A DNA stretch of 38,009 nucleotides, taken from assembly GCA_947630135.1 (NCBI GenBank), contig CANRGH010000022.1:1-38009 (forward strand). The letters are read 5' to 3'. Positions within the stretch are counted from its first letter, which is position 1; every line of letters starts with the position of its first letter. Below are positions 1 through 38,009 of the stretch, piece after piece. A model generated the notes under the pieces. That model did not search any database, was not told the origin of the DNA, and saw nothing but the letters and a program-made list of their open reading frames with translations. The DNA comes from an uncultured Monoglobus sp. (GTDB taxonomy: Bacteria; Bacillota; Clostridia; Monoglobales; Monoglobaceae). Made by a program: the position numbers and the translations under genes.

Positions 1-45
1 CCGCCTTAAAATTTTATCTTACCTATATTTTACCATAAAATACAG

Positions 46-75
46 AAAAAGCCCAGTCTTTTCTGAGCTTTTTCT
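46..75. terminator. Hairpin with A/T flanks, likely bidirectional terminator
   Basis: An imperfect inverted repeat (AAAAAGCCCAG / CTGAGCTTTTT, one mismatch) is flanked by an A-run on one side and a T-run on the other, so it can end transcription from either strand. It lies beyond the first terminator of the giant minus-strand gene and may serve a convergent gene outside the window. Confidence 0.5.
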
Positions 76-94
76 TCTCTTTTTCGACAGTCTG

Positions 95-124
95 AAAAGT
101 CCGGATCATTTTCCGGACTTTTTT
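95..124 (-). terminator. Rho-independent terminator of the SLH giant gene
   Basis: A near-perfect stem AAAAGTCCGGA / TCCGGACTTTT with a short loop is followed by Ts in either direction. It lies immediately downstream of the minus-strand stop codon at 135, which fits a terminator for that gene. Confidence 0.75.
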
Positions 125-134
125 GCGTATTTAA

Positions 135-3100
135 TCACTGCTCGGGATTTATATATCTGATAAGCATCACCGCGGCTTCGGCTCGGGTTATATCGGATTG
201 CGGACGCAGGGTGTTGTCCTCATATCCGCTTATTATTTCCTCGCCGCACGCCCACGCGACCGCGGGCAGCGCGTATTCCGAAACATCCCGATAATCGGCA
301 TATCCCAAAATGTCGGTGCTTTCCGCCGCGCTCACATCGCTTCCGACGTGCTTCGCGTATCTCCAGAGTATCGCCGCCGCCTGCTCGCGCGTTACCGTGT
401 CATTCGGACCGAAGGTTCCGTCGCCGTAGCCCTCGATCACTCCCGTGTTTGTGCCCCAGGTGATCGCCGAGGCGTAATACTCGCTTTGGTCAACGTCGCT
501 GTATATCAGCTCGATCGGCGAATTCGCGCCGTCAAGCCTGCTCAATATGCAGGTGAACATTCCGCGTGTCAAATCATCGTCGGGCTCGAAGGTCGTGTCA
601 GTTTCACCGACCATCAATCCTCTGCCGTAGATCTCCGCGACCGCCTGATAGTACCAGTCGTCGGACTTGACGTCCGCGAACGGGAGTCCGGTGGCTTCCG
701 AAATATCCGGGCCGAATGTCTCGGTCGGCAGATCGGGAGCTTTTGTTTCTGCGGCGTCAGGAGCCGGCGTTGCCGAAGGCGCGGCCATGGGCGCAGAATT
801 TCCGGTCGAAAATCCCGAATTGCTTACCGTTCCTCCTCCGCCGTAGCTCGGCCTTGAAGCGGGAGACGCAGTCGCTGTCGGGCTCGGCGCTGCCGAAGGT
901 TCGGGTGCAGCCGTCGCAGTGGGCTCGGGTGCTGCCGAAGGCTCGGTTGTGGCCGTCGCCGTGGGCTCGGGTGCCGCCGAAGGCTCGGTTGTGGCCGTCG
1001 CCGTGGGCTCGGGCGCTGCCGAAGGCTCGGTTGTGGCCGTCGCTGTAGGCTCGGGCGCTGCCGAAGGTTCGGTTGTTGCCGTTGCCGTGGGCTCGGGTAC
1101 CGCCGAAGGTTCAGTTGTTGCCGTTGCCGTGGGCTCGGGTACCGCCGAAGGTTCGGTTGTCGCCGTTGCCGCGGGCTCGCTTACGAATGTATAAGGATCC
1201 GATGCCTCGCCGGAGCCCGACGCGAATTCAACAGAGGACAAATCCAGATAGAACGCCGGACGGACGCCAACATATGAGAGTTCGGCGCTGCCGCTGCCTG
1301 TGCGGCCGGGCGAGTAAACATAGCGAACATCATAACCCAGACCGGCAAGCGGAGTGCGGAGCCAATAATGCCATTTTTGACCCGCGGCCAATCTGCCGTT
1401 ATCCGTGTATTCACTGTTTGCCGCGCACTCGGCGGTGAGCTCGCCTATATAATAATCCTCGCCCAGAACATTTCCGTTGTTGTATACCTCGCTCAACTGC
1501 TTAACGTCAAGCAGGAACATCCTGTCGGTCACATACTCGGCGTATGCGTCGTCGAAATTCGCAGCGACCTTTGCCGCCTCGTATTCGTACCTGTGCGGTT
1601 CGGTGCCGATTTCCGCCATACCGGCCTCATATTCGGGATATGCCAGAACAGATTTCTGCTCAACCGTCTTTATCGCGCTCAATTCGGTCGGCGTAAAGTT
1701 CGTCAAAAATCCGGCTTCGGTGTGATAGGCGTTAAAGCCTTCCCATACATGCTCGCTGTCCGGCGGGTTTCCGCAAAGCCATTCCACAGCGCCTGCGGGA
1801 GCCTCGGAATTAAGCCATGAACGAATATTGCTGTCGGCCCAATAGTTTGAGGCGAAGGACTCTCTGTAAGGACTGCGGCTGTGAGAGCCTGACGCCGTAT
1901 TTTCTCCGCCAGCCGCGTCGAACGGCTTCAGGCAAATTATCTTGTCTGCAAGCATCAGAGAGCCGTTTTCATCCGTGTCAACGCATCTCCATAAGATCGG
2001 TGCGCCGTAATATGTGCCCATTCTCAAATAACTGCCCGGTTCTATTCCGTCAGGCGCCGGGCCCGGTTTCGCCGAAGGCTCAACCGTTGCTGTCGCAGTG
2101 GGCTCGGGCGCTGCCGAAGGTTCGATTGTCGCCGTTGCAGTAGGCTCGGACGTTATCGAAGGCTCGGTTGTGGCCGTTGCTGTCGGGCTCGGCGAAGGTT
2201 CAGTTGTGGCCGTTGCAGTAGGACTCGGCTCCGCCGAAGGTTCGGTTGTGGCCGTCGCGCTCGGGCTCGGCTCTGCCGAAGGTTCGATTGTTGCCGTTGC
2301 TGTCGGGCTCGGCTCTGCCGAAGGCTCGGTTGTTGCCGTTGCCGTAGGCGTGGGCGTTGCCTCACCGGGCTGCGGCAGTGTTCCACTCGTTGGTGTCGGA
2401 CTCGGTTCCGCCGAAGGTTCTGCTGTCGCTGTCGCTGTGGGTTCGGGCGTTCCCGAAGGTTCAACCGTTGCCGTTGCTGTCGGGCTCGGCGTTCCCGAAG
2501 GTTCGGTTGTTGCCGTTGCCGTAGGCTCGTGCGCCGCCGAAGGTTCGGTTGTGGCCGTCGCACTCGGGCTCGGCTCTGCCGAAGGTTCGGTTGTCGCCGT
2601 CGCAGTAGGCGTGGGCGTTGCCTCGCCGGGCTGTGGCAGTGTTCCACTCGTTGGTGTCGGACTTGGTTCCGCCGAAGGTTCAACTGTCGCCGTCGCTGTC
2701 GGGCTCGGCTCTGCCGAAGGCTCAACCGTCGCTGTTGCTGTGGGTTCGGGCGTTTCCGAAGGCTCAACCGTCGCCGTGGCAGTAGGTTCGGGTGTTGCCG
2801 AAGGTTCTATTGTCGCCGTCGGGGTGGGCTCGGGTGTCGCGGTGGGTTCCGGCTCGGAACAAACCGTTATCGCTCCGTCAAACAGCTTAATATCCGTGTC
2901 GCCCCCATCTTCCATGGCTGCGGCCGCGTCGCTGATCATTATTTTGTACTCTCCGTCAGGCGCGTTCTCTTTTACCTTAAATTCTATCAGGAATAACTCT
3001 TCGTCGACCGGCACGTCTCCCGAGCAGCGTATCGTCACGCTTCCCTCGCCGATCACCGCCGACATCGACGCGGCAACACCCTCCGCCGCCATAACGGATA

Positions 3101-6100
3101 CGCACTCAAGCGCTTCGCTGTCAAAATTCAATGTCAGGCGGTAGTTTTTAACCTTGCTGTCCGCCAGCAGATATACCGGCATCAGCAACTCCTCGCCGGC
3201 TTTGCCGTCCACATATCCGGGCGTCAGCAATATCTCCTCGGGCGGCCTCGTCTTAACCGTGTATTCCGCCGAGGACGTATCGCTGTATTTAAAGCCCTTC
3301 TTGACCGCGATCGCCTTTATCGTCACGTTTTGCGTTATCGCTATTCCTCCGTTATAGAGCTTCGCGTTCTCCGACGTCAGCGTGGCCTCGGTCGTGTAGT
3401 ATATATCGGCTCCCTCGGTGGCACAACTCAGCGTTACTATGGTTCCGTTGTCAACCTCTCCCGACGGATAATTGAACGTGGGCGCGCTGACGGTCGCGAC
3501 CTCGATCATCTTCTCCGCCGTCTCGCTCGTCGTCATGCTTTCCTTGACGGCTATGGCCTTAATCTCCGTCGTCTCGCTCAGGGTGAACGGTTCCGAATAG
3601 AGCGGGCTGTTTCCGTCGGGCTCGGTTCCGTCTATGGTGTAGCGGATCTCCGCGCCCTCGGTCGCGCATGTGAGTGTGACCTTTTTTCCGTCATAATAGT
3701 CCGCCGCGCTTATCACAGGTTTCTCAACTGTTGCGGGAGGCGCGGGTTCCAGCACCGTGACGGTAAACTCCGCCGTATGGCCCTCGTATGTGACTGTTAT
3801 CTTCTGCTCTCCCGCCTCGTTTGGCAGAGCGCTTATCTCACATTCGCTTATATCTATCTCTTTGCTCGTGTTATTGTTATAGCTTGCCGTGACGGTCAAT
3901 CCTGTCGTGTCAAGCGTCTCGCCTTTCGTGTATTCCAGTCTGTCGGGCAATTGCGTGATCTCTATTCCCGTCACCGACTTCGCCTCAACCTTTATCTTAA
4001 ACTCGGCCGTGAATTTTCCGTATGTGACTGTCACGGTCTGCTCGCCCGGTTTAGTCGCGTCATATCCCGACAATGTGTAATCGGTTATCTCTACCGTGGA
4101 GCCGTCGGGATATACCGCCTCAACGACAAGGCCGCTTGTGTCAAGAGGCGTGCCCTCGACAACCGTTGTTTTGGTCGGCTCTGACTTGATTTGTATTTCC
4201 GATACGGTAAGCTTCGGCAGTGTCTCGGTCACTGTGCCGTAATCCGAGTTATACTCCTGCGATCCGCCGCTGCTCGAGGTGGGCTTGGTCTCCGCGCCCG
4301 GCGTCCAGAAATCTGTGTCGGTAAGCTCCGGCAGCTCATAAGACTCAACGCTGTCGCATCCCAGGCAGTGTCTTTCGGCCGTTCCCTTGTCGGTTTGGGT
4401 CGGATCCTTTGTTATCTCCCACTCGCCGTATTTATGGCTTACTTTAAAGTCGCAGGTCGCCGTGGTTGCCGGATAGATACCGACATCGGGGAATGTGGCC
4501 TGTATCGTATACTCGCCCGCGGTTTGCGGTAACTCTTCCGAATACGTCGAATCATCGGCGTCCTTTTCCTTAAACAAGTATGTCACATCCTCAATGTTGT
4601 AAATCCCGGATACTACTACCGGAGGAGTCATTCCCAATCTTCCGCAGTAATAGTCGGACATTTTCACGGATGTTTCTCCGCTTTCATCGTATATGCTCGC
4701 CGGGAATTCAAGCTTAACTTCTTCTTTTGCTCCGTCAATACTGTAATACTCCGCGTCATCTCCGTAAAGAGTGGTTTCGGTAATATTCACGGTTTCATAA
4801 TCGCCGACTTCGTCCGAGGGGAACTCTCCCGCCGCTATGGCGATAACATCATCGTCTCCTGTGTTCAGCGGCACCAGAAGAAGCTCGGCGTCGGGCGTTC
4901 CGTCATACACCTTGCTTATCGCCATCACCGAATATTCGATCGGCTTTTGCTTCATAACAACCGTTATCTCGTTGCTGTCGCTGCCCGAAAGGTTCACGCT
5001 GCCGCCGTATTCGGCGCGTATTTTGTTTTCTCCTATGGCGAACCGCTTATCTGCCGTTATTTTGAGTGTCGCGCTGCCGCTGTCTTTGGTTTGGTTGGTG
5101 TATTCAACATCGGCCGTTCCAAGCAACGTGTCGCCAAGATAGAAGTTGACCGCGTCGGTCACCGCCATGAGGCTTATGCCCGAGTCAGCTCTCGAAACCT
5201 GCGCCGTCAGCGTCAGAGGCTCGCCGTAGGTCACTTCTTGGTCGGCCGTAGTCTCAACATGCGACGCCCTTGTTCTGATCGACAGTCTCACCAGCAGCTC
5301 AACGTCTTCTGTTCCGTATTCGTTAATGCTCATAAGCGCGAAGGCCGGCTCTTTCTCTTTGGCTGTGATCCTAATGTTGTATTCGCCCATAGTCAGGCCC
5401 TTGGGGATAAGCAGAGTGCTGCCGCCCGTTATTATCGCTCCGGTCTTGCCGTCGTCGGTTATCTCATATGTGAAGTTTCCTTTGGATGAAACACCCTCTT
5501 TGGCATAGGATATGTAATTGTCAAGGTCGGTTGTTATAGCCGGGTCGTAGCCCTCATCGGCATTAAGCTTGATGACCTCGCTCTCGCCTCCGAACTTCAC
5601 TTTGCCCACCGGGTATAACGTCAGGTCTTTAGTCACCTGAGTCTCAGCGGTGAATTCATCGTACGGCTCGCTCGCAGTCGTTGACCACTTTGCGAACACC
5701 TGTGCGTCGTCCTCTGTGGGCAGTTCGGGAAGCGTTATCGTGCCGTCGTAGTTCACATATTGAGGCGCAAATTTCGTCTCACTTCCGCCGACATTGAATT
5801 TGACCTCATAAACCTGTTTGTTTATGTCACCCGACGGAACGGGATAATCATCCGTTCCTATCGTCTGGCCCCATATCGGGTTGGCGCCGCCGCTTTGGAG
5901 CAGGTGCGCGACCGAGCCGATTTTAAGCTCATCCGCGGTCTTGGACAGTGCGCCGCTTCCGCCCATGCCGCCTGCTCCTCTTCTGCTTGTGGTGTTCAGA
6001 TAATAGCTGTTTATCACTTGGTTATTGCCGCCGCTGCTGCCGCCCGTGACAGCGCCTATTGTGCTCGGCATGCCCTGCATACTCCACATGACTACATTGC

Positions 6101-6377
6101 CCACATTCAGACAATTCTTTATCACTGCGGAAGCGTTCGTATTGCTGTCCGTTTCAAGCAGACCGACGATACCTCCGATTCTTTCAACAGTATTCGGCGC
6201 CGAAACAGAGCAGTCATTGCGGCAGTTTTCGACCGTGCCGCCGCGGAGCACGGCAGCAATACCGCCAACGTATTTACTTCCTTCAACGGAACCGGAGACG
6301 GTCAGATTTTTAACCATTCCGCCGGTAACGCATCCGAACAGACCGTAATAATCCTTTTCGGATCTTCTCATATACAA
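135..6377 (-). CDS. Giant SLH surface protein, segment 4 of 4 (C-terminal part: GLUG, Ig-like, cohesin-like, DUF6273-like, SLH)
   Basis: This is the 2080-codon C-terminal segment of a giant wall-anchored protein. The true frame continues upstream to about 6490, where one base appears to be missing; the Met at 6377 is internal, with no ribosome binding site. Seen in order: two or three GLUG-type repeats (residues 1-120), a Listeria-Bacteroides-type repeat (about 186-258), an Ig-like region (about 368-475), a YDG-like region (about 476-555), a Cys-x-x-Cys module (about 647-683), two Big_3-like Ig domains (about 725-876), two chitobiase-C-like domains (about 887-1040), a cohesin-like domain (about 1051-1170), a Thr/Pro/Glu linker, a DUF6273-like domain (about 1443-1730), a second linker, and three SLH domains (about 1899-2080). 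SLH domains bind secondary wall polymers, so the protein should sit on the cell surface. Domain names are from recognition, not a search. Substrate or ligand is unknown. Confidence 0.85.
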   Translation of the reverse strand: MYMRRSEKDYYGLFGCVTGGMVKNLTVSGSVEGSKYVGGIAAVLRGGTVENCRNDCSVSAPNTVERIGGIVGLLETDSNTNASAVIKNCLNVGNVVMWSMQGMPSTIGAVTGGSSGGNNQVINSYYLNTTSRRGAGGMGGSGALSKTADELKIGSVAHLLQSGGANPIWGQTIGTDDYPVPSGDINKQVYEVKFNVGGSETKFAPQYVNYDGTITLPELPTEDDAQVFAKWSTTASEPYDEFTAETQVTKDLTLYPVGKVKFGGESEVIKLNADEGYDPAITTDLDNYISYAKEGVSSKGNFTYEITDDGKTGAIITGGSTLLIPKGLTMGEYNIRITAKEKEPAFALMSINEYGTEDVELLVRLSIRTRASHVETTADQEVTYGEPLTLTAQVSRADSGISLMAVTDAVNFYLGDTLLGTADVEYTNQTKDSGSATLKITADKRFAIGENKIRAEYGGSVNLSGSDSNEITVVMKQKPIEYSVMAISKVYDGTPDAELLLVPLNTGDDDVIAIAAGEFPSDEVGDYETVNITETTLYGDDAEYYSIDGAKEEVKLEFPASIYDESGETSVKMSDYYCGRLGMTPPVVVSGIYNIEDVTYLFKEKDADDSTYSEELPQTAGEYTIQATFPDVGIYPATTATCDFKVSHKYGEWEITKDPTQTDKGTAERHCLGCDSVESYELPELTDTDFWTPGAETKPTSSSGGSQEYNSDYGTVTETLPKLTVSEIQIKSEPTKTTVVEGTPLDTSGLVVEAVYPDGSTVEITDYTLSGYDATKPGEQTVTVTYGKFTAEFKIKVEAKSVTGIEITQLPDRLEYTKGETLDTTGLTVTASYNNNTSKEIDISECEISALPNEAGEQKITVTYEGHTAEFTVTVLEPAPPATVEKPVISAADYYDGKKVTLTCATEGAEIRYTIDGTEPDGNSPLYSEPFTLSETTEIKAIAVKESMTTSETAEKMIEVATVSAPTFNYPSGEVDNGTIVTLSCATEGADIYYTTEATLTSENAKLYNGGIAITQNVTIKAIAVKKGFKYSDTSSAEYTVKTRPPEEILLTPGYVDGKAGEELLMPVYLLADSKVKNYRLTLNFDSEALECVSVMAAEGVAASMSAVIGEGSVTIRCSGDVPVDEELFLIEFKVKENAPDGEYKIMISDAAAAMEDGGDTDIKLFDGAITVCSEPEPTATPEPTPTATIEPSATPEPTATATVEPSETPEPTATATVEPSAEPSPTATATVEPSAEPSPTPTSGTLPQPGEATPTPTATATTEPSAEPSPSATATTEPSAAHEPTATATTEPSGTPSPTATATVEPSGTPEPTATATAEPSAEPSPTPTSGTLPQPGEATPTPTATATTEPSAEPSPTATATIEPSAEPSPSATATTEPSAEPSPTATATTEPSPSPTATATTEPSITSEPTATATIEPSAAPEPTATATVEPSAKPGPAPDGIEPGSYLRMGTYYGAPILWRCVDTDENGSLMLADKIICLKPFDAAGGENTASGSHSRSPYRESFASNYWADSNIRSWLNSEAPAGAVEWLCGNPPDSEHVWEGFNAYHTEAGFLTNFTPTELSAIKTVEQKSVLAYPEYEAGMAEIGTEPHRYEYEAAKVAANFDDAYAEYVTDRMFLLDVKQLSEVYNNGNVLGEDYYIGELTAECAANSEYTDNGRLAAGQKWHYWLRTPLAGLGYDVRYVYSPGRTGSGSAELSYVGVRPAFYLDLSSVEFASGSGEASDPYTFVSEPAATATTEPSAVPEPTATATTEPSAVPEPTATATTEPSAAPEPTATATTEPSAAPEPTATATTEPSAAPEPTATATTEPSAAPEPTATAAPEPSAAPSPTATASPASRPSYGGGGTVSNSGFSTGNSAPMAAPSATPAPDAAETKAPDLPTETFGPDISEATGLPFADVKSDDWYYQAVAEIYGRGLMVGETDTTFEPDDDLTRGMFTCILSRLDGANSPIELIYSDVDQSEYYASAITWGTNTGVIEGYGDGTFGPNDTVTREQAAAILWRYAKHVGSDVSAAESTDILGYADYRDVSEYALPAVAWACGEEIISGYEDNTLRPQSDITRAEAAVMLIRYINPEQ
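872..1187 (-). repeat. Tandem repeat coding a Thr/Pro/Glu linker (second linker)
   Basis: About eight near-identical units of roughly 42 bp encode the pattern EPTATATTEPSAxP between the DUF6273-like domain and the C-terminal tail. Such linkers are typical spacers in wall-anchored proteins and are prone to unit gain or loss. All units are multiples of three, so changes would alter spacing, not frame. Confidence 0.85.
2055..2868 (-). repeat. Long tandem repeat coding a Thr/Pro/Ser/Glu linker (first linker)
   Basis: About 270 codons of degenerate TATATTEPSAEPSP-type units separate the cohesin-like domain from the DUF6273-like domain. Within it a larger block containing the motif SGTLPQPGEA occurs twice, near 2344-2420 and 2605-2680 (spacing about 261 bp), which shows a segmental duplication. 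Repeats of this kind often collapse in assemblies, so the true unit number may differ. Confidence 0.85.
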
Positions 6378-6487
6378 TCCGCTTATCGTATGTCCGTTGC
6401 CGTCGAATACGCCTATGAACGGGTGCTCCGCGTCGCTGCCGATTGGCGTCCATTGCTGCTTGCCATTTCCGTATCTTTCCGACAGGT

Positions 6488-7819
6488 CTATATCATTCTA
6501 AGTTTAAAGTACGAGCCGCGGCCGCCGTCGTTTACAATTTCCCTGACTGATTCAAGCGTATCAAGATCGGGGATCTCATAAGGAACTTCGGGCGTGCCGT
6601 TTCCGAGCAATCCTATCTCGGGATTATTGATAAGCGTCGGTCTTCCCAAAAGCGCGTTTTGCTTCCAAGTGTCGGTTCCCAGCCTGCCGGCAAAACTTTC
6701 CGTTACGAAATCCTCCTCGCTTATCGTTTCTATGCCCGAGCCGTCTCCGGAGCCGCACGCGCTTTGAGCTGCGGTACTCAGATAATATACTTTCTCGCTG
6801 TTGTTTGCGTTTGAAATTCCGTAAACAGCTCCAACGTTTGAGTTTCCCGTGACCGCGCCGTAGTTGTAACTATTGACACAGCGCGCGCTGCCGTTCGACA
6901 AAACGGTGTCGATCTCCCGATTTCCCGCTATGCCGCCGATATTCTCTTCTCCGGTGACGGTTCCCGCGTTATACGAGTTTATAATTCGGCCGGTGTCGTG
7001 TCCCGCGATTCCGCCCACGTTTGTTTTTCCGCTTACCGCGCCTATGTTGTATGTCTCCATTATGAAGTCTAACGGATTGTTTTGATAGAATCCCGAAATT
7101 CCGCCCACGCTGTCTTTTCCGTCAACCTTGCCGCTGTTCGCGCATGATCTTATCCCAAGACCGTAGGTGCCGGAGGCGGCGATGCCTCCCGTGAAGTCCC
7201 CGCCGTGAATATCACCGCTGTTGCTGCAGTCGGTTATATAAGACATACTTACCATGTCCGCGTATCCGACTATGCCGCCCGTATAAAGTACGCCCGAGAC
7301 GCTGTTATTGTTTGTGCTGTTTTCTATCGCCGCATCAGATGCGTGCGTATAATAATACCCCGCGATGCCGCCGGTGTTTTCACCGCTGCCCGTGATCGTG
7401 CCTCCACCCGCGATATAGCAGTTTGTTATTTCAAAATTTTTCGCGCTGCCGACGATGCCGCCGACATTTTTGCCGCCCGTAACGTCAACGCCCGTGAGCA
7501 AATAGCTGTTTGAGACAGTCTCATCTTCGCTCGATCCCGTGATACCGCCGACGTTGTCTCCCTCGCCGCTCACGGACGCGCCGACTCCGCAGCTTACTAT
7601 ATAGCCGTTTGCGGCGCGGCCCGTAATGCCGCCGACATCAGAGGTGCCGCTGACCTCGGCGGTGTTTTGGCAGTTCTCGACTATCGCCGTCGCGGTTTCT
7701 CCCGCGATGCCTCCGGTGTAATTGCCGCCCTTTACAGCGCCCGAGTTTGTGCAGCCTCCTATCATGGAGCTGTTGTCTAAATTTTCCTCGGGATTTTCCG
7801 CTACTGCTCCGCCGCTCAT
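6488..7819 (-). CDS. Giant SLH surface protein, segment 3 of 4 (GLUG repeats)
   Basis: This is an open segment made almost wholly of GLUG-type repeats, with the recurring pattern VGGIAG...NC.N.G.V (about a dozen copies), ending in a linker of the type LGNGTPEVPYEIPDLDTLE that recurs between the GLUG blocks. The Met at 7819 is internal: the same frame is open and homologous back to about 7870, and no ribosome binding site precedes it. At the other end the frame stops at 6488, while the next frame continues the expected sequence (NDIDLSERYG, then TPIGSDAEHPF). The reading is therefore one protein interrupted, not an independent gene. GLUG repeats are common in Clostridia and Bacteroidetes adhesin-like surface proteins; their ligand is mostly unknown. 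Confidence 0.75.
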   Translation of the reverse strand: MSGGAVAENPEENLDNSSMIGGCTNSGAVKGGNYTGGIAGETATAIVENCQNTAEVSGTSDVGGITGRAANGYIVSCGVGASVSGEGDNVGGITGSSEDETVSNSYLLTGVDVTGGKNVGGIVGSAKNFEITNCYIAGGGTITGSGENTGGIAGYYYTHASDAAIENSTNNNSVSGVLYTGGIVGYADMVSMSYITDCSNSGDIHGGDFTGGIAASGTYGLGIRSCANSGKVDGKDSVGGISGFYQNNPLDFIMETYNIGAVSGKTNVGGIAGHDTGRIINSYNAGTVTGEENIGGIAGNREIDTVLSNGSARCVNSYNYGAVTGNSNVGAVYGISNANNSEKVYYLSTAAQSACGSGDGSGIETISEEDFVTESFAGRLGTDTWKQNALLGRPTLINNPEIGLLGNGTPEVPYEIPDLDTLESVREIVNDGGRGSYFKLRMI

Positions 7820-7854
7820 GTTTCCGGCGATTCCGCCAACGTGCTCGCCGCCGC

Positions 7855-8811
7855 TTACCGGCGCGCCGCTGCTCCGCCGCCTGTGCCTATTTCGCCGACA
7901 ATTCCGCCAACGCAGTTTCCGCTAGACGTGATCGACGAGGTAATGTTTTCGTAATTTTTATGCACGGTGCAGAGCGACAGCAGATTGTTTCCGTATTTTC
8001 CCGCAATACCACCAATGTAATTTCCGTCTGAGTTGATCGTCACGGCGCTGCCGCAAAGCGACAGACTGCCCGAGCATTCGCCCGTGATTCCTCCGACGTA
8101 ATCCGCGTCGAGGCGGCTTTCTCCGCCTAATAAGGTATTCTCCGCGACTAAGCCTTTTGCGGTAATGTCCCCGGCGGCAAAGCAGTTGTACATCCGGCCG
8201 TCGCAATTTCCCGCGATGAATCCGACATGATCGGCGGTGCAGTTTATATTGCCCGAAACCGACAGATTCATAACGGTTCCGCCCTCGCCGACGCTCGCGA
8301 ACAGGCCTAAGTGCGAGGGGTATCCGGTTATTAAGCCGAGTAAGATGTTGACGGAACTGATATCCTTTATGTAAAGTCCGTTTATCTTGTGTCCGCCGCC
8401 GTCAAGCGTGCCGCGGAACGGTACCGCCTCGCTGCCTATGGGATCCCAGGACGCCGCCCACTCGCCGTATTTTTCGGACAGGTCTATATCGCTTGTTATT
8501 TCGAAATACTCGCCCTCTCCCTTGCCGCTGTTTATATAATCGCGGAAACGCTCAAACGAGGAAAGGTTCGTTATTAAATACGGATCTTCCTCGGTGCCGT
8601 CGCCCGGTAAAAGAGTTTCGGGATTTTCGCAAAGTATCGGCCTTCTCAAAGCGGCTGAGTCCGCCCATGCGCCGCCGTCCCGCGCGCTGACGCCGTTGTT
8701 CAGCTTCTCCGCCAGAGTTTTGAAGTCGTCTTCTGTGGTCATTCCGGTTTGATCCTTGGAATCGTAAACGCCGTAATTGATACGACCGGTTTGGGGGATC
8801 GGGGGGGTCAA
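7855..8811 (-). CDS. Giant SLH surface protein, segment 2 of 4 (GLUG repeats)
   Basis: This open segment starts inside the previous one in another frame and has no ribosome binding site. It carries a linker (LLPGDGTEEDPYLITNLSSF), an opening strand region (DIDLSEKYGEWAASWDPIGS) and GLUG repeats (GLFASVGEGG, VGFIAGNCDG, VGGITGECSG, IGGIAGKYG). These match in style and order the blocks in segments 1 and 3. It ends at 7855 in a GC-rich GCCGCTGCTCCGCCGCC stretch, where a frame change of one base restores the reading VSGGEHVGGIAGNMSGG into segment 3. The upstream junction lies at runs of seven and five C (coding strand) near 8795-8812; removing one C joins segments 1 and 2. Confidence 0.7.
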   Translation of the reverse strand: MTPPIPQTGRINYGVYDSKDQTGMTTEDDFKTLAEKLNNGVSARDGGAWADSAALRRPILCENPETLLPGDGTEEDPYLITNLSSFERFRDYINSGKGEGEYFEITSDIDLSEKYGEWAASWDPIGSEAVPFRGTLDGGGHKINGLYIKDISSVNILLGLITGYPSHLGLFASVGEGGTVMNLSVSGNINCTADHVGFIAGNCDGRMYNCFAAGDITAKGLVAENTLLGGESRLDADYVGGITGECSGSLSLCGSAVTINSDGNYIGGIAGKYGNNLLSLCTVHKNYENITSSITSSGNCVGGIVGEIGTGGGAAARR

Positions 8812-10864
8812 GCCAATAGCAGTTTTCTATCACCGCCGAGTCGTCCTTGATGTCCGTAATGAACCCGAACTCGTCTCCATAGAGGAAGGCAAATGCATCG
8901 CTGCCTATGGTCGGATTATAATAGTATGAGTTCGACAGCTTAGAGCCGGCCTCCATTTTGTAAACAAGACCTCCCGAACCTTCGGTGGCGGGTTCTATGG
9001 GACCGTTACCGGGGTTTTGGGCTCTTCCGATGCTGCAGCAATTCGTTATCTCGCCGCCCTTTCCGAGAATTCCGGCAATGCCGCCCGTCGCCACGTATGA
9101 TGAGCCATAGTAATATACATCTGTATAGCAATTCATTATTTTGCCCATGCAGGTGCCGACGATGGCTCCTGTTGCTCCTTTAAATGGGATGTTGCCTTCT
9201 ATCGCTCCCGCAACGATAAGCCTCTCGACCGTGCCTTCGCTGCCGATATATCCGAACAAGCCTTGATTTTCACCCTCGGTTCCTGCCACAAACTTGGTAA
9301 TTCCGGTGATCTTATGGCAGTTGCCGTCGAAATGCCCGTTAAACGGAGTTTTGCTATTGCCTATCGGAGTCGTAAGATAATTTTGCGCGCTGCCGTAATA
9401 ATTATTACTTCCTTGAGTCAATTTGGGAGGATCTATATTAACCATATTGTATCCGATCACATAAACCGACATATCGATATCGGCGTCAAGGCGAACATAT
9501 TTCCCCGAGAAGTCATTTCCGTTGTTGACATAATCCCGAAAATACGCGAGGGATTTAGCGTTTTTGATAACATACGGGTCGCCCTCGGTTCCGCTGCCGT
9601 AAAAACACTCCGGATTGTCAACAAGCACGGGCCTGCCTAAATATGGGCTTATCACCCACGCGAAATCGCTGCTTTGGTTAAGGCTGTCCGTGACCCACTG
9701 CCTTCCGAACTCCTCTTTGGCAAGCGATGTTGCGCCGCTCTCCTGAGCGTCTTCGTTTAAGTAATAGCAGTTGATCATTGTGTCCTCGCTTTTGTAGGCG
9801 CTGTTGCCAATGGCGGAGTTCGTAGCTTTATGAAGCTTACCGTTATATTGATCATAATAATAAATAGGTCCTACGTTATAGCAGTTTTTTACTCTGCTGT
9901 TTTGGTCATAGTATGACGCTATACCGGCCGCCGCCGCGGCGCCATCGATCTTTCCGTATACTTCTCCGCAGTTATAGCAGTCAATTATATTTCCGTTTTT
10001 CTTTTCACCGGTGATACCGCCCGTCCAAGGGAGAGGAGTAGTATGCGCGTATTCCAAATTACTGACCGTGCCGGTATTATAGCATCCCACTATATCTCCG
10101 CCGCGGCTCTCTCCGGCAATACCGCCGTAATGGTCCTTTCTTTTGCTCGGCTGAACCCATGTATGTCCGTCAACCATGCCAAAATTGGCGCAGTTGATTA
10201 TATCGGCACCGCTCGAGCCTACGATACCGCCGATATATCCGGTAGGACCATAACCATATTCAAAGATCGAGTGCAAGTCACCTTGACCATTTGCAACTAC
10301 AATATGACAAAAGTTTGTGCAGTTTTCGATAACTCCGTCGCTGTATCCGGCTATGCCGCCGACATAATACAGCGCTTGGATATATCCGGTGACGCTGACG
10401 TTTTTGACCGAGCCGCCCTCGCCTATATATCCGAACAAGCCATAATATGAAGCCTCGTTGCTGTTTTTAACGTAGAACATATTTTTTTGTACACATATGT
10501 TTAGCACGGCGTGGCCCGCGCCGTCGAAATGACCTTTAAACGGAGCGTCCGGTTTTCCTATCGGTGTATACTCCTTGTTTGGTATAACGTCATAGCTGTG
10601 GCCGCCGCGGCTTCCGGTATCGATGCTGTCCGTCATCTTGAAATACTGATTTGCGCAGTCGTTTCCGCTGTTGACATAGTCGCGGAACCTTATCAAATCG
10701 TCATTGTTGTAAATGAGATACGGACTCAGCTCCGTACCCTCGCCCGAAAGCGCAAGCTCCGCCGCAGACACGCCCAGCGTGAACCCCGGCAGAACCGGCA
10801 TAAGCCCAACAACCATAACGACCATGAGCAAAACCCCGATCGCCCTTCGTAAAAGCATTTTCAT
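8552..10864 (-). CDS. Giant SLH surface protein, segment 1 of 4 (signal peptide and N-terminal GLUG repeats)
   Basis: This is the true start of the giant surface protein. The ATG at 10864 follows a GGAGG seven bases upstream and encodes a signal peptide (basic MKMLLRR, a Leu/Val/Met-rich core, then Ala-rich cleavage near SAAE). After it come two copies of a block: a linker with LxGEGTELSPYLIYNNDDL-type sequence, then a 'PIGKPDAPFKGHFDGAGH' strand region and GLUG repeats (VGGIAGYSDG, IGGIVGSSGA, YGGIAGESRG). The authentic frame ends near 8805; the last roughly 85 codons, after CYWLDPP, are out-of-frame sequence rich in Arg. The protein would be exported by Sec and held at the wall by the SLH domains in segment 4. 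Function is likely adhesion or scaffolding, which is inference. Confidence 0.8.
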   Translation of the reverse strand: MKMLLRRAIGVLLMVVMVVGLMPVLPGFTLGVSAAELALSGEGTELSPYLIYNNDDLIRFRDYVNSGNDCANQYFKMTDSIDTGSRGGHSYDVIPNKEYTPIGKPDAPFKGHFDGAGHAVLNICVQKNMFYVKNSNEASYYGLFGYIGEGGSVKNVSVTGYIQALYYVGGIAGYSDGVIENCTNFCHIVVANGQGDLHSIFEYGYGPTGYIGGIVGSSGADIINCANFGMVDGHTWVQPSKRKDHYGGIAGESRGGDIVGCYNTGTVSNLEYAHTTPLPWTGGITGEKKNGNIIDCYNCGEVYGKIDGAAAAAGIASYYDQNSRVKNCYNVGPIYYYDQYNGKLHKATNSAIGNSAYKSEDTMINCYYLNEDAQESGATSLAKEEFGRQWVTDSLNQSSDFAWVISPYLGRPVLVDNPECFYGSGTEGDPYVIKNAKSLAYFRDYVNNGNDFSGKYVRLDADIDMSVYVIGYNMVNIDPPKLTQGSNNYYGSAQNYLTTPIGNSKTPFNGHFDGNCHKITGITKFVAGTEGENQGLFGYIGSEGTVERLIVAGAIEGNIPFKGATGAIVGTCMGKIMNCYTDVYYYGSSYVATGGIAGILGKGGEITNCCSIGRAQNPGNGPIEPATEGSGGLVYKMEAGSKLSNSYYYNPTIGSDAFAFLYGDEFGFITDIKDDSAVIENCYWLDPPDPPNRSYQLRRLRFQGSNRNDHRRRLQNSGGEAEQRRQRAGRRRMGGLSRFEKADTLRKSRNSFTGRRHRGRSVFNNEPFLV

Positions 10865-10979
10865 AATTAAACCTCCTGTTATGTGTATGTATGTGTATTA
10901 ATAATTTCCCGATTATAGCCTCGCCCCATACCGTAGCCCGCTTGCGCATGGTCACAATAATCCAATCTAATCGCACAAA

Positions 10980-11008
10980 ACTATACCATACAAAAAATAG
11001 AATTTCAA
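10980..11008 (-). promoter_or_regulatory. Sigma-A type promoter of the giant SLH gene
   Basis: On the minus strand TTGAAA (11008-11003) and TATAGT (10985-10980) are separated by exactly 17 bp. This would give a leader of about 110 nt before the ATG at 10864. The leader contains a short ATGTGT/ATGTAT-type repeat just upstream of the GGAGG; no clear riboswitch was seen. Confidence 0.6.
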
Positions 11009-11067
11009 CGCTTATGACACGAAATGGCCGTTTTGAGACATGAACAGTCAAAAATGCGGCGACTGTA

Positions 11068-11097
11068 TTGACAATTTTATCGGTTCTGTGGTACTAT
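11068..11097 (+). promoter_or_regulatory. Putative sigma-A promoter of hisH-hisF-folC
   Basis: TTGACA (11068-11073) and TACTAT (11092-11097) are 18 bp apart. Transcription would start only a few bases before the GAGGTGA ribosome binding site at 11104-11110, so the leader would be very short. It is divergent from the SLH gene promoter about 60 bp away. Confidence 0.5.
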
Positions 11098-11115
11098 ATT
11101 TCCGAGGTGACACAA

Positions 11116-11721
11116 ATGATCGCGATAATCGATTATGGCGCGGGGAACCTGCGCTCGGTGGAAAAGGCGCTTGAATTTTTAGGATTTAAAGCGAAGATCT
11201 CCGCCGAGCCCGCCGATATCCTCGCCGCCGATAAAATAATACTTCCCGGCGTGGGCGCTTTCGGCGTCTGCATGGACTCGATAAGAGCCGCGGGGCTTGA
11301 CGGCTGCATACGGGAAGCGATACATAACGGCAAGCCGTTTTTGGGCATCTGCCTCGGCCTGCAGCTCCTGTTTGACTCAAGCGAGGAGTCGCCGGGCTCG
11401 AGAGGGCTTTCGATATTTAAAGGCGGAAACAAAAAAATCCCGTCCGCGCCCGGGCTTAAGATCCCGCACATGGGCTGGAACTCGATCGCCTATGACGAAA
11501 GCTGCCCCATTTTCCGCGGCCTCGGGAAAGAGCCGTACATGTACTTCGTCCACTCCTATCACATCGCGCCCGAGGACGAGAGCGCGGTGTGCGCCACGAC
11601 TTGCTACGGCGCGGAAATCCCGGTCGCGGTGTGGCGCGGTAATATCTTCGCCACTCAGTTCCATCCGGAAAAGAGCGGCGACAACGGACTTAAAATACTA
11701 AAAAATTTCGGCAGCCTTTAG
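11116..11721 (+). CDS. hisH: Imidazole glycerol phosphate synthase, glutaminase subunit HisH
   Basis: HisH hydrolyses glutamine and passes ammonia to HisF in the fifth step of histidine synthesis, in the cytoplasm. The 201-residue product begins [15 protein letters not shown], carries the nucleophile Cys in [10 protein letters not shown] (about residue 80), the HMGWN motif, and the catalytic His-Glu in [11 protein letters not shown] near the C-terminus. This is a full-length class I amidotransferase of normal size. The ATG at 11116 is preferred over the upstream TTG because GAGGTGA lies six bases before it and family homology begins there. hisF starts 11 bp downstream, with its ribosome binding site overlapping the hisH stop. 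The rest of the his operon is not in this window. Confidence 0.96.
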
Positions 11722-11731
11722 GAGGGATAGT

Positions 11732-12556
11732 ATGCTTGCAAAAAGAATTATACCGTGCCTTGACGTGAAAAACGGACGCGTCGTGAAGGGCGTCAACTTT
11801 GTTAATCTCATCGACGCCGGAGACCCGGTCGAGGTGGCGAAGGTGTATAACGAGGCGGGCGCCGACGAACTTGTTTTTCTGGACATCACGGCCACGCACG
11901 AGGCGCGCGGCACGGTTATCGAAATGGCCAGAAGAGTCGCGGAGACCGTGTTCATTCCGTTCACGGTCGGCGGCGGAATAAAAACCGTTGAGGACTTCCG
12001 CGAGCTGCTGCTGCAGGGGGCGGACAAGATTTCGATCAACTCCTCGGCGATACGCAATCCGCAGCTCATCTCTGACGCGGCGGAAAAATTCGGCAGCCAA
12101 TGTGTGGTCGTCGCGATAGACGCAAAGCGGGTTGAGGGGGACCCCTCTCAGTCAGGCTGCCGCCTGACAGCTCCCCCCGAGGGGAGCCTTAGCTGCGGGC
12201 GTTCAAAATGGAACGTCTATATTAGCGGCGGCAGGATCGACACGGGGCTCGACGCGGTCGAGTGGGCAAAAAAAGCCGAACGGCTCGGCGCGGGCGAGAT
12301 ACTTCTGACCTCGATGGACTGCGACGGGACCAAGGCGGGATATGACATCGAGCTGACGCGGACGATAGCGGACAGCGTCTCGATACCTGTGATTGCTTCG
12401 GGCGGCGCGGGAACCATGGAGCATTTTAAGGACGCGCTGACCGACGGAAAGGCCGACGCGGCGCTGGCCGCCTCGCTTTTCCACTTCCGCGAGATCGAGA
12501 TAAACGACCTCAAGGACTATTTAAAGTCCGAGGGCGTGCCCGTAAGACGGAGCTGA
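11732..12556 (+). CDS. hisF: Imidazole glycerol phosphate synthase, cyclase subunit HisF, with an in-frame repeat insertion
   Basis: HisF uses ammonia from HisH to convert PRFAR into imidazole glycerol phosphate and AICAR. It is a beta/alpha barrel. Both catalytic aspartates are present at standard positions: Asp11 in IPCLD and Asp130 in VVVAID. The phosphate-binding GGG and SGGAG motifs are also intact. The product is 274 residues against about 252 usual. The excess is 22 residues (137-158, beginning DPSQSGC), placed right after AKRVEG in loop 5, before KWNVYISGG. Those residues are encoded by a palindromic repeat (12140-12205) with no stop in this frame. The start has a strong AGGAGG site overlapping the hisH stop. 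folC follows after 4 bp. Whether the enlarged loop lets the enzyme work cannot be told from sequence, but everything else is intact. Confidence 0.95.
12140..12205. repeat. 66-bp palindromic dispersed repeat inserted in frame in hisF
   Basis: The segment, with its left flank, forms three consecutive perfect stems: GAGGGG/CCCCTC (12134-12147), GTCAGGC/GCCTGAC (12151-12168) and CTCCCC/GGGGAG (12171-12186). The motif set CCCTCTCAGTC, GACAGCTCCCC and GGGGAGCCTTAG resembles, from memory, small palindromic repeats scattered between genes of gut Clostridia. Here it is inside a gene, has a length divisible by three and adds 22 codons. A related partial copy lies at 13822-13839 in the opposite orientation. 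Confidence 0.8.
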
Positions 12557-12560
12557 TTTT

Positions 12561-13802
12561 ATGAATTACGAGCAATCAATAAATTACATACATTCTATAC
12601 CGAAGTTCAGCCGCGTGCTTGGCAACGACCTGTTGCGCGTCCTGCTCGGCAGGCTCGGTGACCCGCAGAAAAGCCTGAGGTTCGTCCATGTCGGCGGCAC
12701 CAACGGCAAGGGAAGCACGGCGACAATGATCTCGGAAATATTAAAAAGCGCCGGTTACAGAACCGGCCTTTTTACCTCGCCGTTTTTGACGCGCTTCAAC
12801 GAGCGGATAAGGATAGACGGCGAACCTGTCGGCGACGAAAGCCTCGCCGAAATCGTGAGCTATGTCAGAAAAATTTCCGAAAAATACGGCGCCGAGGTTT
12901 CGGAGTTCGCGTTTATAACCGCCGCGGCTATGCTGTATTTCGCGCGGGAAAAATGCGACTGCGTCGTGCTTGAGGTCGGACTCGGAGGCAGGCTTGACGC
13001 GACCAATGTCATTGAAAAGCCCGAGGCGGCGGTGCTGACCGCCATAGGCCTTGACCATTGCCAATACCTCGGCGGCACGGTTGGCGAAATATCCATGGAG
13101 AAATTGGGTATAGTCAAGCGCGGCACGCCGCTGGTGCTCTGTCCGAAGCAGGATGCGGTCGTTTTTGAAAACGCAAAAAGGGTATGCGCAAAGCGCGGCG
13201 CGAAGCTTATAATTCCCGACCTGCCCGAAAAATACAACGCCGCCGAACGCTCGTTTTTCTATAAGGGCGAGAAATACTTTCTCGCGATGAGCGGCGGGTT
13301 TCAGGCACTGAACGCAGCGACGGCAATTGAGGCCGCGAACTGCCTTTCAAAAAGGGGATTTGAAATAAGCGGCGAAAACATAAAAACCGGTCTCGGCCGC
13401 GCCAAAATCCCCGGCAGGCTGGACCGATACGGAAACGTTATTATCGACGGCGCGCACAATCTGCAGGCTGTCGGCGCGCTGCTGAATGAGCTTGAGGCGC
13501 TCGGCGGGCCCATCCGCTTTCTGACTGCGGTTATGGACGACAAGGATCACGACGGGATAACAAGGCTGATCGCGGAGTTCTGCAAAAGCCGCGGCGCGTC
13601 CGTCACAGTGACCGAGCTTGACATGCCCCGCTGCCTCGCCGCAGAAAGCCTTGCGGCGGAGTTTGAAAAGCGCGGCGTAAGCGCCGCAGTCATAAAACCG
13701 CCCGCCGCCGCTTTGCGCGAACTCAAAAAATTAGGCGGAACGATCTGCGTCTGCGGTTCGCTCTACCTCGCCGGAGAAATACATAAAATCATAAATAAAT
13801 AA
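12561..13802 (+). CDS. folC: Bifunctional folylpolyglutamate / dihydrofolate synthase
   Basis: FolC adds glutamate to dihydropteroate or to tetrahydrofolates in an ATP-dependent reaction in the cytoplasm. The 413-residue protein is normal length for the Mur-ligase-like family. Visible landmarks are the P-loop in GGTNGKGST (about residues 45-53), the substrate signature around FTSPFLTRFNERI, the Mg-site region LEVGLGGRLDATN, the HCQYLG segment, and the C-terminal-domain start motif GRLD...IIDGAHN. The ATG lies 4 bp after the hisF stop with GGAG eight bases upstream, so it is very likely cotranscribed with hisHF. A folate gene behind two histidine genes shows no obvious pathway link beyond purine/one-carbon metabolism. 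Confidence 0.95.
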   Translation: MNYEQSINYIHSIPKFSRVLGNDLLRVLLGRLGDPQKSLRFVHVGGTNGKGSTATMISEILKSAGYRTGLFTSPFLTRFNERIRIDGEPVGDESLAEIVSYVRKISEKYGAEVSEFAFITAAAMLYFAREKCDCVVLEVGLGGRLDATNVIEKPEAAVLTAIGLDHCQYLGGTVGEISMEKLGIVKRGTPLVLCPKQDAVVFENAKRVCAKRGAKLIIPDLPEKYNAAERSFFYKGEKYFLAMSGGFQALNAATAIEAANCLSKRGFEISGENIKTGLGRAKIPGRLDRYGNVIIDGAHNLQAVGALLNELEALGGPIRFLTAVMDDKDHDGITRLIAEFCKSRGASVTVTELDMPRCLAAESLAAEFEKRGVSAAVIKPPAAALRELKKLGGTICVCGSLYLAGEIHKIINK

Positions 13803-13821
13803 GCGACGGTTGGTATTTATT

Positions 13822-13872
13822 AAGGCTCCCCTTCGGGGATTCTTACGGGACGTCGAGGGCGCCGTCCCCTAC
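13822..13872. repeat. Composite of dispersed palindromic repeat fragments downstream of folC
   Basis: The segment 13822-13839 (AAGGCTCCCCTTCGGGGA) is the reverse complement of one end of the element in hisF, with small changes. It is followed by a second hairpin, GGGACG (13847-13852) / CGTCCC (13863-13868). The surrounding 13803-13941 interval contains no gene. Neither hairpin has a good T-run, so they are not convincing terminators. Confidence 0.55.
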
Positions 13873-13910
13873 GATAAAAGGTGAGATACATAAAATATTG
13901 GCATAATTTA

Positions 13911-13933
13911 GGCCGCCGGCTGAGCCGGCGGCC
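13911..13933 (-). terminator. GC-rich perfect hairpin, possible terminator for the CuAO-N/PepSY gene
   Basis: GGCCGCCGGC-TGA-GCCGGCGGCC is a perfect ten-pair stem just beyond the stop of the minus-strand gene at 13942. It is flanked by ATATTGG/CCAATAT, which could form an alternative pairing. The following minus-strand bases are only moderately T-rich, so terminator function is plausible rather than certain. Confidence 0.5.
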
Positions 13934-13941
13934 AATATATA

Positions 13942-14553
13942 TCAGTCATTATCGACTTCCCATGAGATTATCGCGCCGTCACTTACCGAAATTTCGGCGG
14001 AATACTCGGTCCTGCCGCGGCGGAACTCTATGTCGTATACCTCCCTGCCGTCGTCGCGGTCGCGCTTCGCCTCGGTGAACGTCACGTCAGCGACGGTGAG
14101 CCCCGCCTTTTGAAGGGCGATCTCCTTGGCGCGGTCAAGTGTGATCTCTCCGCTTACCGGAGCTGTCTGCTGTGTCTGCGCGACGGGATTTTGGGGCTTC
14201 GCGGTCGGCGCGCTTCCGTCGGTCACTATCTTGTCCGCGTCGGTCACGGTCGATTTTTTATCGGAAAGCTCCACGCGCTTTTGATCCTCGTACCACGTTA
14301 CTTCTTTTCCCATTATCTCGCCTATTGCCCTTATCGGCAGATAGGTCGAGCCGTTATACAAAATCGGGTCAACGACTTCGCCGTTAACGTTTTTAAAGGT
14401 GCGTTCCGTTCCGTCAATAACAACAGTAAAATCGGGACGGAGCTCCGCCTGAATTGTCTGAATGACGGTCGCAGCGCAGCCGCCCACGGCCACGCACAAA
14501 ACGCAGAGCAGAGCCGCCGCCGAAACCGAAATTTTCTTGTTAAGCCTTTTCAT
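13942..14553 (-). CDS. Secreted or lipid-anchored CuAO-N / PepSY domain protein
   Basis: The 203-residue product has an N-terminal export signal (MKRLNKK, then an Ala/Val/Leu core) ending in VAVGGCAAT, which could be a weak lipobox with Cys as the lipid site. Residues about 35-95 resemble the copper amine oxidase N-terminal-like domain (VVIDG...YNGSTYLPIRAIGEIMGKEVTW), and residues about 130-203 resemble a PepSY domain (ITLDRAKEIALQKAG...YDIEFRRG...ISVSDGAI). PepSY domains are often protease inhibitory or regulatory modules outside the cell. The start at 14553 is preferred to the ATG three codons earlier because AGGAG sits nine bases before it and directly abuts the earlier one. It is a single gene between folC (convergent) and hicA. 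Exact function is unknown. Confidence 0.75.
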   Translation of the reverse strand: MKRLNKKISVSAAALLCVLCVAVGGCAATVIQTIQAELRPDFTVVIDGTERTFKNVNGEVVDPILYNGSTYLPIRAIGEIMGKEVTWYEDQKRVELSDKKSTVTDADKIVTDGSAPTAKPQNPVAQTQQTAPVSGEITLDRAKEIALQKAGLTVADVTFTEAKRDRDDGREVYDIEFRRGRTEYSAEISVSDGAIISWEVDND

Positions 14554-14656
14554 TTCACACATCTCCTATCTTTTTGGTATTTGTTATATTTTAACACAAA
14601 CACCGCGATAAAATATATACAAATTATTAATAAACTATAAATATTCTGTGATTTAA

Positions 14657-14875
14657 TTAAAGATATTTCAAAAAATCATCAAGATCAATATGAGCCATGG
14701 AAAGAATACTTCTTAAAGTTCCTCTTGCGACCTCGCTATGCTTGGGAATAATGACAGTATAACCGTTTTTAGAATATTTTACATGACTGCCTCTTTGACT
14801 GACATATACAAATCCAAATTTTTCAAGCGTTTTAATTATCTTATTCGGAGGCAGCAGAGGATATTTTGACCCCAT
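14657..14875 (-). CDS. hicA: HicA-type mRNA interferase toxin
   Basis: HicA toxins are small double-stranded-RNA-binding-fold RNases that cleave mRNA when unbound by HicB. The 72-residue protein has the family pattern: KIIKTLEKFGFVYVSQRGSH, with the expected catalytic His in GSHVKY (about residue 31), then TVIIPKHSEVARGTLRSIL near the C-terminus. It is full length for HicA. Its ATG overlaps the hicB stop (TAATG), so translation is likely coupled, with antitoxin first. This gene pair is more AT-rich than its neighbours, consistent with a mobile toxin-antitoxin module. No clear terminator is seen between it and the downstream gene. Confidence 0.88.
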   Translation of the reverse strand: MGSKYPLLPPNKIIKTLEKFGFVYVSQRGSHVKYSKNGYTVIIPKHSEVARGTLRSILSMAHIDLDDFLKYL

Positions 14876-15078
14876 TAAACAGCCACCTCCACGGTTGTCA
14901 CAAAGACCGGAGATATTTCTTCGGGGACATTATCTTCATAAAATAATATCAGCGCTTCTTTTAAATTTTCGATCGCCTCATCTATTGTTTTTCCCTGCGA
15001 GGCAACTCCGCTTTCAAGGCTTGTTGCGACATACCAATCATCTTCTTTTTGTATAATTGTTGTAGATTTTATTGACAT
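14875..15078 (-). CDS. hicB: HicB-type antitoxin
   Basis: HicB proteins bind and neutralise HicA. This 67-residue product shows the degraded-RNase-H-like HicB core: TIIQKEDDWYVATSLESGVASQGKTIDEA followed by IENLKEALILFYED. It lacks an added helix-turn-helix or ribbon-helix-helix domain, so autoregulation, if any, would have to use this short form or the HicAB complex. The start at 15078 is chosen over the GTG three codons upstream because GGGGTG is well placed before it. The promoter is immediately upstream and hicA follows with a one-base overlap. Confidence 0.85.
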   Translation of the reverse strand: MSIKSTTIIQKEDDWYVATSLESGVASQGKTIDEAIENLKEALILFYEDNVPEEISPVFVTTVEVAV

Positions 15079-15107
15079 TTTAATCACCCCGTATTTATTA
15101 TACGTCT

Positions 15108-15135
15108 ATTATAACACCTATATTATTTTTGTCAA
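15108..15135 (-). promoter_or_regulatory. Sigma-A promoter of hicBA
   Basis: On the minus strand TTGACA (15135-15130) and TATAAT (15113-15108) are both consensus, with a 16-bp spacer. A second TATAATA lies 11 bp further downstream as a direct repeat, which might be part of an operator. The hicB start follows about 30 bp from the -10 box. Confidence 0.75.
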
Positions 15136-15160
15136 GGCGGTTCGTTCCGCGCGCGTCAAA

Positions 15161-15180
15161 AGGCCCGCCGCGGCGGGCCT
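15161..15180 (-). terminator. Terminator at the end of the rqcH operon
   Basis: AGGCCCGCCG/CGGCGGGCCT is a perfect 20-bp palindrome overlapping the end of rqcH, followed on the minus strand by TTTT. It separates rqcH from hicBA. Confidence 0.7.
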
Positions 15181-16924
15181 ATATTTGATTTGAGGGGTCG
15201 ACGTAGAGAGTACGGTTTTTTTCGTAGATCACAAAGCCGGGCTTGGCGCCGTTGGGCTTTCTCACGTTTTTAACGGCCGTGTAATCGACCGGGACCTGAG
15301 CGGAGTCCCTCGCCTTGCTGTAATACGCAGCGAGGCGGGCCGCCTCAAGCAGCGTCCGGTCGGGAGCCTCGCCGGTTCCATTGGTGCGTATCAGCACATG
15401 CGAGCCGGGTATCTCCTTGGTATGGAGCCAGATGTCGGTCGAATAAGACATGCGGACAGTGAGCTCGTCATTCTGCTTGTTGTTCCTGCCCACAAGTATC
15501 TCATAACCGTCGCTTGACGTGAACTTCATAGGCATTGACGCGGTATTCTTCCGCTTTTTCTTTTTGCCGCCGGGACCGACGGTTTTTATATATCCCTGCT
15601 CGCGGAGCTCCTCTTTGATCTCCGCCAGATCGTGCGGCGTCTCGGCCTTTGTTATGCTCTCAAGCACTGTTTCGAGATAGCCGAGCTCCTCCTCCGCCTC
15701 GGCGATCTGCTCCGCGGCGTATTTCTCGGTAACTTTGGCCTTGTTGTATCTCTTATAGAATTTCTGGGCGTTCTGCGCCGGAGAGATCGTCGGGTCAAGC
15801 GCAATTTTCAATTCCTTGTTGTCGTCATAAAAATTCTCGACCGTGATTTCGCTCATGCCGTAGCTGACCCTGTGCATATTGGCGGTCAGCAGGTCGCCCT
15901 TGATCTTATACTTGTCGCGGTTTTTGGACTTTTCAAGATTGTCTCTGTGCAGCGCTAACTTTTTAGAGCAGCGGTCTATGTTGTTGTTCACAAGCTTTAA
16001 TATATCGGCGCTGCGCTGGCGCATGCTTTCGCGCATCGCACGGGTGACGTAATAATCGTCGATCGCCTCGGAGATCGACTCCGCCGCGCGGACATCCGCC
16101 ATATCGCCGTACTGTTCAAGACGGACGCATGAAAACGACATCGGCTTTCCGCTCCGCTTTTCATAGACCACACACGGGTCAAATCTGCCCTCGCGCATAT
16201 CGTCGATAAACGAGCCGACGAACGTGACAAATTTCGCCTCGTCAACCTCGCTCTTGGCAACCTTGGTATGCCCCGCGAACTTATACACAAGCTCGCGCGC
16301 GACGAGCGGACTCATGCCCATCAGACTGCCGAGCAGAAACTTATCGAGCAGGGCGTCGCCGTCCTGCTTCGCGAAAAGGTTCATAAAGCTCACGAGCTCA
16401 AAATCATCCGGGGTCAGCTTATTCTGGCCCGGAGGCGGTTCGTAAATAAAGCCCGGCAGGATCTGGCGCACCTTGCTGACCGTGAAATCAACGTGCTTGG
16501 CGCTGTCAAGAATCTTATTGTCCTTATCTATGAATATCACGTTGCTGTGGCGGCCCATGATCTCGGTTATGACCGACTTTGTCTCAAGATCGCCGAGCTC
16601 GGTCACTGCCTCGACATCAACGCGAACAACCCGGTCGGAGCCGGGCTGTGTTATCGCGGTTATTCTGCCGCCGCTTAAATGCTTGCGCATCAGCATGCAC
16701 ATCATGGGCGGCGTCATCGGGTTTTCTTTTTTCACGGTTGTGAGGTGAACGCGGGCGTTTGACGCGTTGGCGGAAAGCAGCAGTCTGTAATTTCCGTCAA
16801 AGGTGCGCACGCCGAGGATGATCTCGTCACTCTCGGGCTGATAGATCTTGTCGATCTTCCCACCCAAAAGCTTTTGATTAAGCTCGCGCACAACGCTGCG
16901 CGTTACAAATCCGTCATATGACAT
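15179..16924 (-). CDS. rqcH: Ribosome quality control factor RqcH (Rqc2/NEMF family, formerly FbpA-like)
   Basis: RqcH binds stalled large ribosomal subunits and adds C-terminal alanine tails that mark the nascent chain for degradation. The 581-residue protein has the NFACT-N domain (MSYDGFVTRSVVRELNQKL start, IDKIYQP, DEIILG, HLTT), a central helical and coiled-coil region with many Lys/Glu (about residues 300-440), and the C-terminal NFACT-R (DUF814) domain (SSDGYEILVGRNNKQND, then DIWLHTKEIPGSHVLI). All parts are present at normal length. The older name, fibronectin-binding protein, reflects early annotation. It is the last gene of the araB-araD-tmk-metK-rqcH cluster; its AGGAG site sits just after the metK stop. 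Confidence 0.93.
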   Translation of the reverse strand: MSYDGFVTRSVVRELNQKLLGGKIDKIYQPESDEIILGVRTFDGNYRLLLSANASNARVHLTTVKKENPMTPPMMCMLMRKHLSGGRITAITQPGSDRVVRVDVEAVTELGDLETKSVITEIMGRHSNVIFIDKDNKILDSAKHVDFTVSKVRQILPGFIYEPPPGQNKLTPDDFELVSFMNLFAKQDGDALLDKFLLGSLMGMSPLVARELVYKFAGHTKVAKSEVDEAKFVTFVGSFIDDMREGRFDPCVVYEKRSGKPMSFSCVRLEQYGDMADVRAAESISEAIDDYYVTRAMRESMRQRSADILKLVNNNIDRCSKKLALHRDNLEKSKNRDKYKIKGDLLTANMHRVSYGMSEITVENFYDDNKELKIALDPTISPAQNAQKFYKRYNKAKVTEKYAAEQIAEAEEELGYLETVLESITKAETPHDLAEIKEELREQGYIKTVGPGGKKKKRKNTASMPMKFTSSDGYEILVGRNNKQNDELTVRMSYSTDIWLHTKEIPGSHVLIRTNGTGEAPDRTLLEAARLAAYYSKARDSAQVPVDYTAVKNVRKPNGAKPGFVIYEKNRTLYVDPSNQI

Positions 16925-16934
16925 TATATTTCTC

Positions 16935-18077
16935 CTATTTCAGCAGCTCCGCTTTGTCGGTTTTCTCCCACGGGAGATCAAGGTCGTCTCTGCCGAAGTG
17001 GCCGTATGCCGCGGTCTGCTTGTATATCGGTCTTTGAAGGTCGAGGCTCTTTATAATTCCGCCGGGGGTCAGGTCAAACACCTTGAGCACTCTTTCGGCG
17101 ATCTCGCCGTCCGGGATAATTCCGGTGCCTCTTGTGTCTACCCTGACCGAAACAGGCTTGCTCACACCAATCGCGTAGGCGAGCTGTATCTCGCAGGCCT
17201 TGGCGAGGCCTGCCGCAACAACGTTCTTTGCCACATATCTGGCGGCGTAGGCCGCGCTTCTGTCAACCTTTGTCGGGTCCTTGCCCGAGAACGCTCCGCC
17301 GCCGTGGCTCGCGTAGCCGCCGTAGGTGTCAACAATGATCTTTCTACCCGTGTGTCCGCTGTCGCCCTGAGGGCCGCCGACAACAAACCGTCCGGTCGGA
17401 TTGATGTATATCGTCGTGTCCTCATCCTTGAGATCGTCACCGATCACCGGGTCGATAACATATTTTTTTATGTCCTCATGCAGGCGCTCCTGCGAAACGG
17501 CCTCGCTGTGCTGAGTTGACACGACGATCGCGTCAACGCGCTTGAAGCTGCCGTCCTCGTTATACTCGACCGTCACCTGCGCTTTTCCGTCGGGCCGCAG
17601 ATAATTCAGAATGTTCTTCTTGCGCACCTCGGTCAGGCGACGGGTCAGCTTGTGGGAAAGTGAGATCGGCAGAGGCATATATTCCTCGGTCTCGTCGCAG
17701 GCGAAGCCGAACATCATGCCCTGATCGCCCGCGCCTATTCCCTCGCCGCTGTCGTCAACGCCTTGGGCTATGTCGCCCGACTGCTCGTCGATCGCGACCA
17801 GAACCGCGCAGGTGTCGCAGTCAAATCCGTATTTGGCTCTGTCATAGCCGACGCCGCGTATCGTCTCGCGGGCGATCGTTTTCATGTCAACATATGTGTC
17901 GGTGGTTATCTCGCCAACAACCAGCACAAGGCCGGTCGTGACCGTGACCTCGACCGCCACTCTCGCCTTGGGGTCTTTTTCCAAAATCGCGTCCAAAATC
18001 GCGTCCGAAATAAGGTCGGCTATCTTGTCGGGATGTCCCTCGGTCACCGACTCTGATGTAAATAATCTCTTATACAT
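16935..18077 (-). CDS. metK: S-adenosylmethionine synthase
   Basis: MetK makes AdoMet from methionine and ATP in the cytoplasm. The 380-residue product is slightly shorter than the common 390-400 but carries every landmark: [13 protein letters not shown] (residues 7-18, ATP/His site), GAGDQG (115-120), and the glycine-rich [19 protein letters not shown] loop, followed by [10 protein letters not shown]. Its ATG lies inside the last codons of tmk (8-nt overlap), with AGGAG ten bases before it. No S-box or SAM riboswitch is visible upstream, as expected for an internal operon gene. Confidence 0.97.
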
Positions 18078-18687
18078 AATTCAAAATCTCCTTTGATATG
18101 TCGTCAATATCGCCGCCTCCGTCGATAATGACTATATTATGTCCGTAATTATTTTTAAGGTCCTCAAGCACCGTCATAAAACCGCGCCTTATGCCGCTCA
18201 TCTGCACCGCGCTCTGCTCGTAGAGCTCAACATTGTCGCGGCCCGCGTCGATCCTGCCCTTGCAGGTCTCGGGATTGACGTCAAGGAAGATGCAAAGATC
18301 GGGCTTCGGCAGCTTGGGGCAGCCCAAATTCAGCGTCTTCACCCATTCATAATCGCAGTCGGGGTCGGCGCCCTGATACGCCAGCGACGAGTAATAATAC
18401 CTGTCGCATATAACGGTGTAACCTTCGCTCAAATATTTTTTTATTCCGTGCTCGGGATGCGTCGCGTGCTCGATCCTGTCGGCAAGGAACAGCGCGGCCT
18501 GCAGATGTATGTCCTTGCTCTCTCTGCCCGAGAGAATACGGTTTAAATATCCGCCCGTTTCGTAATCCGTGGGCTCGTGCGTCACATGGACCTTCTCGCC
18601 GCGCGCCGTGAGGCTTTTTTTCAGCAGCTCGATCTGCGAGGACTTGCCGCTGCCGTCAAGCCCCTCGAAAACTATAAACTTACCCAT
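18070..18687 (-). CDS. tmk: Thymidylate kinase
   Basis: Tmk phosphorylates dTMP to dTDP. The protein is 205 residues, the usual size, with the P-loop [12 protein letters not shown] (about 6-17), the [12 protein letters not shown] substrate region, and [12 protein letters not shown]...RDNVE as the lid region. The ATG at 18687 is used because homology begins at MGKFIVFEG; a longer open frame upstream is antisense-like sequence within araD. The start overlaps the araD stop by 8 nt and the end overlaps metK by 8 nt, so translation is probably coupled along the chain. Confidence 0.95.
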
Positions 18688-19390
18688 TGGCACCGCCCTG
18701 CCCGTAATAGGCGTTCTTGCCGTGCTTGCGGTTATAGTGCTTGTCCAGAACATATCGGGGCATAAGCCGAACGCCCGGCTCAATCGCCTCGCACATAAGC
18801 GCCATTTTGGCGACCTCTTCAAGCACCACCGCGTTGTGAACCGCGTTCTTCGCATCGGTTCCCCATGTGAAGGGCGCGTGGTTCGCCGCGAGCACGCCTG
18901 GGACCGCGTCGGGGTCTATGCCTCTTTGCTCAAAGGTCTCGGCGATAACTCTGCCGGTGTTGAGTTCGTAGGCTTCCTCGACCTCTTCCTCGGTCAGCGG
19001 CCTCGCGCAGGGGATCTCGCCGTAAAAATAATCCGCGTGAGTCGTGCCGTAGGGCGGAATTCCCCTTCCGGCCTGCGCCCATGCCGTGGCATGGGGCGAG
19101 TGCGTGTGGACCACGCCGCCAATGTTCGGGAACCGCTTATAAAGCTCAAGGTGCGTCGGCGTGTCGGATGACGGGTTAAGATTTCCGTCGACGACCTCGC
19201 CGCTTTCCAGATCGAGCACCACGATATGCTCGGGCTTTAATTTGTCATACTCAACGCCCGATGGCTTTATCGCCGCTACTCCGGCTTTCCTGTCCGCCTC
19301 CGAGGCGTTGCCCCATGTGAAGGTCACAAGGCCGTGTTTCGGCAGCAGCATGTTGGCCTCGTAAACCCGTTTTTTCAGTTCGTCATACAT
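18680..19390 (-). CDS. araD: L-ribulose-5-phosphate 4-epimerase
   Basis: AraD interconverts L-ribulose 5-phosphate and D-xylulose 5-phosphate, feeding pentoses into the pentose phosphate pathway. The 236-residue class II aldolase-like protein shows TWGNAS (phosphate site), KPSGVEY, SSDTPTH, the Zn ligands in [13 protein letters not shown], and the catalytic-site region [13 protein letters not shown]. It sits 15 bp after ribulokinase with AGGA before its ATG. Together they handle L-ribulose, but no arabinose isomerase (araA) or transporter is in this window, so L-arabinose use is inferred, not shown. Confidence 0.95.
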
Positions 19391-19405
19391 AATTATTTTC
19401 CTTTA

Positions 19406-21082
19406 TTAATTCTCTTTTACCGACTTTTTCAAATCCTTGAGGCGCTTCATAACGTCGTTTGCGCCTCTGCCGAAGTAATCGTGAAGCTCCTTATACTCGG
19501 CGTAAAGCTTGTCGTATATCTCAACGTTTTCGGGTATGGGCTTATAGTAGCGGGTCTTTACCCTGCCCATGCGCCCCGCGCATTCCGCGATGCTGTCATA
19601 GCCGCCCGCCGCGGAGCCCGCGGCGACCGCTCCGAACATGGCCGAGCCAAGCGCGCCCGCCTGTTTTGAGTCGGCGATTTTTATGTTCATATTCGTAACG
19701 TCGGCGTAGATCTGCATCATAAACGCGTCCTTCTGCGCAATGCCGCCCGCGGCGTAAAGCTCGGTTATCGGCACTCCGTTTTCGCGGAAGTTGTCAACGA
19801 TCATGCGCGTTCCGTAGGCCGTCGCCTCGATAAGCGCGCGGTATATGTCCTCGGGCCGCGTCAGCAAATTCATTCCGACGATCATTCCTGTCAGATCAAC
19901 GTCAACCAGCACGCTGCGGTTCCCGTTCCACCAATCGAGGGCCACAAGGCCGCTCTCGCCGGGCTTTTTGTCGCCCGCCTTGGTTCTCAGAAGCTGATGG
20001 ATATTCATGCCGAGAGCCTTCGCCTCGCGGTAATAGCTTTCGGGAACCGAGGTCTTAACGAACCAATCAAAATGGTCGCCCACGCAGGACTGGCCCGCCT
20101 CATATCCCATAAATCCGGGTATAACTCCGTCCTCAACGACGCCGCATATTCCGGGGACCGACTTTTCCTTATCGCCCAGCAGTATGTCGCAGGTCGAGGT
20201 TCCGATTATCATAAGCATCTTTCCGGGCTCGGTCACGCCCACGGCGGGGAGCGCCACATGCGCGTCAACGTTTCCGACCGCAACGGCGGTTCCGACATTA
20301 AGGCCGGTGATTTTGGCCATTTCGGGTGTGATCTCTCCGGCTTTTGAACCGATAGGAGTTATATCGCAGCCTATTTTTTCTTCAACAAAATTTTCAAGCT
20401 TCGGGTTCAGAGATTTAAAGAATTCCTTTGACGGAAATCCCTCGCTCTTACTCCAGAGCGCCTTATAGCCCGCGGTGCAGCTGTTGCGCGTCTCAACGCC
20501 CGTGAGCTGCCACACGATCCAGTCGGCGGCCTCGATAAACTTATCCATCGCGTCATATATATCGGGCGCCTCCTCGACTATCTGCCAGACCTTGGGGATC
20601 ATCCACTCGGACGATATTTTTCCGCCGTATCTTTTAAGGAAGCTCTCTCCCGAGCTTTCGGCGATCTCGTTCAGCTTGTTCGCATATTTCTGCGCGGCGT
20701 GGTGCTTCCACAGCTTAACGTAGGCGTGGGGATTTGACTTGTACTCGTCCAGGAAGCACAGCGGCGTTCCGTCGGCCTTGACCGGAAGCACCGTGCAGGC
20801 GGTGAAGTCAATCCCGATGCCGATTATGTCGTCCTTTGAAACGCCCGACTGCTTTATAACATCGGACACGGTGTGCGCCAGCACGTCAAGATAATCCTGC
20901 GGGTGCTGGAGCGCCCAGTCAACGCCGAGCTTTGTCTCGCCGTCGGGCAGATATTCATACATGACCTCATGCGGATACTCGTACACCGACGAGGCCAGTT
21001 CCGCGCCGTTTTCAACATCGACAAGCACCGCTCTTCCCGAAAGTGAACCGTAGTCTATGCCGATCGTGTATTTCTTGTTCAC
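19406..21082 (-). CDS. araB: L-ribulokinase (FGGY family)
   Basis: AraB phosphorylates L-ribulose using ATP. The 558-residue protein has the FGGY N-terminal fold ([18 protein letters not shown]), the ribulokinase-type segment [14 protein letters not shown], the substrate residues around [16 protein letters not shown], and the FGGY C-terminal region ([16 protein letters not shown]...AAGGIAQKD...[12 protein letters not shown]). The GTG at 21082 is preferred to one three codons earlier because AGGAG lies eight bases before it. It is the first gene of the cluster and has a near-consensus promoter. Differences among FGGY sugars are small, but length and motifs favour ribulokinase over xylulokinase. 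Confidence 0.93.
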
Positions 21083-21116
21083 AGATACCACTCCTTTATC
21101 AGAGATTGTTAGTCTT

Positions 21117-21145
21117 ATTATATATAAATTTTAATTATAAATCAA
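21117..21145 (-). promoter_or_regulatory. Sigma-A promoter of the araB-araD-tmk-metK-rqcH cluster
   Basis: On the minus strand TTGATT (21145-21140) and TATAAT (21122-21117) are 17 bp apart, in an AT-rich gap between cca and araB. The araB start follows about 35 bp downstream. No clear terminator for cca is seen, so some read-through is possible. Confidence 0.75.
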
Positions 21146-21171
21146 GTAAAAATGCAAATAATTAACAAAAT

Positions 21172-22539
21172 TTATAATTTATTTATATATTCTCTTATTG
21201 AGTCACTGTCGTTTGCCACTTCTTCCGAAATGACGGCCTCAAGAACTAAGTTTAAAACCCTTCCCACATCGGGGCCCGAAAAGCCCATATCCATCACGTC
21301 GTAGCCGCTCACCGCCAGGTCCTTAACGCTCAGACATTCGCTTTCGGCGGTGATCTCGTCGGCGAGCTTAACGACCTCGCGAAGCTCGGCTTTTCGGCCG
21401 CCGCGCACATGTTCGGCCTGGGCCGAAACGTCGGCAAGCTTCAAATCTATCAGCATGTCAAACATTTCCCGTCCGTTTTCAAACTCCGCCGAAATACGGC
21501 TGAGCCGTCGCCTCACGCTCTTTTTTGTCGGGCTTATCATATCGCCGTGGTGCAGGATGAGATACTCTGCCCGCTCTTTGGTTCTGTTGTCGGCCTTGAG
21601 GCGCTCGAGCGCGCCCGCGATAAGTTCCGCCGAAACGGTGGCGTGATTATAAAAGTGGTCGATCCGCGAGCCGTCAGCAAGCGTTTCGCGAGTATGGCAG
21701 GCGGGCTTGCCGCTGTCGTGGAACAGCGCCGCGAGCCGCAGAACAGGCTCGGGCGACACCGCGGGAACCGCGTGGATCGTGTGCTCCCACACGTCATAGC
21801 AGTGATAAGGATTTTGCTGCGGAAAATCGAACATCGGCTCAAGCTCGGGCAAAACGCACGCGAAAACGCCGCGGTATTCCCGCAGCACCGTCTCGATATT
21901 TTCGCCGCAGAGTATCATCTTAAGCTCGGCGTATACTCTCTCGCTTGAAACGTTTTTAAGCAGCGGCGCGAGCCTCCGCATTGCCGCGGCGGTTTTTTCC
22001 TCAATTTCAAAGCCGAGGACCGACGCGAAGCGCAGCCCGCGCAAAATTCGGAGCGAGTCCTCGGAAAAGCGTTGTTCGGGTTCGCCCGCGCAGCGGACAA
22101 GACAGCGCCCAATATCCGCGGCGCCGCCGAACGGATCGATGATCCCGTCGTTTTCGCAGTCGTAGGCTATGGCGTTTATCGTGAAATCCCGCCTCGACAG
22201 ATCCTCGTTTATATCCGCGACGAACTCCACCGAGTCGGGGCGGCGGTTGTCGGAATAGCCGCCGTCAACCCGAAACGTGGTGATCTCATACGCCTCGCCG
22301 CGCGCGAGGATCGTCACCGTGCCGTGCTTAATTCCCGTTTCGATTATCTTAAATCCCGTTCCGCTCATCGCGTCCTTAACCTCTTCGGGCAGGGCCGAGG
22401 TCGCGGCGTCCCAGTCCTTCGGCGCGCCGCCTCTTAAACTGTCGCGGACGCAGCCGCCCACAGGATAGGCCTTGTGTCCTGCCTTTTCAAGGCGCGATAT
22501 GATCTCTGAAAGCCGCTCGGGAACGTTTATCCGCGCCAC
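21172..22539 (-). CDS. cca: CCA tRNA nucleotidyltransferase with HD domain
   Basis: The enzyme adds or repairs the 3' CCA end of tRNAs. The 455-residue class II protein has the nucleotidyltransferase motif GGCVRDSLRG (28-37) with the metal Asp pair in DWDAAT, the RRDFTINAIAYD segment, the RILRGLRFASVLGF flexible region, and a C-terminal HD phosphohydrolase domain (HTIHAVP...LAALFHDSGKP...HH). It starts at a GTG overlapping the cyclophilin stop (TAGTG), so it is translationally coupled. It is the last gene of the serine hydrolase-foldase-cyclophilin-cca run. Confidence 0.95.
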   Translation of the reverse strand: MARINVPERLSEIISRLEKAGHKAYPVGGCVRDSLRGGAPKDWDAATSALPEEVKDAMSGTGFKIIETGIKHGTVTILARGEAYEITTFRVDGGYSDNRRPDSVEFVADINEDLSRRDFTINAIAYDCENDGIIDPFGGAADIGRCLVRCAGEPEQRFSEDSLRILRGLRFASVLGFEIEEKTAAAMRRLAPLLKNVSSERVYAELKMILCGENIETVLREYRGVFACVLPELEPMFDFPQQNPYHCYDVWEHTIHAVPAVSPEPVLRLAALFHDSGKPACHTRETLADGSRIDHFYNHATVSAELIAGALERLKADNRTKERAEYLILHHGDMISPTKKSVRRRLSRISAEFENGREMFDMLIDLKLADVSAQAEHVRGGRKAELREVVKLADEITAESECLSVKDLAVSGYDVMDMGFSGPDVGRVLNLVLEAVISEEVANDSDSIREYINKL

Positions 22540-23030
22540 TATTCAACGATATAAGCGCGGCTGATAACGATCGGCTCGGTGGGCGTTCCGCCCTCGGGGC
22601 CGACGCGGCGCACGCTCAAAAATCCGTCAACGACGTCCATGCCGTCGGTCACCTTGCCGAAGGCCGCGTACTGTCCGTCAAGAAAATCCGCATTGTCATA
22701 GCAGATAAAAAACTGGCTGCTGGCCGAGTCGGGGTTCATGGCCCTTGCCATCGAAACCACGCCGCGGGTGTGGCTCAAGGTGTTGCCGTCAAATCCGTTC
22801 ATCGCGAACTCGCCGGGGATATTCTCGCCGCTGCCGCCCGTGCCCGTGCCGTTGGGGCAGCCGCCCTGGGCCATAAATCCGTCAATCACCCTATGGAACG
22901 TGAGCCCGTCATAAAAGCCGTTTGAGACAAGCTTTTTGAAGTTCTCAACGGTTTTCGGAGCCATATCCGGGTACAGCTCGATTGTGAATTCTCCGCCTTT
23001 TTCCATTTCAAATTTTACAATGTCGCTCAT
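22539..23030 (-). CDS. Cyclophilin-type peptidyl-prolyl cis-trans isomerase
   Basis: The enzyme catalyses proline isomerisation during protein folding. The 163-residue protein lacks a signal peptide, so it is cytoplasmic. It shows the family core: PKTVENFKKLVSNGFYDGLTFHRVIDGFMAQGGCP (only part quoted: FHRVIDGFMAQGG), the catalytic Arg in FHRV, SARAM-like SMARAMNPDSASSQFFI and FGKVTDGMDVVD. A GAGG site precedes its ATG. It follows a PrsA-like lipoprotein, also a prolyl isomerase, by 21 bp, so the two fold helpers are probably cotranscribed while acting on opposite sides of the membrane. Confidence 0.94.
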   Translation of the reverse strand: MSDIVKFEMEKGGEFTIELYPDMAPKTVENFKKLVSNGFYDGLTFHRVIDGFMAQGGCPNGTGTGGSGENIPGEFAMNGFDGNTLSHTRGVVSMARAMNPDSASSQFFICYDNADFLDGQYAAFGKVTDGMDVVDGFLSVRRVGPEGGTPTEPIVISRAYIVE

Positions 23031-23051
23031 AGTTTTAACCTCTTTTCATAA

Positions 23052-24101
23052 TTATTCGCCGTCGGCTTCCGAGGCCGATCTTGCCATATTTATAACATCG
23101 TCAAAGCTTAGCATCTCGTTTAAGTTGTCCGCGATCCGCACGTCGGAACACGCTGTCCAATAATTGCGCAGCTCATAGGCGCCGCATACGCGCTCGATCG
23201 TGTGATAGCCGTAGTCCGAGGCGACAATGTCGCTGATTTCGCCTATCTTCAGCGCGAACGCCGCGTCCTCGAACGACTTTACCATCTCGCCTTTGGTGAA
23301 GGTGTAGACATAGCCCTTCTCGGTCACGCTGTCCTCGTTGAACTCGTCCATAAGCGCCACAAAGTCCTCACCCGCTTTGGCCCTCTCGTTGACCTCGGCC
23401 GCGACGGTTTGGGGATCGCCCTTATCGGTGCCGCTTAAAATAAGCACCTGACGCACCGACGCGCCCTTATCGTCGGCGTAATCGTTAAGCAGCGAGGCGT
23501 CGGAGATGTATCTGTCGGGATTTTTCTGAAAATCGTCGGCCACGCCGTCAAACACCGATATATTCGCGTACACCTTTTTATAGTCCTCCGCGCTGCTTAT
23601 GCCGAGCGCTCCCGCGGTTTTCTTAAAACCGTCCTCGCCGCTGCGGCTCACCGCGTCGTCCACAAGCTCCGACGCGGTCTTTTCCGCCTCGCTGACCGAA
23701 TATCCGCACTCGGCGGCCTTCTGCTTGAAAGCGGTGTCGCCCACCGCGTCCATGACCGCGTTCAGAATGATCACATTGCGGGCGGTTTCGTCAAAATTAA
23801 ACGTGGATATATCCGCGTTCGGATCGGCCTCATACATATTTGTGACGGCCTCGCTGCAGATATAATATCCGAAGTCGTCGGGCCTCAGCTCCTCGCCGTT
23901 AACAACGGCGACAACGCCGTCCGGGAGCTTTTCGCCCTCTTCCTCCGCCGCTGCTTCCGCGGGCGCGGCTGACGCAGGAGTCGTCTCATTGCTTCCGCTT
24001 TGGCTGCCCTCGGTCAGTTTTCCGCTGTTCGATGCCGTTTTTCCGCAACCGCTCAAAATCAGGCAAAGACAGAAAACAAGCGGTATTATTCTTTTCATCA
24101 T
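23052..24101 (-). CDS. PrsA-like parvulin foldase lipoprotein
   Basis: This is a membrane-anchored extracytoplasmic folding factor. It has a lipoprotein signal (MMKRIIPLVFCLCLILSGC, the Cys in LSGCG being the lipid site), then a low-complexity Ser/Ala/Glu stretch, a SurA/PrsA-type N-terminal helical region beginning VVAVVNGEELRPDD (about residue 65), and a parvulin domain (SVRQVLILSG...FTKGEMVKSFEDAAFAL...DYGYHTIERV). The 349-residue size is normal. The start at 24101 follows GGGGTG by six bases; the GTG and ATG codons just upstream lie inside that site. Such proteins help fold secreted enzymes and surface proteins, and this locus has several. Its exact clients are unknown. Confidence 0.87.
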   Translation of the reverse strand: MMKRIIPLVFCLCLILSGCGKTASNSGKLTEGSQSGSNETTPASAAPAEAAAEEEGEKLPDGVVAVVNGEELRPDDFGYYICSEAVTNMYEADPNADISTFNFDETARNVIILNAVMDAVGDTAFKQKAAECGYSVSEAEKTASELVDDAVSRSGEDGFKKTAGALGISSAEDYKKVYANISVFDGVADDFQKNPDRYISDASLLNDYADDKGASVRQVLILSGTDKGDPQTVAAEVNERAKAGEDFVALMDEFNEDSVTEKGYVYTFTKGEMVKSFEDAAFALKIGEISDIVASDYGYHTIERVCGAYELRNYWTACSDVRIADNLNEMLSFDDVINMARSASEADGE

Positions 24102-24130
24102 TTGCATCACCCCGTATTATATTTGAAAGT

Positions 24131-25531
24131 CTATTGTTTGCTTTGCGCGAAACCGTTATACTCGCCGAACAATGTCTCCTCTGTTTTGCGCATAAATATC
24201 GTCAGGCCGCCGTCATCGTTAAACGAGAGCTCGATATATATCTTTCCGGCGCACTCGCCGATAAGGTTCGCTTTTATTATAAGCACATTCTCGCCGCTCC
24301 AGCCCGCAGACGCGGCGTAAGGGCAGTTATATTTCACAAAACCGCCGAACTTCATTGAGGCGAAGCCGAAGCCGATCGTCTGAATTCCGTCCTCAAACTC
24401 AAGATCGAGCGCGCCGCTGTTCTTTCCGGCGGTCACGCGCAGCGCCTTGAGCCCCATTGAGTTGTTCTCAAACTCGAAAACCTCGTCCTTTTCATATGTA
24501 TCAAGGCTCATAAGCGGCTTGACCCTGAGATTTTTCTCAACGTCCGAAAGGTCAAACGACTCGAAATCACAGTCAAGAGTGTCGTAAACCTCGTCAAAAA
24601 ACGCATCAAAAATTCGCTGAATTCCGCCGTGGCGGTCGGTGAGGTCGGCGGTTGTGACAAAGATCAGATCCTTGTCGGGGAAGCATACCGCGAGCTGGCC
24701 CGCCATGCCGTACATCATGAACCCGCCGCGCTGGGTGCGCCACACATGATAGCCGTAGCCCTGCTGCTCAGCCGGGAAAAATCCTTTGGCGTGGTTCGGG
24801 ACCTGAAACGCGGTCATCTCCCTTAAATAGCCTTCGGGCAGCAGCCGCCTGCCATCCGAGACGCCGCCGCGCATCAGCATGTCGGCAATGACGAGAATAT
24901 CATACGGCAAAGCCAGAAGGCCCGAGCCGCCCTGACTGACTCCCTCGCCGTCGGGCACGAAATAGGCCTCGTCCGAAATGGGGAGTCCCTTTTCGCGCAC
25001 ATAATCGGCGAGCTTTTTTCCGGTCAGCTTCTCAACCAAAGCCGCCAGCACATGCGACGCGCTTGTGTCATATGAGAACACGGTTCCGGGTTTGTGCGTC
25101 GGCGTTTTCACAAAAAAGCTTTTCACCCAGCCCTTGCCGCTGAATTTGTCATAGGTGGTTCCGTTGTGCGGCGTCGTCATCATCAGCATATGACGGATCG
25201 TGGTCTGCTCAAGATACGGGTGCGCGCCCTCGGACGGAACATATTCCGGGAAATGGGCGCAGATTTTATCGTCAAGCGAGAGCCTGCCCTCGCCGATCAG
25301 CATGCCTATCGCGATCGCGGTCAGACTTTTGCTTATCGAGAACATGCGGTGGAGCGATTTTCTGCCGTAGGGCGCGTAATAGCCCTCAAACACCAGCTTT
25401 CCCCTGCGCATTATCATCACGCTGTGCATATCGAGCCCGTCGCGCTCAAGACGGTTCAAAAATCCCACAATTCCGGCGGGGCTTATTCCGACGCTCTCGG
25501 GCGCCGCCTTTTCAAACTTCAATTTAGTCAC
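24131..25531 (-). CDS. Serine hydrolase, beta-lactamase / penicillin-binding protein-like family
   Basis: The protein belongs to the class C beta-lactamase-like serine hydrolases. It has the SxxK motif SISK (Ser65, Lys68), a Tyr in SYDTSAS (Tyr154) at the YxN position, and a conserved YGYHVWR...GMAGQ segment. Residues about 350-466 form an extra C-terminal beta-rich domain. No signal peptide is seen, so it is probably cytoplasmic and more likely an esterase or peptide hydrolase than a true beta-lactamase. The GTG start has GCAGG eight bases upstream. It heads a run with the foldase lipoprotein (30 bp away), cyclophilin and cca. Its substrate cannot be told from sequence. Confidence 0.88.
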   Translation of the reverse strand: MTKLKFEKAAPESVGISPAGIVGFLNRLERDGLDMHSVMIMRRGKLVFEGYYAPYGRKSLHRMFSISKSLTAIAIGMLIGEGRLSLDDKICAHFPEYVPSEGAHPYLEQTTIRHMLMMTTPHNGTTYDKFSGKGWVKSFFVKTPTHKPGTVFSYDTSASHVLAALVEKLTGKKLADYVREKGLPISDEAYFVPDGEGVSQGGSGLLALPYDILVIADMLMRGGVSDGRRLLPEGYLREMTAFQVPNHAKGFFPAEQQGYGYHVWRTQRGGFMMYGMAGQLAVCFPDKDLIFVTTADLTDRHGGIQRIFDAFFDEVYDTLDCDFESFDLSDVEKNLRVKPLMSLDTYEKDEVFEFENNSMGLKALRVTAGKNSGALDLEFEDGIQTIGFGFASMKFGGFVKYNCPYAASAGWSGENVLIIKANLIGECAGKIYIELSFNDDGGLTIFMRKTEETLFGEYNGFAQSKQ

Positions 25532-25570
25532 TTAAATTACCTGCCCTTTACTTAATTTTGCAATCAATAA

Positions 25571-25600
25571 ATATTAACATATATATCCTTCTTTTGTCAA
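25571..25600 (-). promoter_or_regulatory. Sigma-A promoter of the serine hydrolase-foldase-cyclophilin-cca run
   Basis: On the minus strand TTGACA (25600-25595) and TAATAT (25576-25571) are 18 bp apart, with a TG just before the -10 box that would strengthen it as an extended -10. The GTG start follows about 40 bp downstream. Confidence 0.65.
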
Positions 25601-25618
25601 TGTAAATAATATAAAAGA

Positions 25619-25640
25619 AAAGCCCGAAATCCGGGCCTTT
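25619..25640 (-). terminator. Rho-independent terminator of the secreted CuAO-N protein gene
   Basis: GCCCG/CGGGC with an AAAT loop is flanked by AAA and TTT, followed on the minus strand by TTTTCTTTTAT. It lies about 20 bp after the stop at 25659. Confidence 0.75.
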
Positions 25641-25658
25641 CTTTGGTTGTGTTTCCGA

Positions 25659-27950
25659 TTACTCGGGATAGTCGTCAATAAACGCTGTTTCGGAAAAATC
25701 GTTCCAGCTCACGCGGTAGCCGAGGCTCTCGCTGAGCGCGCGCAGGGGTATCATGGTTCTGTCTCCGCGCAGCACCGGATAGGTGTCCATTTCAAAATCC
25801 GAGACGTTTACCCTCGCGATACTGCTGCCGACCGTGAACGAGATCACCGTGTCTTTATTCGCAGCGGTCGCGGTCTGCGCGCTGTCGTTCCAGCTCACCG
25901 TCATGCCAAGCGCCTCAAAAATTTTCCGCATAGGCACAAGCGTCCTGTCATTCAGAAGAATGGGGTCAACGTCAAAATCAAGGAACTCGCCGTTTAAGCT
26001 TACCAGAATTTTGTCAAGGTTCCCGTCCTCGGACGCGGGCCAGAACGGCTCGCACCACGTCTTTCCCTCGTCGGCGCTGAACAGCCTTTGGCCGTTTCGC
26101 AGCGTCACTATATATTTCCCGCCGCTGCATGCCGCTTTTGAGGGCAGCGAGTCAAAATGACTTTTCCCTTCATAACAAAAATTATTGTCAAGAAAATATA
26201 TGTTGCTGCCTAAGTTTTGGAAATTGCCCTGAAAATTCGGATTGGCGTCCCACGCCTTAAAGCGCAGCATGTATCCATTGCCCGTCTCTGTGACCTCAAA
26301 ATTGTCAAGATTGCCCGCGAGCAGCTCTTTTGTTTCGGCGTCCGCGCCGCTCATATACCGGTCGTAATATTTGTTGTATATGGTATCATAATCGGGGAGC
26401 GGCGTTTTCTCGGATGTCAGAAACGTCAGCTCCGGCTTTTCGTCGGAAATTCTGAATGCGTTTTTAAGACCGCCGAGGTAGTTCACGGGAAGCAGCGTCT
26501 CAAGCGAAAACTCCGCGGTCTCATGCGGCGGAAGCTCCGCATATGCGCAGGTGTCGGTGACAATGTTCGTGCCGTGTCCGCCCTTTGAGATGATAGGATG
26601 CTCCGTGCCGCTCCGCAGACTGCCGTCCTTGTTCCTCATCGTGACTATAATTCCCGCCGAGGTTGCCGCGTCATAGTTAAAATACCTCGTCCTGTCGCCG
26701 TTGTTGGTTATGCGCAGGTTATAACGCTCGGTGACTCCGTAATTGCCCATGCTGCATCCGTAACCGTGATTGTCGCGGCTCACGTCAAGCTCGAAATTCG
26801 GCGAATAATTGTCGGCCGTCATGCCGCTTTCGGGAATATATTCCTTGCTGTCGCTGTGGCGCGTGTCAAAAACCCACACGCTGTCACGCTTGCTTTGCGG
26901 CACGTTTTTGCCGTAATAATCAAGCTTTGAAGGGTCGTAATACTTTAGCGCGAGCATGTCGGACTCGGCGGTTATGTACTTTGACCAGATATCGTCCTGC
27001 GGGTTTAAATTTGTGACCCAGCTTTCGACCGTGACGGCCTCGGGAGTGTACTGATTTTTAAAGGTGACCGGAAGATAACTGCCGTCCGCAACGCTGTCGT
27101 CGATCACATACTCAAGATCCGCCTCGACCTTGGGCAGGCTGTCGGCCACACCCTTTAAGCATCTATCGCGCAGATATGAGCCGAAAGCGGTTCTGTTCCG
27201 GTCAAAATCGGAGCGGTCGCCGAGCTTCCCGTCCTTTGAGCGGAGCTCGACCACATTCATGTCGACCCTTCCCGAAAGCAGCTCGGTGTCCGCCGTCATA
27301 AACACCGGCAGGATCATTCCGCAGGCGGAATAATTGTCAACATAACTGCTCAGCCACACGGTCTCACCCTTTTTTATCGTCACGGTCTTTGGCGTATAAC
27401 CGCTGTTTTTAAACACGACGTCGGAGTTCAGCATATATATGTCGCCGCCGAGCATTGTGGCGACCGCGTCCTCGGCTCCCCATGTGGGGTACTCGTATTT
27501 CATGTTCCCGCTCCCGTCAATGTATCTGCGGACCTTCGGGGTCTCAAACGCGGCCCTGTTTATCCTCAGCACCGAGTCCTCCTTCGCGGTTATCTCAAGG
27601 TCAAGCTCCACGTCAAAGCCGAGTCCCGCGGGGTTATAGTTTTCGTCATATCCGTAGGTGTAGTTGATGTGGGTCAGATATATGTAATATCTGTCGGGGC
27701 CGAGATCGGGATTTGACATCGCGTATCTCGGGTTTGGATTTGAGGAGTCCGAAAGATACTCCCTGAATATGCCCTCGGTATTGTTGCAGTAAATAAACTT
27801 TCCGCCGCCGACCGGCTCAAAATTCAGTTCCGCGGGTTTTACGCCCTCGGCGAAACATATACTTGACAAGAGCGGCATAAACAGTATAATAAAGATAGCG
27901 GCCGCTGACCTTAGCGCCGCGGATAGATCCGTTTTAAAGCTCGTTTTCAT
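25659..27950 (-). CDS. Secreted protein with C-terminal copper amine oxidase N-like domain
   Basis: The 763-residue product starts with a signal peptide (MKTSFKTDLSAALRS, a hydrophobic core, cleavage near CFAEG). The C-terminal 116 residues resemble a copper amine oxidase N-like (stalk) domain: LNDRTLVPMRKIFEALGMTVSW, repeated in part as LRGDRTMIPLRALSESLGYRVSW. Just before it is a single Asp-box-like motif, SADEGKTW, usual in sialidase-type propellers. The large middle part (about 30-620) is not recognised; it is rich in aromatic and beta-prone sequence, with PILS-type Ig-like stretches. The start at 27950 is chosen by GGA eight bases upstream and the signal peptide; the open frame further upstream overlaps the feoB 5' end. 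The gene is divergent from feoB and ends in its own terminator. Function is unknown; cell-surface location is likely. Confidence 0.78.
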   Translation of the reverse strand: MKTSFKTDLSAALRSAAAIFIILFMPLLSSICFAEGVKPAELNFEPVGGGKFIYCNNTEGIFREYLSDSSNPNPRYAMSNPDLGPDRYYIYLTHINYTYGYDENYNPAGLGFDVELDLEITAKEDSVLRINRAAFETPKVRRYIDGSGNMKYEYPTWGAEDAVATMLGGDIYMLNSDVVFKNSGYTPKTVTIKKGETVWLSSYVDNYSACGMILPVFMTADTELLSGRVDMNVVELRSKDGKLGDRSDFDRNRTAFGSYLRDRCLKGVADSLPKVEADLEYVIDDSVADGSYLPVTFKNQYTPEAVTVESWVTNLNPQDDIWSKYITAESDMLALKYYDPSKLDYYGKNVPQSKRDSVWVFDTRHSDSKEYIPESGMTADNYSPNFELDVSRDNHGYGCSMGNYGVTERYNLRITNNGDRTRYFNYDAATSAGIIVTMRNKDGSLRSGTEHPIISKGGHGTNIVTDTCAYAELPPHETAEFSLETLLPVNYLGGLKNAFRISDEKPELTFLTSEKTPLPDYDTIYNKYYDRYMSGADAETKELLAGNLDNFEVTETGNGYMLRFKAWDANPNFQGNFQNLGSNIYFLDNNFCYEGKSHFDSLPSKAACSGGKYIVTLRNGQRLFSADEGKTWCEPFWPASEDGNLDKILVSLNGEFLDFDVDPILLNDRTLVPMRKIFEALGMTVSWNDSAQTATAANKDTVISFTVGSSIARVNVSDFEMDTYPVLRGDRTMIPLRALSESLGYRVSWNDFSETAFIDDYPE

Positions 27951-28050
27951 ATAATTCATCCTTTCAAATTTATCTTTATGTTTTATATGACGACAAAAAC
28001 CGCGGATTAGTTCCACAAAATCAGAAAAAAGTTTACAACGGGAGAAATTT
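27951..28050. other. Divergent intergenic region between the CuAO-N protein gene and feoB
   Basis: About 100 bp of AT-rich sequence must hold both divergent promoters. No pair of boxes is convincing on either strand, and no Fur-like palindrome could be picked out by eye. A GGGAGA site precedes the feoB ATG. Confidence 0.4.
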
Positions 28051-30063
28051 ATGTCTGTTACCATAGCACTCGCGGGCAACCCTAACTGCGGCAAAACCAC
28101 AATATTCAACGCCCTCACCGGATCCGAGCAATACGTCGGCAACTGGCCAGGCGTCACCGTTGAGAAAAAGGAAGGACGGCTTGTTTCCGATCCCGAGATC
28201 ACGATCGCCGATCTGCCCGGCATCTATTCGCTCTCGCCCTACACTCCCGAGGAGGTCGTGGCGAGAAACTATCTTGTGTCCTCGCCTCCCGATGTTATCC
28301 TGGACATTCTCGACGGGACCAACATTGAGCGCAACCTCTATCTCACGACCCAGCTCATGGAGCTCGGAATTCCTATGGTCGTTCTGATCAACATGGCCGA
28401 CGTGCTCGAAAAGCGGGGCGACGTGATAGATCTGAAGAAATTCTCAAAGGCGATCGGCGGCTGTCCGGTGTTTGAAGTCTCGGCCTTAAAGGGAGACGGC
28501 CTGCGCCGCGCGGTAGACGCGGCGGTCGCTCTTGCGGGGAAGCCCTCTAACACAAATCCGATCGGATTTTCGGCCCCGGTTGAGGAGGCGGCGCTTGAGA
28601 TACAAAAAATAATTTCGCCCGCTTGCCCGCGCAGGGAACAGCGGCGGTTTTTCGCGGTCAAAGTCTTTGAGCGCGACGAGAGGCTTTCGGAGCTTATCGG
28701 CGAGCTTCCCGAGCGTGGCAGGATCGAGGAGATAATCAAAAAAACCGAAAAAAAGCTTGAAGACGACAGCGAGAGCATAATCACCACCGAGCGCTACGCG
28801 AAGATAACATCAATAATAAAAAGCAGCTACATAAACCGCGCGGGCGGCGACGCGCTTTCCGAGAAGATCGACAGCGTGCTCACAAACCGCTGGGCCGCGA
28901 TCCCGATTTTCGCGGCGGTTATGTTTGTTATGTATTATGTCTCGGTAACGTCGCTCGGCGCGATGTTCTCGGGCATAATAGAAGACAATATTTTCGGCGA
29001 CTCGGGAATTGTGCCCGTTGTCATCAGAGCGTTCCTGACCGCGATAGGCACGCACGAAAAGCTTATCTCGCTGATAATCGACGGCATAATCGCGGGCGTG
29101 GGCTCGGTGCTCAGCTTCGTGCCGCAGATAATGATACTGTTCATATTCATGGCGTTTCTTGAGGACTGCGGATATATGTCCCGCGTGGCGTTTATTATGG
29201 ACGGAATTTTCAGAAAGATCGGGCTTTCGGGCAAGTCGTTCATCCCGATAATAATCGGCACAGGCTGCGGCGTTCCGGGAATTATGGCGTCGCGCACGAT
29301 CGAGAACGCGGCCGAGCGCCGTCTGACGATAATCACGACAACGTTTATCCCGTGCAGCGCCAAGCTGCCGATGATCGCTCTGTTTTCGGGCGTTTTCCTC
29401 GGCGGCGCGTGGTGGGCCGCTCCCGCCGCATATCTCATCGGGGCGCTGGCGATAATCATATCCGGAATAATTTTAAAGCGGCTCAAGCTGTTTAAGGGCG
29501 ACTCAACACCGTTTATCATGGAGCTCCCGCCCTATCATCTGCCGATTCCGAAAAACGTGTTTAAAAGCATGTGGAACAGGGTCTCGTCGTTTGTGAAAAA
29601 GGCGGGCACGGTTATCCTGCTCTCGGCGATCGTGATATGGCTGCTTTCAAACCTCGGAATTAGCAGCGGACGCGTCGGATTTACCGACGATTTTTCGGTG
29701 TCGATCCTGTCATACATCGGCGGAGCCTTCGCGTGGCTGTTTAAGCCGCTCGGCTTCGGAACCCGCGAGGCCGCGGTGGCCGTGCTCTCGGGCCTTGTCG
29801 CCAAAGAGAACGTGGTCAGCACCCTCGCCGTTCTCTATCCCGGCGCGGATCTCGCCTCGGCTCTGACCGGCGCGTTCACGCCGGTTTCGGCTTTTGCGTT
29901 TTTGGTGTTCAATCTTTTGTGTGCGCCGTGCGTGGCAGCAATGGCCGCTATCGCCCGCGAAATGAGCAGCAAAAAATGGACCGCATTCGCTCTGGGCTAT
30001 CAGACGGTTTTCGCCTATGTCGTATCATTTCTGATATATCAGATAGGCTCGCTGCTAATATAG
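28051..30063 (+). CDS. feoB: Ferrous iron transport protein B
   Basis: FeoB is the membrane GTPase-coupled Fe(II) transporter. The 670-residue protein has the N-terminal G domain (G1 GNPNCGKTT at 8-16, G3 DLPGIYSL at about 54, G4-like NMAD), the helical GDI-like spacer, then several membrane segments and the family's Gate motifs, including GTGCGVPGIMASRTIENAAE with its Cys and FIPCSAKLPM. C-terminal helices contain LFNLLCAPCVAA. GGGAGA lies just before the ATG. No FeoA or FeoC gene adjoins it, which is less usual. pyrE follows from its own promoter immediately after the stop. Confidence 0.96.
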   Translation: MSVTIALAGNPNCGKTTIFNALTGSEQYVGNWPGVTVEKKEGRLVSDPEITIADLPGIYSLSPYTPEEVVARNYLVSSPPDVILDILDGTNIERNLYLTTQLMELGIPMVVLINMADVLEKRGDVIDLKKFSKAIGGCPVFEVSALKGDGLRRAVDAAVALAGKPSNTNPIGFSAPVEEAALEIQKIISPACPRREQRRFFAVKVFERDERLSELIGELPERGRIEEIIKKTEKKLEDDSESIITTERYAKITSIIKSSYINRAGGDALSEKIDSVLTNRWAAIPIFAAVMFVMYYVSVTSLGAMFSGIIEDNIFGDSGIVPVVIRAFLTAIGTHEKLISLIIDGIIAGVGSVLSFVPQIMILFIFMAFLEDCGYMSRVAFIMDGIFRKIGLSGKSFIPIIIGTGCGVPGIMASRTIENAAERRLTIITTTFIPCSAKLPMIALFSGVFLGGAWWAAPAAYLIGALAIIISGIILKRLKLFKGDSTPFIMELPPYHLPIPKNVFKSMWNRVSSFVKKAGTVILLSAIVIWLLSNLGISSGRVGFTDDFSVSILSYIGGAFAWLFKPLGFGTREAAVAVLSGLVAKENVVSTLAVLYPGADLASALTGAFTPVSAFAFLVFNLLCAPCVAAMAAIAREMSSKKWTAFALGYQTVFAYVVSFLIYQIGSLLI

Positions 30064-30069
30064 CCGCGT

Positions 30070-30098
30070 TTGACACTAATAATAAAATATTATATAAT
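30070..30098 (+). promoter_or_regulatory. Consensus sigma-A promoter of pyrE
   Basis: TTGACA (30070-30075) and TATAAT (30093-30098) are both perfect and 17 bp apart, starting only 7 bp after the feoB stop. The transcript would have a leader of about 28 nt with GGGAGG before the ATG, too short for an attenuator. Confidence 0.88.
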
Positions 30099-30132
30099 AA
30101 TCGAAACACAAGTGAAGACGGGAGGTTTTTAT

Positions 30133-30795
30133 ATGCTTGAACAATCTAAAAAAGAGTTTATTGAATTTATGATGAGCGCGGACGTGCTCCGCTTCGGCGA
30201 CTTTGTGACAAAGAGCGGCAGAAACACGCCCTATTTTGTCAACACCGGCAATTACAGAACCGGAAAACAGATCGCGACGCTCGCGAAGTTCTACGCCGCG
30301 CTGATCAAAAACGAGTGCGGCGATGAGTTTGACTGCATGTTCGGCCCTGCCTACAAGGGCATTCCGCTCGCGGCCGCCGCTGCCGCCGCGCTGTATAATG
30401 AACACGGGATAGACAAGCCGTATTTCTTTAACCGCAAAGAGGAAAAGGACCACGGCGAGGGCGGCTCCCTAGTCGGATATAAGCCGCAGGACGGCAACCG
30501 CGTGATCATTATTGAGGATGTTATCACGGCGGGCACGGCCATACGCGAGACGGTTCCGATCCTGACCGCCGCAGCGGACGTTAAGATCCCGCACATGTTC
30601 ATCTCGGTCGACCGCTGCGAGGTCGGCCAAACCCCGGGAAAAACGGCTGTTATGGAGGTCATGGAGGACTTCGGGATAAACGTCCACGCGATAGTGACCG
30701 TCCGCGACATACACGAATATCTAAAGCAGTCCGGCGAATACGCCCCCGTCCTTAAAAACATGGAAAGCTATATGGAAAAATACTGCGTGCTGTAA
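30133..30795 (+). CDS. pyrE: Orotate phosphoribosyltransferase
   Basis: PyrE joins orotate to PRPP to make OMP in pyrimidine synthesis. The 220-residue protein includes FGDFVTKSGRNTPYFVNTG (start of the fold), FGPAYKGIPLA, the lysine-rich loop NRKEEKDHGEGG, and the PRPP-binding motif VIIIEDVITAGTA (about residue 125). The ATG at 30133 has GGGAGG at ideal spacing; the earlier TTG in the same frame lies in the promoter. It is a lone pyr gene here, followed 23 bp later by the RCC1-like surface protein gene. Confidence 0.96.
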   Translation: MLEQSKKEFIEFMMSADVLRFGDFVTKSGRNTPYFVNTGNYRTGKQIATLAKFYAALIKNECGDEFDCMFGPAYKGIPLAAAAAAALYNEHGIDKPYFFNRKEEKDHGEGGSLVGYKPQDGNRVIIIEDVITAGTAIRETVPILTAAADVKIPHMFISVDRCEVGQTPGKTAVMEVMEDFGINVHAIVTVRDIHEYLKQSGEYAPVLKNMESYMEKYCVL

Positions 30796-30818
30796 ATTAT
30801 TAACCGGGAGGAAGGGAA

Positions 30819-32987
30819 ATGAAAAAAGATTTAAAAAGATTGTGGGCGTTTGTGTGCGCCGCTGCGCTGATGGTCGGATTATTTGCGATAATTCCGGAAC
30901 CGGTCGCGCTCGCAGGTAACACCGGCTCGGTAAATATGCCGCAGACCATAGCCGCCGGAGAAAATTACTCCGCCGCGATAACCAAGGACGGCGAGCTTAT
31001 GGTGTGGGGAGCAAATTACAGCGGCAACCTCGGGGTGGAAAGCGACGGCAACTATGTTATTGAACCGACAAAGAAAATGGATAACGTTGTATCTGTATAC
31101 GCGTCAAATGAAATCTCCGTTCCTCTTTTCGCGGCAATAACCGAAGACGGTAAACTTTGGACATGGGGTATAAATGACTTTGGTCAGCTTGGCAACGGAA
31201 ACACAACAAACACCACTGTTCCTCAAAATATTATGACGGACGTAAAGGCCGCAGCCGTCGGATTTAAACATGCCGCGGCGATAAAAAATGACGGAAGCTT
31301 GTGGACATGGGGCCTTAATAACAAAGGTCAGCTCGGCGACGGCACGACTGATAATTCATCTGTTCCGAAAAAAGTCATGGACAATGTGACAGCAGTATCT
31401 GCGGGATTTTGGAGCACAGCAGCCTTAAAGGACGACGGCACACTTTGGTTTTTTGGAAATAACAGATATGGGTATTTTGGCAACGGAACAACCGATGGCA
31501 GCCTCGTTCCGCTGCAGGTATTGGACAATGTTTCGTTTGTTCAAATTCGCGAGGATTGTACCGCAGCCTTGAAAAATGACGGCACTCTCTGGATGAGCGG
31601 AACTAATCTTAACTATGAGCTTGGATACGCAGGTGAAAGAACCAATCCCAATTTTACCCAAGCCTTGGATGGCGTAAAAAGCGTCAGCCTCGGTTACAGG
31701 TCTACAATTGCGATCAAAAACAACGGAGAGCTTTGGGGCTGGGGCGCCGGCGGAGCGCTGGGCGACGGCAAAATTGATACATTTAATCTGCCTCATAAAG
31801 TAATGGAAAATGTAAACTCTGTTGCCGCCGGATATGACCATTCGCTTATTTTGCTTGAGGACGGCACGTTGCTTTCATGCGGAAGAAATTATAGCGGTCA
31901 GCTCGGTGACGGAAATTGTCAGACAAACACTCCCACATTAATTCCGGCCCCGGTAAAAATCGGCAAAGTGAAAACCGTGGTTGATGAACCCGAGGCAACA
32001 CCTACCGCGGAACCGACCGCAACACCCACGGTAGCGCCTACTTTAGAGCCGACGGCAGAGCCAACCGCGGAGCCGACCGCGGAACCCACCGCTACACCCA
32101 CCGCGGAACCTACGGCAACACCTACCGCGGAACCCACGGCTACGCCCACAGCGGAGCCTACGGCTACGCCCACTGTGGAGCCGACTGCTACACCTACAGC
32201 GACACCGACCGCTGAACCCACCGAAGAGCCGACAGCTACGCCGATCGCAACTACTACGACAACACCAACCGTAACACCTATTGCGACACCTACTGCGGTT
32301 CCGGTTCCTACACCTACCGTAACACCTACAGCTATACCAACTGCGGTTCCGGCTCCTACGCCGACTGCAACTCCTACGGCAACGCCCACCGCGGAGCCCA
32401 CGGCTACACCCACTGCTACACCTACAGCAACGCCGACTGTTGTTCCGGCTCCTACGCCGACTGCAACTCCTACGGCAACGCCTACCGCGGAGCCAACCGC
32501 TACGCCGACCGCGGAGCCGACCGCTACACCTACCGCTACTCCCACCGCGGAACCCACGGCTACGCCTACTGCGGAACCTACCGCAACACCAACTGTGGAG
32601 CCCACAGCAACACCCACAACGGAACCCACGGCGACACCCACAACGGAACCCACGGCGACACCCACCGCGGAGCCAACGGCTACGCCGACTGCGGAGCCCA
32701 CAGCTACGCCTCTTCCGAACGGCATAATTTATCTTTCGGAGCCGACTCTTGACGGAAACACGGTCAACGCGCGCGTTCTGAACAACAGCGGCAAAGACGC
32801 TGCGCTTATAGCCGCGGTATACGGCGGAGACGGAGCAATACTCAAGGATGTTAAGATCATCAGCCTGAGTCAAGGCGAAATCAAAGAGATAACGCAGAAC
32901 TTAAACATTTCGGACGGCGATATTGTCAAAGTCTTTTTGTGGGATGAAAAGCTCTCCCCGGCCTGTCAGCCAAGGATACTGAAATAA
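30819..32987 (+). CDS. Secreted RCC1-repeat (seven-bladed propeller) protein with Thr/Pro linker
   Basis: The 722-residue protein has a signal peptide (MKKDLKRLW, hydrophobic core, cleavage near ALAG). Residues about 40-375 hold seven RCC1 repeats, recognisable at [76 protein letters not shown] and [14 protein letters not shown], enough for a closed seven-bladed propeller. A tract of about 240 residues of [10 protein letters not shown] repeats follows, then a C-terminal domain of about 85 residues ending in [17 protein letters not shown], a pattern recalled from clostridial secreted proteins. There is no SLH or LPXTG motif. A GGGAGGAAGG site precedes the ATG, 23 bp after pyrE. The ligand is unknown; RCC1 propellers commonly bind proteins. 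Confidence 0.88.
31990..32710 (+). repeat. Tandem Thr/Pro/Glu/Ala linker repeat
   Basis: About 60 units of 12 bp encode TPTA/EPTA alternation, with short interruptions such as TAVPVPTPT. All changes stay in frame. The minus strand is also open across it, a side effect of codon periodicity. Confidence 0.85.
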
Positions 32988-32995
32988 AAAAACAG

Positions 32996-33031
32996 GCGCC
33001 GCCCGAATTCACTCGGGCGGCGCGTATTTTT
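32996..33031. terminator. Strong bidirectional terminator between the RCC1 gene and thrS
   Basis: The stem GCGCCGCCCGA / TCGGGCGGCGC is perfect over 11 pairs. A T-run follows on the plus strand and an A-run precedes it, so it can end both convergent transcripts. Confidence 0.9.
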
Positions 33032-33033
33032 TA

Positions 33034-34779
33034 TTAATCCTTCGCTTTTGTCGCTATCTTGTCGAGGATCAGACTCATAAACTCGCTCATGGGCATTGAT
33101 CCGATGTCGCCGTTCTTTCTGTCGCGGACGGAGACGGTCTTTTCCTCCTGCTCCTTCTCGCCCACAACAAGGATATACGGCACTCGCTCAAGGCGGGCTT
33201 CTCTGATCTTATATCCTATCTTTTCCTTTCTGGTGTCAAGCTCGTTTCTTATTCCGCGCTTGTCAAGCTCGGTCTTAACGCTCTCGGCGTACTCCATATA
33301 TTTATCCGAAATTGGCAGAACCTTTACTTGGACCGGAGCCAGCCATGTGGGGAACGCGCCCGCGTATTTTTCGATAAGCAGCGCAAGCGTTCTCTCATAG
33401 CATCCGATCGAGGTCCTGTGGATGATATAGGGGTTCTTTTTTGTGCCGTCCTTATCCACATACTCCATGCCGAACTTCTCGGCCAGCATCTGGTCGATCT
33501 GAATGGTGATGAGCGTGTCTTCCTTGCCGAACACATTCTTTATCTGAATGTCAAGCTTGGGGCCGTAGAACGCGGCCTCGCCGACGCCCACAACATAGGG
33601 GATCTCAAGGTCATCAAGAATGGTTTTCATAACGCCCTGCGCCTCGTCCCACTGCTCGGGCGTGCCGATATATTTTTCGCGGTCGTTCGGATCCCACTGT
33701 GAAAATCTGTAAGAAACGTCCTCGTCAAGCCCCAGCGTCTCAAGCATGAAGTTGCACAGCTCGAGGCAGCCCTTGAACTCGTCCTCAAGCTGCTCCGGGG
33801 TGCACATCAGGTGGCCCTCCGAGATCGTGAACTGGCGCACTCTAATGAGGCCGTGCATCTCGCCCGACGACTCGTTCCTGAACAGCGTCGAGGTCTCGTT
33901 GAGGCGCATCGGCAGGTCGCGGTACGAGCGGCCGCGGTTCAGGAACGCCTGGTACTGGAACGGGCAGGTCATGGGACGGAGTGCGTAAACCTCCTTGTCC
34001 TTTTCCTCGTCGCCCAGAATAAACATGCCGTCCTTATAGTGGTCCCAATGGCCCGATATTTTATATAGGTCGCTCTTGGCCATAAGCGGAGTCTTGGTAA
34101 GCTGCCAGCCGCGCCTCTGCTCCTCATCCTCAACAAATCTCTGAAGGAGCTGAATTACTCTCGCGCCCTTGGGAAGCATGATCGGCAGGCCCTGACCGAT
34201 ATAATCGACCGTGGTGAACAGCTCAAGCTCGCGGCCCAGCTTGTTATGGTCGCGCTTTCTTGCCTCCTCCATTTGCTCAAGATACTCGTTAAGCTCGGTC
34301 TTGTTTTTAAACGCCGTGCCGTATATGCGCTGAAGCATCTTGTTCTTCTCGTCGCCGCGCCAGTAGGCTCCGGTTGCGCTCAGCAGCTTTACCGCCTTGA
34401 CCTTTCCGGTATAGTTCACATGCGGACCCGCGCACAGGTCGGTGAACTCGCCCTGCTTGTAGAAGGAAATCGTCTCGCCCTCGGGCAGGTCGTTGATGAG
34501 CTCGATCTTATAAGGCTCATCCTTCATAAGCTCAAGCGCCTCGTCTCGGGGCAGCTCGAACCGCTCGATCTTAAGGTTCTCCTTTGCGATCTTTTTCATC
34601 TCGGCCTCGATCTTCTCAAGGTCGTCATTGGTGAATGTGTGCTCGGTGTCAAAGTCATAGTAAAAGCCGTTGTCGATCGCCGGGCCTATCGCCAGCTTGA
34701 CGTCGGGCCAGAGGCGCTTTATCGCCTGCGCCATAACATGCGACGCCGAATGTCTCAAAGTTTGCAGTTGTTCGTCCAT
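33034..34779 (-). CDS. thrS: Threonyl-tRNA synthetase lacking the N-terminal TGS domain
   Basis: ThrS charges tRNA-Thr. The 581-residue product starts at the tRNA-SAD editing domain, with HSASHVMAQA (residues about 10-19) and the matching Cys-x-x-x-His in TDLCAGPH. The class II core has motif 1-like PKGARV, motif 2 (FRNESSGEMHGLIRVRQF) and motif 3 (HRTSIGCYERTLALL), then the anticodon-binding domain (VLPISDKYMEYA...DTRKEKIGYKIREA). Typical enzymes are about 640 residues because of a TGS domain of some 60 residues, which is absent here. The ATG at 34779 has AAAGGA nine bases upstream and is just after a T-box leader, so a longer N-terminus is not possible. Confidence 0.96.
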   Translation of the reverse strand: MDEQLQTLRHSASHVMAQAIKRLWPDVKLAIGPAIDNGFYYDFDTEHTFTNDDLEKIEAEMKKIAKENLKIERFELPRDEALELMKDEPYKIELINDLPEGETISFYKQGEFTDLCAGPHVNYTGKVKAVKLLSATGAYWRGDEKNKMLQRIYGTAFKNKTELNEYLEQMEEARKRDHNKLGRELELFTTVDYIGQGLPIMLPKGARVIQLLQRFVEDEEQRRGWQLTKTPLMAKSDLYKISGHWDHYKDGMFILGDEEKDKEVYALRPMTCPFQYQAFLNRGRSYRDLPMRLNETSTLFRNESSGEMHGLIRVRQFTISEGHLMCTPEQLEDEFKGCLELCNFMLETLGLDEDVSYRFSQWDPNDREKYIGTPEQWDEAQGVMKTILDDLEIPYVVGVGEAAFYGPKLDIQIKNVFGKEDTLITIQIDQMLAEKFGMEYVDKDGTKKNPYIIHRTSIGCYERTLALLIEKYAGAFPTWLAPVQVKVLPISDKYMEYAESVKTELDKRGIRNELDTRKEKIGYKIREARLERVPYILVVGEKEQEEKTVSVRDRKNGDIGSMPMSEFMSLILDKIATKAKD

Positions 34780-34834
34780 TTCAAAAAATCCTTTCTATAA
34801 TTAGATTGTTAATTTATTTCTAAAAACAAAAACA

Positions 34835-34866
34835 CCCCAAAGCGCGGAAATTCCGTGCCTTAGGGG
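34835..34866 (-). terminator. T-box intrinsic terminator
   Basis: On the minus strand CCCC...GGGG encloses a long stem (CCCCTAAGGCACGGAA / TTCCGCGCTTTGGGG) followed by GTTTTTGTTTTTA. It would form when the T-box is not bound by uncharged tRNA-Thr. Confidence 0.85.
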
Positions 34867-35067
34867 CGCGTGTCAACGCGCGGTTCCACCCTGATTTATC
34901 TCTTTTTATGCCCTTGTCGCGGACGGACGGCGCCGCTTAATCGGTTACCCTTTCAGCGCGCAGCTCCCGAGTGGTGTTCACACTCCGCCCGCACGGAAAC
35001 GCTCTCAGCCCGCGGCGCTTCCTCTCTTTGAGCTTTTACGGTGTGCTACTGTCTCGTTCATCGCTCT
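34835..35067 (-). promoter_or_regulatory. T-box leader (tRNA-Thr responsive) of thrS
   Basis: The leader contains the T-box core AGGGTGGAACCGCG (34892-34879 on the minus strand), just before an intrinsic terminator. Stem I is visible upstream, and its specifier loop reads GTGAACACCACTCGGGAG, in which ACC (34975-34973) is a threonine codon, matching thrS. Uncharged tRNA-Thr would pair with ACC and with the T-box bulge to form the antiterminator, raising thrS expression when threonine is short. Confidence 0.93.
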
Positions 35068-35073
35068 TTCAGA

Positions 35074-35102
35074 ATAATATCACGTTTTAAATATTTTGTC
35101 AA
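35074..35102 (-). promoter_or_regulatory. Sigma-A promoter of thrS
   Basis: On the minus strand TTGACA (35102-35097) and TATTAT (35079-35074) are 17 bp apart. Transcription would start near 35067, giving a leader of about 290 nt that includes the whole T-box. Confidence 0.8.
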
Positions 35103-35252
35103 CAGTTTTTATCTGTTTTTTAAGTCATTCTAAAAAATTCGCCAAGTTTTTCATGCGTATATTAATGCCGTGATTTACAGATAATATTGTTACAGATTTT
35201 GTTTTAAAACCAAATTTGTTTATAAAAATAAAAATAAAGGAGCGAAATATAT

Positions 35253-35789
35253 ATGAAAGCAACCGGCATCGTCAGAAGAATTGACGATTTGGGAAGAATA
35301 GTAATACCGAAAGAGATAAGGAGGACCCTTCGCATACACGAAGGCGATCCGCTGGAAATATTTACCGAAAATGACGGAGCGGTAATATTTAAAAAATACT
35401 CACCGATCGGCGAGCTGGGCGAGTTCGCGCTGCAGTACGCCGACACTCTGAACAAGTCAACAGGCCTTCTCACCTGCATCACCGACAAGGACAGCGTTAT
35501 CGCCGCCAGCGGCGCGGGCAAGAGGGACCTCAAGGAAAAGCGCGTCTCTGGCGAGGTTGAGCGCATAATGGAGAAAAAGTCGCTGTTCTGCTCGACCGAC
35601 GAGGGCGGCAGCATCAAGATAATCGACGACAGCGACAAGTACAAGGCGGGCGTTGTCGCGCCTATCGTGCATGACGGGGACCCCGTCGGCACTGTCATCT
35701 TCATCGCCGAGCCCGAAAAGAGCATGAACGAGGTTGAGCAAAAGCTTGCCGAAACCGCCGCCGGCTTCTTAAGCAAAGCCCTTGAATAG
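35253..35789 (+). CDS. spoVT: Stage V sporulation protein T, AbrB-family regulator
   Basis: SpoVT is a forespore transcription factor that adjusts sigma-G-dependent genes. The 178-residue protein starts with an AbrB-type DNA-binding swapped hairpin (MKATGIVRRIDDLGRIVIPKE), followed by a GAF-like domain (about 60-175: FALQYADTLNKSTGLL...GVVAPIVHDGDPVGTVIF). The length matches the family. AAAGGAG lies before its ATG, in AT-rich DNA divergent from thrS; a sigma-G promoter could not be identified with confidence. A clear terminator follows. Its presence suggests an endospore-forming lineage. Confidence 0.95.
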   Translation: MKATGIVRRIDDLGRIVIPKEIRRTLRIHEGDPLEIFTENDGAVIFKKYSPIGELGEFALQYADTLNKSTGLLTCITDKDSVIAASGAGKRDLKEKRVSGEVERIMEKKSLFCSTDEGGSIKIIDDSDKYKAGVVAPIVHDGDPVGTVIFIAEPEKSMNEVEQKLAETAAGFLSKALE

Positions 35790-35795
35790 GAAACA

Positions 35796-35834
35796 AATCG
35801 CAGGAACGCCGCGCTGACGTTTCTGCGATTTTTT
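35796..35834 (+). terminator. Rho-independent terminator of spoVT
   Basis: AATCGCAG-G-AACG pairs with CGTT-T-CTGCGATT (one G-T pair), followed by TTTTTT. It lies directly after the spoVT stop. Confidence 0.88.
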
Positions 35835-35840
35835 GTAATT

Positions 35841-36122
35841 CTATTCTCAGACCTACCCGAGCGGAAACGAGGACGCGGGCGAGGCATTGACTTCGTACAT
35901 AATGATACAAAATTTGAGAGAGTGCCCGATACTAAAACACATAGTTTGCCAGTTGTTTTCGCGTATATACAAAACGCGGCACAGCAGACGGCAGATGTAC
36001 AAACCCCTGCCCAGGTCGTCCGAAACGCTTCTGCTGAAACCGCTTATAATACTAACAATATATCACAAAACAGCAGTATTGTCAAGAATAATATAAGCGA
36101 AAACATTAAAAATGATAGATAA
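35841..36122 (+). pseudogene. 5'-truncated remnant resembling the C-terminus of a mobile-element polyvalent protein
   Basis: An open frame without a usable start reads GRGIDFVHNDTKFERVP, then a Gln/Ala/Thr-rich stretch, and ends NNISENIKNDR before the TAA. A GTG exists at 35922 without a ribosome binding site. The C-terminal Asn/Ser-rich tail has the same style as the tail of the gene at 36485-37207. It begins right after the spoVT terminator, as expected for the scar of an insertion or deletion. Function is not assignable and coding status is uncertain. Confidence 0.3.
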
Positions 36123-36127
36123 TTAAA

Positions 36128-36202
36128 AGAGGCTGTTCCTCACCCCATATGGGTCGCCACCAAACGGCGGACACCATAGCCGGGAGCACAGGAACAGCCT
36201 CT
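36128..36202. repeat. Structured inverted-repeat element A
   Basis: A perfect 13-bp outer inverted repeat, AGAGGCTGTTCCT (36128-36140) and AGGAACAGCCTCT (36190-36202), encloses a second long hairpin: TATGG-GTCGCC, loop ACCAAAC, then GGC-G-GAC-A-CCATA (36148-36178). It lies in an intergenic position. It has no T-run in either direction. It could be a miniature mobile element or a structured RNA. Confidence 0.6.
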
Positions 36203-36312
36203 GATAATATTAATATATCAAAAACAAAAATCATTTCGCCGAGAGATGTAACATCTGTTGATAATACTATAAAAACAATGATGAGGTCAAAAGGAATTTC
36301 AATAAAATAAAA

Positions 36313-36369
36313 GCCAGCAATGGTCGCAGAGCAGAGGGCTCCAATTGCCCAAGCTGGCAGACACCATTG
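36313..36369. repeat. Structured inverted-repeat element B, related to A
   Basis: CAATGG (318-323 of 36 kb) pairs with CCATTG (36364-36369). The adjoining bases TCGC...GC-A-GACA match element A (TCGCC...GGCGGACA). In addition GCCAGC (36313-36318) can pair with GCTGGC (36353-36358), crossing the first stem, and GGGC with GCCC inside. The crossing pairs would make a pseudoknot-like fold or alternative structures. Confidence 0.5.
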
Positions 36370-36484
36370 ATGACAATAAAAGTATACCGCAGAAAGGGGA
36401 CATTGTCAATAAAAATTCTGAAGAAAATTCTGACTATAATGTCCGGTTCAGTTTACATAGCGATGAGGACGACGGTCTTTTGCC
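36345..36484 (+). pseudogene. Short remnant with polyvalent-protein style sequence
   Basis: From a TTG at 36345 the frame reads LADTIDDNKSIPQKGD, then NKNSEENSDYNVRFSL, then acidic residues, after which it loses protein-like character near 36480 (the true open end is 36578). The phrase NSEENSDYNVRFSL is typical of hinge sequences in large phage or conjugative-element proteins. The gene at 36485 starts in another frame precisely where this one degrades, which suggests a frame change near 36475-36490. It begins inside element B. Confidence 0.3.
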
Positions 36485-37207
36485 GTGGGGTGGGACATCA
36501 TTGATTACTACGAGAGCGGAAAAATACCAGAAACTGCCGCGAGGTATGATGATATTAAGTTTTCGATCAAGAACATAGAAGGCAAAAACGGTGATTACGG
36601 TGTTGGCGTGTATCTTGACACAAATATATTCGATAATGTTAAACCGCGTAATTGGAATAAAATCCTTACAAGATATGTTTATGATAATCTTGCCGGCAAG
36701 GATGTTATCGCTTATGATCGGAACGGGAATGAAGAAATAATATCTTTTGCAAAAAAGAACGAAAGGGCTCAAAAGTCCGATGCAACAAACAGTCATAGAG
36801 TAATTGATAAACTTGCGAGAAACAGGGGAAATATTCAAGCTCTTTCGACTGTACATATTGATGAGCTTTTGCAGACCGCAAAATATGAGAGCAGCAATTC
36901 GGAGCACAGCCACCAGTGGCTTGATGAAAACGGTTGGGAATACAGAAAAACATACGTTCAAGACAAAAAAGGCAAAATATATGAAGCGACGCTTAATATA
37001 GCAAACGCAAAAGACGGCAGAAGGATACTTTATTCTATCTCAAATATAAAAGAAGTCGATGAGGGCGTCGTGCCCTCAACCCGAAACGGGAGGGGCTCGC
37101 TCACTAACCATCGACTTCTTATTGAACCTACTATACCACAAAACAGAAACGGTGTCAACAGTAATATAAGCGAAAATGATACAAATTATGAAATTATGAA
37201 GGAGTGA
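36485..37207 (+). CDS. Putative mobile-element associated PBECR-like (barnase/EndoU/RelE-like) nuclease domain protein
   Basis: The 240-codon frame opens with a GTG that has no good ribosome binding site, so it may be a fragment of a longer, frameshifted gene with 36345-36484. The region about 80-190 looks like a toxin-type nuclease fold of the phage-associated PBECR class: HRVIDKLARNRGNIQALSTV, then SEHSHQWLDENGWEYRKTY and KIYEATLNIANAKDGRRILY. Assignment to this class is from memory of the pattern and is tentative. Residues 190-240 include GVVPSTRNGRGSLTNH (encoded in element C) and a tail NSNISENDTNYEIMKE. These domains occur at the ends of polyvalent proteins of phages and conjugative elements. 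Base composition is more AT-rich than upstream housekeeping genes, pointing to acquisition. Confidence 0.5.
   Translation: MGWDIIDYYESGKIPETAARYDDIKFSIKNIEGKNGDYGVGVYLDTNIFDNVKPRNWNKILTRYVYDNLAGKDVIAYDRNGNEEIISFAKKNERAQKSDATNSHRVIDKLARNRGNIQALSTVHIDELLQTAKYESSNSEHSHQWLDENGWEYRKTYVQDKKGKIYEATLNIANAKDGRRILYSISNIKEVDEGVVPSTRNGRGSLTNHRLLIEPTIPQNRNGVNSNISENDTNYEIMKE
37050..37120. repeat. Structured inverted-repeat element C inside the 36485-37207 frame
   Basis: A perfect 12-bp outer repeat, AAGAAGTCGATG (37050-37061) and CATCGACTTCTT (37109-37120), encloses two inner perfect hairpins: GAGGGC/GCCCTC (37061-37077) and CCCG/CGGG (37080-37090). It resembles element A in size and architecture, not in sequence, but lies within a reading frame and stays open there. 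Confidence 0.55.
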
Positions 37208-37213
37208 GAAATA

Positions 37214-37402
37214 ATGGCAAGCGGCAACGAAACGTATATACTGACCGAGGCGGCGAGCGGACGAACAGTGAGGGTGCCGCTGTCGAAACTCTCGGAGTGG
37301 GAGATGGGTCAAGAGAAGATCAGACAAGGCGAGAGGCCTCAGGCTCCCGCAGAGTTTATGCGGAGACTGTTCGGAAAAGCGGACAAGCCAAGCGGCAGGT
37401 AA
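37214..37402 (+). CDS. Small conserved-style hypothetical protein
   Basis: The 62-residue product has no family I can name. It has an AAGGAG ribosome binding site nine bases before its ATG, and coding-like sequence: YILTEAASGRTVRVPLSKL, then SEWEMGQEKIRQGERP, with a basic C-terminus. The N-terminal pattern (a residue series ending in RV-P followed by a K-L-S-E-W helix) is similar to short proteins I recall near phage or conjugative genes, which is weak evidence. It starts 7 bp after the preceding gene's stop and overlaps the next frame, so all three may be one transcript. Confidence 0.6.
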   Translation: MASGNETYILTEAASGRTVRVPLSKLSEWEMGQEKIRQGERPQAPAEFMRRLFGKADKPSGR

Positions 37403-38009
37403 TAAGCGGCATCAGGGCCGAGGTTATCGCCGAAGAAGCGTATAATGATGATATGCGGGCTTTGACGAGGCGAGCCGTATCGCGCGGCGCGAAACGCGTT
37501 GTGTTCTACGTCGGAGACGCGCAGGTTTGGATGCACGGCAAGCTTAGGCGGGTGAACGGCTTTAAGCTGAACGACAATACCATAGCGGTGAGATACGACA
37601 GCGCGAAATACACGCCGGAGCAGATCATAAACCATGAGCTGGCGCATATGAGGGCAGGCAGCGCGAAATATAAAAGGGCGGCAAATATTATAAGAAACAG
37701 CTTGTCGGTCGCGGAGCAAAGGCGGATCGTGAACGAGCTATATAGCGATTATTACGAAATGGCGGACGGCAACGAGAACTACATATTTGAAGAATTTGTA
37801 TGCGATGTCCTGTCGGGCATGAGCGAATATTCCGAGAGGTTTTTGGACGTTGCCGACGGTTTCTGGAATGAGACAAACGAGGCGGCTGAGAACGCTTACA
37901 GCGCGGCGGATTATGCCGAGAGCGCCGACGCGGGAGGAGAAAGGTATTCGGCGAAATCGTCCATAAATCAAGACGACGTACAGATTTTGCAGTCGATAGG
38001 TAGGAAAAG
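37297..38009 (+). CDS. Putative zincin metallopeptidase domain protein, cut by the window end
   Basis: A frame open from 37192 to the end of the window encodes a likely metal-dependent peptidase-type domain. The visible landmarks are IRAEVIAEEAYND, RGAKRVVFYVGDAQVWMHG, the zinc motif HELAH in IINHELAHMRAG, and about 50 residues later EEFVCD, whose Glu could be the third ligand. This layout suits gluzincin-type domains in phage and conjugative-element polyvalent proteins. The tail, GGERYSAKSSINQDD, again has the hinge style of such proteins and continues beyond the window. The start is uncertain: GTG at 37297 is possible but has no good ribosome binding site, and ATG at 37453 would cut conserved-looking sequence. 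A frameshift joining it to the 37214 gene is another possibility. Confidence 0.55.
   Translation, partial: MGDGSREDQTRREASGSRRVYAETVRKSGQAKRQVISGIRAEVIAEEAYNDDMRALTRRAVSRGAKRVVFYVGDAQVWMHGKLRRVNGFKLNDNTIAVRYDSAKYTPEQIINHELAHMRAGSAKYKRAANIIRNSLSVAEQRRIVNELYSDYYEMADGNENYIFEEFVCDVLSGMSEYSERFLDVADGFWNETNEAAENAYSAADYAESADAGGERYSAKSSINQDDVQILQSIGRK

Follow-up and report, generated by a model that had tools for sequence, protein, structure and literature searches.

A dispersed palindromic repeat in frame at the β5 turn of HisF in an uncultured Monoglobus species, with probably separate copies at the same turn in relatives

INTRODUCTION

Rickettsia provides the best-known cases of palindromic repeats that lie in frame within genes, and there they may be either tolerated or useful. 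The sections of two reports that treat the Rickettsia palindromic elements (RPE-1 to RPE-10) describe them as dispersed palindromes, some of which lie in frame in unrelated conserved genes at solvent-exposed places, and record orthologues with unlike elements close to a shared position (PMC10969869, PMC3767692). GTAG/CGTC REPs are presented, in part of another report, as short and mostly intergenic palindromes whose subfamilies carry alternative complementary stems; the same part gives intragenic examples from several phyla, some of them in open reading frames where they encode 20–30 residues, and a REP at about the same site in recB of two Xanthomonas species (PMC3733652). MITEs, as characterized in a section of PMC10969869, are small non-autonomous repeats able to form in-frame fusions.

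We analyzed a 38,009-nt stretch of DNA from an uncultured Monoglobus sp. (hereafter the window; its genome is referred to as G000 and that of the sister species as G003), in which a first-pass annotation had proposed that a palindromic element interrupts hisF in frame and recalls the RPEs. The resemblance was borne out, as we found in-frame copies of the same repeat in hisF and in genes for an AAA_24 ATPase, LRR_5 secreted proteins and a DUF927 protein. In this it behaves like the RPEs, and the likeness drawn here is one of behaviour. Whereas RPEs, in the parts of the literature that we cite, measure approximately 100–150 bp and occur in Rickettsia and Wolbachia, the element has a core of 44–58 nt (47 nt in hisF, below the RPE length range), belongs to another bacterial order and consists of two short hairpins. 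The phyla named for GTAG/CGTC REPs in the cited part of PMC3733652 exclude Firmicutes, and the element has no consistent terminal GTAG/CGTC tag: among 215 copies, GTAG and its complement occurred near the left end in 9 and 7 and near the right end in 2 and 5, and CGTC and its complement in 0 and 0 near the left end and in 35 and 55 within a 22-nt stretch near the right end. It also differs from RAYT-mobilized REPs in that no Y1 transposase was found in G000, and it may differ from MITEs, as no terminal inverted repeat pair was established around a unit and no clear target-site duplication was seen. A literature search of open-licence full texts found neither the element strings nor anything on such repeats in Clostridia.

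RESULTS

Extent of the insert in hisF

The features of the locus, all on the forward strand, are as follows.

11116–11718, +: hisH, glutaminase subunit, intact and directly upstream of hisF (TIGR01855, 228.5 bits; sequence); the ATG at 11116 was taken as the start, the listed open reading frame beginning at 11068
11732–12556, +: hisF, imidazole glycerol phosphate synthase cyclase subunit, 274 codons plus stop (open frame; TIGR00735, 392.7 bits; PF00977, 288 bits)
12133–12150, +: predicted extra hairpin made of upstream host bases and the first element bases (fold only)
12136–12200, +: stretch of 65 nt in G000 that is replaced by 5 nt in G003 (blastn of the two loci; aligned loops)
12140–12199, +: codons 137–156, a low-confidence loop of 20 residues with pLDDT < 50 (translation; AlphaFold2 model)
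12142–12188, +: palindromic repeat element, 47-nt core, sense relative to hisF (genome copies; alignment of 30 copies)
12151–12168, +: hairpin 1 of the element, 7 bp, perfect, with a stem that covaries between copies (fold; copy comparison)
12170–12187, +: hairpin 2 of the element, 7 bp, perfect (fold; alignment)

The gene lies between hisH and folC, and its product exceeds the TIGR00735 cut-off (294.55 bits) over residues 1–272 and profile positions 1–254, so that it belongs to the HisF family. HisB, the next enzyme, was present in G000, G003 and G007, and the other HisF matches in G000, among the matches listed, were HisA-like pieces on contig C7. HisF proteins from 29 of 30 loci were compared, that of the window among them; 25 had lengths of 252–258 residues, and the exceptions were G000 (274), G006 (272), G007 (291) and G017 (276), the last reflecting an upstream start chosen by the script, with a loop of normal length. 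The repeat at 12142–12188 is absent from hisF of G003, from which the G000 gene differs by a net gain of 60 nt (20 codons) that keeps the frame and contains no stop; the claim of a real, in-frame insertion therefore stood, as did those of perfect hairpins and of standard numbering for Asp11 and Asp130, both of which fell in invariant alignment columns. The originally proposed size of 22 codons (66 bp) fits a comparison with the shorter loops of other relatives; it fits neither the difference from G003 nor the element itself, which accounts for 47 of the net 60 nt. Approximately 12 nt downstream are not element, and the remainder of 12140–12205 is not repeat, since no BLAST copy extended beyond query position 72 (12191).

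Elsewhere in the window, positions 6488–10864 of the reverse strand hold three overlapping open frames (6488–7819, 7855–8811 and 8552–10864) that resemble a single repeat surface protein, presumably of the GLUG type, with a broken frame; this reads like a pseudogene or a sequence error.

A dispersed palindromic family in the genome and genus

We searched G000 for further copies of the element and obtained 45 BLAST matches at E ≤ 10, a number that includes the query itself and weak matches. Exact matches to the pattern TCAGTC-N(8–24)-CAGCTCYCC numbered 52, compared with 0 for the reversed-pattern control. The folding energy of the insert (–41.0 kcal/mol, z = –1.87) was reached by 8 of 200 shuffled sequences and is unremarkable for such GC-rich DNA; because of the 52 copies against none in the control, it is repetition and not folding energy that sets the insert far beyond chance. 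Hairpin 1 retained Watson–Crick pairing at its inner 3 bp in 208/215 copies, with 10 distinct stems, and all six counted pairs were kept in 158/215. The repeat is thus a dispersed palindromic family whose structure is kept by covariation. A search with the translated insert as a peptide found itself alone in G000, because copies in other frames or with other stems share few words with it.

Within the genus (12 genomes), nine genomes carried 9 to 105 copies, G008 had one non-palindromic pattern match, and G001 and G009 had none. The search of 39 further genomes of the order gave 1 to 6 pattern matches in six and none in 33. The hisF copy is the sole pattern match on its contig in G000; in G003 an element copy lies approximately 0.8 kb upstream of the hisF start (contig C17, 28029–28054; start at 28856). 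At the G000 loci L002–L030, element copies often adjoin other repeats (e.g. GTAGGGGCGGATATTATCCGCCCG, TAATCACTATTCACTAATC) in mosaics.

Copies inside other genes

The first-pass annotation had called for copies within genes to be counted together with their frames. We examined 218 pattern matches (52/52 in G000, 61/63 in G003, 61/70 in G004 and 44/45 in G007). Inspection by eye led us to drop three of the 44 matches in G007 (L180, L196 and L201) as chance occurrences in ordinary genes, which left 215. Six of the 215 lie in frame within genes with coding-like flanks; the count detects insertions that leave the frame open between flanks with a coding-like signal over 25 codons or more, and misses gene-breaking ones. 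The hosts are listed below.

hisF, in G000 and in G007
AAA_24 ATPase gene (PF13479), in G000; its relatives in the element-free genomes G001 and G009 have no repeat-made stretch
LRR_5 secreted protein gene, in G000 (L147, contig C2), with an antisense copy right after the signal peptide
LRR_5 secreted protein gene, in G004 (L313, contig C16), with an antisense copy right after the signal peptide
DUF927 protein gene, in G004 (L319, 769–2688), with two element-like stretches in frame (PTQSPSATDSPRGR, PPQSPSATAPPRRR)

One further copy forms the C-terminal tail of a G000 frame that has no Pfam match. Given that approximately 90% of the window is coding by codon score, six in-gene copies out of 215 indicate that survival within genes is rare. 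The reading frame of the inserted copies differs between host genes; the frame used in hisF is stop-free in 197/215 copies, the most of the six frames, the others being stop-free in 185, 162, 143, 124 and 0. The linker of the AAA_24 gene (L203, contig C15) contains, in frame, two element copies together with a further repeat family (peptides ADNIRPYGDAGRRDVEGAVPY), making up approximately 90 residues that are absent from the relatives in G001 and G009.

Element-related loops at the same turn in relatives

We found hisF in 11 of the 12 genus genomes, and none in G008, which is 74% complete. A long HisF loop was present in three of the 11 (G000, G007 and G006), in every case at the turn after β5, and the other eight proteins had 254–258 residues. 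A loop of equal length and unrelated sequence in close relatives would have spoken against an insertion; instead, eight of the ten other genus hisF genes are short in this turn, and the two long loops are related to the element. In a broader comparison covering the best 120 of 7,985 HisF hits (116 turns located by a parser and 4 by eye), the G007 and G006 proteins alone had more than 10 residues in the turn. A wider contig search gave, among the matches listed, 80 HisF loci, all of 77% identity or less and none from the genus.

The G007 loop consists of a sense copy in the same frame as that of G000, followed by a partial in-frame tandem copy, and this protein (P0002) is encoded by three contigs from three sources. 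The G006 loop has no obvious palindrome and agrees with the reverse-complemented element at 28 of 40 positions in an ungapped alignment. This score was reached by none of 20,000 base shuffles (maximum 26), none of 20,000 codon shuffles (maximum 27) and none of 143 windows of the G006 locus itself (maximum 22). As a control with real sequences, we scanned 350 long open frames from the loci retrieved, unfiltered for coding quality, and 10 of 10,764 windows reached 28; judged by eye, these ten translate into element sequence or adjacent repeats, less surely so for the two that score exactly 28. Two stem versions tied as the best match (ACC/GGT and GCC/GGC), the former being the stem of seven of the nine listed G006 copies. 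A less sensitive gapped local-alignment test with 300 shuffles gave 1/300 for the reverse strand and 0.81 for the forward strand. On these similarities, the G006 loop is identified as a decayed copy of the family in the opposite orientation.

Two sets of candidates were rejected. Loops that are longer by four residues (G002, G004, G005, G010 and G011) were considered as element remnants, and those of G005 and G004 gave no signal when tested (2,919 and 1,784 of 3,000 shuffles, respectively, were as good). Protein P0008 (338 aa), from another organism, was considered as a longer insert but contains a long duplicated segment of its own HisF sequence, which may reflect a chimera or an assembly effect.

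Number of insertions

In a tree of HisH, FolC and the HisF core, G000 grouped with G003 (support 100), G007 joined next (100) and G006 lay outside (90). The opposite orientation of the G006 copy implies at least two insertions, and the relationship between the copies of G000 and G007 bears on a third. Their arms differ at 1 of 33 nt and at none of seven fourfold sites, compared with differences at 56 of 113 fourfold sites in the host gene (P about 0.008, from a small test of seven sites that assumes the arms to evolve like synonymous sites). Their hairpin-1 stems differ entirely. Near-identical arms alongside near-saturated synonymous sites favour three insertions, and we regard the copies of G000 and G007 as most likely two recent insertions and not one old one.

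The rival reading that survives best is that a single insertion occurred in the ancestor of G000, G003 and G007, was lost or overwritten in G003 and had its arms kept alike by gene conversion, the G006 event being separate. The copies of G000 and G007 do agree in orientation and frame, both follow closely on a GGGGGAC, and both stand at an equal spacing from the downstream RS (SL-xxx-RS); on the tree, a gain followed by a loss takes as many steps as two gains. We nevertheless consider this history rather unlikely, since it must reconcile the divergence of the host gene with the near-identity of the arms and the unlike stems, and since the G003 turn holds no trace of the element (its forward score of 6 was matched by all 300 shuffles, and 1,354 of 3,000 shuffles did as well in another test). 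Separate insertions are thus preferred, and on balance we lean towards the view that the family has supplied a loop to HisF at least twice and probably three times, in both orientations, at one turn and within one genus.

Position and consequences of the loop in the enzyme

The AlphaFold2 model of the window HisF had a mean pLDDT of 80.6 and TM-scores to 1thf of 0.91 (by target length) and 0.84 (by query length). Residues 137–156, between the strands at 125–133 and 160–164, fell below a pLDDT of 50, as did loop1 residues 22–27. The best structural matches were HisF of Thermotoga maritima (1thf, 1gpw) and HisF-LUCA (4evz), which have the same barrel with D11 and D130; in contrast to the window protein, they have a short turn after residue 136–137, exactly where the two halves of the window HisF part in the alignment. 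The model thus predicts that the barrel is kept and that the insert is a disordered extension of the turn between two strands, and the insert would be translated as a floppy loop of approximately 20 residues.

According to the relevant part of PMC11350729, the active site with D11 and D130 lies on the C-terminal face of the barrel, and β5 carries the catalytic D130. The turn lies on this face, in agreement with the initial placement of the insert after β5 and next to the active site. The accompanying proposal that the insert is near the HisH interface was not upheld: HisH binds the N-terminal face, as stated in the part of PMC9032424 that concerns it, and the insert is accordingly on the catalytic side, away from HisH.

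Outside the loop, dN/dS lay at 0.02–0.04, with 0.020 for G000–G003, a value that could mostly predate a very recent insertion, 0.030 for G000–G007 and 0.024 for G000–G006. The last is the most telling, because the G006 insert is old enough to have drifted. These ratios indicate that hisF is under strong purifying selection, and since the G006 copy drifted while the gene was constrained, the extra loop is probably tolerated, not removed. That the insert instead tunes HisF, as a loop near the active-site face kept for altered activity or stability, would accord with the repeated hits on one turn in the genus and with the position of this turn after the strand carrying D130 (stated in the cited part of PMC11350729). 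We consider such tuning improbable: the three inserts are unlike in sequence, length and orientation, the G006 insert has drifted to 70%, and eight of 11 genus members have no insert.

Far less probable still is removal of the insert from the mRNA, or its skipping by the ribosome, to give a protein of normal length. The first-pass annotation had raised splicing at the RNA level, for which the strong hairpins in the mRNA could be cited; the suggestion found no support, as a removed insert needs neither a length divisible by three nor freedom from stops, yet all three loops have both, and an Rfam search of the window for a self-splicing intron or known structured RNA returned 0 matches at the gathering score. 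Early termination of the mRNA by the element is not supported by a terminator scan of 11000–13900, as none of its eight sites lies at 12142–12188. Equally hard to credit is misplacement of a repeat in hisF by the assembly, a risk in a metagenome-style genome of 42 contigs where repeats can misassemble, because the locus runs uninterrupted into both flanks, which are 95% identical to G003, with frame and net length preserved, and because the G007 version recurs in its three contigs.

DISCUSSION

The reading that we prefer, with a probability of about 0.8, is that a dispersed palindromic element lies in frame in the β5 turn of hisF and is predicted to form a floppy loop of approximately 20 residues there, and that the copies at the same turn in relatives most likely arose by separate insertions. 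The insert is likely a tolerated selfish insertion. The element would spread as a selfish, REP-like sequence by means of machinery acting in trans, and most insertions into genes would be purged. Two properties would let the β5 turn survive them: extra peptide there extends a surface turn and disturbs neither the barrel nor the two catalytic aspartates, and the element can be read without stops in several frames of either strand and adds a net length that is a multiple of three. In G007, the insert would then have been lengthened by a partial in-frame tandem duplication; in G006, the copy would have drifted while hisF stayed constrained.

Movement by a Y1 transposase (PF01797) finds no support in G000, in which none was found; it is present in two of the 12 genus genomes (G003 and G007), and a transposase may have been active formerly or in trans. 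No clear target-site duplication was observed, and one of eight comparisons of flanks between G000 and G003, that of hisF, showed a simple empty site.

Here a family different from the RPEs, in another bacterial group, has struck a (βα)8 enzyme that has been studied intensively, and has done so in several species at exactly the same turn. The sister with an empty site, the fresh copy, the expanded copy and the decayed reverse copy form a dated series along which one could follow tolerance, drift and the effect on catalysis, in an enzyme with established assays for such measurements. If the reading is true, the turn would be a natural replicated experiment in which a barrel enzyme accepts a foreign peptide next to its active site.
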